Shown one piece after another: positions 1 through 64,000 of a stretch of 64,000 bases of DNA. The notes beneath the pieces were generated by a model. The model searched no databases. It was not told where the DNA came from and was given only the letters and a program-made list of their open reading frames with translations. The stretch covers positions 1 through 64,000 of the forward strand of contig JAGOWQ010000001.1 of NCBI GenBank assembly GCA_018060185.1, written 5' to 3'. The stretch comes from Leptotrichiaceae bacterium (GTDB lineage Bacteria; Fusobacteriota; Fusobacteriia; Fusobacteriales; Leptotrichiaceae). A program made the translations under genes and the position numbers. Position 1 is the first letter of the stretch; the number at the start of each line of letters is the position of its first letter.

Positions 1-962
1 ACATTAATGTCAATACTAGGAGCTGTAGGGCTTGAAGGTTCTGTCGGACTTACCTCAACACTAGGTGGGACAGGTGCTGATGGTGCATTAAACGATATAT
101 TTATTGTAGGAGCTTGTAATGCCGTCGGTGCTGATGGTGTGCTTATATTTAGCGGTGTTATATTTACCAATTCAACTTCTGGAATGTTAATAATAGGTGG
201 AGTCAAAGGAGTATTAACCTGAGGGTCTATGTTAGGTGCTATAATATCAGGAACCTCATCGACTGTAATATCAATTTTAACTGCCTCTTTATCAACTTTT
301 TTAGGTGAAATTCTAGCAAGAATTTCTATTTCATTTATTGGTTCTTCTATATCTATTAAATCAACTAATCCCCAGTTGCTTCTTCCATTAACAGAAGAGT
401 TTATGTCTAAGTTTTTTACAATACTAACTCCTCCTGATGAAGTAGATACATTTTCCCAAGATATTTGAGAATCATTACCTGGTGTAATAGGCAAACCATT
501 TACTCCAACATTACCAAGAGTGTTAGAAGCATTTCTAATTTTCCAACTGGGTCTAATATAAATATCGTTGTAGGAATACTTTTCTGACTTATCTCCTCTT
601 CCTTTATATACACCATTCCAACTATTATAATAATAATTTGCTCCAAATTGCAACGAGCTCCAAGGTGATTTAACTACTTGATCTCCTTGTTCCATTAATT
701 GAATTAATTCTAAATTTGCATTCTTTAGTAATTTATTATTTTCTCTTTTAGCTCTTCTAAATCTTTGTTTCATATCTGATATTGAATTATTTATACTTTG
801 TCTTTGTTGTTCTATACTTAGATTAGTTACACTCGTTGTCGATAAAGATAACATCCCTGTTAATAAAAATGTTAATAACAATCCACTCGTATACTTCACA
901 TCTTTACATCTCTTAGCATAACTTCTTAAGTTTTTTTCTAATCTTCTTAAGCTATTATTCAT
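1..962 (-). CDS. Autotransporter-type surface protein, N-terminal part (cut by window edge)
   Basis: The first 320 residues of a large cell-surface protein are visible; the 3' part lies outside the window. The ATG at 962 follows GGAG with an 8-nt spacer. Residues 1-24 are rich in Arg and Lys, residues 25-43 form a hydrophobic segment, and together they look like the extended signal region of Leptotrichiaceae type V autotransporters. Residues 50-95 are charged and probably helical. About 235-320 is a Pro/Ser/Thr/Ile-rich linker with repeated SAP and TPP-like units, as in passenger stalks. The C-terminal beta-barrel that would prove the class is not in the window. A short FadA-like gene lies 66 nt upstream and is probably co-transcribed. 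Adhesin function is inferred from family and neighbour. Confidence 0.75.
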   Translation of the reverse strand, partial: MNNSLRRLEKNLRSYAKRCKDVKYTSGLLLTFLLTGMLSLSTTSVTNLSIEQQRQSINNSISDMKQRFRRAKRENNKLLKNANLELIQLMEQGDQVVKSPWSSLQFGANYYYNSWNGVYKGRGDKSEKYSYNDIYIRPSWKIRNASNTLGNVGVNGLPITPGNDSQISWENVSTSSGGVSIVKNLDINSSVNGRSNWGLVDLIDIEEPINEIEILARISPKKVDKEAVKIDITVDEVPDIIAPNIDPQVNTPLTPPIINIPEVELVNITPLNISTPSAPTALQAPTINISFNAPSAPVPPSVEVSPTEPSSPTAPSIDIN

Positions 963-1028
963 ATATTGCTCCTTTATTATGTTAATTTTACATTTTTCTT
1001 CATAACTCTACACACAATTAGCTTTTAC

Positions 1029-1241
1029 TTATACTAATTTACTCTTTAAATCTTCTACTTCTACTTCTAGTTGACCTTTTTCAGATATAAATTCTCTTTT
1101 TCTTTGGGCTTCCATTTCAAGTAACTGATCGTATTCTATAGCATCTAAGCTCGTTGTTATATCATTTTTTACCGTCGATGAGTAATTTATCGTAGATACA
1201 AAAAATAATACACTTAATGATAAAATTAATTTCTTTTTCAT
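1029..1241 (-). CDS. Short FadA-like secreted protein
   Basis: A 70-residue protein with a clear Sec signal peptide (residues 1-22: KKK start, then a hydrophobic core). The mature part (LDAIEYDQLL, MEAQRKREF, then an acidic/basic heptad-like stretch) resembles the first helix of FadA adhesins, which polymerise as helical hairpins on fusobacterial surfaces. FadA proteins are usually about 120-130 residues, so this one holds only about half of the family fold. The same frame after the stop does not continue the fold. It has a good SD (AAGGAG before the ATG at 1241) and sits directly upstream of an autotransporter gene. It may be a truncated paralogue or a short accessory form. Confidence 0.55.
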   Translation of the reverse strand: MKKKLILSLSVLFFVSTINYSSTVKNDITTSLDAIEYDQLLEMEAQRKREFISEKGQLEVEVEDLKSKLV

Positions 1242-1299
1242 TATTCTCTCCTTTTCTTTCTTTTATATTTAATTATTTTTTTATTATATTCTCATTTTA

Positions 1300-1328
1300 A
1301 TAATACCATATTTTTTAATAATTTTCTA
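1300..1328 (-). promoter_or_regulatory. Putative promoter of the FadA-like/autotransporter unit
   Basis: Minus-strand TAGAAA (1323-1328), 17-nt spacer, TATTAT (1300-1305) preceded by TGG, an extended -10 arrangement. It lies about 60 nt upstream of the FadA-like start. Confidence 0.45.
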
Positions 1329-1360
1329 TGATATAGGAAATTATTTTTTTTTTAATTAAT

Positions 1361-1411
1361 CAAAAAAATAACTTTACTAATCCATTTTATATTTCAGGAT
1401 ACATAAAGTTA
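1361..1411 (-). terminator. Terminator downstream of asnB
   Basis: Inverted repeat TAACTTTA (1369-1376) and TAAAGTTA (1404-1411), with inner ATCC/GGAT pairing, followed on the minus strand by a T-run at 1362-1368. Confidence 0.6.
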
Positions 1412-1449
1412 CTTTTTATTATAAATTATTTACTATTATTTAATTCTAT

Positions 1450-3033
1450 TTACTTCCCACTTTCCCCATAATTTTTTAAAACCCTTGCACTAGGATCATC
1501 TACATCGCATCCTTCCCATGATTTGTTAGGCATCCAAAAATCTTTTATCCAATATGCTTGTCCAGGATAGAATTTTTCGAATATATCTCTATATAGTAAT
1601 GATTCTTTTGTAAAAGGAGTTCCATAAGTATATTTTTCTTTTGATTTATCCAAATCATCATCTGTATATTTATTTTCAGCAAATTCTTTTAAATAATCTA
1701 CCATTGAGTGCCCAACAGCATCACTAAATGCTGCTTTTTCTCTATATAAAATACTATCTGGTAAATAATCCAACCCCTCAAATGCTTTTCTTAATAAATA
1801 TTTTCCTTTACCGTATTTATTCATTTTTTTCTCAGGATTTACACTCATAACATAATTTACAAAATCTAAATCACCAAAAGGTACTCTAGCTTCTAATGAA
1901 TTTGCTGCAATTACCCTATCTGCCCTTAATACATCATACATGTAAAGTTCTCTTATTCTTTTTTGGGCTTCTTTTTGAAATTCTTTAGGATTTGGTGCAA
2001 AATCTGTATATTTATAACCAAAAATTTCATCACTAACTTCTCCAGTCATTAACACTTTCAAATCTGTATTTTCATGAATATATTTACATACAAGATACAT
2101 TCCTATACTCGCTCTTATTGTAGTTATGTCCCAAGTTTCCAAATGCCATATTACCTTTTCTAATGAATTTAGTACATCATCTTTAGTCATTATAACTTCT
2201 GTATGATCCGTTCCTAGGAAATCTGCCACCTCTTTTGCATATTTCAAGTCTATCGGATCTGTTTCCATCCCTACTGCAAAGGTTTTTATAGGTTTATCTA
2301 AAAACTTTTGTGATACAGCACATACTAATGAAGAGTCCAATCCACCGCTTAATAAAAATCCCATTGAAGCATCAGAATGTAATCTTTTTATTATTCCTGC
2401 TTCTAATTTTTCTCTAATTTTTTTTGTAATTTTATCTATGTCTTCATCAATTATTATTTTTGGATCTGCTAAGTCATTATACAAATAAAAATTCCCATTT
2501 TTATAATAATGCCCAGGTGGAAAAGGATACACTTCATCGCAAAATTCAATTAAACCTTTAGCTTCAGATGAAAAACATATTCCTTTTGTTACTTTATCAT
2601 AGCCATAAAACATTGGTCTTATTCCTATTGGATCTCTTCCTGCCATTATTTCTCCTGTAACTTCATCATACATAACCAAAGCAAATTCTGCATCTAACAT
2701 TTTTAACATTATTTCAAATCCAAATTTTTCATATAAAGGAATTAATACTTCGCAATCACTTTCAGACTTAAATTCATAACTCTCTTTAAGTAATTCTTTT
2801 AAATGTAAAAAATTATAAACTTCTCCATTACATATTAGTTTTTTTCCATTATAACTAAAAGGTTGATTTCCATTAGAACTCAAATCCATTATAGACAGCC
2901 TATGAAATCCCCAAATACCACCATTTTTTTCTATTGTTTGATTATCTGGACCTCTATGAAAAACATTATCATAACCCTTTTTAAACATTTCAATTCCTAC
3001 TTTTTCTTCTGATGCAAATAAAAATCCACACAT
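1450..3033 (-). CDS. asnB: Glutamine-hydrolysing asparagine synthetase
   Basis: Makes asparagine from aspartate, glutamine and ATP in the cytoplasm. The start was set at 3033 because the SD AAGGAG precedes it and because the class II amidotransferase fold needs Cys2 as its nucleophile (MCGF); the open frame extends upstream to 3144 only through the leader RNA. The N-terminal glutaminase domain has R45, the CNGEVYN motif at 68-74 and RDPIG at 133-137. The synthetase domain carries the PP-loop SGGLDSS at 229-235. The length, 527 residues, fits AsnB. The gene appears to be monocistronic, with a leader containing a terminator upstream and a terminator downstream. A T-box-like leader with an AAC triplet suggests control by uncharged tRNA-Asn (inference). 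Confidence 0.93.
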   Translation of the reverse strand: MCGFLFASEEKVGIEMFKKGYDNVFHRGPDNQTIEKNGGIWGFHRLSIMDLSSNGNQPFSYNGKKLICNGEVYNFLHLKELLKESYEFKSESDCEVLIPLYEKFGFEIMLKMLDAEFALVMYDEVTGEIMAGRDPIGIRPMFYGYDKVTKGICFSSEAKGLIEFCDEVYPFPPGHYYKNGNFYLYNDLADPKIIIDEDIDKITKKIREKLEAGIIKRLHSDASMGFLLSGGLDSSLVCAVSQKFLDKPIKTFAVGMETDPIDLKYAKEVADFLGTDHTEVIMTKDDVLNSLEKVIWHLETWDITTIRASIGMYLVCKYIHENTDLKVLMTGEVSDEIFGYKYTDFAPNPKEFQKEAQKRIRELYMYDVLRADRVIAANSLEARVPFGDLDFVNYVMSVNPEKKMNKYGKGKYLLRKAFEGLDYLPDSILYREKAAFSDAVGHSMVDYLKEFAENKYTDDDLDKSKEKYTYGTPFTKESLLYRDIFEKFYPGQAYWIKDFWMPNKSWEGCDVDDPSARVLKNYGESGK

Positions 3034-3070
3034 ACTTATCTCTCCTTCATATTTTGTAATATTTTCTGTA

Positions 3071-3097
3071 AATAAAAACCGCAATTCATCATTGCGG
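3071..3097 (-). terminator. Leader (attenuator) terminator upstream of asnB
   Basis: On the minus strand CCGCAAT (3091-3097), 5-nt loop, ATTGCGG (3079-3085), then TTTTTATT (3071-3078). It lies 38 nt before the asnB start and after the leader's promoter, so it acts inside the transcript. Confidence 0.8.
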
Positions 3098-3386
3098 GTA
3101 TCTAAACTATATTCATGATATGAACTTACATTGTCAATAAACAATCATTTTAATTTCATATATACATGATACGGAAATGCTCTATGGCACTCGATACCCG
3201 TCAATACTTACGTAATTGAATAACGTCCTGGTCTACTAAGTTTAACCTTTCGGCAGGCAACTCCTGAGTGTTCTTCATTAATAACTCCATTGTCAGACTC
3301 ACACCGTAACTGACTCGCTCTTAACTTCTGATATTAACTACTCTCTCAATCATAGTCTTTAAATATTTATTTACTTTTATTTCTAT
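3071..3386 (-). promoter_or_regulatory. T-box-like leader of asnB with attenuator
   Basis: The ~315-nt leader has features of T-box stem I, in transcript order: an AGAGAGTAGT element, GAGCGAGTCAG pairing with CTGAC around GGTG (apical loop), then AAGAACACTC, in which AAC, an Asn codon followed by A, sits where the specifier is expected. GAGTTGCCTGCCGAA and AGTAGACCAGGACG follow, as in T-boxes. The leader ends in a terminator hairpin. CGGGTATC (antisense of 3193-3200) is exactly complementary to GATACCCG (antisense of 3095-3102), which overlaps the terminator 5' arm, so a competing antiterminator is possible. The canonical TGGN bulge was not found, so assignment is probable rather than certain. 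Confidence 0.6.
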
Positions 3387-3392
3387 AAAGTT

Positions 3393-3421
3393 ATTATATA
3401 ACTTTATTATGAATATGTAAA
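3393..3421 (-). promoter_or_regulatory. asnB leader promoter
   Basis: Minus-strand TTTACA (3416-3421), 17-nt spacer, perfect TATAAT (3393-3398). It gives a transcript starting near 3386. Confidence 0.75.
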
Positions 3422-3460
3422 ATATATTGTTTATATTTAAAGGATTTATTATATATATAA

Positions 3461-3492
3461 ATAAAAAAATCCTTAAAACAAGGATTTTTTTT
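3461..3492 (-). terminator. Ferredoxin terminator (symmetrical)
   Basis: AATCCTT (3468-3474) and AAGGATT (3480-3486) around a 5-nt loop, flanked by an A-run and a T-run, so it can terminate in both directions. Confidence 0.75.
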
Positions 3493-3511
3493 ATTTTTAA
3501 TTAATTATTTT

Positions 3512-3688
3512 TTAGCTTGCTTGTGATATAGCTTCAACTGGACAAACTCCCTCGCATGCTCCACAATCTATACAAGTTGCAGCATCAATTACATATTTAC
3601 CATCAGCTTCAGATATAGCTTCAACTGGGCAAACTCCTTCACATGCTCCACAAGATATACAAGTTTCTTTTTCTATAGTAAATGCCAT
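3512..3688 (-). CDS. 2[4Fe-4S] ferredoxin
   Basis: A 58-residue clostridial-type ferredoxin, a low-potential electron carrier for fermentative oxidoreductases and hydrogenases. Two CxxCxxCxxxCP motifs (CISCGACEGVCP and CIDCGACEGVCP) each bind one [4Fe-4S] cluster with crossed ligation of the last Cys. The two halves are near-identical, as in the ancestral duplication. The start is the ATG at 3688, because the SD GGAGGAG lies just upstream and would be read as Glu-Glu in the longer frame. It is a single-gene unit with its own strong promoter and terminator, consistent with high expression. Confidence 0.95.
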   Translation of the reverse strand: MAFTIEKETCISCGACEGVCPVEAISEADGKYVIDAATCIDCGACEGVCPVEAISQAS

Positions 3689-3738
3689 AGTAATCTCCTC
3701 CAAATATTTTAATATTATTTTCTATCTTTTACATTAAT

Positions 3739-3767
3739 AATATAACACTACTTTTGTAATATGTCAA
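3739..3767 (-). promoter_or_regulatory. Ferredoxin promoter
   Basis: Minus-strand TTGACA (3762-3767), 17-nt spacer, TATATT (3739-3744): near-consensus sigma-70 type. Confidence 0.8.
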
Positions 3768-3900
3768 CTAAAAATAAACCTTTGAAAAGCTTAATTTATA
3801 GTATTTTGAATTGATTTTGTTTTGTTCCTTTAAATGTTTTTTATTTAGGTTTTAAAAATATAAAATACTTTGATTATTAAATATTTTTTAAATTTTATTT

Positions 3901-3933
3901 AAAATAAAAAAGAACAGAATCAAACTGCTCTTT
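3901..3933 (-). terminator. Terminator of the infC-rpmI-rplT operon
   Basis: On the minus strand AAAGAGCAG, 7-nt loop, CTGTTCTTT followed by TTTTATTTT. One G-U pair; located 15 nt past the rplT stop. Confidence 0.8.
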
Positions 3934-3947
3934 ACATGTTTATAATT

Positions 3948-4292
3948 TTATTTTACTTTTTCAACTAATTTTGCAAATTCAGATGGGTTATTTAAAGCTA
4001 TGTCTGCTAAAACTTTTCTATCCAATTCAATTCCTGCTTTTTTCAATCCGTTCATAAATTTAGAATATGATAAACCATTTAATCTTGCTGCTGCATTTAT
4101 TCTTATTATCCATAATTCTCTCATTTTTCTTTTTTTCAATTTTCTATGCTCTGTTGCATATGCCATTGCTTTTTTTACAGCTTCATTAGCTTTTTTATAA
4201 TTTGTTTTAATGGATCCTCTATATCCTTTAGCTTCCTTTAATACTTTTTTATGTCTTTTTCTTCTTACTATTCCTGTTTTAACTCTTGGCAT
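3948..4292 (-). CDS. rplT: Ribosomal protein L20
   Basis: A 114-residue large-subunit protein with the very basic N-terminal helix ([16 protein letters not shown]) and the globular C-terminal half ([11 protein letters not shown], then [16 protein letters not shown]) typical of L20. It binds 23S rRNA early in assembly. It is the last gene of infC-rpmI-rplT, 32 nt after rpmI. In Firmicutes L20 represses this operon by binding its leader, and the leader here ends in a terminator, so the same feedback is plausible. Confidence 0.97.
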
Positions 4293-4324
4293 TTTCTTTC
4301 CTCCTTATTCTTCTACTACTATGA

Positions 4325-4531
4325 TTATCTTCCTTCTTGACCTGCTAACGCTTTTTTAATTCTTCTAGATGCTCCTACAGGCACTACAGTATCTTTACCT
4401 AATCTTTTCTTTCTTTTATTAGACTTTTTAGTCAATATATGACTTTTTCCTGAATGTTTAACTACTAATTTTCCACTTCCTGTAACTTTTACTCTTTTTT
4501 TTGTACCTTTATGTGTTTTCATTTTTGGCAT
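4325..4531 (-). CDS. rpmI: Ribosomal protein L35
   Basis: A 68-residue, highly basic protein with the L35 start [21 protein letters not shown] and the [14 protein letters not shown] core. It sits in the conserved order between infC and rplT with 16 nt to infC, and has a good SD (AGGAGGAAAG before ATG). Confidence 0.97.
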
Positions 4532-4547
4532 TTTCTTTCCTCCTTAA

Positions 4548-5072
4548 TTACTTTTTAGGTGATAATAAAACAAATTTTTGAACTTGTTCTTTACCATATT
4601 TTTTTTCAACTGTTGCAGTTTCTTCAAAGTGATCTGCAAAAGAATCTAAAATTTTCACTGCAGAATCAACATGCAATTTTTCTCTACCAGAAAGTCTTAA
4701 ACTTATTTTAACTTTGTACTCTTTTGCTATGAATTTTTCTATCTGAGAAATTTTTGTTTCTTTATCATGTTCATCAATATGAGGTTTTATTCTAATTTCT
4801 TTGATTACAATGTTTTTTTGCTTTTTCTTATTCTCTTTATCCTTTTTTGTTTTCTCATACTTGAATTTTCCATAGTCCATTATTTTACATACTGGTGGTG
4901 CGGCGTTAGGTGAGATTTCAACTAAATCTAGATTTTTTTCATTTGCTAATGCTATTGCTTCGCTTACTGTCATTACTCCAAATTGCTCTCCATCTTCTCC
5001 AATTACTCTTATCTCTTTTGCTCTGATTCTTTCATTCATTCTTGGTTCATCAGATTTATTAGTTCCTTTTAT
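4548..5072 (-). CDS. infC: Translation initiation factor IF-3 (probable AUA start)
   Basis: IF-3 keeps the 30S subunit free and checks start-codon/initiator-tRNA pairing. The N domain (MNERIRAKEIRVIGEDGEQ), basic linker (KKDKENKKKQKN) and C domain (IKEIRIKPHIDEHD to the end) are complete. No normal start fits: the GTG at 5081 overlaps the SD AGGAGG (5081-5086) and the first ATG at 5039 has no SD. The ATA at 5070-5072 stands 8 nt from AGGAGG and gives an N-terminus (MKGTNK.., 174 residues) like that of E. coli IF-3, which starts on AUU. A rare start codon here would let IF-3 repress its own translation. Confidence 0.9.
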   Translation of the reverse strand: MKGTNKSDEPRMNERIRAKEIRVIGEDGEQFGVMTVSEAIALANEKNLDLVEISPNAAPPVCKIMDYGKFKYEKTKKDKENKKKQKNIVIKEIRIKPHIDEHDKETKISQIEKFIAKEYKVKISLRLSGREKLHVDSAVKILDSFADHFEETATVEKKYGKEQVQKFVLLSPKK

Positions 5073-5097
5073 AAAGAACACCTCCTAAAATTTTTAC

Positions 5098-5313
5098 AAT
5101 AAAAAAACAAGATATAAGAAACCTTGTTTAATAGTTATATTAAATTTAATTGTATGCAAAAAAATACTAAAATAAATTTAATTAAATAACTCAATACCTT
5201 ACTCATCTATAATCCCAAAGGGAACAGAAATCTCTAAATCAAAGTATTACTTAAAATACTTATTTGTGATGGAAAGGTGAGAAAACAACGTTTCTACTTT
5301 CTAATTTAATTAC
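5098..5313 (-). promoter_or_regulatory. infC operon leader with terminator (candidate L20 leader)
   Basis: About 215 nt of untranslated RNA precede infC. It ends in AAACAAG (5123-5129), 11-nt loop, CTTGTTT (5105-5111) and a seven-T run (5098-5104), a terminator only ~12 nt before the SD. Leader plus terminator before infC-rpmI-rplT matches the arrangement of the L20-controlled attenuator of Firmicutes; the L20-binding fold itself was not verified. Confidence 0.6.
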
Positions 5314-5319
5314 TAGGAT

Positions 5320-5348
5320 AATATATCATATTTTAGTACTTATGTCAA
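5320..5348 (-). promoter_or_regulatory. infC operon promoter
   Basis: Minus-strand TTGACA (5343-5348), 17-nt spacer, TATATT (5320-5325) preceded by TGA: near-consensus. Confidence 0.8.
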
Positions 5349-5380
5349 ATTATTTATAAATAAAAATTATATTACATTAT

Positions 5381-6052
5381 TTAAATTCTAAAATATCCTT
5401 TTAAAATACCAATTATTTCTACATCATTGTAATTTTCTTTTTTTATTAATTTAATATTTTCATCATCGTCTAAGGATATTAAAATTATTATTTCATCTAC
5501 ATATTTTAATTCATACAACAAAATTTCTGTCTTATATCTTATAAGGCATTTTTTTTGATTAAAATTATTATAATTTATTTCTTTTTGAATTGTTTTTTTA
5601 AATATTAAAATATCATTTTCAAAATAGTTAGGTTCATATTTTTTACAGTACAATTTTATACTAAAAAATTCTTCTTCATTAATAAACGATTTAGGAAAGT
5701 AATTTTTTTCATCTTTTTCTGAATATTCAAATATTCCATGTAAATTAAAATTACCTAAAACTTTTATTTCACTTTTTTCTATCTGAACCCCATCTCCTCT
5801 TAAAAATAAAATCTCTTTTTTATATTTTTCTGGTAATTTTCTAAATTCTTCATACTCTTTTATTTTATTTTTATCTTCTTCTGATACATCAAATATTTCA
5901 TAAAATTTTTCTAAAAAATTTTCAGAAGGCCCTTTTATATTGTTGATTATATTATTTATATATTGAGGAGTTACTTCTATAATTTTACCAAGTTCAATTT
6001 GAGTCATTCCATACTTCATATATTTTTTTAATATATTTCCAGTTTTTTCCAT
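5381..6052 (-). CDS. XRE-family regulator with a non-catalytic S24/LexA-like domain
   Basis: A 223-residue protein. Residues 8-55 form a Cro/CI-type helix-turn-helix (MTQIELGKIIEVTPQYINNI). From about 98 the pattern follows the LexA/CI C-terminal fold: KVLGNFNLHG, then FFSIKLYCKKYEPNYFENDIL in the place of the GDSMEP..GDI motif, and a closing VEIIGILKGYFR. The catalytic Ser of the family is replaced (KKYEP instead of DSMEP), and no catalytic Lys is evident, so self-cleavage is unlikely. It may sense a ligand or dimerise only. It lies 19 nt after the MalY/PatB-type gene and may control it; this is inferred from position. Confidence 0.7.
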   Translation of the reverse strand: MEKTGNILKKYMKYGMTQIELGKIIEVTPQYINNIINNIKGPSENFLEKFYEIFDVSEEDKNKIKEYEEFRKLPEKYKKEILFLRGDGVQIEKSEIKVLGNFNLHGIFEYSEKDEKNYFPKSFINEEEFFSIKLYCKKYEPNYFENDILIFKKTIQKEINYNNFNQKKCLIRYKTEILLYELKYVDEIIILISLDDDENIKLIKKENYNDVEIIGILKGYFRI

Positions 6053-6071
6053 ATTTAACCTACTTTTTTAT

Positions 6072-7277
6072 TTATTTACAAACATTTTTATATTCTTTTT
6101 TTATAGCGCTGTAAATTCTATCTAATGATTCTTCTATTATATGAGTAGGAACTGCTAGATTCATTCTTTCAAATCCATCTCCACCATCTCCAAAAGTATA
6201 TCCTTCACTCATAAAAACTTTTGCTTTTTCATTAAAAAACTTTTGCAATTCTTCCTTTTTTAGTCCTAAAGCTCTGAAATCAATCCATTGTAAATATGTC
6301 CCTTCTATTAAAGGAGCTTTTATATTTAAAAATTTTTCTTCAAAAAATTTATTTACTATTCTTTGATTTTTGTCTATTAAAAGTAAAAATTGCTCAAACC
6401 ATTTTTCAGATTCGTTATATGCCAATTCACAAGCTTTATATCCCAATGCTGCAAAAACATGAGCTGCTGATTTACTTTGTTCATTATAAAATTTTTTTCT
6501 TAATTTATTATTTTTTATAATTATATTTGATATACCTATTCCAGCAAGATTAAAAGATTTTGTAGGTGCTGTACAAGTTATTGTTATTTCAGATAATTTT
6601 TTTGAAATCGTCTGAAATATAGTATGTTTATTATTTGGTATTATTATATCAAAATGAATTTCATCAGAAATTATGATAAGATCGTTTTTTAATGCTATTT
6701 CACCTATTTTTTCAAGTTCTTCTTTACTCCATACTCTTCCTATGGGATTGTGAGGACTGCATAAAATCAAAAGTTTATTATTTTTATTTTCAGAAAGTTT
6801 TTTAAATTTCTCAAAATCTATTTTATAATGTCCATTATCATTTATTAACTCACATTTAACAATTTTTCTATTATTATCTTTTATAGCACTATAAAAAGGA
6901 TAGTAGACAGGAGTAAATATAATCACTCCTTCTCTTTCTTTTGTAAAAGCTTTAACTAAGTCATAAATAGCTGAAACTACTCCTGAAGACGTTACTATCC
7001 AGTCTTTTTCAATTTTAAAATTATGTCTTTTTTCCATCCAATTTATTACAGCATTATAATAATTATCATAAGTACCTGTGTATCCTATAACTGATTCGTC
7101 TAAATATTTTTTTAAACCGTTTATTATTTCTGGCGCTATTTTCAATTCCATATCTGCCACTGATAAAGGGACTATTTCATCCCCTATATTAGGATTTTCT
7201 TTATACATTCTTTCCCATTTGTATGATCCTTGTCCTTTTTTGCTTATCAATGTTTCAAAATCATATTTTTTTTCCAT
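6072..7277 (-). CDS. MalY/PatB-family cystathionine beta-lyase-type PLP enzyme
   Basis: A 401-residue fold type I aminotransferase-like enzyme. Motifs: YDFETLISKKGQGSYKW at the start (MalY/PatB signature), PHNPIGR at 175-181, SDEIHFD at 204-210, and the PLP Lys K240 in APTKSFN. Members cleave cystathionine or cysteine to pyruvate, ammonia and a thiol or H2S; some have regulatory roles. It is followed by an XRE regulator and preceded 34 nt upstream by formate-THF ligase, so it links methionine/one-carbon metabolism. Substrate choice (C-S lyase versus true aminotransferase) cannot be settled by eye. Confidence 0.85.
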   Translation of the reverse strand: MEKKYDFETLISKKGQGSYKWERMYKENPNIGDEIVPLSVADMELKIAPEIINGLKKYLDESVIGYTGTYDNYYNAVINWMEKRHNFKIEKDWIVTSSGVVSAIYDLVKAFTKEREGVIIFTPVYYPFYSAIKDNNRKIVKCELINDNGHYKIDFEKFKKLSENKNNKLLILCSPHNPIGRVWSKEELEKIGEIALKNDLIIISDEIHFDIIIPNNKHTIFQTISKKLSEITITCTAPTKSFNLAGIGISNIIIKNNKLRKKFYNEQSKSAAHVFAALGYKACELAYNESEKWFEQFLLLIDKNQRIVNKFFEEKFLNIKAPLIEGTYLQWIDFRALGLKKEELQKFFNEKAKVFMSEGYTFGDGGDGFERMNLAVPTHIIEESLDRIYSAIKKEYKNVCK

Positions 7278-7310
7278 TATTCTCCCCTCTCACAAATGTT
7301 TTTAACGTTT

Positions 7311-8981
7311 TTAAAATAATCCTGAAATTACCCCTTTTTCATCTACATCTATTAATTCTGCTGAAGGTTTTTTAGGAAGTCCTGGCATATCTATTATTTC
7401 TCCTGCCATTGCTACTAGAAATCCAGCTCCTGCAGAAAGTCTAATTTCATTTATTGTTATTTCAAAATCTTTTGGTCTTCCTAACAGTAAAGGATTATCT
7501 GATAATGATTTTTGTGTCTTCGATATACAAATAGGTAGTTTATCATATCCAAATTCTACATATTTTTTTATATTATTTAATGCTTTAGATGTAAATTTAA
7601 CTCCATTTGCTCCGTATATTTCTTTTGCTATTTTCTCTATTTTTTCCTGAACAGTTAAATTTAAATCATATAAAGGAGTAAATTTTAATTTTGATCTTTC
7701 ATTTATGCCAATTGCATGAATCACTTTTTCAACTAACTCTTTTCCTCCTTCTCCGCCTTTTTCCCAAATTTCACATAATGCCACTTCTGTATCAAGTTTA
7801 TTGCAAAATTCTCTAATCAACCCAACTTCAATATCTGTATCTGTTATAAACTTATTTATTGCAACAACTACAGGAATATTATATTTTTTCATACTTTCTA
7901 TATGTCTTTCAAGGTTCTCTAATCCTTTTTTTAAAGTTTCTATATTTTCCACAGTTAATTCTTTACAACCACCGTGATGTTTCAAAGCTCTTACTGTTGC
8001 CACTATAACTATTACATTAGGATTCAAGTCTGCCTTTCTTGCTTTTATATCTAAAAATTTTTCTGCTCCTAAATCTGACGCAAACCCAGCTTCTGTAACC
8101 ACATAATCTGATAATTTCAAAGCCATTTTAGTTGCAATAATAGAATTACATCCATGTGCTATATTAGCAAAAGGTCCTCCATGGATAAATACAGGTGTAT
8201 TTTCCAATGTTTGAACCAAATTTGGTTTTATTGCATCTTTTAATAATGCTGTTATAGCTCCTTCTATTTTTAATTCTTTTACTTTTAGCATTTTGCCTTT
8301 TCTATTATACCCAAATACTATTTCTCCTATTTTATCTTTTAAATCTAAAATTGATGTTGCTAAACAAAATATCGCCATTATCTCAGATGCCACCGTAATT
8401 TGAAACGAAGATTGTCTTGGAATACCATTTAATCTACCTCCCATTCCAATTACTATCTCTCTTAATGATCTATCATTCATATCTAAAACACGTTTCCATG
8501 TTATTTGATTTACATCTATATCAAGTTCATTCCCATGATTTATGTGATTATCTATACATGCAGAAATTAAGTTATGAGCTGTAGATATAGCATGTAAGTC
8601 TCCTGTAAAATGTAAATTTATATCTTCCATAGGTACTACTTGAGACATTCCTCCACCTGTTGCCCCTCCTTTGATTCCAAATACAGGTCCTAACGATGGC
8701 TCTCTCAAAGCTGCTATGGAGTTGTATCCGTATTTATTTAATGCTTGAGTTAATCCTACTGTTACCGTTGATTTCCCTTCTCCTGGTGGAGTGGGAGTTA
8801 TCGCCGTAACTAATATTAATTTCCCGTCTTTTTTCAAAGAATTCTTTTCTAAAACATCTAAACTAACCTTTGCCTTATACTTTCCATATTGTTCATAATC
8901 ATCTTCAGTAAGTCCTATTTTTTCTCCAATGACACTTATCTTCTTAAGATTAGCTTTTTGAGCTATTTCAATATCAGTCAT
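7311..8981 (-). CDS. fhs: Formate-tetrahydrofolate ligase
   Basis: Makes 10-formyl-THF from formate, THF and ATP, feeding purine synthesis, formyl-Met-tRNA and serine/glycine exchange. The 556 residues match the family length. The P-loop [11 protein letters not shown] lies at 62-72; the family stretches [20 protein letters not shown] (about 92-111) and a C-terminal [12 protein letters not shown] follow. Good SD (AGGAGG before ATG). First gene of a likely unit with the MalY-type enzyme and the XRE regulator. Confidence 0.96.
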
Positions 8982-9077
8982 AATATTTCCTCCTAAAATT
9001 CTTCATAAGTTTATTTTATTATATTTTTAACTCTTTATTTAATAAAATTAAACCATTAATAATATTGAATATTAATA

Positions 9078-9761
9078 TTAATGTTTAGTCTTTAACATCT
9101 TTTCAGCTATTTTATAGTTGGGCATGTATTTTTCTACATAATCATAAAATTTTTTGCTGTGATTAGGGTGTTTCAGATGGGCAAGTTCGTGTAAAATTAC
9201 ATATTCTATCTCAAAACGACTTCTTTTTATGAGCTCTATATTAATATTTACATATCTTTTATTATAATTACATGACCCCCATCTTGTTTTCATAGATTTT
9301 ATTGATATATGCTCTATTCTTTCATTAAGAATTTTAATCCATTTTTCTATATAATAATAAAATATTTTTTTTGAGTATTCCAAATACCATTTATATATTA
9401 TTTTCTTTCTATTCTCTACAGTTTCATAATTTGTATAAAGTAAGATCTCCTTTTTATGTTTATCTAGCCTTATACTATTACTATTAGATTTTTCTACAAT
9501 TAAAGTGTATTCTTCTCCCATTAATTTATGAATTTCTCCAGTTATATATTCAAATTCCTTATTTCTAATTTTAAGTTCTTCCATTTTTTTCAAACTTTTT
9601 TTTATCCACTCTTCTTTAGAAAATATAAAGCTTTCTATATAACTTTTATGAAGATTTATTGGAGCAGAAATATGAACTTCCATATTTTGATTTATTCTTA
9701 AATTAATATTTTTTATTTTTTTTCTATATACACTATAACCTAATATATTTTCTTTTTTCAT
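9078..9761 (-). CDS. YgjP-type (DUF45) zinc metallopeptidase-like protein
   Basis: A 227-residue protein with the zincin motif HELAH (191-195), a third likely ligand in NHSKKF (H201) and the family marker RWGSC (160-164). YgjP/DUF45 proteins are M48-like metalloproteases with poorly known substrates; no membrane segment is seen. It is the last gene of a five-gene run (PHP, NUDIX, MgtE, small protein, this gene) on one strand with short gaps. Confidence 0.8.
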   Translation of the reverse strand: MKKENILGYSVYRKKIKNINLRINQNMEVHISAPINLHKSYIESFIFSKEEWIKKSLKKMEELKIRNKEFEYITGEIHKLMGEEYTLIVEKSNSNSIRLDKHKKEILLYTNYETVENRKKIIYKWYLEYSKKIFYYYIEKWIKILNERIEHISIKSMKTRWGSCNYNKRYVNINIELIKRSRFEIEYVILHELAHLKHPNHSKKFYDYVEKYMPNYKIAEKMLKTKH

Positions 9762-9792
9762 TTTTTCCTTAATTTCCTGTTTTAATATGTTT

Positions 9793-10185
9793 CTATTTTA
9801 ATTTTTCTATTTCTCGCTCAATTATCCCTGAAATATCAATTCCCATAAGAGCACTTCTTAATATTTTTTGATATAGTTCATCATCATTTTTTTTACAGCT
9901 CTTCAAAAAAAGTATACAATTTTGTGTTTTCTTTAACCTAATCACACATCCATCATTTAAGTATATATTAAATGTTATTACTGCATTTTTTTTATCTATT
10001 ATTTTAGTAAAAAGAACTCCTTGAACTTCAGATAAATTAAAATAAATTTCTTTTTTCTGAAATTTATTTAAAAATGTAAATATAAATTCTCCATTATATT
10101 CTTCTAAATTTTCCATTTGCTTTTTAAATTTTCCCCACATTATTTTTAAAAAGAAATACCAAAGTATCAATGTTAATATTCTCAT
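9793..10185 (-). CDS. Small hypothetical protein with N-terminal membrane anchor
   Basis: A 130-residue protein not recognised. The first ~17 residues (MRILTLILWYFFLKIMW) form one hydrophobic helix without a signal cleavage site, followed by a basic/acidic region rich in beta-type residues (GEFIFTFLNKF, AVITFNIYLNDG) and a C-terminal helix. The layout suggests a cytoplasmic domain held at the membrane. It is 17 nt downstream of mgtE and 31 nt upstream of the metallopeptidase; no function is claimed. Confidence 0.55.
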   Translation of the reverse strand: MRILTLILWYFFLKIMWGKFKKQMENLEEYNGEFIFTFLNKFQKKEIYFNLSEVQGVLFTKIIDKKNAVITFNIYLNDGCVIRLKKTQNCILFLKSCKKNDDELYQKILRSALMGIDISGIIEREIEKLK

Positions 10186-10202
10186 TATTTTCCTTCCTTT
10201 TC

Positions 10203-11678
10203 CTATACCAATTTATCTAAAAATATTGTTGCCAAACTCAAAAATATTAAAAACCCAAAAACATCAGTTGCCGTAGTAAGTAATACTGCTGAAGCCATAG
10301 CTGGATCAACTTTCAAAGCTTTTAATGTTATTGGCACTACAAATCCTATTGTACATGCTACAATAAGATTCCCAATCATTGCAAGAAACATTATTAATCC
10401 GATAAAAAAATTACCATATATTATACCTAGTATTGAACCACAAACTAACCCTAAAAGTCCTCCATTTATTGCTCCGACTAAAAAACTTTTTCCTACTATT
10501 TTTAGAGTATCTCTTCTATCTACCTCTCCCAATGCTAAAGCTCTTATTGTAACAGAAAGTGATTGTGTTCCTGCATTTCCTCCCATACCTGTAACTATAG
10601 ACATCACAGCAGATAAAATTACTACTTTCTCAATTGTTTTTGAAAACATTCCTACTACAAAAGAGGCTAAAAATGCTGTCCCAAGATTTATTATAAGCCA
10701 AGGAAGTCTTTGTTTTACTGAAAATACAAAATTAGAATAAATATCTTCCTCTTCTGAAACTCCACCTAATTTTAAAATATCTTCTGTATTTTCTTCTTGG
10801 ATGACATCAATTATATCATCTATTGTTATTATACCTAATAAATTTCTTTTATGATTTATAACTGGAACAACTTTTAAATCATATTTTGAAACAAGTCTTG
10901 CTACATCTTCTTGATCCTCTTCTACATAAACAGATATTATATTATCATCCATTATTTCTTCTAATTTTGTATCATTAGAAGCTATCAGTATGTCTCTTAA
11001 ATCTGCTTCTCCTACCAATTCTTTTTTTTCATTTAATACAAATATAGTTTCTATGACTTCTGTCCTAGGAGCAATCATTTTTATTTTTTCCATAACTTCT
11101 TTTATTTCAAGATTTGATTTAAAAGCTATATACTGGGTTGTCATAATACCCCCAGCAGAGTCTTCTTCGTATCCTAAAAGTTCTCTTATTTTATTTGCTT
11201 GAGACCTTCTCATTTTTGTAAGTATAGACTTACTTTTCTGAATATCTATGTATCCTAAAATATCCGCAATATCATCTGGAGACATATATTTTAATATATC
11301 AATAAATTCTTCGTCACTAATTAATTCTATAATTCTTTCTTGTAATTCTTCATCTGCCTGCTCTATTATACTAGCTTTTTGCTCATCTGTCATTAACTCA
11401 AATACACGTAAAAGCTCTTCGTCATCTAATTCTTCAAAACTTTCTGCAACGTCAACTGAATGTTTTTCATCTAAATATTCTTCCAATTCTTCTTCTGAAT
11501 TAATCTTTTGTATCTCTTCAGCCATTTCTTCTGGTGTAGATACCTCTTCTTCTATTTTTTTATCCTTTTCTTCAGTTATTTCATAATTTTCATTATTTTC
11601 TTTTTCATTTTCTAACTCATGTTTTTTTTTAGAATTTTCTTCTTTTTCTAATAGATTTTCTAATTCTCTTTCATCCAT
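10203..11678 (-). CDS. mgtE: Magnesium transporter MgtE
   Basis: A 491-residue Mg2+ channel/transporter. A strongly acidic Lys/Glu-rich tail (~1-55) precedes the helical N domain (DDEELLRVFELMTDEQKAS and following), two CBS domains (about 165-285) that sense Mg2+, and five membrane helices from about 330, including the conserved GMGGNAGTQS filter region. The start at 11678 was chosen because the sequence AAGGAGG directly upstream is the SD and not codons. 35 nt downstream of the NUDIX gene. The Mg2+ specificity follows from the family. Confidence 0.95.
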   Translation of the reverse strand: MDERELENLLEKEENSKKKHELENEKENNENYEITEEKDKKIEEEVSTPEEMAEEIQKINSEEELEEYLDEKHSVDVAESFEELDDEELLRVFELMTDEQKASIIEQADEELQERIIELISDEEFIDILKYMSPDDIADILGYIDIQKSKSILTKMRRSQANKIRELLGYEEDSAGGIMTTQYIAFKSNLEIKEVMEKIKMIAPRTEVIETIFVLNEKKELVGEADLRDILIASNDTKLEEIMDDNIISVYVEEDQEDVARLVSKYDLKVVPVINHKRNLLGIITIDDIIDVIQEENTEDILKLGGVSEEEDIYSNFVFSVKQRLPWLIINLGTAFLASFVVGMFSKTIEKVVILSAVMSIVTGMGGNAGTQSLSVTIRALALGEVDRRDTLKIVGKSFLVGAINGGLLGLVCGSILGIIYGNFFIGLIMFLAMIGNLIVACTIGFVVPITLKALKVDPAMASAVLLTTATDVFGFLIFLSLATIFLDKLV

Positions 11679-11713
11679 TTTAAAACCTCCTTCCATTTAA
11701 ATTTTATATATTT

Positions 11714-12202
11714 TTATTTAAAATATGTTACAGCAAATATTGTTTTCATATCGTCAGATTTATTTAAAATATCTTTTACATCTATCCATTCTACTTCTAT
11801 ATCTTCACCATGATCAAGAGAAAGTTTTTTTGGTTTAATCAAATCTGATTTTAATTTAGCACTAAAAAAATATAGATTTTCTGTGGTGTATCCTGGAGAT
11901 ACATATAATCCTTTTGGTAACTGCTTAAAATCTTCAACATCATCTTTTAAATATCCTGTTTCTTCCCTTAGTTCTCTAAAGGCTGCCTCAACTGGATTTT
12001 CTCCTTTATCTATAAGTCCTGCACAAATTTCTAATGTATAATCTTTTGGCCCTGGTCTATATTGTTTTACTAATATAACTTTTTCTTTTGTTTCATTAAA
12101 TAAAACAAAGCATACTGCATTAGATTTATCCAAATATTCTAAAGTAATACCTGTTGTTGGGTGAATCATTTTATCACCTTTTAAAAATTTAAAATCTTCC
12201 AT
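11714..12202 (-). CDS. NUDIX hydrolase (ADP-ribose pyrophosphatase-like)
   Basis: A 162-residue protein with a complete Nudix box at 62-84 (GLIDKGE, then REL-REETGYL), where the Glu residues bind the catalytic Mg2+. Upstream VILVKQYRPGP and ICAGLI match the ADP-ribose/GDP-mannose pyrophosphatase group, which is a housecleaning function. It sits between the PHP phosphatase (45 nt) and mgtE. Exact nucleotide substrate not determined. Confidence 0.88.
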   Translation of the reverse strand: MEDFKFLKGDKMIHPTTGITLEYLDKSNAVCFVLFNETKEKVILVKQYRPGPKDYTLEICAGLIDKGENPVEAAFRELREETGYLKDDVEDFKQLPKGLYVSPGYTTENLYFFSAKLKSDLIKPKKLSLDHGEDIEVEWIDVKDILNKSDDMKTIFAVTYFK

Positions 12203-12247
12203 TATTTAGCCTCCTTTTTCATTATTTTTACCATTTTAAGTACTTTT

Positions 12248-13018
12248 CTAAAAAATTGTTTCAATTATATTTAAATTTAAATCTTTGGAAAAATTTCTTG
12301 TAATTTCCATAGCCTCATCTTCTAAAATTTTATAATCATGCGCGTCAGACCCTATCATACATTTAACATTATATTTACTTGCCACTTCCCAAAATTCTTT
12401 GTAAGGGTACATATATCTATCCCAATCAGGGTGTCTTTCAAGCGTTTTTCTAATTCCATTAGCATTAACCTCTAAAGGAATATCCATTTTTAATGCAGCT
12501 CTACATATATTATGAGCAATTTCTTCTGTTGTTTCATTCCACTTTCTGTAAGCTATCATATATAAATCTGGATGAGCTATATAATCAAAATTTCCAGATT
12601 CTATACCTTTAACCATGTATTTCCCATAAGCTTCAACTTTTTTTCTACTATTTACTTTCCATGCATTAAAAATTTCCATTTCTCCTTCACATCTAAAAGC
12701 ATGTAATCCTAAAATCATATAATCTAGTTTTTCTTTTATTTCATCATAATAATCTTGAAATTCTGGAAAATATTCTATTTCAATTGATTTATAAATTTTT
12801 ATTTTATCTTTATATTTTTCCTTTGCTTCTTCTATTTCTAATAAATAACCATCTAATTCTTCCATTTTCATTCTATCAAAATAATAGTCTGGAAGAGGTG
12901 CATGATCTGAAATCCCTAATTCTGTATAACCATGCTTTATGCCTTCTTTAACGTAATCTTCTACATTTCCAATAGCATGTCCGCATCTATAATTATGCGT
13001 ATGGAAATTTGTTTTCAT
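12248..13018 (-). CDS. PHP-domain phosphatase, histidinol-phosphatase-like
   Basis: A 256-residue PHP-fold metal-dependent phosphoesterase. H6 and H8 (FHTH), H14 (CGH), the SDHAP motif near 37-41, GLHAFR near 104, IAHPDLY and the final GSDAHD supply the trinuclear metal site. The CGHA and SDHAPLP motifs match the HisJ/HisK group. No other his genes are in view, so the true substrate may be another phosphoester. First gene of the PHP-NUDIX-mgtE run; divergent from the ABC-F gene. Confidence 0.8.
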   Translation of the reverse strand: MKTNFHTHNYRCGHAIGNVEDYVKEGIKHGYTELGISDHAPLPDYYFDRMKMEELDGYLLEIEEAKEKYKDKIKIYKSIEIEYFPEFQDYYDEIKEKLDYMILGLHAFRCEGEMEIFNAWKVNSRKKVEAYGKYMVKGIESGNFDYIAHPDLYMIAYRKWNETTEEIAHNICRAALKMDIPLEVNANGIRKTLERHPDWDRYMYPYKEFWEVASKYNVKCMIGSDAHDYKILEDEAMEITRNFSKDLNLNIIETIF

Positions 13019-13123
13019 TTTTTCACCTCATTTATATAATTTTGTAATTCTTATTTATACCACTGTTATATATTCTACCAGTTATTTTAAAAAAAATAAA
13101 GCCTTTACAATAATTTTCTTTAT

Positions 13124-13152
13124 TTGTTTTTGATTCTTTTTTTTGATATAAT
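13124..13152 (+). promoter_or_regulatory. ABC-F gene promoter
   Basis: TTGTTT (13124-13129), 17-nt spacer, TATAAT (13147-13152) with TGA before it (extended -10). Confidence 0.7.
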
Positions 13153-13204
13153 ATATATGATTAAATATTTGATAAATTTTATAAATCTTTAAGGAGGAAT
13201 TTTT

Positions 13205-14827
13205 TTGATAACAATAAACAATTTATCAGTTCAATTTGGTGGAAGAAAACTTTTTGATGAAGTTGATATTAAGTTTACACCTGGGAACTGTTACGGAATA
13301 ATTGGACCTAATGGTGCTGGAAAATCTACATTTTTAAAAATCTTAACTGGGGAGATTGATTCTACATCTGGAGAAGTTATTATAGATAAAGGAAAAAGAT
13401 TATCATTTTTAAAACAAGATCACTTTGCTTACGAAGAAGAAGAAGTTTTAAATGTTGTTATGATGGGACATAGTAAATTATATGACATTATGTTGCAAAA
13501 AAATGAATTATATTCGCAAACAGAATTTACTGAAGAAAGTGGTCTTTTAGCTGCTGAACTAGAAGGTGAATTTGCTGAACTTGACGGTTGGGAAGCAGAA
13601 ACTAATGCCGAAAAATTTCTAATCGGTCTAGGTATTTCATCAGATCTTCATCATAAATTAATGAAAGAATTAACTGAACCAGAAAAAGTAAAAGTGTTGC
13701 TCGCTCAAGCAATTTTTGGTAATCCTGATATTTTATTATTAGACGAGCCTACAAATGGACTTGACTTAAAAGCTGTTAAATGGCTCGAAGAATTTTTAAT
13801 GGATTTAGGAGATACCACTGTATTGGTTGTATCACATGATAGGCATTTTTTAAATAAAGTATCTACACACATTGCTGACATTGATTATGGAAAAATTAAA
13901 ATGTTTGTAGGAAATTATGATTTTTGGTATGAATCAAACCAATTAATGCAAGACTTAATAAGGAATCAGAATAAGAAGCTAGAACAAAAGAAAAAAGAGT
14001 TACAAGAATTCATTGCTAGATTTTCTGCTAATGCTTCTAAATCTAAACAAGCAACAAGTCGTAAAAAACAATTAGATAAACTTCAATTTGAAGATATGCA
14101 AATTTCCAATAGAAAGTATCCTTATATTGAATTTAAACAAGATAGAGAAGCTGGAAATAATCTTTTAAAAGTAGAAGGATTGAGTAAAACTATAGATGGC
14201 GAAAAAGTTTTAAATAATATCTCTTTTACGATAAATACAGGGGATAAAGTTGTTATTTTATCTAATAATGATATCGCAAAAACTACTCTTTTTCAAATTT
14301 TAGCTGGAGAAATGGAACTTGATGAAGGAAGTTATGAATGGGGAGTTACAACTTCTCAAAGTTACTTTCCAAAAGATAATACAGAATTTTTTGAAGATGT
14401 AAATTTATCACTAATAGATTGGCTAAGACAATTTTCTAATGATCAACATGAAGAATATGTTAGAGGTTTTTTAGGAAGAATGCTCTTTTCTGGAGAAGAG
14501 GCTAAAAAAATGGCAAAGGTATTGTCAGGGGGAGAAAAGGTAAGATGTATGTTATCTAAAATGATGTTATCAGGAGCAAATGTCCTTATGATGGATAATC
14601 CTACAGATCATTTAGATTTAGAATCAATAACTTCTCTAAACAAATCTTTAGAAAGATTTCAAGGAACAGTGTTATTTACCACTCACGATCACGAATTTAT
14701 CCAAACTATAGCTACAAAAATTATAGAAATTACGCCAAAAGGAATTTTAGAAAAAGAGATGGAATATGACGAATACATTAATAATGATTCTATTCAAAAA
14801 AAGCTTAATGAATTATACTCATCATAA
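13205..14827 (+). CDS. ABC-F family ATPase, YbiT/YkpA type
   Basis: A 540-residue soluble twin-NBD protein without membrane segments, of the ABC-F class that acts on ribosomes. NBD1: Walker A GPNGAGKST (34-42), Walker B LLLDEPTNGLD (177-187) and a degenerate signature (TEPEKVK). The charged linker is at 245-295. NBD2: signature LSGGEK (440-445), but Walker A reads SNNDIAKTT (353-361) and the Glu after Walker B is Asn (MMDNPTDHLD). I recall similar departures in the YkpA/YbiT subgroup. It starts on TTG at 13205, with AAGGAGG properly spaced. Single-gene unit with its own promoter and a bidirectional terminator. Confidence 0.88.
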   Translation: MITINNLSVQFGGRKLFDEVDIKFTPGNCYGIIGPNGAGKSTFLKILTGEIDSTSGEVIIDKGKRLSFLKQDHFAYEEEEVLNVVMMGHSKLYDIMLQKNELYSQTEFTEESGLLAAELEGEFAELDGWEAETNAEKFLIGLGISSDLHHKLMKELTEPEKVKVLLAQAIFGNPDILLLDEPTNGLDLKAVKWLEEFLMDLGDTTVLVVSHDRHFLNKVSTHIADIDYGKIKMFVGNYDFWYESNQLMQDLIRNQNKKLEQKKKELQEFIARFSANASKSKQATSRKKQLDKLQFEDMQISNRKYPYIEFKQDREAGNNLLKVEGLSKTIDGEKVLNNISFTINTGDKVVILSNNDIAKTTLFQILAGEMELDEGSYEWGVTTSQSYFPKDNTEFFEDVNLSLIDWLRQFSNDQHEEYVRGFLGRMLFSGEEAKKMAKVLSGGEKVRCMLSKMMLSGANVLMMDNPTDHLDLESITSLNKSLERFQGTVLFTTHDHEFIQTIATKIIEITPKGILEKEMEYDEYINNDSIQKKLNELYSS

Positions 14828-14881
14828 TTTGATATGTTATATTATATGAAATTATGATATATAAATATAATAAGCAAAAAT

Positions 14882-14935
14882 AAAAACTGATTTTATTCAC
14901 CTGTGTAATTTAAATAGGTTTATAAAATCAGTTTT
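14882..14935. terminator. Bidirectional terminator between ABC-F and flavodoxin genes
   Basis: A 13-bp perfect inverted repeat, AAACTGATTTTAT (14884-14896) and ATAAAATCAGTTT (14922-14934), between convergent genes. Confidence 0.8.
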
Positions 14936-14955
14936 ATATTATATATAAAATTTTA

Positions 14956-15588
14956 TTATTTTAACAGTTCTAATGTCCAAGTTTGCAAAATTTCTATATA
15001 CTTATCAGCTTTCACATCTTCTCCCTTTACAGTAATCCCTGGAAAGAAACTCGCACCTTTTATGTGTGCCTCTGTTTCCTTAATAACATCCCCAGCATTA
15101 CCTCCATATGTTGAATATATAGCTACTTTTTTCCCAGTAAAATCTTGTTGATGTAAATATCCTATTAGAGGTTGAGCTGCTTGACCAAACCACGAAGGTG
15201 TCCCTACTAAAATTAAGTCATAATCAGATATATTTTTATCTACTGGTAATATTTCTGGATAAACTTTATCAGAAACTTGTTTTTCTACTACTTTTTTTAT
15301 TGTTTCAGCATCATATGCATCTTTGGGATTAATTTTTAACACATCAACTGTTTTGATTCCTGCTCCTTTAATTAACTCTTGTAAAGAGGTAGAAACTTTT
15401 TCAGTTGCTCCAGTTTCTGAATAATAAATAATTAAAGTTTTCATATCAGCATTTTTAACTGCTTCCCCTACTTTACTTACAGCACTCTCTCCAGCTTTAG
15501 CAGCTTCTTCGACCTTTTTATTTGCACTACCACCGCACGATATAACTAAAAACATTAACATCGATACTATACTTATTATCTTTTTCAT
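14956..15588 (-). CDS. Flavodoxin-domain lipoprotein
   Basis: A 210-residue protein. Residues 1-18 are a lipoprotein signal peptide with lipobox LVISC (Cys18), then an Ala/Lys/Glu-rich helical linker (24-48). From about 49 a flavodoxin fold starts, with the FMN phosphate loop YYSETGATEK and later LVGTPSWFGQ and YSTYGGNAGD in the isoalloxazine loops. An extracytoplasmic, membrane-anchored flavodoxin is less usual than the cytosolic form and suggests electron transfer at the cell surface or in the periplasm. Possible promoter TGATATACT near 15622-15630. Confidence 0.85.
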   Translation of the reverse strand: MKKIISIVSMLMFLVISCGGSANKKVEEAAKAGESAVSKVGEAVKNADMKTLIIYYSETGATEKVSTSLQELIKGAGIKTVDVLKINPKDAYDAETIKKVVEKQVSDKVYPEILPVDKNISDYDLILVGTPSWFGQAAQPLIGYLHQQDFTGKKVAIYSTYGGNAGDVIKETEAHIKGASFFPGITVKGEDVKADKYIEILQTWTLELLK

Positions 15589-15692
15589 TTAAGTCCTCCT
15601 AAATTTTAATTTTATTCTTCACGTATAGTATATCATAATTTTTTTATTTAACAATATTATTATTTATAAATTTTAATAAAATTTATAAATAT

Positions 15693-15722
15693 AAAAAGAC
15701 TGATTAAAACACAGTCTTTTTT
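15693..15722 (-). terminator. Cold-shock gene terminator
   Basis: AAAAAGACTG (15693-15702) and CAGTCTTTTT (15712-15721), 9-nt loop, symmetrical A/T tails; 8 nt past the cspA stop. Confidence 0.85.
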
Positions 15723-15729
15723 AATTAAA

Positions 15730-15927
15730 TTATTGAGAAACTACGTTTGTTGCTTGAGGTCCTTTTGGTCCATCTTCCACATCAAAACTTACTTCTTCCC
15801 CTTCAACTACTGATTTAAATCCGTCTTTGTTTATTTTTGAGAAATGTAAGAAATAATCATTTCCATCATCTCCTGAAATAAATCCAAATCCTTTTTTGTC
15901 GTTAAACCATTTTACTTTACCTAACAA
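15730..15927 (-). CDS. cspA: Cold-shock protein (TTG start)
   Basis: A 65-residue single CSD RNA chaperone with RNP1 KGFGFI and RNP2 DYFLHF motifs. The longer open frame (to 15960) includes the SD AGGAGG (15935-15940) as codons; the TTG at 15927 stands 7 nt from it and gives the usual CSP length and the normal start xxGKVKWFN. A leader of about 100 nt runs from an extended -10 promoter, in keeping with the long structured leaders of csp mRNAs. Confidence 0.93.
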
Positions 15928-16035
15928 AGTGCTACCTCCTAAAATTTTAACCTCAAACAACTTTATTACAAATTACATAGTTTATTATTAACTTTATTAT
16001 TTTGTTTTACTTGCTTTTGGTTTTTATCTAAGCTA

Positions 16036-16044
16036 ATTATACCA
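16036..16044 (-). promoter_or_regulatory. cspA extended -10 promoter
   Basis: Minus-strand TGGTATAAT (TATAAT 16036-16041); no strong -35. Predicted leader about 100 nt. Confidence 0.6.
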
Positions 16045-16283
16045 CATTTTTTTTAATTTGAAACCTTTTTTTTTATATATTTTATATATATAATATATAT
16101 TTTTAATTTATTTTTCATACTCTATATTAAATATAATATTTATATATATATATAACTTATGATATATTAATAATTTTATATCATTTTTTCAAGTTTAAAT
16201 ATTGAAATTAATGTGAAAATATTATATCATATTATAGTATAGCTTAATTAGGTATGGGTTCCTTCTAACCTAAATTTTAAAAT
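16045..16283. other. AT-rich intergenic stretch between divergent cspA and lysC
   Basis: Almost pure A/T, with short TA runs (for example around 16142-16153). It holds a possible plus-strand promoter TTGAAA (16203-16208), 17-nt spacer, TATCAT (16226-16231), and a weak leader hairpin TTAGGT (16248-16253) with ACCTAA (16268-16273). No gene is seen in it. Confidence 0.5.
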
Positions 16284-16321
16284 AAGGAGAATATAATACT
16301 AAGTATTATAAAATTAGAATG
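16284..16321 (+). promoter_or_regulatory. lysC ribosome binding site with hairpin between SD and ATG
   Basis: The only SD, AAGGAG (16284-16289), is 29 nt from the ATG at 16319. Between them lies TATAATA (16292-16298), loop CTAAG, TATTATA (16304-16310). Folding this hairpin would leave 10 unpaired nt between SD and start. Confidence 0.6.
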
Positions 16322-17539
16322 GCATTAATTGTACAAAAATATGGAGGCACTTCTGTTGCAAACTCTGAAAGAGTTATAGAAGTTGCTAGAAGAGTTATAG
16401 AATATAAAAAAATGGGGAACGACGTCATTGTAGTAGTATCTGCTCCAGCAGGAACTACAGATTCTTTGCTAAAAAGAGCATATGAAATAAGTGAAAAACC
16501 TAGTAAAAGAGAATTAGATATGTTGCTCACTTCAGGAGAGCAAATTTCAATTGCATCTCTTGCAATTGCTATAGAAACTTTAGGTGAAAAAGCTATTTCA
16601 TTGAATGCCTTTCAAGTTAAATTTAAAACCACAAGCGATCATACAAAAGCAGAAATACTAGATATAGACACTACTTTAATAAAAGAAAAATTATCAGAAG
16701 GTAATGTAGTTGTTTTTGCTGGATTTCAAGGAATTACAGAAAAACATGAAATTACTACTCTTGGTAGAGGAGGATCTGATACAACCGCTGTTGCATTAGG
16801 AGCTGCGTTAAATGCTGATGAAGTAGAAATATATACCGATGTTGATGGTATTTATACTGCAGACCCTAGAGTAGTTCCAAATTCTAAAAAATTAGAAGCT
16901 ATATCTTATGAAGAGATGCTTGAATTAGCTGCTTCAGGAGCTAAAGTTCTACATCCAAGATCAGTTGAAATTGCTGCAAAATACAATATAAAAATACATT
17001 TAAGATCATCTTTTGATAATTCAATTGGTACTATTGTTAAAAAAAGCGAAGGAGAAGAAATGGAGAAAGTAAAAATTATTGGAATTACATCATCTAAAAA
17101 CGAAGGGAAAATAACACTTTCTGGATTACCTGATAAACCAGGAATTGCTGCAAAAGTTTTTTCACAACTTGCAAAGGCAAAAATAAATACAGATATTATA
17201 CTTCAAAGTTCAAGTGTTAATAAAGAATTAAATAATATCTCTTATACTGTAAATATCAATGACTTAAAAGAAGCAAAAGAAATATCTGAAAAATTAAAAG
17301 ATGAACTTGGGGCTGAAGGAGTTACATCTGAAGATAAAATTGCTAAAATATCTGTTATAGGTATAGGATTAAAAACTCATTATGAAACAACTGCTGAAAT
17401 ATTCGATACATTAGCTGAAAATAATATAAATATAGATATGATTTCTTGTTCAGAAATAAATGTTTCATGCATAATTAAAGAAGAAGATATTGATAAAGCT
17501 GTAAAAGCTCTACATGAAAGATTTATAGAACTAGATTAA
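16319..17539 (+). CDS. lysC: Aspartokinase
   Basis: Phosphorylates aspartate, the first step to lysine/diaminopimelate, threonine and methionine. A 406-residue monofunctional enzyme: kinase domain with KYGGTS (7-12), the LTSGEQ and GRGGSDTTA motifs (the latter near 155-163), then two C-terminal ACT domains (about 262-406) that usually give feedback inhibition (GLPDKPGIAAKV marks the first). The start MALIVQKYGGTS is beyond doubt. hom follows after 25 nt in the same unit; dapB and dapH elsewhere in the window use its product. Confidence 0.95.
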   Translation: MALIVQKYGGTSVANSERVIEVARRVIEYKKMGNDVIVVVSAPAGTTDSLLKRAYEISEKPSKRELDMLLTSGEQISIASLAIAIETLGEKAISLNAFQVKFKTTSDHTKAEILDIDTTLIKEKLSEGNVVVFAGFQGITEKHEITTLGRGGSDTTAVALGAALNADEVEIYTDVDGIYTADPRVVPNSKKLEAISYEEMLELAASGAKVLHPRSVEIAAKYNIKIHLRSSFDNSIGTIVKKSEGEEMEKVKIIGITSSKNEGKITLSGLPDKPGIAAKVFSQLAKAKINTDIILQSSSVNKELNNISYTVNINDLKEAKEISEKLKDELGAEGVTSEDKIAKISVIGIGLKTHYETTAEIFDTLAENNINIDMISCSEINVSCIIKEEDIDKAVKALHERFIELD

Positions 17540-17564
17540 AAAAACTAAAAAATAGGAGACAAAA

Positions 17565-18761
17565 ATGAAAATAGGAATCATAGGTTTAGGAACTGTAGGA
17601 GAAGGGGTTCTTAAAGTCCTAAGTACAGAAAGAGATAGTATCAATGAAAAATCAAGAGCATATATTGAAGTAAAATATGCATGTGATTTAAATATAAATA
17701 GAAATTTTTCTTTTAATTTTGATAAGTCTATTCTTATTAGCGATTATAAGAAAATATTAGAAGATCCTGAAATAAAAATTGTTGTTGAACTAATTGGTGG
17801 AGAGACTATTGCAAAATCAATTATTATAGAAGCATTTAAAGCTGGTAAAAGTGTCGTAACAGCTAATAAAGCCCTTATTGCCAAACATGGTGTTGAATTA
17901 TTTCAAATAGCAAAAGAAAATAAAGTTTCTTTCTTATTTGAAGCAGCTGTTGGTGGAGGTATCCCAATAATTACACCACTTATGGAAAGTTTAGTTGCAA
18001 ATACTATTACAGAAATAAAAGGAATTATGAATGGTACTTCAAATTATATATTAACTAAAATGAAAAATGAAAATTTATCTTTTGATGAAGCACTTTCCAT
18101 AGCATCTGCTAAGGGATATGCTGAAGCTGATCCTTCTTACGATATTGATGGAATTGATGCAGGTCATAAAATAAATATATTGGCTTCTCTTGCTTACGGA
18201 GGTTCGATTAAATTTAAAGATATGCAATTATCAGGAATTAGAGAAATAAGTACTATTGATATTTTTGCTGCAAACCAGTTAAATACTACTATAAAATTAA
18301 TAGCTTCATCAAAACTATTATCAGATTCTTCTGCTCAGATTTCAGTAGAGCCTACACTTATTTCAAATACAGAAATTTTATCTAAAGTAGATGATGTATA
18401 TAATGCCATAGAAACTACAGGTTCTTACACTGAAAAAACATTATTTTATGGTAAAGGCGCTGGAATGGAACCTACAGCTTCTGCTGTTGTTGCAGATATA
18501 GTAAAAATAGTTACTAGATCAAATATTGAATCAGATTATTTCTTTAATTCAACAAAATCTTTTAATATTATTGATTCAAATGAAATTAAGGATAATTTTT
18601 ATATAAGAGTTTCAAATGATTTTGATATTGAAAAATCTCCTTTTGAAATTGAAAATGAAATAGATAATTTTTATATTATTATTTCAGAAAATTTATCAAG
18701 AAATGAGATTAAAGAAATAATAAAAAACGCAAAAGAAAAAATCATTTTAAAAATTAGTTAA
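17565..18761 (+). CDS. hom: Homoserine dehydrogenase (reduced C-terminal ACT region)
   Basis: Reduces aspartate semialdehyde to homoserine for threonine and methionine. NAD(P) motif GLGTVG (7-12), TANKALIAKHG near 103-113, GGGIPIITP near 133 and the family signature GIMNGTSNYILTKM near 155-168 are present. The 398 residues are about 30 shorter than usual. After about 320 the remainder (DNFYIRVSNDFDIEKSP.., then NFYIIISENL) looks like an ACT domain that has lost part of its first helix. Regulation by threonine may therefore be weakened. Co-transcribed with lysC. Confidence 0.93.
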   Translation: MKIGIIGLGTVGEGVLKVLSTERDSINEKSRAYIEVKYACDLNINRNFSFNFDKSILISDYKKILEDPEIKIVVELIGGETIAKSIIIEAFKAGKSVVTANKALIAKHGVELFQIAKENKVSFLFEAAVGGGIPIITPLMESLVANTITEIKGIMNGTSNYILTKMKNENLSFDEALSIASAKGYAEADPSYDIDGIDAGHKINILASLAYGGSIKFKDMQLSGIREISTIDIFAANQLNTTIKLIASSKLLSDSSAQISVEPTLISNTEILSKVDDVYNAIETTGSYTEKTLFYGKGAGMEPTASAVVADIVKIVTRSNIESDYFFNSTKSFNIIDSNEIKDNFYIRVSNDFDIEKSPFEIENEIDNFYIIISENLSRNEIKEIIKNAKEKIILKIS

Positions 18762-18844
18762 TTAAAATCCGTTTTATTAAAAATCTTTGTAAATTATTTA
18801 ATAAATTGAATACAAACTCTATATTGATTAATATCATTTAATAA

Positions 18845-18898
18845 AAAAAATACTTTTCTCATCTTTAAAAGATTTTTAAGATTTGAAAAGTATTTTTT
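18845..18898. terminator. Bidirectional terminator between hom and the P-type ATPase gene
   Basis: A 14-bp perfect inverted repeat, AAAAAATACTTTTC (18845-18858) and GAAAAGTATTTTTT (18885-18898), between convergent genes. Confidence 0.85.
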
Positions 18899-18909
18899 AT
18901 TAACTATTT

Positions 18910-21591
18910 TTAACTATTTTTTCTTGTAACAACTTTTATAATTTCATTTACAATAAGTGGTATTAACGATAATCCTATTACCATTCCCCAATGACTTGAA
19001 TCCATTTGAGTTACTTTGAATACAGCTGATATAGGAGGTATTGAAATTAATCCAACTTGCAATGCTATACCAACTATTATTGATAAAATAAGCATTTTAT
19101 TTCCAAAAAATCCAACTTCAAATATTGTTTTCTTACTATTTCTCATGGACAATGAATAAAATAATTGTGAAAAAGTCAGTACTATAAATGCCATTGTTCT
19201 TCCATATGTGAGTACTTCTATTCCTTCTTTTGTTTCAAAATACTTAACGTCTGTTAATGGTATAACTCCTCCGTTATGAATCATTCCTAAATAGAAAGCT
19301 ATTAATGTTAAAATTCCTATTAATGTCCCTGCTATACCAGCTCTCATACCTGCTCCTTCTGAGAAGAAACTCTCCTTAGGATTTCTAGGTTTTTTACTCA
19401 TTACATCTTTATCTCCTGGATCTATCCCTAAACAAAGCGCTGGTAATGTATCTGTAACTAAATTTACCCAAAGTAGTTGAGTTGCTATCAATGGTAAAGG
19501 CCAATTAAGTATTGTCGCTAAAAATATGCAAATAACTTCTCCTAAATTACACGAAAGTAGAAACATAACACTTTTCTTTATATTATTATAAATATTTCTT
19601 CCTTCTTCTATAGCATGTACTATTGTTGTAAAATTATCATCAGTTAGTATCATATCACTTGCACCTTTTGAGACATCTGTTCCTGTAATCCCCATAGCTA
19701 CTCCGATATCAGCAAATTTTAATGACGGCGCATCATTTACTCCATCTCCAGTCATTGACACAATATTTCCCTGTTCCTTAAATGCTTTAACTATTTTTAC
19801 TTTATGCTCAGGAGACACTCTTGCAAATACTTTAAATTTATTTATATCTCTTGAGAATTGTTCATCTGAAAGCTCATTTATTTCCACTCCTGTTATACTT
19901 TGGCTTATATCTGAAGCTATTCCTAATTCTTTTGCTATGGCAACAGCAGTATTTTTATGATCTCCTGTTATCATAATCGGTGTAATACCAGCTTTTTTAG
20001 CCTCTATTATCGAGTCTTTAACTTCAGTTCTTGGTGGATCTATCATCCCAACTACACCTATAACAACTAAATCTTTTTCCATTTCTTCAGAAGTAATTTT
20101 ATCTTCTACGTCTTTAAAAGCAACTCCTAATACTCTTAGTGCTGAATCAGACATTTCTTCTGTTATTTTCAGAATTTTATTTTTCATTTCTTCTGTTAAA
20201 TTTATTATTTCACCATTAATCAACATTCTATTAGATCTCAATAAAATATTATCTATAGCCCCTTTTGTATGTACTCTATATTTATTACCTTCTTCATTTA
20301 ATGTTGACATCAATTTTCTATCAGAATCAAAAGGATTTTCACCAACTCTTTTATATTCTGTATTTAAAGTACTTTTTGTTAAGTTAAATCTATCACCTAA
20401 AACTATTAGAGCTACTTCAGTAGGATCTCCTATATCCTGTCCACTATCTATAGAAGCATCTGAACAAAGTACAAATGATCTTATTAATTCAGTTTCATCA
20501 TGATTTGGAGTAAAATCCCTTCCTGTCCCAGGTATTTCTCTCAAATTTTCATAAGTATACGTTTTTGTAACTGTCATTTTATTTTGAGTTAGTGTCCCTG
20601 TTTTATCAGAACAAATAATATTTACAGCACCTAATGTTTCTACCGCAGGTAATTTTCTTACTATAGCATTAATTTTTGACATTTTTGTAACACCCATTGC
20701 AAGAACTATTGCAACTATTGCAACTAATCCTTCTGGGATTGCAGCTACAGCTAAACTTATTGCAGTCATAAACATATCTAGCGGTTCTCTTCCTTGAAAT
20801 AACCCTATGATAAATATTAAAGCACAAATACCCATAGCCATATATCCTAAAAGCTTTCCTAATTCTTCAAGCTTTATTTGTAATGGAGTTAACGTATTTC
20901 CATCTTCATCTAATATTTTTGCTATTTTACCTATCTCTGTTTCCATAGCAGTTCCAACTACAACTCCTTCACCTCTTCCATAAGTCGCCATAGTAGACAT
21001 AAATGCCATGTTTTCTCTATCTCCTACTGGCATTTTTTCATCATTTGCTACAAAATTAGCACTTTTTTCACTAGGTACAGATTCCCCAGTTAAAGCAGAT
21101 TCCTCTATTTGTAAATTAACACTTTCAATAAGTCTTACATCTGCAGGAATAAATCTCCCTGCATCTATTACTAAAATATCTCCAGGTACTAATTCTTCTG
21201 AGCTTATTTCAATGACTTCACCATTTCTTCTAACTAAACTTTTTGGAGTTGTCATTTCTTGTAAAGCTTCAAGGGCTTTTTCTGCTTTTGATTCTTGGAC
21301 TACACCCACTATTGCATTTATAAATACCACTGCTAAAATTATTAAAGCATCTGTCCATCCATGAGGCCAATGCGCTATTACATTAATTACAGCAGCACCA
21401 ATTAATACATATATTAGCATATCTTTTAGCTGTGCTAAAAACAACTGTAATAAGTTTTTTTTAGGTTTTCCTTTTAGCTTGTTGTATCCATATTCTTTAA
21501 GCCTTTTTTCTACTTCCTCTGTTGTAAGTCCTATTTTAGGATCTACATTAAACTTTTTTAATACTTCTTCCTGTGATTTAGTAAACCACAT
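18910..21591 (-). CDS. P-type cation-transporting ATPase, Ca2+ (PMR1/SERCA-like) type
   Basis: An 893-residue inner-membrane pump. N-terminal cation-ATPase domain (1-70), actuator TGES (168-171), membrane motif VAAIPEGL (282-289) as in SERCA site II, phosphorylation site D329 in CSDKTGTLT, hinge GDGVNDAP, and TM6 motif NLVTDTLPAL. The pair PEGL plus N..TD in TM6 supports Ca2+ export, though some relatives carry Na+ or Mn2+. Ten membrane segments can be drawn. Starts at 21591 with GAGGTG as SD. Own extended -10 promoter. Confidence 0.9.
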   Translation of the reverse strand: MWFTKSQEEVLKKFNVDPKIGLTTEEVEKRLKEYGYNKLKGKPKKNLLQLFLAQLKDMLIYVLIGAAVINVIAHWPHGWTDALIILAVVFINAIVGVVQESKAEKALEALQEMTTPKSLVRRNGEVIEISSEELVPGDILVIDAGRFIPADVRLIESVNLQIEESALTGESVPSEKSANFVANDEKMPVGDRENMAFMSTMATYGRGEGVVVGTAMETEIGKIAKILDEDGNTLTPLQIKLEELGKLLGYMAMGICALIFIIGLFQGREPLDMFMTAISLAVAAIPEGLVAIVAIVLAMGVTKMSKINAIVRKLPAVETLGAVNIICSDKTGTLTQNKMTVTKTYTYENLREIPGTGRDFTPNHDETELIRSFVLCSDASIDSGQDIGDPTEVALIVLGDRFNLTKSTLNTEYKRVGENPFDSDRKLMSTLNEEGNKYRVHTKGAIDNILLRSNRMLINGEIINLTEEMKNKILKITEEMSDSALRVLGVAFKDVEDKITSEEMEKDLVVIGVVGMIDPPRTEVKDSIIEAKKAGITPIMITGDHKNTAVAIAKELGIASDISQSITGVEINELSDEQFSRDINKFKVFARVSPEHKVKIVKAFKEQGNIVSMTGDGVNDAPSLKFADIGVAMGITGTDVSKGASDMILTDDNFTTIVHAIEEGRNIYNNIKKSVMFLLSCNLGEVICIFLATILNWPLPLIATQLLWVNLVTDTLPALCLGIDPGDKDVMSKKPRNPKESFFSEGAGMRAGIAGTLIGILTLIAFYLGMIHNGGVIPLTDVKYFETKEGIEVLTYGRTMAFIVLTFSQLFYSLSMRNSKKTIFEVGFFGNKMLILSIIVGIALQVGLISIPPISAVFKVTQMDSSHWGMVIGLSLIPLIVNEIIKVVTRKNS

Positions 21592-21648
21592 ATTGTTTTC
21601 ACCTCATATTTTTTATTTACGTTTTTTAAGATTCGTATAATCTTAGTT

Positions 21649-21657
21649 ATTATATCA
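21649..21657 (-). promoter_or_regulatory. Extended -10 promoter of the P-type ATPase gene
   Basis: Minus-strand TGATATAAT within TTTTGATATAATA; a small hairpin AAGATT/AATCTT (21629-21645) lies in the leader. Confidence 0.6.
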
Positions 21658-21698
21658 AAATATATTTTAAAATAAAAGAAAAATTACACTTTATTAAA

Positions 21699-22571
21699 TC
21701 ATATTTGTATCTTTTTCTTATTAAAATATTTAATTCCAATTATAGCAAATATTATCATAGCAATACTTATTAAGTAAGGTGCCCTTATACCATAAACTAG
21801 TAAATCTTCCACTCTAAATGTGCTTACAATTACTCTTATAATAGCATACATTATTAAATATATCATTGATAATACCCCTATATTATACTCCTTCTTTCTA
21901 AAGAAAAACCACAATAAAATAAATCCTATTAAATTTAATATTGACTCGTACATCATCGCAGGATGTAACGGATATCCTGGAAATTCTAATCCAGCTGGTG
22001 TATCTTCTGGAAATACAACCCCCCATGGAACAAGCTCCCTAAATTTATTTTGAGCTTCTAGGCTCATATTTTGATATGCATACCACCACTCATTAAATTT
22101 CCCTGAAAGTATTACTTTTAAAGGGGTAAATGTAGGGAATCCATGTATTTCTCCATTAGCAAGGTTTCCAAATCTTCCTAAAAATTGTCCAAATATTAAA
22201 GGCCCCACAGCCACATCAGTTAATACCCATAAATTTAATTTATTTTTCTTTGCATATAAATAAGAACCTATAAGTCCACCTATTATTCCACCATGAATTG
22301 CTAGTCCACCTTCCCATACTCTTAATATCGAGAGTGGATTATCCATATAATAGCTAAATTTTAATAATACATAGTAAAGTCTAGCACCTAGTAATCCAGA
22401 TATCATACTCCAAAAAGCAAAATCTTCTATTAATTTTTTATCTTTTATACCTCTTTTTTTTGCAACTATATCTTTAGATGCAATATATATTCCTATAACA
22501 AAAGCAAGAATATACATTAAACTGTATATTCTTAACTCAAAATTTCCTATTTTAAACAGATAAGATCTCAT
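21699..22571 (-). CDS. lgt: Prolipoprotein diacylglyceryl transferase
   Basis: Transfers diacylglycerol to the lipobox Cys of lipoproteins at the inner membrane; several such lipoproteins occur in this window. 290 residues, seven membrane segments, signature GGLAIHGGIIGG (88-99) and GRFGNLANGEIHG (132-144) with the essential His and Arg. The ATG at 22571 is preferred over the TTG one codon upstream because of its spacing from AAGGAG. Follows the aminotransferase gene by 15 nt. Confidence 0.95.
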   Translation of the reverse strand: MRSYLFKIGNFELRIYSLMYILAFVIGIYIASKDIVAKKRGIKDKKLIEDFAFWSMISGLLGARLYYVLLKFSYYMDNPLSILRVWEGGLAIHGGIIGGLIGSYLYAKKNKLNLWVLTDVAVGPLIFGQFLGRFGNLANGEIHGFPTFTPLKVILSGKFNEWWYAYQNMSLEAQNKFRELVPWGVVFPEDTPAGLEFPGYPLHPAMMYESILNLIGFILLWFFFRKKEYNIGVLSMIYLIMYAIIRVIVSTFRVEDLLVYGIRAPYLISIAMIIFAIIGIKYFNKKKIQI

Positions 22572-22586
22572 CAATTCTCCTTATTT

Positions 22587-23669
22587 TTACAGTTGTTTTT
22601 TTAATTCTTCTTCAAATATAACAAAAAAATCTTCAATTTGTGATTTAGTTATTTCACCTAGTATTCCTATTCTCATTAAGCTTTCTGCATATGTCCCTTT
22701 TCCACCTGTTACAGTGTACCCTTTTTCTTCTAATGCACTTATTATCCCTTTAATAGATATACCTTCTTTATATATTGATACAAGAGTATTTGTTCTATTA
22801 GATTCTTCTTTAACAAGTAAATTAAATCCTAATTTTTGGGATTTTTCTTCTATTAATTTTCTCAACTCATATTTTTCTTTTATTACAGTATCTATTCCCT
22901 TTTTAATTAAATCTTGTAAAGATTGATGTAATGCTAAAATTAATCCTATTGCAGGTGTATAAGGTGTTTCTGACATTTCATAAAAATATTTATCATATTG
23001 TTTTATACTAAAATAATATTTAGGTAAATCAGATTTTTCCATTGCTTTTCTTGCTTTTTCACTAGCAGTAATAAAAGATAACCCTGGAGGAATTAAAAAT
23101 GCTTTTTGACTACCAGCTATTGCAACATCTATATTCCAACCATCAAAATCAAATTCATTGGCTACAAGTCCACTTATAGTATCTACAACTAATAAAATCT
23201 CTGTTCCTTTTGTTAATTCCCCTAAAGATTTTACATCATTTAAAATACCTACAGATGTTTCACTATGTGTAACTAAAATTCCTTTTATATCTACATTTTC
23301 AGATAATATTTTTTTTACATCTTCTAATTTGTAACTATCACCAAAATCATACTCTAAATTAATTACATTTAATCCATATATTTCCCCGATTTTTTTAAAT
23401 CTTTCTCCAAAATATCCCGTATTTATAACTAAAATCTTTTCTCCTTTGGAAAAGAAATTAACTACTGCAGCTTCCATAGCTCCAGTTCCTGATGCAGATA
23501 GTACAGAAACATCATTTTTTGATTTAAATACCTTTTTTAAGTTTTCACTACTCTCTCTCAACATTTTTCTAAATGTAGGTGTCCTATGATGTACTATATC
23601 CTTTCCAAGTATCTCCAAATATCTTTCGGGAACATTTGTTGGTCCCGGTGTTAATAATAATTTACCCAT
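22587..23669 (-). CDS. PLP aminotransferase, alanine-glyoxylate / serine-pyruvate type
   Basis: A 360-residue class V aminotransferase. Start LLTPGPTNVPE and HHRTPTFRKML are family markers; the phosphate-binding loop is ASGTGAMEAAV (59-69) and the PLP Lys is K189 in AGSQKAF. The closest known roles are serine-glyoxylate or alanine-glyoxylate transamination, or purine-linked ureidoglycine transamination. Lies in a chain kdsA-gapN-this-lgt with short gaps. Substrate not assigned. Confidence 0.85.
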   Translation of the reverse strand: MGKLLLTPGPTNVPERYLEILGKDIVHHRTPTFRKMLRESSENLKKVFKSKNDVSVLSASGTGAMEAAVVNFFSKGEKILVINTGYFGERFKKIGEIYGLNVINLEYDFGDSYKLEDVKKILSENVDIKGILVTHSETSVGILNDVKSLGELTKGTEILLVVDTISGLVANEFDFDGWNIDVAIAGSQKAFLIPPGLSFITASEKARKAMEKSDLPKYYFSIKQYDKYFYEMSETPYTPAIGLILALHQSLQDLIKKGIDTVIKEKYELRKLIEEKSQKLGFNLLVKEESNRTNTLVSIYKEGISIKGIISALEEKGYTVTGGKGTYAESLMRIGILGEITKSQIEDFFVIFEEELKKQL

Positions 23670-23713
23670 ATAGCTCTTCTCCTTCTATATTTAATATTTA
23701 TTTAACTGTATAT

Positions 23714-25132
23714 TTACAGATCAATAACAATCGATTTTATTTTAGTCATACTTTCTATACTGTATTTTATTCCTTGTACTCCCACTCCAGATCCTTTAAT
23801 CCCTAAAAATGGAAAATTATCAGGGCCTCTTTGAGTTTTATTATTTATTTGAACTGTCCCTACTTCAAGCTTTCCTGCTATTTCAAATGCTTTTACTATA
23901 TCTTTGGTAAATACAGATGTTTGTAAGCCATACTCTGATCCATTACATATTTCTATTGCTTCATCTACATTTTTTACTCTTATTATAGGTAATATAGGTC
24001 CAAACGGCTCTTCCCATGCTATTTGCATATCTAAAGTAACATTATCGAATACCACTGGCCATAATAAATTTCCTTCTCTTCTTATTTGATTTAATGCAAC
24101 TGCTCCTTTTTCTTTAGCATCTAATACTAAACCTTCAATAAAATCTGCTGATTTATTGTCAATTAATGGTGTTATATCTGCATTATCAAAAGGGTCTCCT
24201 ACTGTTAGTTTTTCTACTTCTGATTTTATTAATTCAGATAATTTGTCTGCAACTGTTTCAACAACTAATACCCTTTTTATTGCTGTACATCTTTGACCAG
24301 AATAACTAAACGCACCACTTACAATATCTTTAGCAGCTTTTTCTAAATCTGCTTCTTCTGAAACAATAGCTCCGTCTTTACCACCCAACTCTAATAATAT
24401 TGGTCTCATACCTGCAAGTTCTCCTATTTTTTTTCCTACTGGAGTACTACCTGTAAAGTTTACAAAATCTACCATTGGATGAGCTATTAAATAATCTCCT
24501 ATTTCTGAACCTTTTCCTGTAACCGTATTTAAAACACCTTCTGGTATACCTGCTTCATGAAATGCTTTTACTAATAGCAATCCACTTAAAGCTCCTTGTG
24601 TAGGTGGTTTAAATAATACAGTATTTCCACCTATTAAAGCTGGGGCAATTTTTGAAGCTGATAAATTTACAGGATAGTTAAATGGCGCTATAGCTAATAC
24701 TAATCCCATAGGTTCTCTTCTCACCATCGCTATTTTATTCTTACTTGATACTTCAAAACTTCCACCTTCAATTATCTCACCAACTGTTCTTAATCCTTCT
24801 TCAGCAGAATATCTAATTAAATCTGATGTCCTTACAACTTCATTAATTGATGCATTAATTCCTTTTGATACTTCTTTTGCTAATATTTCACCAATTATTT
24901 CCTTGTCTCTTTCTAAAATATCTGCTGCTTTATATAAATATTTTGCTCTTTCTACTACTGCTAAACTTCTCCATTTTTGTAACGCTATTTTTCCAGTCTC
25001 CATAGCATAATCTACTTCTTCCTTGGTCATAGAAGGTATACTCCCAAGTTCCTCATTATTTATTGGAGAATAGATTTTTATCTCTTTTTCTGAACTTTTC
25101 CACTCACCATTTATTAAATTTTGGCATTTCAT
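23714..25132 (-). CDS. gapN: NADP-dependent non-phosphorylating glyceraldehyde-3-phosphate dehydrogenase
   Basis: Oxidises glyceraldehyde-3-phosphate directly to 3-phosphoglycerate, making NADPH in place of ATP. A 472-residue ALDH-fold enzyme with catalytic C282 in SGQRCTAIKR, general base E248 in LELGGKD, and N152 in PFNYP. The stretch AFSYSGQRCTAIKRVLV is very close to streptococcal GapN as I know it, which supports this assignment over a general aldehyde dehydrogenase. 24 nt downstream of kdsA. Confidence 0.88.
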   Translation of the reverse strand: MKCQNLINGEWKSSEKEIKIYSPINNEELGSIPSMTKEEVDYAMETGKIALQKWRSLAVVERAKYLYKAADILERDKEIIGEILAKEVSKGINASINEVVRTSDLIRYSAEEGLRTVGEIIEGGSFEVSSKNKIAMVRREPMGLVLAIAPFNYPVNLSASKIAPALIGGNTVLFKPPTQGALSGLLLVKAFHEAGIPEGVLNTVTGKGSEIGDYLIAHPMVDFVNFTGSTPVGKKIGELAGMRPILLELGGKDGAIVSEEADLEKAAKDIVSGAFSYSGQRCTAIKRVLVVETVADKLSELIKSEVEKLTVGDPFDNADITPLIDNKSADFIEGLVLDAKEKGAVALNQIRREGNLLWPVVFDNVTLDMQIAWEEPFGPILPIIRVKNVDEAIEICNGSEYGLQTSVFTKDIVKAFEIAGKLEVGTVQINNKTQRGPDNFPFLGIKGSGVGVQGIKYSIESMTKIKSIVIDL

Positions 25133-25156
25133 TTATTTTTTCCTCCTAATTTCGCA

Positions 25157-25993
25157 CTACAACTCTTTTGTTAATTTATCATATTGAATTAATTTTTCTA
25201 AAATGCCTTCAATTTTATCTAATCTAAGCATGTTAGGTCCATCAGATTTAGCCACACTCGGATCTGGATGAACTTCTGCAAATATTCCATCCACTCCAAT
25301 GGATAATGCTGCTCTTGCTAATGGATATACGTAATTACTATTTCCTCCTGAAGTTTCTCCCTGTCCACCAGGAATTTGAACAGAATGTGTTGCATCAAAC
25401 ACTACAGGATAACCAAATTTTCTCATTTCAAGAAGACCTCTCATATCAACAACTAAATTATTGTATCCAAAAGTTGATCCTCTTTCACACAACATTATAT
25501 TTTCATTTCCAATTTCTTCAAATTTTTTAACAACATTTTTCATATCCCAAGGTGCTAAAAATTGCCCTTTTTTTATGTTAACTGCTTTACCAGTTTCTCC
25601 TGCTGCTACTAGTAAATCTGTTTGCCTAGATAAAAAAGCTGGAATCTGTAAAATATCTATTACTTTCGCGGCTTCTTTACATTGCAACGGTTCATGGATA
25701 TCTGTTGCTAAAGCTACTCCATATTTTTCTTTCACCTTTGATAATATTTCTAAACCTTTATCTAGTCCTGGACCTCTAAATGACGTAATTGAAGATCTAT
25801 TTGCTTTATCAAAAGATGCTTTAAATACATACTGTATACCTAATCTATCTGTTATCTCTTTCATTTTTTCTGCAACTTCCATTACTAAATCTTCAGATTC
25901 AATAACGCAAGGACCTGCTATTAAAAATAATTTTCCGTTACCAACTGTAATATTATCTGTAATTTTTACACATTTAACTTCTTCTATTAACAT
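25157..25993 (-). CDS. kdsA: 3-deoxy-D-manno-octulosonate 8-phosphate (KDO8P) synthase
   Basis: Condenses PEP and arabinose-5-phosphate to KDO-8-phosphate, the first committed step to the LPS inner core. A 278-residue DAHP-synthase-like TIM barrel: LIAGPCVIES, KASFDKANRSS, GLEILSKVKEKYG, TDIHEP, QIPAFLSRQTDLL, ERGSTFGYNNLVVDMR, FDATHSVQ and AEVHPDP are all KdsA motifs. Its presence shows a Gram-negative envelope with KDO. SD AAAGGA upstream. First gene of the kdsA-gapN-aminotransferase-lgt chain. Confidence 0.95.
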   Translation of the reverse strand: MLIEEVKCVKITDNITVGNGKLFLIAGPCVIESEDLVMEVAEKMKEITDRLGIQYVFKASFDKANRSSITSFRGPGLDKGLEILSKVKEKYGVALATDIHEPLQCKEAAKVIDILQIPAFLSRQTDLLVAAGETGKAVNIKKGQFLAPWDMKNVVKKFEEIGNENIMLCERGSTFGYNNLVVDMRGLLEMRKFGYPVVFDATHSVQIPGGQGETSGGNSNYVYPLARAALSIGVDGIFAEVHPDPSVAKSDGPNMLRLDKIEGILEKLIQYDKLTKEL

Positions 25994-26248
25994 ATTTACT
26001 CTTTTCCTTTCTATAATATTACCTCTATATTAAACAATATTTTTTAGTTAACATATTCATTTTATCATAATATTTAATTAAATAAAAGAGTTATTTATGT
26101 ATTATTTACAGTATATATTTAATGTTATTATTTTTTTATGATACTAAAAAATTATTTGCTTTTTTTTATTATTTTATAGTATAGTATATGTGTAGTATCT
26201 AAAAAAATGTGAAAAAAATATTTTATATAAAGATTGTGAGGAAAATTT

Positions 26249-27499
26249 ATGTCAATTGAAACATTAAACCCATTTGAAATTGCTCAAAAGCAAATCAAAT
26301 CAGCATGTGATAAACTGAACACAGATCCTGCTGTATATGAAATTTTAAAAAATCCTATGAAAGTTCTAGAAGTATCCTTTCCAGTAAAATTAGATAACGG
26401 AACTATTAAAACTTTTACAGGATACAGATCACAACATAACAACGCTGTTGGTCCATTTAAAGGAGGAATAAGATTTCACCAAGATGTTACTAGAGATGAA
26501 GTTAAAGCGCTATCCACTTGGATGACTTTTAAATGCTCAGTAGCAGGAATTCCTTATGGAGGTGGAAAAGGTGGAATTACACTAAATCCAAGAGAATACT
26601 CTATAGCAGAATTAGAAAGAATTTCTAGAGCTTACGCTAAAGCTATCTCACCATTAATAGGTGAAAAAATTGATATTCCAGCACCAGATGTTAATACTAA
26701 TGGTCAAATTATGTCATGGATGGTTGATGCATACGAAGAAATAGCTGGTAAATCTACACTTGGAGTATTTACAGGAAAGCCTTTAGAATTTGGAGGTTCT
26801 CTTGCCAGAACTGAGGCTACAGGATACGGAGTTCATCTTACAGCTAAAAAAGCACTTGAAAAATTAGGAAAACAAGTTAAAGGTGCTACTTATGCTATAC
26901 AAGGATTTGGAAATGTAGGTTATTATACTGCTTATTATGCTCACAAAGATGGTGCAAAAATAGTTTCCATATCAAACTCAAAAACTATTATATACAACGA
27001 AAATGGAATAGATATGGAATCAGTAATTAAAGAAGTAGAATCTAATGGTAGAGTAGCTAACAATGGTTACGGAAAAGAAATATCTAATGCCGAGTTACTA
27101 GAATTAGACGTTGATGTATTAACTCCTTGTGCATTAGAAAACCAAATTACTTCTGAAAACGCTGATAGAATTAAAGCTAAAATAATTACAGAAGGTGCTA
27201 ACGGACCTACTACTCCAGAAGCTGATGAAATTTTATATAATAAAGGAATTGTTGTTATTCCTGATATTTTAGCAAATGCAGGTGGAGTTGTTGTTTCTTA
27301 TTTTGAGTGGGTACAAAATTTGCAAGGATATTACTGGGCATTTGATGAAGTTCAAAAAAAAGAAGACGACTTATTATCTAAATCATTTGAAGATATATGG
27401 AATTTAGCAAAAGAATTTAATGTTGATTTAAGAAATGCTTCTTATATGATGAGTATTAGAAGAATTGAAAAAGTAATGAAATTAAGAGGATGGTATTAA
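26249..27499 (+). CDS. gdhA: Glutamate dehydrogenase
   Basis: Interconverts glutamate with 2-oxoglutarate and ammonia. 416 residues: substrate lysines in KGGIRFH (71) and GGGKGGI (K107), the PAPDVNTNG loop (145-152), GKPLEFGGS (176-184), dinucleotide motif GFGNVG (219-224). The length and motifs match the hexameric enzyme of anaerobes that ferment amino acids; coenzyme choice is not clear from the sequence. yciI-like gene follows after 3 nt, so the two are co-transcribed. Confidence 0.95.
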   Translation: MSIETLNPFEIAQKQIKSACDKLNTDPAVYEILKNPMKVLEVSFPVKLDNGTIKTFTGYRSQHNNAVGPFKGGIRFHQDVTRDEVKALSTWMTFKCSVAGIPYGGGKGGITLNPREYSIAELERISRAYAKAISPLIGEKIDIPAPDVNTNGQIMSWMVDAYEEIAGKSTLGVFTGKPLEFGGSLARTEATGYGVHLTAKKALEKLGKQVKGATYAIQGFGNVGYYTAYYAHKDGAKIVSISNSKTIIYNENGIDMESVIKEVESNGRVANNGYGKEISNAELLELDVDVLTPCALENQITSENADRIKAKIITEGANGPTTPEADEILYNKGIVVIPDILANAGGVVVSYFEWVQNLQGYYWAFDEVQKKEDDLLSKSFEDIWNLAKEFNVDLRNASYMMSIRRIEKVMKLRGWY

Positions 27500-27502
27500 A
27501 AT

Positions 27503-27799
27503 ATGTTTATTGTAATTCTTAATTATATAAAATCATTAGATGAAGTTGATGAAAAAAGAAACGAGCATCTATCATTTATAAATAATTATGTTTTAAAAGG
27601 TAAGTTTCTAGCTGTTGGTCGTCAAACTCCTCCTAAAGGTGGAGTTGTTATCGCTCACAATGTTAATAGAAAAGAGTTAGAAAATATTTTAATAAACGAT
27701 CCTTACTATACAAATAAATTAGCAGAACATAGTATTATTGAATTTAATCCTAAAATGTACGCTAATGGATTAGAAGAATTTTTAGATAATTTAAAATAA
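27503..27799 (+). CDS. YciI-family protein
   Basis: A 98-residue ferredoxin-like alpha/beta fold protein of the YCII group: YIKSLDEVDEKRNEHLSFI at the start with the conserved His, and GRQTPPKGGVVIAH in the centre. Function of the family is mostly unknown; a few members are dehalogenase-like. The 3-nt gap to gdhA suggests a link to glutamate metabolism, which is inference. Confidence 0.8.
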   Translation: MFIVILNYIKSLDEVDEKRNEHLSFINNYVLKGKFLAVGRQTPPKGGVVIAHNVNRKELENILINDPYYTNKLAEHSIIEFNPKMYANGLEEFLDNLK

Positions 27800-27840
27800 A
27801 TTTTGTAAATGTATAACTTTTTAATAGATCAAAATATTGA

Positions 27841-27879
27841 AAAACAGTTTCTTAATAATATGTAAAAAGAAACTGTTTT
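27841..27879. terminator. Bidirectional terminator between yciI-like and rdgB genes
   Basis: A 13-bp perfect repeat, AAAACAGTTTCTT (27841-27853) and AAGAAACTGTTTT (27867-27879), followed by a T-run. Confidence 0.85.
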
Positions 27880-27889
27880 TTATTATGTA

Positions 27890-28480
27890 TTAAATTTTAT
27901 CTAAAATTTCTGATTTTAATTTATTGAAAGCACGTCCTCTATGACTTACACTTTTCTTTTCATCTAAAGACGATTGACCAAAAGATTTTCCCAATTCATA
28001 AGAAAAGAATATAGGATCGTATCCAAATCCATTATTTCCATCTCTTTCAAATAAAATTTCTCCTTTTACTTCTCCTCTAAATGATCTGATTTTACCATCA
28101 GGAAATGCAATACTAACCACTGATATAAAGTATGCTGTTCTTTTTTCTTTTTCTACGTATTTCATTTCTTCCAATAATTTATCTATATTTGAACTATCAG
28201 TAGCATTTTCACCAGAGTACCTTGAAGAATATATTCCAGGAGCTCCATTCAAATAATCTACACAAAGGCCTGAATCATCTGAAATAGTTATAATTCCTAT
28301 ATATTTAGAAATTTCAATAGCTTTTTTAGCAGAATTTTCTTCAAATGTAATTCCATTCTCTTCGACATCAGGTACATATATATTATCTAAAATAGATACA
28401 ACCTCTATATCCATTCCATTAGTTAATTTTTTAAAGTCTTTTATCTTTCCTTCATTTTTAGTAGCAAGAAATATTTTCAT
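27890..28480 (-). CDS. rdgB: dITP/XTP pyrophosphatase
   Basis: Removes non-canonical purine triphosphates (ITP, XTP) from the nucleotide pool. 196 residues with the Ham1 motifs: ATKNEGKIKDF at the start, ISDDSGLCVD, GAPGIYSSRYSG, GFGYDPIFF and SHRGRAF near the end. Last gene of recA-recX-plsC-rdgB, 18 nt after plsC. Confidence 0.94.
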   Translation of the reverse strand: MKIFLATKNEGKIKDFKKLTNGMDIEVVSILDNIYVPDVEENGITFEENSAKKAIEISKYIGIITISDDSGLCVDYLNGAPGIYSSRYSGENATDSSNIDKLLEEMKYVEKEKRTAYFISVVSIAFPDGKIRSFRGEVKGEILFERDGNNGFGYDPIFFSYELGKSFGQSSLDEKKSVSHRGRAFNKLKSEILDKI

Positions 28481-28498
28481 TTTATATTCTCCAAATTT

Positions 28499-29245
28499 TT
28501 AATTTTTTCTATATTTTTCCAAATTATTTTTTATAATTTCATTTACAATTAAATTTATATTTTTTTGTTCTTCAGAAGAAAGTTTATCCAAAGTTATAGG
28601 TTTATCTACTACTATTTTAACATTTTTATTAGGACTTATCTTTAAACTTTTTTTACTCTGTATATTGTAAGTTCCTACTAAAGTAACAGGTATAATTCTA
28701 ACTCCTGAATCTGTTGCCAATTTAAAACTCCCTTTTTTGAATTCTCCTACGTTTCCGTCTTCACTTCTACTTCCTTCTGGAAATATAACATATGAATATC
28801 CATCTTTTAATTTTTTTATAGCTTCTTTCATATCCTTCATACCTTGACGAACATTTTTTCTATCTAAAAAAATACAATTAAGAGCTTTCATCCACCAACC
28901 TATTAGTGGCCATGATTCCATTTCTTTTTTAGCAATAAATGAAAAATTTATTGGTAAATATCCTAATAATATTGGAATATCTAAATTACTTTGGTGATTT
29001 GATATTAATATCGTAGCTTCATTATTTTTTTTAATATTTTTTATTTCTTCTTCACAATTATTTTCGTAAACTACTTTAACTTTACTTCCCGAAGCCCAAA
29101 CTAAATTTTTACCCCAGTTTGTACCTACTTTACGTGTAAATATATATTTATCTAGACCTTTTTTAAATAACGTAATAGGATATCTAAAAAGAAATCCATA
29201 TATAAAAGTACCTATTAATATAAAATGATAAAATATCGTTCTCAT
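28499..29245 (-). CDS. plsC: 1-acyl-sn-glycerol-3-phosphate acyltransferase
   Basis: Makes phosphatidic acid from lysophosphatidic acid at the inner membrane. A 248-residue protein with an N-terminal hydrophobic segment (1-22), the catalytic NHQSNLD (HX4D) motif, FLDRKN, and the FPEGSRS substrate motif. Follows recX by 4 nt. Confidence 0.92.
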   Translation of the reverse strand: MRTIFYHFILIGTFIYGFLFRYPITLFKKGLDKYIFTRKVGTNWGKNLVWASGSKVKVVYENNCEEEIKNIKKNNEATILISNHQSNLDIPILLGYLPINFSFIAKKEMESWPLIGWWMKALNCIFLDRKNVRQGMKDMKEAIKKLKDGYSYVIFPEGSRSEDGNVGEFKKGSFKLATDSGVRIIPVTLVGTYNIQSKKSLKISPNKNVKIVVDKPITLDKLSSEEQKNINLIVNEIIKNNLEKYRKN

Positions 29246-29249
29246 GGTG

Positions 29250-29852
29250 TTATTCTCCTTCTAAATCAAAAAATCTACTATTTTTATTAAATTCTTTCAT
29301 TTTTCTTAATATTTCATTTAATTCAAATCCTTGTCTGATTAAATATTGTATTAATTTTTTTTCATCTTTTTTTAAATTTTTTAAAATTAATTTTTCTAAT
29401 TTTTCTTCTTCAAAGCTTTTAATATTCTCTTCTCTTTCATTTTCTTCTACATAAATAAAAGCATCTTCAATAATTTCTTTACTTAACCCTTTTTGAAAAA
29501 GCGAGTAAAACACTTTCTTTTTCCCATATTTTTTACTCTTTATATAAAGTGTGGCATAATTAAAATCATTTATATAACCTAATTCTTCTAATTTTAATAC
29601 AGCTTTTTCTACCATTCTCATATTTCTATATTTTTCTTTTAATTTTAAAAACAATTCTTTTTTCGTTCTATCTTTGAGGGATAAAAGGAATATCCCTTTT
29701 TCAATAGAAGCCTCATATGAAATATCATCATATAGGCTTTCTATATTTTCATTAACTTTTAAATTATATCTTTGTTTTATTAAAGGACTTATATCCAAAA
29801 TTTCTTCTGTGGATAAATAGATTTTATTTTTTTGGATCTTTTCTATTATCAT
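29250..29852 (-). CDS. recX: Regulatory protein RecX
   Basis: Binds and controls RecA filaments. 200 residues of three-helix repeats: RTKKELFLKLKEKY, VLKLEELGYINDFNYA, and GLSKEIIEDAF. The ATG overlaps the recA stop codon by one base (TAATG), so translation is coupled; recA-recX adjacency is common in bacteria. Confidence 0.88.
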   Translation of the reverse strand: MIIEKIQKNKIYLSTEEILDISPLIKQRYNLKVNENIESLYDDISYEASIEKGIFLLSLKDRTKKELFLKLKEKYRNMRMVEKAVLKLEELGYINDFNYATLYIKSKKYGKKKVFYSLFQKGLSKEIIEDAFIYVEENEREENIKSFEEEKLEKLILKNLKKDEKKLIQYLIRQGFELNEILRKMKEFNKNSRFFDLEGE

Positions 29853-30997
29853 TATTCAATTACCATTTCTTCAGAATCATCTTCTATTTTCTTTTTATCT
29901 AATTTTTTATTTTCTTTTGTTGCTACATCTTTTGTTTCTATTTCTTCCAATTCTTCTTTAGTTTTTGGTTTTATTGCTGTCAATACTTCAGATTCAATTC
30001 TTGAAAATAATTCTACATTTTCTATTAACATTTTTTCTACATTTACTCTTCCTTGACCAAGTCTTTCATCTCCATAACTAAACCACGCACCGCTCTTAGA
30101 TACAATACCTAAATCAATTGCAGCATCTAATACTTCACCCTTTTTAGAAATTCCTATTCCATACATTATGTTAAATCTTGCTTCTTTGAAAGGAGGAGCA
30201 ACTTTATTTTTAGTAACCTTCACCAAAACTTCACTTCCTACTATATCATCTCCTTGTTTTACTGAACCAGTTCTTTTAACTTCCATTCTTACTGTGGAAA
30301 AAAATTTTAATGCACGTCCACCTGAAGTAGTTGTTTGAACTCCTGGAACAAATGAAAATCCTCCGATTTTTTCTCTTATTTGGTTAATAAAAATCATGAC
30401 AGTATCTGATTTTGAAATACTTCCTGTTAACTTTCTTAAAGCTTTTGACATAAGTCTAGCTTGTAATCCCATTTGTTGATCTCCCATTTCCCCTTCTATC
30501 TCAGCTTTAGGAACTAGTGCTGCTACCGAATCTATAACAATTACATCCATAGCTCCACTTCTAACTAACATATCAGCTATCTCCAATGCCTGTTCTCCAG
30601 TATCTGGTTGAGAAATTAAAAGTTCGTCAATATTAACTCCAAGAGCTTTAGCATAAACAGGATCTAGAGCATGTTCAGCATCTATAAAAGCAACTACTCC
30701 TCCTTCTTTTTGAGACTCGGCAATTATATGTAATGCAAGAGTCGTTTTCCCTGATGATTCTGCTCCATAAATTTCAACGATTCTTCCTCTTGGAACTCCT
30801 CCTATACCTAGCGCTATATCTAAATTTAAACTCCCTGTAGAAATAGTTTTTACATTCATTTTTTTATTTTCTCCGAGTTTCATTATAGAACCTTCACCAT
30901 ATTCTTTTTGTATCTGCTTTAATGCCAAATCTATAACTTTTTCTTTTTCCGTCAATCCTTTTGTACTTTTTTCTTCTTCTACTTTTTTTCTAGCCAT
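29852..30997 (-). CDS. recA: Recombinase RecA
   Basis: The strand-exchange ATPase. 381 residues: Walker [10 protein letters not shown] (78-86), MAW-type region [10 protein letters not shown], Walker [11 protein letters not shown], the [18 protein letters not shown] loop, and L2 with [12 protein letters not shown]. The C-terminal tail is acidic and lysine-rich. No obvious SOS box was seen in its upstream region. Extended -10 promoter at 31110-31118. Confidence 0.98.
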
Positions 30998-31109
30998 TTT
31001 ATATTTCTCCTAACTCATAATTTTATTAATCTTCCCTTTTATTAACTTACTTTATAAAATTTAAATTTATAAATCCCTCAATTAATTTTCACCTCCACTT
31101 CACTACAAT

Positions 31110-31118
31110 ATTATATCA
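31110..31118 (-). promoter_or_regulatory. recA extended -10 promoter
   Basis: Minus-strand TGATATAAT inside TTTTGATATAATA. The -35 region falls in the A/T arm of the upstream gene's terminator. Leader about 105 nt. Confidence 0.6.
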
Positions 31119-31133
31119 AAATTTTAAAAAAAT

Positions 31134-31155
31134 AAAAAGAGCAATTGCTCTTTTT
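31134..31155. terminator. Terminator downstream of the TPR gene
   Basis: AAAAAGAGC (31134-31142), AATT loop, GCTCTTTTT (31147-31155): compact, symmetrical. Confidence 0.85.
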
Positions 31156-31183
31156 ATTAATTTCAAATATATTTAAAAATATA

Positions 31184-32329
31184 CTATTTTATTGCTTCAA
31201 CTTGCTTTAATAATTCTGAAGCTCCTTGAACTTTATTATTAACTGCTTCTTTTAAAATAGTAATTGCTTCATTTTTTTTACCTACTAAAGCATAAACTTG
31301 ACCTAAAGATAATTTTGCTTGGTTATCTTTATCTTCACTAATTGCTCTTTTTAAATATTTTTCAGCCAAATTTCCATTGCCTAAATTTGCAAATGCTACA
31401 CCTAAATTTTTATTTAATTCCTTTGCAGGTACTATAGCTTTTAATTCATTATATATAGAATTTATTTTAGATGTATTATTTTGAACTTCGTATAATCCTA
31501 ATAATAGAACTCTAGTATCTACATCTTTTGTATTAATAGATGAAGCTTTTTTCAAATATTCTTCGGCTTTTGCGGCATTATTATTTTGCAAATAGTAACT
31601 TCCTAACATCATTAAAGCTTCTATATCTTTATTTCCTGTTTTAGTGTTCATATCTAAGAGTATCTTTTCAGCTCCAGCAGGATTATTAGAATTTACTTCT
31701 ATTTGAGATAGCAAATATCCCGCAGGTATAATCGCTACTGGTGACATATTATAAGAACTTTGTAAATATTTTTTAGCTTGAACAGTGTTGTTTTTTGATA
31801 AATAATATTGCCCTATGTTATAATTAACTTCTGATTTATATTCTGTATTTGTTGATTTCATTGCAGTATTATATCTTGTATCTCCTTTTGTTTGCATATT
31901 ATTTTCAAAGTAGAAAATTATTAATCCTGATGTTGTATCAACATCATCAGCTCCTGATTTATTATCAGCCCACTCTATATATTTTTGTGCTTCAGATACT
32001 TTCTTTTCACTCAATGCTATAGTATACAATAATCTTGCAGCCTCATCTTTTTCAGGCGCATTGTTATTTGTATCGTTCCAAACTAATCCTAAATATTTTT
32101 TTGCATTGATTAAATTATTATTTTGCAAATGATATGCTCCCAATTGAAAATTAGCCTTTATAGCATATGTTTTATCTCCTGAATTTGACACACTCTCTAA
32201 CAATTTCACAGATTCTGCTATTTTATTACTTTTAGCTAAACTTTCTGCATTTGTATAATCTGCCTTTGCATCTGCAAATCCTATATTGCTTAATATTATA
32301 ACTCCCATAATTAATAATATTTTTTTCAT
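31184..32329 (-). CDS. Exported TPR-repeat protein
   Basis: A 381-residue protein with a signal peptide (1-19: MKKILLIMGVIILSNIGFA, cleavage after FA/ADA). The remainder is a run of about nine to ten tetratricopeptide repeats (34-residue helix pairs such as NNNLINAKKYL, NNTVQAKKYL, NNAAKAEEYL, GNLAEKYL). TPR arrays serve as protein-binding scaffolds; a periplasmic role in envelope assembly is plausible but not shown. It lies 8 nt after dapH and is probably co-transcribed with dapB-dapH. Confidence 0.85.
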   Translation of the reverse strand: MKKILLIMGVIILSNIGFADAKADYTNAESLAKSNKIAESVKLLESVSNSGDKTYAIKANFQLGAYHLQNNNLINAKKYLGLVWNDTNNNAPEKDEAARLLYTIALSEKKVSEAQKYIEWADNKSGADDVDTTSGLIIFYFENNMQTKGDTRYNTAMKSTNTEYKSEVNYNIGQYYLSKNNTVQAKKYLQSSYNMSPVAIIPAGYLLSQIEVNSNNPAGAEKILLDMNTKTGNKDIEALMMLGSYYLQNNNAAKAEEYLKKASSINTKDVDTRVLLLGLYEVQNNTSKINSIYNELKAIVPAKELNKNLGVAFANLGNGNLAEKYLKRAISEDKDNQAKLSLGQVYALVGKKNEAITILKEAVNNKVQGASELLKQVEAIK

Positions 32330-32337
32330 ATATCCTC

Positions 32338-33033
32338 CTACTTTCTTAAATCTTCTACTATTTTTGTTTTAGAAGATGTTCTATCATCTACATTCTTTAT
32401 AATTTTAGCTGGCATTCCAGCTACTACTACATTTTCTGGAACATTTTCGGTTACTACAGCTCCAGCTGCAACAACTGATCCTTTTCCAACTTTTACACCT
32501 TCCAATACTACTGCATTGGCTCCTATAACTACTCCATCTTCTATTATAACAGGATCTGCTGACGGTGGTTCAATAACTCCAGCTAAAACTGATCCAGCAC
32601 CTATATGGCAATTTTTACCAACTTTTGCTCTTCCACCAAGTACAACATTCATATCTATCATTGTACCTTCTCCTATTTCAGCTCCTATATTTATAACAGC
32701 TCCCATCATTATAACAGCTTTATCTCCTATAATTACTTTATCTCTTATTATAGCTCCTGGTTCTATTCTAGCATTTATGTTTTTTATATCTAACATAGGA
32801 ACTCCAGAATTTCTTCTGTCATTTTTCAAGTAATAATTTGTTAGATTATTATCATTAATTACTTTTTCTATATCGTTCCAATCACCAAATAATACTTTAA
32901 ATCCTTCTTTTCCTATTAATTTACAAGAATGTGCTTTTGTTATTTCTTCGTCAGTATATAATTCAACTGGGGTAGTTTTCTCAGCATTAGCTATATATTG
33001 AATAATTGCTTTTGATTTTTCCAACTCTGTCAT
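32338..33033 (-). CDS. dapH: Tetrahydrodipicolinate N-acetyltransferase
   Basis: Acetylates tetrahydrodipicolinate in the acetyl branch of diaminopimelate/lysine synthesis. 231 residues: a small N-terminal DapH domain (1-75), then a left-handed beta helix of hexapeptide repeats (about 85-200: [29 protein letters not shown] and following). The central [16 protein letters not shown] is specific to this family. 52 nt after dapB; together they feed peptidoglycan and lysine. Confidence 0.94.
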
Positions 33034-33085
33034 TATTTTATACTCCTATCTTTTAACTTTTATTTATTTTATATTATTTTATTCT

Positions 33086-33814
33086 TTATTTTATTCCTAG
33101 AACATCTTTCATCGTATATTTCCCAGCAGATTTACCATTTAAATACACAACTGCTTTAACCGCTCCATCAGAAAACATTTTTCTTGATAAAGCTTCATGT
33201 TTTATTTCTATAATTTCATCATTTTTTGCGTAAACAACCGTGTGCTCTCCTATAATATTTCCACCTCTTATTGAATGAATACCTATTTCTTTCTCCGTTC
33301 TTTTGCTATAATCTTTTCTTCCATATACAATATTATAATTACCTTCTAAATTTTCTTCCACTTTTTCAAGTAATGTAATAGCTGTTCCACTAGGAGCGTC
33401 AATTTTCCTATTATGGTGCTTTTCTATGATTTCTATATCAAAATCTTTTAACAACCTTGTTGCAAAAGCAACTACCTCGTTGACAATAGTAACCCCTAAA
33501 GATGTATTTGTAGCTTTAATTATTGGAATTTCTCTGGATGCTTTTTCTATACTATCTAGTTGCTCGTTTGTGTGCCCAGTTGTGGCAATAACTAAAGGTA
33601 CTTTTTTTAGTAAAGCAGCATTTAAAACATCCTCTATTAAACTAAAATGTGAAAAGTCTATGATTGCATCGTATTCTAGTTTTTTACTTTCAAAATTTTC
33701 AAAATTACCATTCCCTAATGGGTCTATAAATCCTATAAATTCATTATTTGAATTTATTATTGATTCTTTCACATACTGTGCCATAACTCCTGCACCATAA
33801 ACAAGTATTTTCAT
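33086..33814 (-). CDS. dapB: 4-hydroxy-tetrahydrodipicolinate reductase
   Basis: Second dedicated enzyme of diaminopimelate synthesis. 242 residues: NAD(P) loop YGAGVMAQYV, DFSHF, TTGHT, substrate motif EKHHNRKIDAPSGTA, and IHSIRGGNIIGEHTV. The start at 33814 was chosen because GAGGTGG just before it is the SD; the ATG six codons upstream has none. Slightly short for DapB (usually 250-270), as in several anaerobes. Confidence 0.93.
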   Translation of the reverse strand: MKILVYGAGVMAQYVKESIINSNNEFIGFIDPLGNGNFENFESKKLEYDAIIDFSHFSLIEDVLNAALLKKVPLVIATTGHTNEQLDSIEKASREIPIIKATNTSLGVTIVNEVVAFATRLLKDFDIEIIEKHHNRKIDAPSGTAITLLEKVEENLEGNYNIVYGRKDYSKRTEKEIGIHSIRGGNIIGEHTVVYAKNDEIIEIKHEALSRKMFSDGAVKAVVYLNGKSAGKYTMKDVLGIK

Positions 33815-33980
33815 CTCCACCTCAATTTTCATAAGACTTCTACGTATTATATTATTATGTACTTTATTTATACTTTTGTAATTATTATAATTTTCTTAGT
33901 TCTATATCACCATCTTAGTCTATATAATTCAAAATTATTAAATATACTTTATAATTTTTTATTAGTTTTATCATTTAATA

Positions 33981-34050
33981 AAGGGAGTATCTTAAAGCTA
34001 AAATTTGTTTTATTTAATATTTAAAACTAATTTTAAGATATTCCCTTTTT
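33981..34050. terminator. Long inverted-repeat terminator downstream of the DUF4912 gene
   Basis: AAGGGAGTATCTTAAA (33981-33996) pairs with TTTAAGATATTCCCTT (34032-34047), one G-U pair. T-tracts on both sides. Confidence 0.8.
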
Positions 34051-34051
34051 A

Positions 34052-35107
34052 TTAGGAGCTTCTAACTCCTGTCATTATCAATCTATCTGGCTTTACTTTT
34101 CTTACTTCTCTTTCTACTAAGTTTTCTGAAGCTCCAACTTTTAATAATCTTTCTAATACCTCAACAACAAACTCATCATTTTCATTGTTGATAGGAACAT
34201 TAGATAATTCTAAAAATTCTATATTTTCAGGAGTTGGTACAGGACTGTTTATATATTTTATTAATTGATTAGTATTAAAATCTTCTTTTACTGTTCCCCA
34301 CAATAAATCTAAATTATCAGATAGTTTATCAGAAGGAACAACTGCTATATTTGAATGAGCAATTTCTGAAAATTTACCATATACATCTTCATAACCAACT
34401 GAGGCTTCATAATTATCATTAGTATCAATATCACCAATATAATGAGAACCCATTCTTTCATGCCTAATTATCTTTTTATATTCTTGACCATTTTTGAATA
34501 ATTTTATAATAATATTATCTACTAAATCTTTATTACTTTCTGATAACTGTTTAAAAGTTTCATCTCTAATTTCCCAATATATAAATAAAGTTGTAGGATT
34601 TTTAGGCATTAGAACTACTTCATCAACAAAATATGATGTAGGTAGTGGGGCTTTATCAAAGAAAATATCTTCTATTTTAGATTGCCCCTCATACTCTGCC
34701 CCTTTAGAAAACTTTGATTTATTTATTTCTGTTTCAGTTTCTCTTTTTTTTATCTCCTCTTTATTTATTCCCCTATAATTAAAAAACAACTCTTTTAATT
34801 TATAATTTTTAAATCTTAATCTTTTTTTGAATTTTCTAAACATTTTTTTATTAGGATAATTTCTATAATAACTTCTACTTCTATATTTATAAAAACTTTC
34901 AGCTAAAAAATCTATTTCTTCAATCGTTTCTATAATCTCAATTTTTTCTTCTTTAACTTCAACAATTTCATCATTTTTTCTCTTATAACCTTTTTTTACA
35001 AGTTTTTCGATGATTTTTTCTCTGTTGAATATTAACCCTAAAAATAGTCTTTCTTCTTTGGCAACTGTAACTAATTCCTTATCTTCCATTTCTTCCAAAT
35101 ATTTCAT
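34052..35107 (-). CDS. DUF4912-domain protein
   Basis: A 351-residue cytoplasmic protein without membrane segments. Residues 1-60 are a charged helical head; about 70-140 is very basic and Tyr-rich (YRSRSYYRNYPNKK); from about 155 a DUF4912 domain begins (PLPTSYFVDEVVLMPKNP, then FIYWEI) and ends in a short tail. DUF4912 is found next to Glu/Tyr-rich or glycan-related genes in Fusobacteria and Firmicutes, with unknown function. The start at 35107 follows GGGAGG at 8 nt; the longer frame reads the SD as Arg-Gly-Arg. 62 nt after atpC. Confidence 0.7.
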   Translation of the reverse strand: MKYLEEMEDKELVTVAKEERLFLGLIFNREKIIEKLVKKGYKRKNDEIVEVKEEKIEIIETIEEIDFLAESFYKYRSRSYYRNYPNKKMFRKFKKRLRFKNYKLKELFFNYRGINKEEIKKRETETEINKSKFSKGAEYEGQSKIEDIFFDKAPLPTSYFVDEVVLMPKNPTTLFIYWEIRDETFKQLSESNKDLVDNIIIKLFKNGQEYKKIIRHERMGSHYIGDIDTNDNYEASVGYEDVYGKFSEIAHSNIAVVPSDKLSDNLDLLWGTVKEDFNTNQLIKYINSPVPTPENIEFLELSNVPINNENDEFVVEVLERLLKVGASENLVEREVRKVKPDRLIMTGVRSS

Positions 35108-35169
35108 AAACTTTTGCCTCCCTCTCACATACAGAATTAAAAATTAACCTAAGCATATTATAACATATT

Positions 35170-35574
35170 TTATTCTATTTTTTTACTTTTTTTAGTTAAA
35201 TTTTCACGAATTCTTTTCTTATTCCCCATAATATCTGCATCTTCAAGTAATTTATGTTGTTTGGCAAGAGCAATGGCATCTTCTTTGGCGCGTCTTTTGG
35301 CTTCTGCTTTGCTTGCTTCTACCATATCTTCCCCTAAAATAATTACCATGTCTTGTCTAATTTCTAAAAAACCTCCTGCAAGATAATAAACTGTCTCTTT
35401 TTTATCTTTTTCTCTGACAATCATTTCTCCTGCTCCTATAAGACTAACTAAGTTAATATGATTAGGTAATATTCCAATATCACCGTTTTCTGTCCTTACT
35501 TTAGCAAAAGTTACAGGTTTTTCAAAAACCAATCCTTCTGGAGTTACTGCCTTTAAAATAAATTCTTTTGACAT
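35170..35574 (-). CDS. atpC: ATP synthase F1 epsilon subunit
   Basis: A 134-residue central-stalk subunit: N-terminal beta sandwich (ILKAVTPEGLVFEKPV, GDIGILPNHINLVSLIGAG, YYLAGGFLEI) and a C-terminal helical hairpin (ASKAEAKRRAKEDA). Eighth and last structural gene of the operon, 17 nt after atpD. Confidence 0.95.
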   Translation of the reverse strand: MSKEFILKAVTPEGLVFEKPVTFAKVRTENGDIGILPNHINLVSLIGAGEMIVREKDKKETVYYLAGGFLEIRQDMVIILGEDMVEASKAEAKRRAKEDAIALAKQHKLLEDADIMGNKKRIRENLTKKSKKIE

Positions 35575-35591
35575 AATTAATCTCCTAATTT

Positions 35592-37873
<2,282 letters not shown>

Positions 37874-37882
37874 ATATTTCAC

Positions 37883-39385
37883 CTACCATATATAATCTTG
37901 TTTGTATTTTATTATATATTCATCCAATTCTTCTTTTATTTTTTTAGTTACTTCTTTTTCATCAATTATCTGTGATAAAATTCTAGAATCTCTTAAACCT
38001 TTAATTAATTCTTGTTCAAAACTTTTAACTATGTCAGTAGGTATATCATCAAAATATCCATTTGTTACACAATAAAAAGAAACTACTTGCTCTTCAACTT
38101 TGTACGGATTATATTGAGATTGTTTTAACACTTCCATTATCTTTTCTCCTCTATTTAACTGATCTCTAGTTGCTTTATCTAGGTCAGATCCAAATTGAGA
38201 AAAAGCTGCTAACTCAGTGTATTGAGCTAATTCTAATTTTACCTTTGAAGCTACCTGCTTCATAGCTTTTATTTGTGCACTTCCTCCAACTCTAGAAACT
38301 GAAACCCCTGCATTAATTGCAGGTCTAAACCCTGAATTAAACAAATCTGTTTCCAGAAATATTTGACCATCTGTTATAGATATAACATTAGTTGGAATGT
38401 AAGCTGATATATCCCCTGATTTTGTCTCAATTATTGGTAATGCTGTTATACTTCCACCACCTAAATCATCACTTAATTTAGCTGCTCTTTCAAGTAATCT
38501 TGAATGTAAATAAAATACATCTCCAGGATATGCCTCTCTTCCTGGCGGTCTTCTAAGTAATAATGACATTTCTCTATATGCCACTGCATGTTTTGATAAA
38601 TCATCATAAATTATTAAAACATGTTTTCCTTTCTCCATGAAATATTCTGCCATTGAAGATCCAGAATAAGGTGCTATATATTGAAGCGATGCAGCTTCTG
38701 AAGCTGTTGCAGCAACTATTATAGTATAATCTAGAGCCTCTTTTTCTTCTAGCTTTTTATATATTTGAGCAACCGTAGATCTTTTTTGACCAATAGCCAC
38801 ATATACACAAATTACATCATTATCTTTTTGATTTAATATTGTATCTATTGCTATAGCTGTTTTTCCTGTTTGCCTATCTCCTATTATAAGTTCTCTTTGC
38901 CCTTTTCCTATAGGAAACATACCATCTATAGCTTTTATTCCTGTTTGCATAGGTTCTGTTACAGGTTTTCTATCTATTATTCCATAAGCATCTCTTTCTA
39001 TTGGGTAATATTTTGTCGCCTCTATTTCACCTTTACCGTCTATTGCTTGACCCAATGAATTTACAACTCTTCCTAATAAATTTTCACCTACTGGCACTTC
39101 AGCAACTTTCCCCGTTCCTTTAACTGTACTTCCTTCTTTAATCCCTTGTATTTCACCAAATATAACTGCCCCTATATTATTTTCTTCTAAATTTAATGCC
39201 ATTCCTAATACACCATTTTCAAATTCAAGCAATTCTCCTGACATTATATCATTTAATCCGTATATTCTAACTATTCCATCTCCTGCTTCTAATACAGTCC
39301 CCGTATTAGAAACATCAATATCTGATTTATAATTTTCAATTTCTGCGCGGATTATTTTACTTACTTCTTCTGGTTTAATCCTCAA
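37883..39385 (-). CDS. atpA: ATP synthase F1 alpha subunit (TTG start)
   Basis: A 500-residue non-catalytic nucleotide-binding subunit: Walker A GDRQTGKT (near 169-176), [14 protein letters not shown], and [32 protein letters not shown]. Starts on TTG at 39385 with GGAGG 9 nt upstream; the N-terminus [18 protein letters not shown] is the normal one. Confidence 0.97.
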
Positions 39386-39403
39386 GAAAAAGCACCTCCA
39401 ATT

Positions 39404-39931
39404 CTAAAACATTCTTTTCATATCTTCAATTTGATGTTTTAAAGAACCATTTATTACATTGCTACCAACTTTTATAATTCCTCCACCTAATATATTTTCA
39501 TCAATTTCAAGATTTAATACTATTTTCTTTCCATATTTTTTTTCTAATTTTTCTGTTAATTTATTTTTTTGACTTTCTGACAATTCTTTTGTAAATATGC
39601 CAACTACAGGTAATCTTCCTTTTCCTTTATAATATAATTCAAAATACTTTTCTCTTATTAAAGGAATAAATTCTATCCTATCTTTACTAACCATATAATT
39701 AACCACTTTTAAAGCATCTTCACTAATAAAATCAAAAGTTTTTCTCAAAAAACTTTCTTTTTCATCAACTGTAACAATAGGATTTAATAAAAAAATTTTA
39801 AAATCTTCTTCTTCTTTATATTTTTCAACTAAAAGATTTAAAGTTTCTCTAATTTCTTCAATATTACTCATAGATTTTGCTATATCATAAATGGCAACTG
39901 CATATCTTTTTGCTATTCCATTTTTATCCAT
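39404..39931 (-). CDS. atpH: ATP synthase delta subunit (OSCP)
   Basis: A 175-residue peripheral-stalk subunit: N-terminal helical domain from AKRYAVAIYDIAK, and the C-terminal IDENILGGGIIKVGSNVINGSLKHQIEDM. 9 nt after atpF. Confidence 0.93.
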   Translation of the reverse strand: MDKNGIAKRYAVAIYDIAKSMSNIEEIRETLNLLVEKYKEEEDFKIFLLNPIVTVDEKESFLRKTFDFISEDALKVVNYMVSKDRIEFIPLIREKYFELYYKGKGRLPVVGIFTKELSESQKNKLTEKLEKKYGKKIVLNLEIDENILGGGIIKVGSNVINGSLKHQIEDMKRMF

Positions 39932-39940
39932 ATTTGTCTC

Positions 39941-40426
39941 CTATATCTTGTCAATAAAATTATCAATTATTTCATCTTGTTTATTTTTAACATTTTCTTT
40001 TATTATTTTTTCAGCAAGATCAACTGCCATTTTACCAACTTCTTTTTGAAGTTCAAATTTTGCATTTTGCCTCATTTTTTCTATATCCATTTCTGCTTTC
40101 ATCATCATTCTTTCTCTATTATTCATAGCAGAAGCTATTATTTGTTCTTTTCTCTCATCAGCTTGTTTTTCAGATCTAATAAGTATTTCATTAGCTCTTC
40201 TTTTAGATTCTATATTCCTTCGTTCAATAGCTTTTTTCTCTAGTTCTAATTTTTCTTTTTCCTCATTTACTATCTCCAATTCATATAAAGCTAATTTTTT
40301 TCTTTCTTCTAATATTCCCCCAATTTTTTTAGAAAAAACTCTCCAAAAAATAATTACTAGTATTAAAAAGTTTATAATTTGTATTGCCATAGAAAAATCT
40401 ATATTAACTAATTTTGATCCTGACAT
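39941..40426 (-). CDS. atpF: ATP synthase Fo b subunit
   Basis: A 161-residue stator subunit: single N-terminal membrane helix (about 13-30, IQIINFLILVIIFWRVF) followed by a long charged coiled coil (ERKKLALYELEIVNEEKEKLELEKK onwards). Order c-b-delta is normal. Confidence 0.93.
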   Translation of the reverse strand: MSGSKLVNIDFSMAIQIINFLILVIIFWRVFSKKIGGILEERKKLALYELEIVNEEKEKLELEKKAIERRNIESKRRANEILIRSEKQADERKEQIIASAMNNRERMMMKAEMDIEKMRQNAKFELQKEVGKMAVDLAEKIIKENVKNKQDEIIDNFIDKI

Positions 40427-40504
40427 GATTTAACTCCTTAAATTTCTTTTATTTTTTTATATTATAATTTAGATTTTCCTAAAATATATAATTAAATAGT
40501 CTAA

Positions 40505-40741
40505 CTATCCTTTTAAGAAAATTAGTAAAAATGCTATTACTAATGCATAAATTGCAGATGATTCAGTTATTGCTAATCCTGTTATTAATGTCTGCATAAT
40601 ATCTTGTTTTGCTTCTGGCTGTCTAGCAATTGCTTCTACTGCGTATCCAGTCGCTATCCCTTGCCCTAATCCTGCTCCTATTCCTCCAATTGCTGCAATT
40701 CCTGCTCCTAGTAATGCAGCTGCTTGTACTATTCCTTCCAT
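40505..40741 (-). CDS. atpE: ATP synthase Fo c subunit, Na+-type
   Basis: A 78-residue double-helix proteolipid that forms the rotor ring. Q27 in GLGQG and E60-S61 with Y65 in TESSAIYAL match the Na+ ligand set (Q32, E65, S66, Y70) of the Ilyobacter/Propionigenium ring. The polar loop ARQPEAK is at 39-45. Na+ rather than H+ coupling is therefore the likely mode, as in other fusobacteria. Confidence 0.96.
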   Translation of the reverse strand: MEGIVQAAALLGAGIAAIGGIGAGLGQGIATGYAVEAIARQPEAKQDIMQTLITGLAITESSAIYALVIAFLLIFLKG

Positions 40742-40764
40742 ATTTTCCTCCTAAATTTTATTTT

Positions 40765-41667
40765 TTATTTTTTACTCAATTCTAAAGATTCAGATACATA
40801 TACAGACGATAATATTGTAAACACAAATGCCTGTATAACTCCTACAAATAAATCTAAATATAATTGAAGTACCATAGGCCAACCCACTGAAAAAGAAAAC
40901 GGTCCCCCAACTAAATTTTTAGTAATAGACTGCATAAAATGTCTACCAACAAGACTATATAGTAGTCCTGCTATTACTAATCCTGCTAACATATTTCCAA
41001 ATAATCTCATTGACGTATTTAGCACATTAGATATTTTTTCTACTATATTTAAAGGCAACATAAACCACATTGGTTCAATATAACTTTTTAAATATCTCTT
41101 TAACCCAGATTTTTTTATTGCTGTATAAGTAGTTACAAATAATACTATTAATGCCAATCCAACTGTTGTATTTGGATCTGCTGTTGGTGTTCTAAAAAAA
41201 TGATGAACTTCATATATACCGTTTTCACCTTTGGTTATTGTAACTACAAATGGAAACAAAAATAAACTTAAATTAGAAAACAATATAAATGCAAATAATG
41301 CTCCAAAAAAAGGTATAAATTTTTCTTTTTCCTCTTCAAAAGTAGCTAAAAAAGTATTTTCAATAAAATGATAATATTCTTCTAATACTATTTGGAATTT
41401 ACTTGGTCTTTCTACACTCAACTTTCTAGTTCCTAAAGTTATTATAGTTATTATTATAGCCATTATTGCCCAAGTATTTAATATTGTCTGGTTTAAGTTT
41501 AATTTCATATTACCTATTATGAAAGTGTAATCTCTTGGTGCTTCTACGAGACCTTCTGGCATTGTGAAATTAACAGGTAAAAACACTCCTATTAATCCTA
41601 AAATAATATTTACAACAACTGTTAACAATATCAAAATTAGTATAAAATATCCTATTTTTTTCCCCAT
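40765..41667 (-). CDS. atpB: ATP synthase Fo a subunit
   Basis: A 300-residue, multi-pass subunit holding the ion half-channels: RLFGNMLAGL contains the essential Arg in the fourth-helix motif, and the C-terminal LYLDLFVGVIQAFVFTILSSVY is typical. Five to six membrane helices. 23 nt upstream of atpE. Confidence 0.95.
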   Translation of the reverse strand: MGKKIGYFILILILLTVVVNIILGLIGVFLPVNFTMPEGLVEAPRDYTFIIGNMKLNLNQTILNTWAIMAIIITIITLGTRKLSVERPSKFQIVLEEYYHFIENTFLATFEEEKEKFIPFFGALFAFILFSNLSLFLFPFVVTITKGENGIYEVHHFFRTPTADPNTTVGLALIVLFVTTYTAIKKSGLKRYLKSYIEPMWFMLPLNIVEKISNVLNTSMRLFGNMLAGLVIAGLLYSLVGRHFMQSITKNLVGGPFSFSVGWPMVLQLYLDLFVGVIQAFVFTILSSVYVSESLELSKK

Positions 41668-41738
41668 GTATCTTCACCTCCTTCCGATTTTAATTTGGAA
41701 GAGCTTTAAAAAATTCTCTGTTTTGAATTATACTCCTT

Positions 41739-42134
41739 TTATTTTATTTTTGCAAACTTTTTTATTTTTTGATTTATGAAAATAGAAATTTTAAAAATCA
41801 TAAATCCTAATCCTGTAAAAATTATATTACTATTTATTTTATTAGGATAAAAAGATTTAGTAATATATATAACTACTAGCATTCCAACTATAAATATCCC
41901 CATTCTTATAAAAAAACCAAAAGGATTTCTATACTTTATATTTTCTTTAATATAAACCATTTTATATACTTCCTTTGATAATAAATAAGAATTTATCAAA
42001 GCAAAAACTCCTCCTAAGGGAAAAGCTAAATATAGCTCTGATATATTTAGTATAGCCCCTATAATTAATCCTAATATTATTAAAACAATAGAAGTTTTAT
42101 ATACATCTACTATTTCTCTAGGTATATTTTTCAT
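41739..42134 (-). CDS. ATP synthase subunit I-like membrane protein
   Basis: A 131-residue protein with four hydrophobic segments (about 13-30, 35-52, 72-89, 97-116). Position just before atpB and size match AtpI/ATP synthase I family proteins, which help assemble the c ring or carry Mg2+/Na+. Sequence identity to AtpI is not recognisable by eye; the call relies on place and topology. Confidence 0.65.
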   Translation of the reverse strand: MKNIPREIVDVYKTSIVLIILGLIIGAILNISELYLAFPLGGVFALINSYLLSKEVYKMVYIKENIKYRNPFGFFIRMGIFIVGMLVVIYITKSFYPNKINSNIIFTGLGFMIFKISIFINQKIKKFAKIK

Positions 42135-42155
42135 ACTTTAATCTTCCTTTCTAAC

Positions 42156-42494
42156 TTATTTAATATTTGTAACTTGTTTTATTAATGCCCAGTATCCTGT
42201 AAAAGCCCCCACAAATAAAAATATTACTAACAATATAGGTTTTTCTTCTTTAAATAAAAATTTTTTTAAAAACATATAAAAACCTAACATTAAAATTATA
42301 GGTCCTGCTAATGTATACATCATATTTGTCGCAATTAAAAAATATTTCATTAATCTACGATCTTTTTCTTCTTTTTCCTCTTTAGAGTTGTTATGACGAC
42401 CTAGTTGCTTTTCTAGTTCAAAAAGCTTATTTTTTCTTTCTTCTTCGTCTTTTTCATACATCTCTTCTTTAATTTTTTCTTTTTCTTCTTTCAC
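42156..42494 (-). CDS. AtpZ/AtpI-like small membrane protein (GTG start)
   Basis: A 112-residue protein: a very charged coiled-coil head (KEEKEKIKEEMYEKDEEER, about 1-45) and two C-terminal membrane helices (about 50-73 and 83-104; the second contains GAFTGYWALIKQ, similar to the AtpZ motif). The long frame begins at 42611 inside the methyltransferase gene; AAAGGA at 42504-42509 and a GTG at 42494 (9-nt spacer) fix a non-overlapping start. First gene of the ATP synthase cluster; AtpZ-type proteins act with AtpI. Confidence 0.65.
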   Translation of the reverse strand: MKEEKEKIKEEMYEKDEEERKNKLFELEKQLGRHNNSKEEKEEKDRRLMKYFLIATNMMYTLAGPIILMLGFYMFLKKFLFKEEKPILLVIFLFVGAFTGYWALIKQVTNIK

Positions 42495-42531
42495 TTTTTG
42501 TATTCCTTTCTTAAAACAAATTTTTATATCA

Positions 42532-43257
42532 TTATTTTTTTTTGAATATAAAAAAAATTCTACTTTCTCCAAAATCTGGATTAGATGCCGTGTCAAATAT
42601 TTCAAATCCATTGTTTTCAGCTGTTCTAATTATCCATTCTAAATCATAAATATATTTATATTGTTTTTCATTATATTTTCTATATAAATTATCATCTTCA
42701 TTATCTTTTATAAATAAATCTATCTCTACTAAATGCTTATTATTACTTATTTTTTCATGTCTCCATATACTTGTATATTCAGGTTCTTCATCTAAAAATA
42801 TATCATTTTCAAATATTTCATCAAAAATATCTTCTGTAACTACATCAAAAATTAAATATCCCTCTTTTTTTAAATTTTTTAATGATTTCTCCATAAATTT
42901 TATAAATTCTTTTTCATTTTTTAAATAATTTACAGTATCAAAATTAGAAATTATATAATCCACCTTTTCAAAATGAATATAATTTATTATATTTTCTTCT
43001 ATTAATTTATACTTATTATTTTTCAAATTTTTAGATTTTATTTTTTCATTTGATACCTTAATCATTTTATCAGATATGTCAACTCCTGTTATATCATAAC
43101 CATCTTTTAAAAATCTATGAATAAACTCCCCTGTTCCACACCCTAAATCTAATATACTTCCCTTTTTTTTTATATAATTTTTTAAAAATTTATACCAATC
43201 ATTATAATCTACATGTTTCATAAAAACATCATAAATTTCCGCAAATTCTTTGTGCAT
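42532..43257 (-). CDS. SAM-dependent class I methyltransferase
   Basis: A 241-residue protein with motif I LDLGCGTGEF, motif II DITGVDISDKM, and an N-terminal cap FAEIYDVFMKHVDYNDWYKFL like the YqeM group of small-molecule or RNA methyltransferases. ATG at 43257 gives the family's usual start; the nearest SD (AAAGGA, 43295-43300) is 37 nt away with a hairpin between, so an alternative start at 43290 cannot be excluded. It is 37 nt upstream of the AtpZ-like gene and may belong to the same unit. Substrate unknown. Confidence 0.78.
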   Translation of the reverse strand: MHKEFAEIYDVFMKHVDYNDWYKFLKNYIKKKGSILDLGCGTGEFIHRFLKDGYDITGVDISDKMIKVSNEKIKSKNLKNNKYKLIEENIINYIHFEKVDYIISNFDTVNYLKNEKEFIKFMEKSLKNLKKEGYLIFDVVTEDIFDEIFENDIFLDEEPEYTSIWRHEKISNNKHLVEIDLFIKDNEDDNLYRKYNEKQYKYIYDLEWIIRTAENNGFEIFDTASNPDFGESRIFFIFKKK

Positions 43258-43409
43258 TTTTCTTTTTGTATGATAATATATAAATATCATACATTCCTTT
43301 CTACATTTTTATTTTTACTTAATATTTAACTTACTATAAGTAATTTTTCTAATCATTTAATAATAACATAATTATTATACTAATTTTAATAATAAAAAGA
43401 AATTATATT

Positions 43410-43460
43410 AAAAATGTACCTAAAACTTTTCAATTTTCACTGTTCAGTTTTTTGGTACAT
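43410..43460 (-). terminator. glmM terminator
   Basis: ATGTACC (43414-43420) and GGTACAT (43454-43460) with additional AAAACT/AGTTTT pairing inside; T-run on the minus strand after 43413. Confidence 0.7.
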
Positions 43461-43469
43461 ATCTTCTCT

Positions 43470-44831
43470 TTATTTTAATTCATTTTCTATTTTATCTGCT
43501 AATTCTTTTACGTATTTATCTACTATTTCCTGTGTTTCAGCTTCAACCATTACCCTTATTAAAGACTCTGTTCCTGACGCTCTAACTAGTATTCTTCCTT
43601 TTCCTTGAATTTCTTTTTCTTTTTCTTTTATAAAATTAATTAATTCAATATTTGTTTCCCAAGTAGATTTTTTATCTTTTGACACCATTATATTTTGAGA
43701 TTTTTGTGGCCATAATTCAATTTCTTCAACTAATTCATTTAAAGTTTTTCCACTTTCAAGCATTGCAGCAACTAACTGAATAGATGATAGCACTCCATCT
43801 CCTGTTGTATTATAATCTAACATTAATATATGACCAGACTGCTCACCACCAATATTCAATCCATATTCCTTCATTTTTTCAAGAACATACCTGTCTCCAA
43901 CATTTGCTCTTATTAACCCAATTCCTTTACTATCCAAATATTTTTCAAATCCCATGTTACTTAATACTGTTGTTACTATTTTATTGTCATTTAAATGACC
44001 TTTTTTCTGTAAATAAATTGAAATAATAGCAATAATTAAATCTCCATCTATTATCTTTCCAGTGTGATCTACAGCTATAAGTCTATCTGCATCTCCATCG
44101 TAAGCAAGTCCTAAGTCAGCATTGTATACTTTTACTATTTCTTGTAACAATTCAGGATGAGTTGATCCACAATTTACATTTATATTTTTTCCATTAGGTA
44201 TATTATTAATTACAATTATATCTGCTCCTAATCTTTGATATATTTTAGATGCAACTCTATAAGCTGCTCCATTTGCAGCATCTATAACAATTTTCAATCC
44301 TTTAAAATCTCTTTTAACAGTAGAACTTAAAAAATCAAGGTAAATTCTCATATCATCTTCAACATACTTAAATCTACCTAAATCATCTCCAGGTACTTGA
44401 TATTTTAAAAGTTCTTCTCTATTTTCCATTAATGCTTCAATTTCTTCTTCTATACTATCAGGTAACTTATAGCCATTTTGACTAAATATTTTTATACCAT
44501 TATCTTTAACTGGATTGTGTGAAGCTGATATCATAATTCCAGCGTCTGCTTTAAGTTTTCTAGTTAAATAACAAACTCCTGGAGTTGGTAAAACTCCAAC
44601 AAAGTCTATATGTACTCCCATAGATGTAAGCCCAGCACTTAACGCTGATCTTATCATATATCCTGAAATTCTAGTATCTGTTCCAAGTATTACTTTAGGT
44701 TTATTTTTTCCTTTTTTATTTTTCTTTAAATAATATCCTAGAGCTAATCCAAGATCAGTTACTAAATCTATAGTCAAATCTTTATTCGCTTCTCCTCTCA
44801 TCCCATCAGTACCAAAATATTTTCTTGCCAT
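43470..44831 (-). CDS. glmM: Phosphoglucosamine mutase
   Basis: Converts glucosamine-6-phosphate to the 1-phosphate for UDP-GlcNAc, needed for peptidoglycan and LPS. 453 residues: MARKYFGTDGMRGEAN at the start, active Ser in ISASHNPVKDNGIK, metal loop YDGDADRLI, sugar loop GEQSGHI, and phosphate-binding RASGTESLIRVMVE at the end. Confidence 0.97.
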   Translation of the reverse strand: MARKYFGTDGMRGEANKDLTIDLVTDLGLALGYYLKKNKKGKNKPKVILGTDTRISGYMIRSALSAGLTSMGVHIDFVGVLPTPGVCYLTRKLKADAGIMISASHNPVKDNGIKIFSQNGYKLPDSIEEEIEALMENREELLKYQVPGDDLGRFKYVEDDMRIYLDFLSSTVKRDFKGLKIVIDAANGAAYRVASKIYQRLGADIIVINNIPNGKNINVNCGSTHPELLQEIVKVYNADLGLAYDGDADRLIAVDHTGKIIDGDLIIAIISIYLQKKGHLNDNKIVTTVLSNMGFEKYLDSKGIGLIRANVGDRYVLEKMKEYGLNIGGEQSGHILMLDYNTTGDGVLSSIQLVAAMLESGKTLNELVEEIELWPQKSQNIMVSKDKKSTWETNIELINFIKEKEKEIQGKGRILVRASGTESLIRVMVEAETQEIVDKYVKELADKIENELK

Positions 44832-44860
44832 TTTTCCTCCTCATAAATCCTTATTATTTT

Positions 44861-46414
44861 TTATTTATTAATTTTTTTATTTATTAATTTTTTAGGTAAT
44901 TTCAATACCATATTTTCTTTTGATTTTTCAATAATTTGTTCATTTTTGCTTTCGATTATTGACAGCACTACTGATATTTCTGTACCAACTTCATATTCAG
45001 ATTCTATTTCTATTTTACCGTCATGAATTTCAACTATTCTCTTTACAATAGCTAATCCTAAACCTGAACCTCCAGTGGATTTTGTTCTAGAATCGTCTAC
45101 TCTATAAAATCTATCAAAAATTCTTTTTTTGTCTTCTATATTTATTCCTACTCCTTGATCTCTTATGGATATTTTTCCAAAACCATCCTTTATTTCAGAT
45201 TTTATAAATATTTTAGTTCCTAAATCAGAATACTTTATTGCATTTTCTATTAATGCTCTAATCGCTTGCAATAATAGAGTTTCCTCTCCTCTAACTTTGT
45301 AGTTTTCAGATTTTTCTAGTATAAATTCATGATCACTAACAGAAACTTTCATATCAGAATAAAGTTGCTCTATCATTTCATTAACTTGAATTTCTCTAAA
45401 GCTAGCATTTACTTTACTTATTTCTCCTTTTGCTAAAAATAGAAGTTTTTGTACTAAATTTTTCATATTATCTGCTTCATTTATTATGGAATCAATAGAT
45501 TCTTCAAAAATTTCAGTATTAGATAATTTTCGTTTCTTTATAATTTCTGCATATCCTTTTATTATAGCAAGAGGTGTTCTTAATTCATGAGACGCATCCG
45601 ATACAAATTTAGATTGATTTTCAAAAGAATTTTCAATTCTATCTAACATCTGATTTATTATTGTAGTTAATTTTTCTAATTCATCTCCTGTTTTTGGAGA
45701 TTCTATTCTTTTACTCAAATCATCTGTTGTTATTGTTTCTGCTGTTTTTATAATATTATTAACAGGTCTTAGTATTCTTATACTCAAAAATTTTGAACCA
45801 ACTACTATACCTAAAACTCCCAATATAGAAGCTATTCCAGAAAGCCATTCTAATCTTCTAAATAGTCTTCTTTCTTGTGTTATATCTTTAAAAATATAAT
45901 TTGTAAACTTATTATCATTTATTTCTCTGCTTATTTTAAAAACATAATAAAGTCTTCCATCTGTTGACAATCTTACGTCTTTTCCTTTTGTAGGATCGTT
46001 TTCAATTATATTTTGTTGTTCTACTTCCAAAAATATTTTTTTATTTGTCTCGTCGTCATTTTCTCCATTAACTGTTGCTAATGGAAGCTGAGATGTCCCA
46101 ACACTGTTAACAATATTTAATAAATATAAATAATTTTCATCTCCAGGATTAAAAGGTTTTTGATATACTATTTTCTGTCCATCAAATTTAGGATTAAATT
46201 GAATTGTTAATCCTCCATATCTTTCCTGAATAACTTTTACTCTATTAAGAAATTCGTTTATTTCATTAGTTTTTTTTAATGCTGAAGTAATCAATGTTTT
46301 TTGACTTTCTCTTTGTAATATGTAAACTAAAGCAACATTGGAAATTAACATTAACAGTAAAAATAGAAGAATGTATCCTAACGAAATACGATCTTCTAAT
46401 TTCATTTTTTTCAT
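44861..46414 (-). CDS. Sensor histidine kinase
   Basis: A 517-residue inner-membrane kinase. TM1 at 11-33, a periplasmic sensor of about 155 residues (34-188), TM2 at 189-211, HAMP at 212-265, HisKA with phosphoacceptor H276 in SHELRTPL, and a HATPase domain with ENAIKYS, DQGVGI and GGSGLGLAI. The long periplasmic domain has no recognisable family. 9 nt after its response regulator; an OmpR/PhoB-type pair. The signal is unknown. Confidence 0.9.
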   Translation of the reverse strand: MKKMKLEDRISLGYILLFLLLMLISNVALVYILQRESQKTLITSALKKTNEINEFLNRVKVIQERYGGLTIQFNPKFDGQKIVYQKPFNPGDENYLYLLNIVNSVGTSQLPLATVNGENDDETNKKIFLEVEQQNIIENDPTKGKDVRLSTDGRLYYVFKISREINDNKFTNYIFKDITQERRLFRRLEWLSGIASILGVLGIVVGSKFLSIRILRPVNNIIKTAETITTDDLSKRIESPKTGDELEKLTTIINQMLDRIENSFENQSKFVSDASHELRTPLAIIKGYAEIIKKRKLSNTEIFEESIDSIINEADNMKNLVQKLLFLAKGEISKVNASFREIQVNEMIEQLYSDMKVSVSDHEFILEKSENYKVRGEETLLLQAIRALIENAIKYSDLGTKIFIKSEIKDGFGKISIRDQGVGINIEDKKRIFDRFYRVDDSRTKSTGGSGLGLAIVKRIVEIHDGKIEIESEYEVGTEISVVLSIIESKNEQIIEKSKENMVLKLPKKLINKKINK

Positions 46415-46423
46415 ATTCTCTCC

Positions 46424-47098
46424 CTATTTAAATATAAATCCTATTCCTCTTACTGTTTGAATAAATTTTCTTTCATAAGGTTTATCTATTTTATCTCTTA
46501 AATATTTTATATATAAATCTAAAATATTATCATTTCCAATGTAGTCAAATCCCCACACTTCTTCTAATATTTTATCTCTTGATAAAACTATTCCTTTATT
46601 CAACACTAAAAAATCCAATAATTCAAATTCTCTTTTCGATAATGGAATCAAAGTATCTTCTCTAAAAACTTCATATGTTGGATAGTTTATTTTTAGATTT
46701 TCATATTCAAATATACCTTTATGGTCTATAGATTTTTTTGTTCTTCTTAGTAACGCTTTTATTCTTGCGATCAACTCTTCATTAGAAAAAGGCTTTGTCA
46801 TATAATCGTCTGCTCCGTAATCAAACCCTACTATTTTATCACTTATTTCATCTTTTGCAGTAAGCATTATTATAGGAACTTGTGACCCTTCTCTTATTCT
46901 TTTACATACTTCCATTCCGCTCATTTTAGGTAACATAACATCTAATAGTATCAAATCATAAGAACCGTATTTTGCCATATTTAACCCTTCTTTACCGTCA
47001 TAAGCAAAAAATACGTCAAATCCTTCAAATTTTAATTCAATTTCTAACAATCTAGAAATCTTTGGATCATCTTCAATAACTAATATTTTCTCTCTCAT
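46424..47098 (-). CDS. OmpR/PhoB-type response regulator
   Basis: A 224-residue regulator. Receiver domain with acidic pocket D10/D11, phospho-acceptor D53 (LLDVMLPKMSG), Thr in MLTAKD and Lys in TKPFS; winged-helix DNA-binding domain from about 130 (PLSKREFELLDFLV, RKFIQTVRGIGFIFK). First gene of the pair. TATAAT upstream near 47140; weak -35. Confidence 0.93.
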   Translation of the reverse strand: MREKILVIEDDPKISRLLEIELKFEGFDVFFAYDGKEGLNMAKYGSYDLILLDVMLPKMSGMEVCKRIREGSQVPIIMLTAKDEISDKIVGFDYGADDYMTKPFSNEELIARIKALLRRTKKSIDHKGIFEYENLKINYPTYEVFREDTLIPLSKREFELLDFLVLNKGIVLSRDKILEEVWGFDYIGNDNILDLYIKYLRDKIDKPYERKFIQTVRGIGFIFK

Positions 47099-47157
47099 TT
47101 CATCACCATTTTATCTTTCTATATTTATTTTATTATTATATTATACACTAATTTTTT

Positions 47158-47187
47158 AAAAAATAGTAGAGCATAATACTCTACTAT
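47158..47187 (-). terminator. Terminator upstream of the two-component operon
   Basis: On the minus strand ATAGTAGAG (47179-47187), 7-nt loop, CTCTACTAT (47163-47171), then a five-T run. Can end transcripts from the U32 gene. Confidence 0.8.
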
Positions 47188-47251
47188 CTAAAAATCGTGT
47201 ATTCTCTTCCATAATAAGTATATTCTACCATGCTTTGATTTTTTTTTACAT

Positions 47252-47289
47252 TAACTTTGAAAAAACTTTTCAAAGTTAGTTATTTTTTT
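47252..47289 (+). terminator. Plus-strand-oriented hairpin terminator with no plus-strand gene
   Basis: TAACTTTGAAAA (47252-47263), loop of 3, TTTTCAAAGTTA (47267-47278), then a T-rich tail GTTATTTTTTT. The T-run fits plus-strand transcription only; the minus direction is followed by an A-run. Confidence 0.6.
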
Positions 47290-47293
47290 ATAA

Positions 47294-48568
47294 TTACAAA
47301 GTATTTGTCATTGTATCCATATCCGTATCAGATTTACCTTCAGGTAATTTTATTCTTATTAAATCCATTGGATCCATCTCAATATTAGATTCAATTATAG
47401 CTATTGTATTTGGATGAACTACATCTACTATTTCATCATTTTTAGTATTCAAAAATTCTTTTACTTTAAACTGAATTGGATCTTCTTTTGGTCTTATAAG
47501 CTCTAATGTATCCGTTGTAAAAACTCTATTTCTTATTTGAAGTCTATATTTATTATCATCTAATTTATCCATTACATTAGCTACTAATTGATAAGTTTGA
47601 CTATAAGATAACCCAGTATTATAATTTTGATCTTCCTCTGTTGTTTTCCCCAAATAAAATCCTTTTGAGTATAGTCTATGACTTATTGTTTGCAATTCAT
47701 TTAACCATTTTGGATTATAAACATACTTTCCTGACATATAAGAATCTAAAGCATGTCTATATTGCTTTACTACTGTAGAATTATAATATATACTTTTCAT
47801 TCTACCTTCTATTTTTAGTGAATCTACTCCAGCTTCAATAATCTTATCAATAAATTCAATTGTGCACAAATCTTTAGCGTTAAAGATAAAAGTTTGTTCT
47901 CCTTCTTCTACCACATCATGTGCTCCTTTTTCTTCATGCCCTTCAGCAATTACTTTGTAGTTCCATCTACAATCCTGAGCACATATACCTCTATTAGCAT
48001 CTCTATTAGTAAAATAATTACTTAATAAACATCTCCCAGAAATAGCCATACACATTGCTCCATGAATGAATACTTCAATCTCTACATCTGGTACTTTTTC
48101 TTTTATCTCTTTTATTTCCTTTAAAGACATTTCTCTTGATAAAATTACCCTTTTAGCACCTAAGTCTCTGTACATTTTCACGCTCATCCAATTAGTATTA
48201 TTTGCTTGGGTACTCACATGAATAGGTAAATTTGGAGCATTCTCCCTAACTAGTTGGAATACTCCCAAATCAGCTACTATTACTCCATCAGCTCCATACT
48301 CATCTAATAGTTTTATAAATTTAGGCATATATTCTATTTCAGTATTATGAGCAAATATATTTAATGTTACGTATATTTTCTTACCTAAAGTATGAACATA
48401 GTCTATAGCTTCTTTTAACTCACTATTTTTAAAATTTGATGACATTCCCCTCAAATTAAATGCAGCTCCTCCTACAAAAACTGCATCTGCTCCGAAATGA
48501 AAAGCTGTTTTTAATTTTTCCATGTTACCTGCTGGAGCCAGTAACTCAATTTTTCTTATTTGTTGCAT
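47294..48568 (-). CDS. U32-family protein (TrhP-like tRNA hydroxylation protein)
   Basis: A 424-residue member of the U32 'peptidase' group: ELLAPAGNMEKLKTA at the start, ADAVFVGG, VHVSTQAN-like IHVSTQANNTNW, EVFIHGAMCMAISGRC and NRGICAQDCRW, with the Cys cluster of the iron-sulfur-containing members. The layout matches YrrO/TrhP proteins, which hydroxylate U34 in tRNA using prephenate, rather than a collagenase. 53 nt after dnaB and probably transcribed with it. Confidence 0.85.
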   Translation of the reverse strand: MQQIRKIELLAPAGNMEKLKTAFHFGADAVFVGGAAFNLRGMSSNFKNSELKEAIDYVHTLGKKIYVTLNIFAHNTEIEYMPKFIKLLDEYGADGVIVADLGVFQLVRENAPNLPIHVSTQANNTNWMSVKMYRDLGAKRVILSREMSLKEIKEIKEKVPDVEIEVFIHGAMCMAISGRCLLSNYFTNRDANRGICAQDCRWNYKVIAEGHEEKGAHDVVEEGEQTFIFNAKDLCTIEFIDKIIEAGVDSLKIEGRMKSIYYNSTVVKQYRHALDSYMSGKYVYNPKWLNELQTISHRLYSKGFYLGKTTEEDQNYNTGLSYSQTYQLVANVMDKLDDNKYRLQIRNRVFTTDTLELIRPKEDPIQFKVKEFLNTKNDEIVDVVHPNTIAIIESNIEMDPMDLIRIKLPEGKSDTDMDTMTNTL

Positions 48569-48621
48569 TTTTTCTCCTTAAATATTAAACTGTTATTATT
48601 TCAATTAGTATTAAAAAATTT

Positions 48622-50079
48622 CTATTGTGGGTATCTATTTTCCACATCATTACTTATTACATTTACAAACTGTTGATAACTAGGTCTAAATCCTAATTCT
48701 ATTGTCCCTGTAGGTCCACTTCTATGTTTCCCAATTATAACTTCAACTTTTTCTAACTCATTATCACCTCTAGTTTGTGGTGTCCCTTGATTAGTATATT
48801 GAGGTGGTATATTTGAAATACCAGAATTAGAGTTATTATCTTGAGACGCACCATCTTTCAAATAATATTTTTCTCTATATAAAAACATTACCATATCTGC
48901 ATCTTGTTCTATTGCTCCCGATTCTCTCAAATCTGATAATATAGGTCTTTTATCTGTTCTTGACTCAACACTTCTTGATAATTGAGATAATGTTACTATG
49001 GGGATATTAAGCTCTTTTGCTATTATTTTAAGTGATCTTGAAATTTCAGATATTTCTTGTTCTCTATTTTTTCTCGAACCTTCTGCTGGATTTATAAGTT
49101 GAAGATAATCTATGAGCATAAAGTCTAATTTACCTTCGGCTTTAAGTCTTCTTGCCACTGCTTTTATTTCAAGCATATTTACACTTGATGAATCTGATAC
49201 ATATAAAGGAAGTTCTGCTAATCTACCTAAACCATTTCCTATGGCTGTATAATCGTCTCCTGATAGTGTCCCATCTTTTATTGCTTTTAATTTTATTTTA
49301 GATTCTATAGATAAAAGTCTATCAAATAATTGTTCATTACCCATTTCTAAACTATATATCAAAACATGTCGACCACTTTTGGCAACATTTAAAGCTAAAT
49401 TTAATGCAAAAGCTGTTTTCCCCATTGCAGGTCTTGCAGCTAATATTATTAAATCAGAACCATGAAAACCACTTGTTAGAGCATCATACTGATTAAATCC
49501 AGAACTAATACCTTTTAATCCACCTTTTGTATGAGACATTTCATCTAAATCACGTATCTTTTGATTTGCCAACTCACTAAGGGAAAGTACATCTTTTTTT
49601 TGCTTAGCTTCTGCTATTTTAAAAATCATACTTTCCGCTTTATCTAACATCACGTCAACTTCATCATATCCACGATAAGACATTCTAGCGATTTTTTCAC
49701 CTGTATCTATAAGCCTTCTTCTTATAGCGTTTTCTTTTATAATTTGAGCATAATTTACTGCGTTAGCTGCTGTTGGAACAACATCTATAAGATCATATAT
49801 AATGTCTACTCCACCTATTTCATCTATTAAATTAAGCATTTCCAATGAATTTATAATAACTAAAGTATCTACTATTTTCCCTAAATTATAAGCTTTAATC
49901 ATTTCATTAAAAATTATTTTATAATTATTTTTATAAAAATCATTAGGAGATACTATATCTATAACATCACTTATAACATCAGGTTTTATAAAAACAGATC
50001 CTAAAAGAGCTTCTTCAGCCTCTATGCTATAAGGAATTTTTAATTCATTTTCATTTTTTCCTTCTTCGAAGAATTCCAT
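48622..50079 (-). CDS. dnaB: Replicative DNA helicase DnaB
   Basis: 485 residues. N-terminal helical domain (IPYSIEAEEALLGSVF onwards), RecA-like helicase with Walker A AARPAMGKT (214-222), H1a/H3 motifs and DLRESGAIEQDADMV with the Arg finger region. A low-complexity Gln/Asn/Ser/Pro insertion (about 420-445) is inserted after FLYREKYYL; it is too short to be an intein and reading continues through it. 3 nt after rplI. Confidence 0.97.
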   Translation of the reverse strand: MEFFEEGKNENELKIPYSIEAEEALLGSVFIKPDVISDVIDIVSPNDFYKNNYKIIFNEMIKAYNLGKIVDTLVIINSLEMLNLIDEIGGVDIIYDLIDVVPTAANAVNYAQIIKENAIRRRLIDTGEKIARMSYRGYDEVDVMLDKAESMIFKIAEAKQKKDVLSLSELANQKIRDLDEMSHTKGGLKGISSGFNQYDALTSGFHGSDLIILAARPAMGKTAFALNLALNVAKSGRHVLIYSLEMGNEQLFDRLLSIESKIKLKAIKDGTLSGDDYTAIGNGLGRLAELPLYVSDSSSVNMLEIKAVARRLKAEGKLDFMLIDYLQLINPAEGSRKNREQEISEISRSLKIIAKELNIPIVTLSQLSRSVESRTDKRPILSDLRESGAIEQDADMVMFLYREKYYLKDGASQDNNSNSGISNIPPQYTNQGTPQTRGDNELEKVEVIIGKHRSGPTGTIELGFRPSYQQFVNVISNDVENRYPQ

Positions 50080-50082
50080 ATA

Positions 50083-50538
50083 CTATTCCTGTCCTTCTAA
50101 TATTACTTTTATTTTAACTTTTACTTCTGAATGAAGTTTTAATTCTAATGTATGTAACCCTAACTCTTTCATTCTAGCATCTGTTGATATTTTCTTTTTG
50201 TCTATATCTACATTCAATTGTTCTTTTATTGCATCTGCTATTTCTTTTGAACCTATTGAACCAAATACTTTTCTATTACTCCCTGCTCTTACTTTTATTT
50301 TTATTTCTTTAGAATCAAGTAATTCTTTTAATTTTTTAGCTTTTTGAACATCTCTATCATGATTTCTTTTTATTTTTTCATTTTTTTCTTTTAATTTATT
50401 AATATTTTCTACTGTGGCGGGTATCCCTTTATTTTGAGAAAATAAAAAATTGTTTGCATATCCATCTTTTACTTCTACTATCTCATCTTTTTTCCCAACA
50501 CCTTTTATTGTTTCTTTTAAAATTACTTTTACTTTCAT
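50083..50538 (-). CDS. rplI: Ribosomal protein L9
   Basis: 151 residues: N domain VILKETIKGVGKKDEIVEVKDGYANNFLF, a long basic connecting helix (about 45-75), and a C domain with RKVFGSIGSKEIADAI. SD AGGAGG before ATG. The rplI-dnaB order is common to many bacteria. Confidence 0.96.
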   Translation of the reverse strand: MKVKVILKETIKGVGKKDEIVEVKDGYANNFLFSQNKGIPATVENINKLKEKNEKIKRNHDRDVQKAKKLKELLDSKEIKIKVRAGSNRKVFGSIGSKEIADAIKEQLNVDIDKKKISTDARMKELGLHTLELKLHSEVKVKIKVILEGQE

Positions 50539-50573
50539 TTCTCCTCCTTAATATAATTATTTTAATATTTTTT

Positions 50574-50582
50574 ATTATATCA
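50574..50582 (-). promoter_or_regulatory. rplI extended -10 promoter
   Basis: Minus-strand TGATATAAT; its TGA is also the dnaX stop codon. Confidence 0.55.
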
Positions 50583-52073
50583 CTTTTTTTCAAGTATTTC
50601 TCCGTCAAAGAAGGTTAAAACTTTATTTACAAAATCATTTCCACTATTTTTTTTTGGTTCTCCTTCAACTTCTCCTTTTATTTTTATATTTGTTCCACAA
50701 ATTTTATTTATTATGTTTTCCACTTTTATTTTTTTATCTGCTTGCATAATATTTTCTTTATGAAATTTATTTCCATTAGGAAACATTATTATTAAATCAT
50801 TATTTTCCATTCTGTCAGGATAAGTATTCATCATTAATGCATTTACAACTGCTTCTTTATTTTTCATTTCTAATTTTATATCGTTCCATTTTTCTTCAAA
50901 AATTGAAAAATCTATATTAGAAACTACATCTTCTTTTCTATTTTCATTAATTTCTTGGTTGGAAAGTGATTTATCAATATTTTGATTATTTTTAATTTCA
51001 ACTTTATTTTTTTGGATAGAATCTAAATATTTAGCATTAACTTGATTATCTATTCTTTTCTTGTATAATTCATAAATTAATACATATCCAAGAAGTCTTT
51101 TATCTTCTTCATATTTAAATTCATTTAATATAAAAAATATTGAACTAATCGTACTTAAAATAAAATCTACTGACAAGTCATTTTCTTTTTTAAACTGTTC
51201 TTTTAAATAATATGCAAAATCTTTTAAAAATGTTTCAATGATTATTCCTGTTTCCCATATTTTATCGATGAATTCTATTAATTCTTCTTTATTTCCTTTT
51301 TTTATAAGTTGTAAAAAATCATTTAATATTATATCTGGAACTACTCCCAAAGCTTTTTGTACTTCGGATATATGTATACTTTCACCATTAAAATTAGAAA
51401 CAATTTGTTCAAATATTGAAAAACTATCTCTAGCACTTCCTTCTGATTTTCTATAAATCAAGTCTAAACTCTCATCATCTATCTCAATATTTTCTTTAAT
51501 TGCAACATTTCTTAATAAATTTTTTATATTTTCCTTTTCTATTGGTAAAAAATCGTATCTTTGACATCTTGAAACTACCGTATCAGGTATTTTATCAATT
51601 TCAGTTGTAGCCAGTATAAATATAACATGTAAAGGAGGCTCTTCAAGAGTTTTTAATAGTGCATTAAAAGCTTCTTTAGTGAGCATGTGAACTTCATCTA
51701 TTATATAAATTTTCTTTATCCCTTTTACTGGCTGATAATTTATTTTTTCTTTTAATTCTCTAATTTCATCAATTCCTCTATTTGAAGCAGCATCTATTTC
51801 AATCATATCCATAGAAATCCCTTGAGTTATTTCTGTACAATTTTCACAAGTTCCACAAGGATCTTCAGTTATTCCATTTTTAAGGCAATTTACTCCTTTA
51901 GCTATTAGCCTAGCTATAGTTGTCTTACCAACTCCTCTAGGACCTGTAAACAGATACGCATGAGAAAGTCTATTTTCTCTTAAAGAGTTTTTTATTGCCC
52001 TTGTAACGAATTCTTGTCCTGCTATTTCATCAAAATTTTGTGGTCTATATTTTCTATATAACGTAATATTCAA
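50580..52073 (-). CDS. dnaX: DNA polymerase III gamma/tau subunit
   Basis: Clamp-loader ATPase, 497 residues. Start LYRKYRPQNFDEIAGQ, Walker A GPRGVGKTT, zinc site CLKNG..CGTCENC, Walker B IDEVHML, and sensor/Arg-finger SRCQRYDF. TTG at 52073, 5 nt from AGGTGA, gives the normal N-terminus MNITLYRKYRP; GTG at 52082 is the alternative and was not preferred. Domains IV-V are short and Asn/Lys-rich. Confidence 0.95.
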   Translation of the reverse strand: MNITLYRKYRPQNFDEIAGQEFVTRAIKNSLRENRLSHAYLFTGPRGVGKTTIARLIAKGVNCLKNGITEDPCGTCENCTEITQGISMDMIEIDAASNRGIDEIRELKEKINYQPVKGIKKIYIIDEVHMLTKEAFNALLKTLEEPPLHVIFILATTEIDKIPDTVVSRCQRYDFLPIEKENIKNLLRNVAIKENIEIDDESLDLIYRKSEGSARDSFSIFEQIVSNFNGESIHISEVQKALGVVPDIILNDFLQLIKKGNKEELIEFIDKIWETGIIIETFLKDFAYYLKEQFKKENDLSVDFILSTISSIFFILNEFKYEEDKRLLGYVLIYELYKKRIDNQVNAKYLDSIQKNKVEIKNNQNIDKSLSNQEINENRKEDVVSNIDFSIFEEKWNDIKLEMKNKEAVVNALMMNTYPDRMENNDLIIMFPNGNKFHKENIMQADKKIKVENIINKICGTNIKIKGEVEGEPKKNSGNDFVNKVLTFFDGEILEKK

Positions 52074-52104
52074 TGTTCTCACCTATATTTCCAGACTTTT
52101 ATTA

Positions 52105-52113
52105 ATTATATCA
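52105..52113 (-). promoter_or_regulatory. dnaX extended -10 promoter
   Basis: Minus-strand TGATATAAT about 30 nt upstream of the dnaX start. Confidence 0.6.
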
Positions 52114-52136
52114 TTTTTATATGTTTTTTTCAATTT

Positions 52137-52169
52137 TAAAACCTGGCAAATTAAATACCAGGCTTTTTT
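52137..52169. terminator. Terminator downstream of the alarmone synthetase gene
   Basis: CCTGG (52142-52146) and CCAGG (52158-52162) with flanking A/T arms; T-run on the plus side, TTTTAAAA on the minus side. Confidence 0.7.
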
Positions 52170-52179
52170 ACATTATAAT

Positions 52180-52887
52180 TTATTTTATTAATATTTCTAT
52201 TATTTCATTTCTATTTATAAATCTCTCAACATTTGATTTATTTTTAACTTTCTGCATTTTTTTATCTAATTCTGTACACATTTTAGCACATTCTAAAAGT
52301 TCTTTGTTAATTTCATCTATATTTTCTGTCATCTGCTTATTATACCTAATTTTATGTTCAAGACTTGCCCAAAAATCCATTGCTATTGTCCTAAACTGAA
52401 TTTCCGCTTTAACCCATTTTTTACCACTCGATAAAAAAACAGGAATCTCTATTCTTAAATGAAGGCTTCTATACCCATTAGGTTTAGGATTTTCTATATA
52501 ATCCTTTCTCATAATTAATCTTATGTCATCTTGTTCAATTAAACTTTTTTCTAAAAAATAAATATCCTCTGTAAAAGAACAAATAACTCTAATTCCTGCA
52601 ATATCCCATATATTTTCTTCTATACTTTCTAAAGTTAAAGGAAAATTATATTTATTTAGTTTTTTAATTATTCTTTCAACGGATTTCAATCTAGTTTTTA
52701 TACTTTCTATTGGATTTCTATCATGACTAACATTAAATTGTATATCAAGAGCTTTAAATTTAGCCTCTATTTCCATAATAGCACATTTATAATATACTAA
52801 ATTTGTTTTCAGTGGTAAAATATCGTCTTCCCATTTATTATTCAGTATCCTATCTATTAAATTTTCTTTTAATTCTCCTTTTTCCAT
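52180..52887 (-). CDS. Small alarmone synthetase (RelQ/RelP type)
   Basis: A 235-residue, single-domain (p)ppGpp synthetase: the RelA/SpoT synthetase motifs DIAGIRVICSF, RKDYIENPKPNGYRSLHL and EIQFRTIAMDFWASLEHKI are complete, and there is no hydrolase HD domain. Such enzymes add alarmone under stress independently of ribosomes. Two helices at the C-terminus (after ~200) fit the tetramer-forming part of RelQ. SD GGAG upstream of the ATG at 52887. Confidence 0.9.
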   Translation of the reverse strand: MEKGELKENLIDRILNNKWEDDILPLKTNLVYYKCAIMEIEAKFKALDIQFNVSHDRNPIESIKTRLKSVERIIKKLNKYNFPLTLESIEENIWDIAGIRVICSFTEDIYFLEKSLIEQDDIRLIMRKDYIENPKPNGYRSLHLRIEIPVFLSSGKKWVKAEIQFRTIAMDFWASLEHKIRYNKQMTENIDEINKELLECAKMCTELDKKMQKVKNKSNVERFINRNEIIEILIK

Positions 52888-52999
52888 ATTATTTCTCCAT
52901 TATTATTTTTATTTTAAAAAATCTTTCTTGAAATTCTACAAGTGCTTTTATTTGTTCAGAAGAATATTTTTGTCCTCTGAAGTAACAATTAATTTATTT

Positions 53000-53593
53000 T
53001 TAAACTAATTTTCTATCCTTAAATTTTTTATAAAGTTCTTTTTCTCTTTCAATATTTTCTTCAATTTCTTTTATTGCTATATCATAACTCAAAAGTCCAT
53101 TTGATCCTAACGCTATTACCTTAAGATAATCTATTATTAAAGGTATTCTCCACATATATTCATTTTTTTCATTATTTAAATAATCATCTAATCTTCTTTT
53201 ACTTGACTCTACTAGCTCTCCATCCATTATTCTTTTTTTAAATTCTAGATTTTCAATTTCATCATCCCACTCGGATCTAACATCGTAAATCAACATTTTT
53301 GTTATTTCTTCTTTTTCTCTACAATCCCTTGAAAGATAGTATTTAAGACAATAACTTGGCTCAACAAATGACCATTGTTGAAAATTTCCATTAAATTTTA
53401 TCTTTGTAATAATATTTATTACTATTTCTGCCTCTTCTATATTTTCATCAAAAAAAAGTTCAAATAATAAATTATTTGCTTTTTCTAAATTATGTTTATT
53501 TGTAGGAAGAAATCGTTTTGATAGTGATTCAGCTGTCTTCATTTGTTTTTTTGTAATTTTATTATTTTCTAGTAACTTTTCAAATCCATTCAT
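53000..53593 (-). CDS. Hypothetical soluble protein
   Basis: A 197-residue, charged and mostly helical protein; I cannot place it. Points visible: KKQMKTAESLSKRFLP near the start, FFDENIEEAEIVINIITKI, a WSFVEPSYCLKYYLS stretch with two Cys, and an acidic/basic helical C-terminus. No signal peptide or membrane segment. SD GGAAG before ATG 53593. The next gene on the same strand (alarmone synthetase) is 112 nt downstream; no functional link is claimed. Confidence 0.6.
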   Translation of the reverse strand: MNGFEKLLENNKITKKQMKTAESLSKRFLPTNKHNLEKANNLLFELFFDENIEEAEIVINIITKIKFNGNFQQWSFVEPSYCLKYYLSRDCREKEEITKMLIYDVRSEWDDEIENLEFKKRIMDGELVESSKRRLDDYLNNEKNEYMWRIPLIIDYLKVIALGSNGLLSYDIAIKEIEENIEREKELYKKFKDRKLV

Positions 53594-53736
53594 AATTAAC
53601 TTCCTCTCATATTACTACTTCATAAAAAATGTATACGTTATAATTAATTATACCTTAATTATATTAGAATTTAATTATTAAATTTTATTATTTAAAAATT
53701 TAAAATCATATTAACCTTTAATGAACTTATATATTA

Positions 53737-54486
53737 TTAGTATCTTGAAATCATAATCAACGATAAAATAAGCATGTGAGTAGGATAAAAAGCATAAAAA
53801 GAATATTTCAAATATTTGTTATTATATCCTCTTTTTCCATTATAAAGCCATATAATTATTAAAGAAAACAATGCTAAACTCTGTAAAGGTATTTCAAAAT
53901 TGCCTAATTCCATAAATGGATTAGAAAATGCCCCAAGGAAAAAAACATTTAATAAAATTAACATAATTATCTGACCTAGCATTTGCCACCATTTTTTCCC
54001 ACGAAAAAAATAAAATGTAAAAACTGTAAGTACTCCATATCCTAAATAATCTGTCATTGCTATCATAGCCAATGAAAATGCAATCATAATTATAATTCCT
54101 GATACAAAAAACACTTTTATTTTGTTATCTGGATATAGTTTCTTTAGATTTTCAATTAACGTAATTGCACATAATGAGATAAGAAACGTCCAAATTACAT
54201 TTTGAAAATTAGGAAAAAATAAAGTTGAAGATATCATTAAATCAAAGGGTATTTCTGATATAAATGCAAAAATCAAAAGTCTCCCTAAATATTTTTTTAC
54301 ATCCTTTGTGTTATAATAACCTTCTACTATCATAAAAGCAAATATTGGAAATGAGAGTCTTCCTATTCCATTCATCCAAATTTTGTCGATAAATAATGTA
54401 TGATACATGTGATCAATTAACATTGTCAACATGGCAATAATATGCAGTGTAAAAGAAGTAATACCTATTTTTTCTTGTTTTATCAT
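53737..54486 (-). CDS. TraX-family membrane protein
   Basis: A 249-residue, about eight-helix membrane protein: TLHIIAMLTMLIDHMYH, IGRLSFPIFAFMIVEGYYNT, and LIFAFISEIPFDLM are the TraX/acyltransferase-3-like signature. TraX is known from the F plasmid as an N-acetyltransferase of pilin, but chromosomal TraX-like proteins in anaerobes probably acetylate other surface substrates. No conjugation genes are nearby, so this does not mark a mobile element. 18 nt upstream of it on the strand lies ung. Confidence 0.82.
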   Translation of the reverse strand: MIKQEKIGITSFTLHIIAMLTMLIDHMYHTLFIDKIWMNGIGRLSFPIFAFMIVEGYYNTKDVKKYLGRLLIFAFISEIPFDLMISSTLFFPNFQNVIWTFLISLCAITLIENLKKLYPDNKIKVFFVSGIIIMIAFSLAMIAMTDYLGYGVLTVFTFYFFRGKKWWQMLGQIIMLILLNVFFLGAFSNPFMELGNFEIPLQSLALFSLIIIWLYNGKRGYNNKYLKYSFYAFYPTHMLILSLIMISRY

Positions 54487-54504
54487 AGTTATGTGTTTTC
54501 CTTT

Positions 54505-55170
54505 CTAAATTCTCCAATCTATTTCTTTTTTACCTAATTCTTTTAATATTTCATTAGCTTTTTTAAAATGACCACATCCAAAAAAGCCTCTATTAGCAGA
54601 TAATGGACTAGGGTGTACTCCCTCAAGAATATAATGTTTTTTTGTATCTATCAGTCTTTTTTTACTTCTTGCATTACTTCCCCACAATATAAATATTAAA
54701 GATTCTTCTCTTTTATTGAGAATTTCTATTATATTATCTGTAAATATTTCCCATCCTATTTTAGAATGAGAATTAGCATTTTCAGCAATTACTGTAAGTG
54801 CCGTGTTAAGTAACAATATACCTTGCTTTGCCCAAGGAACTAGATGCCCATTTTTACTCATCTCGTATCCGTATTCATTATTAATTTCCCTGTACATATT
54901 TCTAAGTGATGGCGGAAGTTTTATTCCTTCTTTTACTGAGAAAGCTAATCCATGTGCTTGATTTTCCCCGTGATATGGATCTTGCCCTAATAAAATAATT
55001 TTACAATCTTTGTAACTTGTTAATTTAAATGCTGTAAATATTTCTTCTGGTTTAGGATATATTATTTTTGTTTTATATTCATTTATTAAGAATTTCCTCA
55101 TTTTCTTGTAATATTCTTTTTCAAATTCATCTTTTAATATTTCATCCCAATCATTTCCAATGTTTACCAT
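54505..55170 (-). CDS. ung: Uracil-DNA glycosylase
   Basis: Removes uracil from DNA. 221 residues of the family-1 type: GQDPYHG (water-activating Asp), GLAFSV, and HPSPLSA with the leucine intercalation loop. SD GGAGAA before ATG. TraX-like gene follows by 18 nt. Confidence 0.96.
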   Translation of the reverse strand: MVNIGNDWDEILKDEFEKEYYKKMRKFLINEYKTKIIYPKPEEIFTAFKLTSYKDCKIILLGQDPYHGENQAHGLAFSVKEGIKLPPSLRNMYREINNEYGYEMSKNGHLVPWAKQGILLLNTALTVIAENANSHSKIGWEIFTDNIIEILNKREESLIFILWGSNARSKKRLIDTKKHYILEGVHPSPLSANRGFFGCGHFKKANEILKELGKKEIDWRI

Positions 55171-55250
55171 ATTTCTCCTTTCATTATACTACAAATATAT
55201 GTATATTATACAATATTTTTCTTAATTATCCATATTTAATTTTTATATAT

Positions 55251-55280
55251 TAAAAAGACGATAAATTTTATACCGTCTTA
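55251..55280 (-). terminator. Terminator of the candidate small RNA
   Basis: On the minus strand AAGACG (55274-55279), inner A/T loop, CGTCTT (55255-55260), then TTTAAT. It stands between an isolated promoter and ung. Confidence 0.7.
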
Positions 55281-55412
55281 GTAGTTGTATTATTAAGTTT
55301 TATCTATTATCTATTATCTATAGAATAAAAGTTAACTTTTTCTTTTTTTAGGTTTTTGGGCTGGAATTCTTCATACTAAATCTGAAAAATATATATGATA
55401 TCCCGTCTTCTT
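55251..55412 (-). ncRNA. Candidate ~160-nt small RNA
   Basis: An intergenic unit with its own near-consensus promoter and a terminator, but no open frame with an SD. The 5' end (GAAGACGGG) is complementary to the 3' arm CGTCTTT of the terminator, so the RNA could close on itself with a 7-bp stem (one wobble). It contains about 2.7 copies of a 7-nt repeat (AGATAAT, 55303-55321) and a small hairpin AAAAGTTAACTTTT. No match to 6S, SRP, RNase P or tmRNA was recognised. Confidence 0.4.
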
Positions 55413-55418
55413 ATACCT

Positions 55419-55448
55419 ATTAAATTTTAATTATTTAAATTTTGTCAA
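55419..55448 (-). promoter_or_regulatory. Promoter of the candidate small RNA
   Basis: Minus-strand TTGACA (55443-55448), 18-nt spacer, TTTAAT (55419-55424). Confidence 0.55.
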
Positions 55449-55624
55449 CTTCAAGTATTTTGTATTTTTACAAAGTTTTTTTGACATAGACTTTATTTTT
55501 TCGACTTAATAGCTATGTTAGCACAAAAAATAGCTATCATACAACAAAACAGTGTGACAGATGTTGAATTAAAAGGTATCCTAAGAATTAAGTTCATTAG
55601 TTTTATTATTTGTATATTTATAAA
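55449..55624. other. Intergenic region with paired ATAGCTAT palindromes
   Basis: No gene is seen. It holds two copies of the palindrome ATAGCTAT, at 55509-55516 and 55530-55537, exactly 21 bp apart (two helical turns). They lie 60-120 bp upstream of the small RNA promoter and just downstream of the rlmD-like stop. Confidence 0.5.
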
Positions 55625-57040
55625 TTATACCTTTTGTATTAACGCTATACACTCAATATGAGAAGTTTGTGGAAACATATCTACTGCTCCAATTTTTTCC
55701 AATTTATATCCATTTTCTATTAAAAATTTACAATCTCTTGCAAAAGTAGAAGGATTACATGATATATACACAATTTTTTCAATTTTATTTTTCACAACAC
55801 TTTTTAGTGTTTTTTCATCTATTCCTTTTCTTGGAGGATCAAATACAATCCCACCTACACTTTCTTTTTTTAATATATTAGGTAAAAAAGTTTCAACTTT
55901 TCCATTTAAAAGTAAAACATTATTCAAATTATTTTCTTTTATAGTAAAATTCCCTGAAACAACAGAGCTTTCCACGCTTTCAATTCCTATTACTTTTTTT
56001 GCATCTTTTGATAATATCATTGCAATAGTTCCAGTACCTGAAAAAGCATCTATTATTGTCTTATCTTTACTTTCACCTAAATATTCTATTGCTTTTTTAT
56101 ATAGTTTTACAGTTTGATTTTTATTTATTTGAAAAAATGAATCAGGATATATTTTAAATTTTATACCTTCTATTTCTTCTTCTAAATACTTTTCACCAAA
56201 TACATGCCTTATTTCTTCCCCTAAAATAACATTATTACTCTCATTTTTTATAGAAATATAAACTGATTTCACTTCATTATTTTCATCGTAAAGTTTTTCT
56301 AACACCTTAGTTAATAATCTGTATTGAGATTTTTTATTAATAACTATAACTATCATAACTTCATTTTTCTCATTATTTCTAACTATAATATGTTTTAAAA
56401 ATCCTGTGTTTTCTTTTTCATTATATACTTTAAATTCATTACTAGTTTTGCAATAACTATTTACAATATATAAAAATTTATCTATTATTTTTTCAGATAT
56501 TTTAGATCTCAATAAATTTTCATTTGCTGAAAATATGTCATGGGATTTTTTTGAATAAAACCCTGTCATTATTTTACCATCTTTTTTATATATAGGTTCT
56601 GAAGTCTTATTTCTATAGTTAGTTTTCACACTGCATTCCAAAATTTCTTCTATTTTAACATTCTCAAGATTAATTCCACCTATTTTTTCTAAAACTTCCC
56701 TTAACATTTCATTTTTATACTTTATTTGTTTTTCATACTTTAACATACCAAAATCGCATCCATCAAAATCTTCAAAAGTCATTTTTTTTATGTCATCTAT
56801 TCTATCTTTAGAAGGTTCTATTATTTTAGTAATAAGTCCTCTTCCATAAGATTTTTTCAATGATATTATTTCAACTTCTAATTTATCTCCAGGAACACTC
56901 ATAGGAACAAATATTGTAAATCCATCTACTCTTCCTAATCCTTCTCCTCCAAATACTATTTTTTCAATTTCAATTTCAACTTTTTGACCTAAAGTATATT
57001 TTTTTCTTTGCTCTTGTTCATTATTTATTTGAGTTTCCAT
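55625..57040 (-). CDS. RNA uridine-5-methyltransferase, RlmD/TrmA type
   Basis: A 471-residue protein: N-terminal TRAM RNA-binding domain (about 15-70, KVEIEIEKIVFGGEGLGRVDG), a middle domain, and a SAM methyltransferase domain with IIDAFSGTGTIAM, FDPPRKG, and nucleophile Cys in SCNPSTFARD. The Fe-S cysteine cluster of classical RumA is incomplete: around 80-95 only one Cys (FDGCDFGML) is present, so a cluster-free form is likely. Which uridine (tRNA U54 or 23S rRNA) cannot be told. The ATG at 57040 follows AAGGGA at 8 nt. Confidence 0.88.
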   Translation of the reverse strand: METQINNEQEQRKKYTLGQKVEIEIEKIVFGGEGLGRVDGFTIFVPMSVPGDKLEVEIISLKKSYGRGLITKIIEPSKDRIDDIKKMTFEDFDGCDFGMLKYEKQIKYKNEMLREVLEKIGGINLENVKIEEILECSVKTNYRNKTSEPIYKKDGKIMTGFYSKKSHDIFSANENLLRSKISEKIIDKFLYIVNSYCKTSNEFKVYNEKENTGFLKHIIVRNNEKNEVMIVIVINKKSQYRLLTKVLEKLYDENNEVKSVYISIKNESNNVILGEEIRHVFGEKYLEEEIEGIKFKIYPDSFFQINKNQTVKLYKKAIEYLGESKDKTIIDAFSGTGTIAMILSKDAKKVIGIESVESSVVSGNFTIKENNLNNVLLLNGKVETFLPNILKKESVGGIVFDPPRKGIDEKTLKSVVKNKIEKIVYISCNPSTFARDCKFLIENGYKLEKIGAVDMFPQTSHIECIALIQKV

Positions 57041-57063
57041 ACTATCAATCCCTTCATCATTAT

Positions 57064-57090
57064 ACAAAAAAGACTGGTATTTTCCAGTCT
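57064..57090 (-). terminator. Leader terminator before the RNA methyltransferase gene
   Basis: On the minus strand AGACTGG (57084-57090), 6-nt loop, CCAGTCT (57071-57077), six Ts. It ends about 24 nt before the start codon and lies downstream of a promoter, so it is inside the leader. Confidence 0.75.
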
Positions 57091-57147
57091 AATTTGATTT
57101 TATCTATTTTTAACTACATATTTACATCGATTAAAACTTACTCTATG

Positions 57148-57176
57148 ATACTACCATAATTTTAAGTTGATGTCAA
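57148..57176 (-). promoter_or_regulatory. Promoter of the RNA methyltransferase gene
   Basis: Minus-strand TTGACA (57171-57176), 17-nt spacer, TAGTAT (57148-57153). Confidence 0.5.
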
Positions 57177-57199
57177 CTTATTAAACGAGTAGTATATTT

Positions 57200-58414
57200 T
57201 TAAGATAGACATTCCATAATGTTTTTCAATTGTAGTGCTATTCCTATTTTTAGACTTTCCTCGTCAATATTAAATTTAGGATGATGTAAATCATAAATTA
57301 TATTTTTTTCTTCATTTCTCGTACCAAGTCTGAAAAAACATCCTTTTATCTCATTTAAAAAATAACTTACATCTTCCACATCCATTCTTGATTCTTTTAT
57401 TAACTCTAAAGAACTAATTCCATACAAATCAACAATATTATTTTCAACTATCTTAGTAACTTCGTCGTTATTTATTACAGGTTCATATCCATATTTTATA
57501 TTTATTTCAACTTTCCCACCAAGACTTTCAACAAATTTAGGTAACTCTTTTTCGATAGTTTCTTTTATATATTCTCTAGTTTCAAATGACATAGTCCTAA
57601 TTGTTCCTAACATTTCAACTTTATCACAAACTATATTATTAACTTCTCCACCTTTGAATGATCCTATAGTTATAACTGCTTCTTCTCTAGGGTCTATTCT
57701 TCTGCTTATTATGGATTGAAAAAATTCTAAAACTTTAGCACCTATTAATATTGCATCCACTCCTTTATGAGGTAATGCTGCATGGGCAGAAATACCGTGA
57801 ATAGTTACTTTAAGTTGTGATGAAGATGCGTGAACTTTTCCATATTTTATCCCTATTTTACCAACGGGTATCTCTGGCGCCATATGTAGAGCAAAAAAGG
57901 CATCTATTTTTTTATCTATTTCGTTTCCTAATTTATCCTTAAATTTTAATACTCCTTCTTTTATCATTCTTTTTGCACCACCATCTGTTTCTTCAGCTGG
58001 CTGGAAGAAAAATCTAACAATTCCATTCCATTTATCTTTGTTTTCTACTAATAATTTTGCAACTCCTAATTGTATTGTAGTATGGGCATCATGTCCACAT
58101 GCATGCATTTTCCCTATGTTTTTTGATTTATATTCAACATCATTTTCTTCAAAAATAGGTAGTGCATCTATGTCAGCTCTTGTCGCTATTACTTTACCTT
58201 TTCCATTATAAATAGTAGCTACAACTCCTGTATTAATAACCTCTTCAAATTCTATATTATTTTTTTTCAAAAACTCTTTTATTTTCTTACTTGTTTCAAA
58301 CTCTTCATCCCCTAATTCAGGATTCATATGAAATTCTCTTCTTATTTTTATCATTTCATCGTATATTTTATCTACATTTTTTTTTATAAATATATTTAAT
58401 TCTTCTTTATTCAT
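57200..58414 (-). CDS. M20-family amidohydrolase (hippurate hydrolase-like)
   Basis: A 404-residue metal-dependent peptidase/amidase: IRREFHMNPELGDEEFETS, catalytic/metal ACGHDAHT (near 107-114), FFFQPAEETDGGAKRMI, ALHMAPEIPVGKIG and the dimerisation domain. Carboxypeptidase Ss1/hippuricase group, releasing amino acids from N-acyl or short peptide substrates; the exact substrate is unknown. Monocistronic between two regulated units. Confidence 0.9.
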   Translation of the reverse strand: MNKEELNIFIKKNVDKIYDEMIKIRREFHMNPELGDEEFETSKKIKEFLKKNNIEFEEVINTGVVATIYNGKGKVIATRADIDALPIFEENDVEYKSKNIGKMHACGHDAHTTIQLGVAKLLVENKDKWNGIVRFFFQPAEETDGGAKRMIKEGVLKFKDKLGNEIDKKIDAFFALHMAPEIPVGKIGIKYGKVHASSSQLKVTIHGISAHAALPHKGVDAILIGAKVLEFFQSIISRRIDPREEAVITIGSFKGGEVNNIVCDKVEMLGTIRTMSFETREYIKETIEKELPKFVESLGGKVEINIKYGYEPVINNDEVTKIVENNIVDLYGISSLELIKESRMDVEDVSYFLNEIKGCFFRLGTRNEEKNIIYDLHHPKFNIDEESLKIGIALQLKNIMECLS

Positions 58415-58482
58415 ACTTCCTCCTAATATTTAATTCAATATATATTATTATATTAAAAATAAAGACATAAATCAATAAAAAT

Positions 58483-58521
58483 AAAAAACAACTTACAATT
58501 CTAAGAATTTTTAGTTGTTTT
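58483..58521 (-). terminator. Terminator of the ABC importer operon
   Basis: AAAACAACT (58485-58493) and AGTTGTTTT (58513-58521) with inner AATTC/GAATT; T-run on the minus side. Confidence 0.75.
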
Positions 58522-58537
58522 TATTTCTATATCTAAA

Positions 58538-59323
58538 TTAAAAAATATCTTTATCTGATAACTGAGCATCTTTCTTTTTAAACATTTCAAGTAATTTTTC
58601 TACAGTAAGTTGTTCTTTTTCAACACCTTTAATATCAAATATTACTTCTCCAGAATGGAGCATTATAAGTCTATTTCCATATTTAATAGCATCTTGCATA
58701 TTATGTGTTATCATCAAACTTGTTATGTTATTTTTTTCTACTATTTCTTTTGTTATTTCAAGGATTATTTCAGATGTTTGTGGATCAAGAGCAGCAGTAT
58801 GCTCATCTAATAACAATATATCTGGATGATTCAAAGTAGCCATAATTAACGACAAACATTGTCTTTGTCCTCCTGATAAAAGACCTACTTGAGTGAAAAG
58901 TTGTTTTTCTAATCCTAATCCTATACTTTTCAATTGATTTTTATAAAATTCAATATTTTTTGTATCAAGACCAAAAGTAAAATTGAACCTTTTTCCTTTG
59001 TTTTTTGCCATAGAAAGATTTTCTAAAACCGTCATTGATGGAGCTGTTCCTTGTGTAGGATCTTGATAAACTTGTGAAATCCATTTTGATCTTTTATGTC
59101 TTTCAATATTTGTTATATTACTACCATTTAAAATTATATCCCCTCCATCAGGGTTTATTTGACCATTTATTACATTTAACAATGTAGATTTACCTGCTCC
59201 ATTACTTCCTATTATTGTTACAAAGTCTCCATCATCTATTTTTAAATCTAATCCCTTAAATACTGGTTTTGCTGTTCCTATCTCAGAGAAGAAAGTTTTG
59301 TGTAAGTTTTTTATTTCAATCAT
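58538..59323 (-). CDS. ABC importer ATP-binding protein (TrpXYZ-like)
   Basis: 261 residues: Walker A GSNGAGKST (38-46), Q-loop around WISQVYQD, signature LLSGGQRQ, Walker B ILLLDEHTAALDP (His replaces Pro in DEPT) and H-loop MITHNM. COG1101-type ATPase, as in the TrpXYZ group of predicted tryptophan/tyrosine importers. Last gene of the operon. Confidence 0.9.
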   Translation of the reverse strand: MIEIKNLHKTFFSEIGTAKPVFKGLDLKIDDGDFVTIIGSNGAGKSTLLNVINGQINPDGGDIILNGSNITNIERHKRSKWISQVYQDPTQGTAPSMTVLENLSMAKNKGKRFNFTFGLDTKNIEFYKNQLKSIGLGLEKQLFTQVGLLSGGQRQCLSLIMATLNHPDILLLDEHTAALDPQTSEIILEITKEIVEKNNITSLMITHNMQDAIKYGNRLIMLHSGEVIFDIKGVEKEQLTVEKLLEMFKKKDAQLSDKDIF

Positions 59324-60469
59324 TTATTTTCCTTCTCCTTTCTGAGACAATTTTAATGTTTTTCTACCTTTTTTCACTTTTTTTGATGTTTCGTTCCATA
59401 AAATTGCAGTAAGTATTATAGCTGTTATTATTTTTACATCTGTAGGTCTAACCTCTAAAGTTTTTATTAAATTATCATTAAAATTAAGACTTCTATACAA
59501 ACTTTTTGTCCAATTATTTGATGTTAATGCAATATTTATAATAGTATAATACAACAATGAACCAATTGTTACAATAGATATTTCATTTATTAATTGAGAT
59601 TTTTTCAGAACACCTAATCCTAAAATTATTGCTGCAAGCCCAATTACTATCGTTCCTACTCCTGACTGTAAATCTGCTACTTTAAGTGTTTGAGCAAATA
59701 AAGCCCCTGATAATGCAACTAATCCATTTGCTAACATCAATCCAAAAATTTTAAGTCTTTTTTCATTTACACCAAGACTTATAACTAATTTTTCGTTATT
59801 TCCTAATGCTCTTAAAGCAAAACCAAACTTAGAAGTTAGTATGTAATCTATTATCATTTTTATTATAAACACTATCAATATTGTAAGCATTAACTTTATG
59901 TCTTTTGTATAGGCTACGTAGCCTATTAATATAAATACAGAGACTATGTAAAAACTCATACTTTTTATAACATATTTATTTTCTTTTATTTTATAATCAT
60001 ATAGACCTTTTAAAATCAATAATATTAAAAATACTACTGAAAAGGGTATAAAATTTTTCTCATATGAAACAATTTCATAAATACTTCTTTCAGGTGGAAT
60101 AAACACATTTGGAACACCGATTATTCTAGAATTTATACTATAAAATCCTGTCATTACCAATATTCCTGATAGCAATCCATTTATGTTAAAATAAACATGT
60201 AGTGCCCCTGTGATATAACCAGCCATCATTCCTGCAATTACTGTTAAAACTAAACCCATAATAGGATTCGTTATTCCTAAAAAACCATTTTTTGATAATG
60301 CAAATGCAGCAAATACAAATCCTCCTAAAGGAAACGTAGCATCTACAGACATATCCGCAAAATTCAATATTTTATAAGTTATATATACACCCATTACCAT
60401 TATAGAGTATATAAATCCTGTTTTAAAAGCTTCAGGTAAACTTTGTATAATTATCAATAATTCATTCAT
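59324..60469 (-). CDS. ABC importer permease (TrpXYZ-like)
   Basis: A 381-residue integral membrane permease with about nine to ten helices (FIYSIMVMGVYITYKILNFADMSVDATFPLGG near the start, then FALRALGNNEKLVISLGVNEKRLKIFGLMLANGLVALSGAL). It is of the COG4120 / BPD-permease 2 type. It abuts the ATPase gene (the two ORFs touch) and follows the substrate-binding gene by 20 nt. The small basic tail (KKVKKGRKTLK) is cytoplasmic. Confidence 0.9.
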   Translation of the reverse strand: MNELLIIIQSLPEAFKTGFIYSIMVMGVYITYKILNFADMSVDATFPLGGFVFAAFALSKNGFLGITNPIMGLVLTVIAGMMAGYITGALHVYFNINGLLSGILVMTGFYSINSRIIGVPNVFIPPERSIYEIVSYEKNFIPFSVVFLILLILKGLYDYKIKENKYVIKSMSFYIVSVFILIGYVAYTKDIKLMLTILIVFIIKMIIDYILTSKFGFALRALGNNEKLVISLGVNEKRLKIFGLMLANGLVALSGALFAQTLKVADLQSGVGTIVIGLAAIILGLGVLKKSQLINEISIVTIGSLLYYTIINIALTSNNWTKSLYRSLNFNDNLIKTLEVRPTDVKIITAIILTAILWNETSKKVKKGRKTLKLSQKGEGK

Positions 60470-60489
60470 TTTTCTTTTAACACACTTCC

Positions 60490-61464
60490 TTAATTTTTAG
60501 TTTTTACTATTGTTGCTCCAGAGAAAGCAGGATTTTTCAAATCAAATCCTAAAGCTTTAGCAGTATCCTCATTTACATACAGTACTTTCTTTTCTGAAAT
60601 TTCAAAAGGTATTTCAGAAACTGGTTTTCCTTTTAATATTTCTACTGCCATTTGACCTGCTCTTTTTCCTAATTCAAAATAATCTATTCCCATGGTAAAT
60701 AATGAACCTAATTCTACTGAAGAATTTTCAGTTGCTATAACAGGTTTTTTAGCTGCTATTGCTTCTGAATTTATAAGTTTTATTCCTGAAACTATTAAAT
60801 TATCTGTTGGGATATATAATGCGTCAACTTGAGATAACAATGCTTTTGTTCCTTGTGCTAATTCACCAAAAGCTGTAACTCCTTGTAAAACTACCTCTAT
60901 ATTTTTTTCTTTAGCTTTAGCTTCTATATCTCTAACTTGTACTAAAGAATTTTGTTCTGATGTATTGTATAAAATCCCTATTTTTTTTACTTTAGGATTT
61001 AATTTTAATAGTAAGTCTAATTGCTCCCCTATATTGTCTACTCTATCGCTAGTCCCAGTTACGTTTTGATTTAATATTTTTGCACTTTCAGGATCTGTTA
61101 CAGCAGAAAATATTACAGGTATATCACTTATATTATTTGCTAATGCTTGAGCAGATGGAGTAGCAATTCCAAATACTAAATCTTTTTTATCTGCCTTAAA
61201 ATTTGTCGAAATCAAATTTGCATTTGCTATAGAACCTTCTGCATTTTTTTCATCATATTCTGCTTTTAATCCAGCTTCTTCAAAAGCCTTTTTAAATCCT
61301 TCTTTTGCTAAATCTAATGAAGGATGTGTAACAATTTGTGTTATCCCTATTTTATAAGTTTTTTCTGATTGAGCAGGATCAGCTTTTTTATCAGTTACTG
61401 ACTCTTGTTTTCCGCATGCCAATATTAATATCCCACTTAACATTATTAATAATAACTTTTTCAT
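60490..61464 (-). CDS. ABC substrate-binding lipoprotein 2 (TrpX-like)
   Basis: 324 residues: lipoprotein signal peptide with lipobox ILAC (Cys17) and a COG2984-type periplasmic binding protein, KIGITQIVTHPSLDLAKEGF, IPVIFSAVTDPESAKIL, VTGTSDRVD, IGILYNTSEQNS. It is a close paralogue of the next gene upstream. Second in the operon, before the permease. Confidence 0.9.
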   Translation of the reverse strand: MKKLLLIMLSGILILACGKQESVTDKKADPAQSEKTYKIGITQIVTHPSLDLAKEGFKKAFEEAGLKAEYDEKNAEGSIANANLISTNFKADKKDLVFGIATPSAQALANNISDIPVIFSAVTDPESAKILNQNVTGTSDRVDNIGEQLDLLLKLNPKVKKIGILYNTSEQNSLVQVRDIEAKAKEKNIEVVLQGVTAFGELAQGTKALLSQVDALYIPTDNLIVSGIKLINSEAIAAKKPVIATENSSVELGSLFTMGIDYFELGKRAGQMAVEILKGKPVSEIPFEISEKKVLYVNEDTAKALGFDLKNPAFSGATIVKTKN

Positions 61465-61517
61465 ACTTTAAAACACTCCTTTTTTCTATTTATTCTACTT
61501 TAATTATGTTTGTTTTA

Positions 61518-62483
61518 CTATTCTACAAATTTTGCTTTAGTTTTAACATCATCTGGTAAGTTAATTCCTAATGCCTTTAATGTTTTAGAGTTTACTACTA
61601 TATCATTTAATTCCATTGTTTTAAATTGAATTTCAGATATATTTTTACCATTTAATACTTCTACAGCTATTTTACCAGCTTCTTTCCCCAATTCATAATA
61701 ATCTATTCCTTGAGTTATTAATGCTCCCCCATTTACATGAGCTGCTTCTGCTCCAAAAACTATCTTTTTAGAATTAGTTGCTTTTTCTGTGATTAGATTA
61801 ACTACTGAAGCTATTAAATTATCTGTTGGTAAATAAATAGCATCAGAAGTTGCTATTAATGCTTCTGTTGCTTGAGGTATTTCATTTGCTTGAGTGATAC
61901 TTCTTTCAACAATTTCTAAGTTCAATTCTGATGCTGCTTTTTTCAAATCTTCCACTTGAACTATAGAATTTTGCTCTGAAGAATTATAAATAACTCCAAC
62001 TTTTTTAATTTTAGAATCTAATTTTATTAGTAATTCTAATTGTTGTTTTATATTTACTCTATCACTAACTCCAGTAACATTTCCTTTTAATATTCCTGCT
62101 GATTTTGGATCTGTTATTGCTGAAAATACAATAGGTATTTCATTTGTGCTTTGAGCTGCTGCCTGCGCTGTTGGCGTTGCTATAGCATATATTAAATTAG
62201 GTTTTGAACTTACTAAAGTATTTGCTATTAAATTAGCTGTTGATACTTCTCCATTAGCATTTTTTTCATCGTATTCTGCTTCAATCCCTGCTTCTTTTAA
62301 AGCATCTTTAAATCCTTCTCTTGCCTTATCCAAAGCTGGATGAGCCACTATTTGAGTTATTCCAATTTTGAATTTTCTTTTTCCTTCTTTATTACTAGAA
62401 GTTTCTCCTCCCTGCTTTCCTTCTGTTCCACAACTTAAAATCATTACTGTAAATAAACTCAGTAATAAAAACAATTTTCTCAT
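61518..62483 (-). CDS. ABC substrate-binding lipoprotein 1 (TrpX-like)
   Basis: 321 residues with lipobox ILSC (Cys18) and the same fold as its neighbour: KIGITQIVAHPALDKAREGF, IPIVFSAITDPKSAGIL, VTGVSDRVN, VGVIYNSSEQNS. The two share a similar length and most motifs but differ in the ligand-proximal loops, so the operon may carry two specificities or affinities on one permease. First gene of the operon, with the promoter and an inverted repeat upstream. Ligand not shown: tryptophan, tyrosine or another small molecule. Confidence 0.9.
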   Translation of the reverse strand: MRKLFLLLSLFTVMILSCGTEGKQGGETSSNKEGKRKFKIGITQIVAHPALDKAREGFKDALKEAGIEAEYDEKNANGEVSTANLIANTLVSSKPNLIYAIATPTAQAAAQSTNEIPIVFSAITDPKSAGILKGNVTGVSDRVNIKQQLELLIKLDSKIKKVGVIYNSSEQNSIVQVEDLKKAASELNLEIVERSITQANEIPQATEALIATSDAIYLPTDNLIASVVNLITEKATNSKKIVFGAEAAHVNGGALITQGIDYYELGKEAGKIAVEVLNGKNISEIQFKTMELNDIVVNSKTLKALGINLPDDVKTKAKFVE

Positions 62484-62518
62484 TTTAATTCCTCCTACTA
62501 TCCTACTTAAAATTCTAC

Positions 62519-62551
62519 ATTATTTAATATCTTTGAATTACATTAAATAAT
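62519..62551. repeat. 10-bp inverted repeat upstream of the ABC importer operon
   Basis: ATTATTTAAT (62519-62528) and its exact complement ATTAAATAAT (62542-62551), separated by 13 bp. It lies 35-70 bp upstream of the first substrate-binding gene; could be an operator or a leader hairpin. Confidence 0.5.
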
Positions 62552-62702
62552 ATCATTTTTTGAAATTAAAAACAATATGAAATATTTTATTTTTTAAAAT
62601 TATTTGCTCATAACTTGATTTTTGTATGTTTTCAAACATTATATATTATATATAGAATATATATAAATGTATAATATTTAACTATAATTTCATTTGTCGC
62701 AC

Positions 62703-62730
62703 TTGTTTTTGTAAATTCTTAGGGTATAAT
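62703..62730 (+). promoter_or_regulatory. pckA promoter
   Basis: TTGTTT (62703-62708), 16-nt spacer, TATAAT (62725-62730), about 42 nt upstream of the start; SD GGAGGGAAG. Confidence 0.6.
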
Positions 62731-62772
62731 TATAACGTAATAGAGTTTTAATTAGTAAATGGAGGGAAGTAT

Positions 62773-64000
62773 ATGAAAATAAAAACATTTGGATTAAAAA
62801 AATCAGGAATCATTAATTCTACTGCAGTATATAGAAACTTATCTCCTGCAGATTTAATTGAAAAAGCTTTACAAAGGGGAGAAGGAACTCTTTCTGAAAC
62901 TGGAGCATTAGTTGTTACTACTGGAAAATATACTGGTAGATCCCCTGATGACAAATTTGTTGTTGACACTCCCGGTATCCATAATTCCATTGCTTGGGGT
63001 AAAGTAAACAAACCCATAAGTAAAGAAAAATTTGATATGATTTATCAAAAATTAATATCTTATCTTCAAAATCGAGAAATTTTTATTTTTGATGGTATTG
63101 CAGGGGCAGATCCATCTTGTAGAAAAAAATTTCGTATAATAAATGAATTAGCTAGTCAAAATTTATTTATTCATCAATTATTAATTAGACCTACAGAAGA
63201 TGAATTAGCTAACTATGGAAAAGAAGATTTTACTATAATAGCTGCTCCTGGATTCCATTGTAATCCATTAACTGATGGAGTGAACTCTGAAGCTGCTATC
63301 ATTATTAATTACGAAGAAAAAAAAGCTATAATATGTGGTTCTCAATATTCAGGAGAAATGAAAAAAAGTGTATTCTGCGTTATGAACTTTATAATGCCTA
63401 GTTTGGATGTTCTTCCAATGCATTGTTCTGCTAATATGGATCCTGAAACTGGATCTACTGCTATATTTTTTGGATTATCAGGAACAGGAAAGACTACATT
63501 GTCTACTGATCCAAATAGACTTTTAATAGGTGACGATGAACACGGATGGTCAGATCATGGAATATTTAATTTTGAAGGTGGATGCTATGCAAAATGTATA
63601 AACTTAAAAGAAAAAAATGAGCCTGAGATATTTCATGCTATAAAATTTGGAAGCCTTGTTGAAAATGTGGTAATGGATCCTGTTACTAGAAAGTTAGATT
63701 TTTTTGACAAAAGTTTAACTGAAAACACTCGTGTAGGATATCCTATTGATTATATTTCTAATGCTAGAGTTCCTGGTATAGGTAGAATTCCTAATGTTAT
63801 TATATTCTTAACAGCTGATGCTTTTGGAGTATTACCTCCAATTTCTAAATTAAGCCATGAGGCTGCTATGTATCACTTTATAACAGGATTTACTTCTAAA
63901 TTAGCTGGTACTGAAAGAGGAATAACTGAACCTCAACCTACTTTCTCTACTTGTTTCGGTGAACCTTTTATGCCATTAAATCCTATAGTGTATTCTGAAA
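62773..64000 (+). CDS. pckA: ATP-dependent phosphoenolpyruvate carboxykinase (cut by window edge)
   Basis: The first 409 residues are visible; the full enzyme is about 520-530. It converts oxaloacetate and ATP to PEP and CO2 (or the reverse, which fixes CO2 and yields ATP, in some anaerobes). P-loop GLSGTGKT (234-241), metal/substrate region with MHCSANMD (217-224), kinase-1a IGDDEHGW and FNFEGGCYAK are present. The start is the ATG at 62773 behind GGAGGG. Divergent from the ABC importer operon. Confidence 0.96.
   Translation, partial: MKIKTFGLKKSGIINSTAVYRNLSPADLIEKALQRGEGTLSETGALVVTTGKYTGRSPDDKFVVDTPGIHNSIAWGKVNKPISKEKFDMIYQKLISYLQNREIFIFDGIAGADPSCRKKFRIINELASQNLFIHQLLIRPTEDELANYGKEDFTIIAAPGFHCNPLTDGVNSEAAIIINYEEKKAIICGSQYSGEMKKSVFCVMNFIMPSLDVLPMHCSANMDPETGSTAIFFGLSGTGKTTLSTDPNRLLIGDDEHGWSDHGIFNFEGGCYAKCINLKEKNEPEIFHAIKFGSLVENVVMDPVTRKLDFFDKSLTENTRVGYPIDYISNARVPGIGRIPNVIIFLTADAFGVLPPISKLSHEAAMYHFITGFTSKLAGTERGITEPQPTFSTCFGEPFMPLNPIVYSE

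Follow-up and report, generated by a model that had tools for sequence, protein, structure and literature searches.

The stretch of DNA analyzed here, referred to as the window, comprises 64,000 nucleotides of a Leptotrichiaceae bacterium and carries an asnB gene on its minus strand, preceded by a structured leader. The encoded asparagine synthase B aligned to NF006949 from residue 1 with 621 bits (cut-off 499 bits), and a family scan also found the Asn_synthase domain; a mechanical list of open reading frames places the asnB start farther upstream, at a TTG at 3144. Upstream of this gene, the T-box covariance model RF00230 matched positions 3362-3136 of the minus strand with 68.4 bits and an E-value of 2.5e-14. 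The first-pass annotation had recognized a T-box-like leader before asnB, and this match, in which Stem I is aligned over the full element, bears it out. The covariance search that it had named as a check nevertheless gave a divided answer: Stem I is complete and the E-value is low, but the score stays under the RF00230 gathering score of 93 bits. The antiterminator portion of the model was skipped as a local end. In its own genome, which is 86.7% complete, this leader was the sole T-box match at E ≤ 10. From 5' to 3' its elements are ordered as Stem I, AAC specifier, Stem II, IIA/B pseudoknot, accessory hairpin, terminator and asnB, and the features of the locus are as follows.

3421-3393, minus strand: promoter-like TTTACA-17-TATAAT, a consensus match only (11 of 12 bases)
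3260..3356, minus strand: Stem I, from the RF00230 alignment
3272-3270, minus strand: specifier AAC (anticodon GUU), followed by A3269, within GAAGAACAC
3227..3257, minus strand: Stem II with an S-turn-like CCGAAA...AGUAG, from the RF00230 alignment and the leader alignment
3201..3226, minus strand: IIA/B pseudoknot, an ACGT/ACGT helix plus TCAAT (3219-3215) with ATTGA (3205-3201), from pairing across 26 leaders
3168..3198, minus strand: conserved accessory hairpin GGUAUCGAG...UUCCGUAUC, at which the conserved part of the leader ends
3193..3205, minus strand: proposed antiterminator 5' strand, ATTG-a-CGGGTATC, from folding and shuffles
3091..3102, minus strand: proposed antiterminator 3' strand GATACCCGCAAT, overlapping the terminator 5' arm, from folding and shuffles
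3097-3079, minus strand (3070..3097 with the full T run): intrinsic terminator CCGCAAT-GATGA-ATTGCGG-TTTTT, from a pattern scan
1450..3033, minus strand: asnB, asparagine synthase B, with its ATG at 3033-3031; NF006949 and Asn_synthase domain

Promoter-like sites near the leader were no more frequent than expected by chance (5 found, 5.5 expected), while one intrinsic terminator was found in the leader region against 0.2 expected. The leader boundary that had been drawn at 3386 would lie close to the start expected from the promoter-like site at 3421-3393. A leader-peptide attenuator was considered and rejected: the sole short open reading frame of at least 20 amino acids in 3030-3400 has 33 amino acids, starts with GTG and has no run of Asn codons. 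The tRNA-Asn of the same genome has the anticodon GTT and, as judged by eye, G73 followed by an encoded CCA, giving the 3' end GCCA. Two other minus-strand stretches of the window drew attention. Positions 5100-5330 look like a structured leader and lie upstream of open reading frames that we take to be IF3-like and then ribosomal-protein-like, whereas positions 1029-1241 hold a short open reading frame that by eye appears secreted and coiled-coil-like and adjoins an adhesin-like reading frame at the window start.

The 5' part of the leader has the layout of a T-box decoding half. The inner motifs of its Stem I are presumably the k-turn, AGUA, AG and GNUG motifs. An AAC-A in the specifier position had been proposed from the window alone, and AAC at 3272-3270 with A3269 behind it is indeed found there, within GAAGAACAC. 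Placed by its distance from the 5' side, following Tyr or Val leaders, the triplet would instead be GAA; we favor AAC because of the 3' spacing and the downstream genes. In family scans AAC precedes asnB, aspartate-tRNA(Asn) ligase and asnS, so that the specifier suits the amino acid. By this specifier the window's leader is predicted to read tRNA-Asn.

An RF00230 scan of 98 Fusobacteriota genomes, run with stricter filters, gave 28 hits in 21 genomes. Before counting, we set aside two canonical T-boxes (L002 and L003) and one hit of 23.1 bits that was unlike the others (L021), and added L046 (genome G089), which had been detected by scanning for a DNA pattern and with the subclass model. A further pattern hit, L038, looked like a chance occurrence within coding sequence and was dropped. 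The resulting set consists of 26 truncated leaders in 19 of the 98 genomes and 10 of the 29 genera, which share the specifier context, the pseudoknot and the conserved hairpin; the suspected divergent subclass is borne out by this common design in 10 genera. All of those scored with RF00230 stay below 93 bits (L046 lies outside the scored list), so that searches at the Rfam cut-off miss such leaders. When ten leader-holding loci were compared with Rfam, only T-box matches were obtained at E ≤ 0.01. An intrinsic terminator was identified by script in 25 of the 26 leaders, and by eye only, with a longer loop, in L006.

The decoding half is strongly conserved in this set. The specifier context GAAGAACAC is present in all 26 leaders, which confirms that relatives keep the AAC, and one 8-mer of the decoding half is common to all 10 genera. 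In alignment A1, made from 16 of the 26 leaders, the invariant parts are GAAGAACAC, portions of Stem II, ACG...CGT of IIA/B and GGTATCG...TC.G.A of the hairpin. The IIA/B pseudoknot forms 4-6 bp in all 26 leaders even though the paired sequences are highly varied: in 14 representatives a loop and its own tail give on average 5.14 bp, compared to 3.49 bp for loops and tails taken from different genera, although 36 of 172 such cross-genus pairings also reach 5 bp or more. The genes downstream are related to asparagine. Family scans of the proteins behind seven leaders identified asnB (window, L019), aspartate-tRNA(Asn) ligase (L008, L006), DUF896 (L013, L022) and asnS (L032); for the remaining leaders the target was judged from the sequence start alone, as asnB, Asn/Asp synthetases or DUF896. 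Truncated leaders also occur in tandem before asnB-like open reading frames (L016/L026, L024/L027 and L004/L028).

This conservation bears on whether the leader could be a decaying relic that no longer responds to tRNA and merely attenuates constitutively. The discriminator is gone and, with stricter filters, the subclass model found no hit in 78 of the 98 Fusobacteriota genomes, as decay would predict. However, the specifier, the pseudoknot with its compensatory changes and the hairpin are conserved across 10 genera, the leaders stand before asnB, Asn/Asp synthetases or DUF896, and tandem copies exist, which makes decay a very unlikely explanation.

Two canonical T-boxes of the phylum were noted in passing. 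A canonical Asn T box of clostridial type lies with a synthetase-like gene on a 6,229-base contig (L002/L035) of a genome that was binned as Fusobacterium; since this genome is 71% complete, contamination or transfer is likely. The other (L003) has a canonical T box, a UGG context and a similar accessory hairpin, and precedes an open reading frame that by eye resembles anthranilate synthase.

The accessory hairpin closes the conserved part of the leader. Its core pairs U.G, A-U and U-A are nearly fixed, and its three outer pairs covary (p ≤ 0.0015 against shuffles at three positions) in 20 clostridial leaders, a set of 20 rows from 21 named loci that were chosen for carrying the hairpin pattern. 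Its identification as Stem III was rejected, as several clostridial leaders have, by eye, a further short hairpin with RRRxG/AA-like flanks before GGGTGG. We also dropped the idea that the hairpin is specific to Asn and Trp leaders. It had come from 2 of 30 mixed clostridial T-boxes, these being the loci returned out of 92 hits in 4 genomes, and then 22 of another 40 hits, again of mixed specificity, matched the pattern, a count for which the search model favors the hairpin and the specifier column is a crude guess.

What follows the hairpin in ordinary T-boxes was not recognizable in these leaders. Between the hairpin and the terminator of the window's leader we found no UGGN-type T box, in line with the earlier remark that the TGGN antiterminator bulge was not seen. 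We trained a weight matrix on 30 clostridial T boxes, which themselves score 14.9-31.6 bits; 10 further T-box-bearing leaders outside the training set score 15.0-31.2 bits. By this matrix none of the 26 Fusobacteriota leaders has a recognizable T box, with a best score of 8.3 bits overall and 1.1 in the window's leader, whereas all 70 clostridial hits examined have one. These are the 30 best clostridial hits of the subclass model (mixed specificity), all with a GGTGG T box, and 40 further hits, hand-picked at about E 4e-11 to 2e-7, all with a T box by the looser pattern GGTGG.A within some 500 bases; clostridial hits came from 141 of 391 genomes. The clostridial T box comes after the accessory hairpin, and several leaders have another short hairpin between the two.

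Could a UGGN-type antiterminator be present and have been missed? In simple (mononucleotide) shuffles the 95% point was 5.4 bits and the highest score 19.8; the two weakest true T boxes (14.9 and 15.0) lie under this maximum, so a weak T box might be overlooked. Six of the 26 leaders score above 5.4 bits, five of them through the hairpin's own strand TTGGCGGGTATCGAG. On the other side stand the best score of 8.3 bits, the five RF00230 alignments inspected for Fusobacteriota leaders, which skip the T-box part or (L010) delete it, and the lack of any 5-7-mer downstream of the hairpin that is common to more genera than in five shuffles. The space can also be short: in L028 only 17 nt lie between the terminator arm and the 3' flank of the hairpin. 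A missed antiterminator is hence scarcely credible. At the place of RRRxG-Stem III-AA, where such flanks can be seen by eye in Clostridia, this comparison of 5-7-mers brought out no sequence shared by the Fusobacteriota leaders. Since there is neither a recognizable T box nor sequence shared above shuffles beyond the hairpin, the discriminator, that is Stem III plus the UGGN antiterminator, appears to have been lost from these leaders; the simplest history would place this loss in the Fusobacteriota line. A UGGC in the pseudoknot strand was considered as a new acceptor site and discarded, as it occurs in some leaders but the window has UGAC.

In place of a T box, the window's leader offers another partner for its terminator. 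The first-pass annotation had pointed to two exactly complementary 8-nt segments, the second overlapping a terminator arm, and both statements hold: CGGGTATC (3200-3193) is exactly complementary to GATACCCG (3102-3095), which overlaps the 5' arm of the terminator at 3097-3079. Across one bulged base, ATTG (3205-3202) with CAAT (3094-3091) lengthens the pairing to 12 bp in total. The terminator arm thereby pairs with CGGGUAUC plus the pseudoknot strand AUUG, and CGGGUAUC and GAUACCCG are the two sides of the proposed long-range pairing. In 300 dinucleotide-preserving shuffles of the 5' segment this duplex reached p = 0.003, which is the floor of the test (1/301).

The idea that this complement acts as an antiterminator found statistical support in part of the window's family and not beyond it. 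Tests on 25 leaders (L006 was left out) gave p < 0.05 in three, all from the window's family (0.003 for the window's own, 0.007 for L017 and 0.013 for L020). The pairing was weak in four leaders of the Sebaldella genus (0.076-0.243), and the remaining 18 leaders gave no significant result (0.229-1.0). Terminator arms of the window's family bind strands of their own family with a mean of -13.5 kcal/mol and those of the other family with -8.8 kcal/mol, whereas in the other family own pairs (-8.6 kcal/mol) are hardly better than cross pairs (-7.7 kcal/mol). An alternative pairing by the apical and 3' strand of the hairpin had p < 0.05 in 4 of 25 leaders (L004, L015, L016, L017). A single antiterminator scheme for the whole phylum was rejected, with 7 of 50 tests at p < 0.05, uncorrected, against 2.5 expected by chance.

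Folding energies gave a similar division. In a model in which the terminator 3' arm is not yet made, and which has no shuffled control, exposing the terminator 5' arm of the window requires 10.0 kcal/mol if the leader is free and 0.6 kcal/mol if the hairpin and IIA/B are forced. The corresponding cost falls from 11.0 to 0.3 kcal/mol in L017, from 9.9 to 2.2 in L020 and from 5.1-8.4 to 2.5-3.9 in the Sebaldella genus; for the remaining 18 leaders the change is confined to -3.4 to +1.0 kcal/mol. Two results speak against strand exchange: the window's leader has to be forced into the folded state at a cost of 15.1 kcal/mol, the energy of the pseudoknot not being counted, and in the minimum-energy fold of the full-length leader most of the long-range pairs persist next to a terminator that is shortened. 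In these models the 12-bp pairing of the window would antiterminate and would exclude the folded hairpin and pseudoknot. With a folded decoder end that excludes antitermination, the sign of regulation in the window's family may differ from that of a normal T box.

Taken together, the leader is probably a T-box-derived sensor of tRNA-Asn that has kept its decoding half and lost its discriminator and that, in the window's family, switches by strand exchange. The sequence comparisons support the conservation of the decoding half, the absence of a recognizable T box from the 26 leaders, the asparagine-related targets and the terminators; the switching draws on folding within the window's family. 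In the antitermination state the IIA/B 3' strand and the hairpin 5' strand would pair with the terminator 5' arm, and in the alternative state the same strands would refold into pseudoknot and hairpin, so that the terminator is released. Binding of tRNA-Asn would stabilize one of these two states; by structure alone this should be the folded, terminating one. Control could then be inverted with respect to a normal T box, as follows from a tRNA that stabilizes the folded end, or some contact other than UGGN could report on charging.

Inverted control alone fails to explain charge sensing, because Stems I and II are not expected to discriminate charge; a decoder by itself should not distinguish charged from uncharged tRNA. 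According to the review PMC7583486, T-boxes owe their charge sensing to the discriminator, composed of Stem III and the UGGN antiterminator; this unit is said to be both necessary and sufficient for the task, and UGGN to be fixed in all known T-boxes. Competition with EF-Tu might act as a charge sensor, with free uncharged tRNA binding the leader and charged tRNA held by EF-Tu. We did not take this as the lead reading because EF-Tu has little effect on the binding of charged tRNA to the glyQS T-box, according to parts of PMC5951919.

The limits of the decoder instead direct attention to a relocated acceptor contact or a protein. The 5' strand of the hairpin contains RGGU with an invariant GG, which could replace the UGGN bulge by pairing with C75-C74-G73 of uncharged tRNA-Asn; the GCCA end of the tRNA-Asn in the same genome fits. 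Both G residues before UAUCG are found in 26 of 26 Fusobacteriota leaders while their partners are variable; of 20 clostridial leaders that retain a T box, 17 have G at the first of these positions and 5 at the second. The hairpin stretch is also the best T-box-like window in 12 of the 26 leaders, and five of these exceed the 95% point of the shuffles with their 8.3 bits. This value is nonetheless below the shuffle maximum, the five leaders are related, the window's leader scores only 1.1, and the GG could be inherited. Moreover, the sign would be wrong for asnB, because the same strand forms the window's proposed antiterminator and its pairing with tRNA would favor termination under starvation. 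We consider such a contact unlikely. A protein that reads charge on the tRNA-bound leader, such as AsnRS or the co-encoded DUF896 protein, is quite improbable: a DUF896 gene comes first behind several leaders and asnS is the next open reading frame in L032, but the window's leader precedes asnB and not DUF896. The DUF896 small-protein genes that directly follow leaders include L013:1821-2030, L022:1772-1990 and that of L032, where a family scan identified the open reading frame behind it as asnS.

Returning to the T-box-derived sensor with strand exchange, we regard it as conceivable, and somewhat short of probable, that the Fusobacteriota leaders constitute a class of tRNA-Asn riboswitch without a discriminator, in which Stems I and II do the reading, strand exchange gives the readout, and control is either inverted or exerted through an undescribed acceptor-end contact. 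Conserved leaders that consist of a decoder only make it testable whether decoding alone regulates and whether another acceptor-end contact exists. Among titles and abstract openings we found no earlier description of a T box without discriminator or of Fusobacteriota Asn T-boxes. Vitreschak 2008 and Gutierrez-Preciado 2009 are reportedly comparative studies of this kind of element. A table in PMC2494555 lists zero T-boxes for two Fusobacteria/Thermotogae genomes.

With respect to known systems, the leader is best called T-box-derived, a variant of a known T-box kind, because its decoding half is homologous to that of T-boxes but a defining feature, the T box, is not recognizable in it. It shares Stem I, the AAC specifier, Stem II, the IIA/B pseudoknot, the intrinsic terminator and the asparagine genes with class I transcriptional T-boxes (RF00230), and differs from them by its score below the gathering threshold, by having no recognizable T-box antiterminator and, in the window's family, by a different pairing that competes with the terminator. 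Clostridial Asn T-boxes, which in our comparison precede asnA-, asnB- and asnS-like genes named by eye from sequence, have the same GAAGAAC specifier context and the accessory hairpin UAUCG...YYGYR; unlike the leaders described here, they retain behind it an additional short hairpin, whose flanks look RRRxG/AA-like by eye, and GGGUGGUACCGCG. The translational class II T-boxes of Actinobacteria, as presented in sections of PMC1262725, are likewise T-box relatives with an altered readout. Assignment to that class was rejected, since class II leaders sequester the Shine-Dalgarno sequence, whereas the leader described here has an intrinsic terminator upstream of the asnB start.
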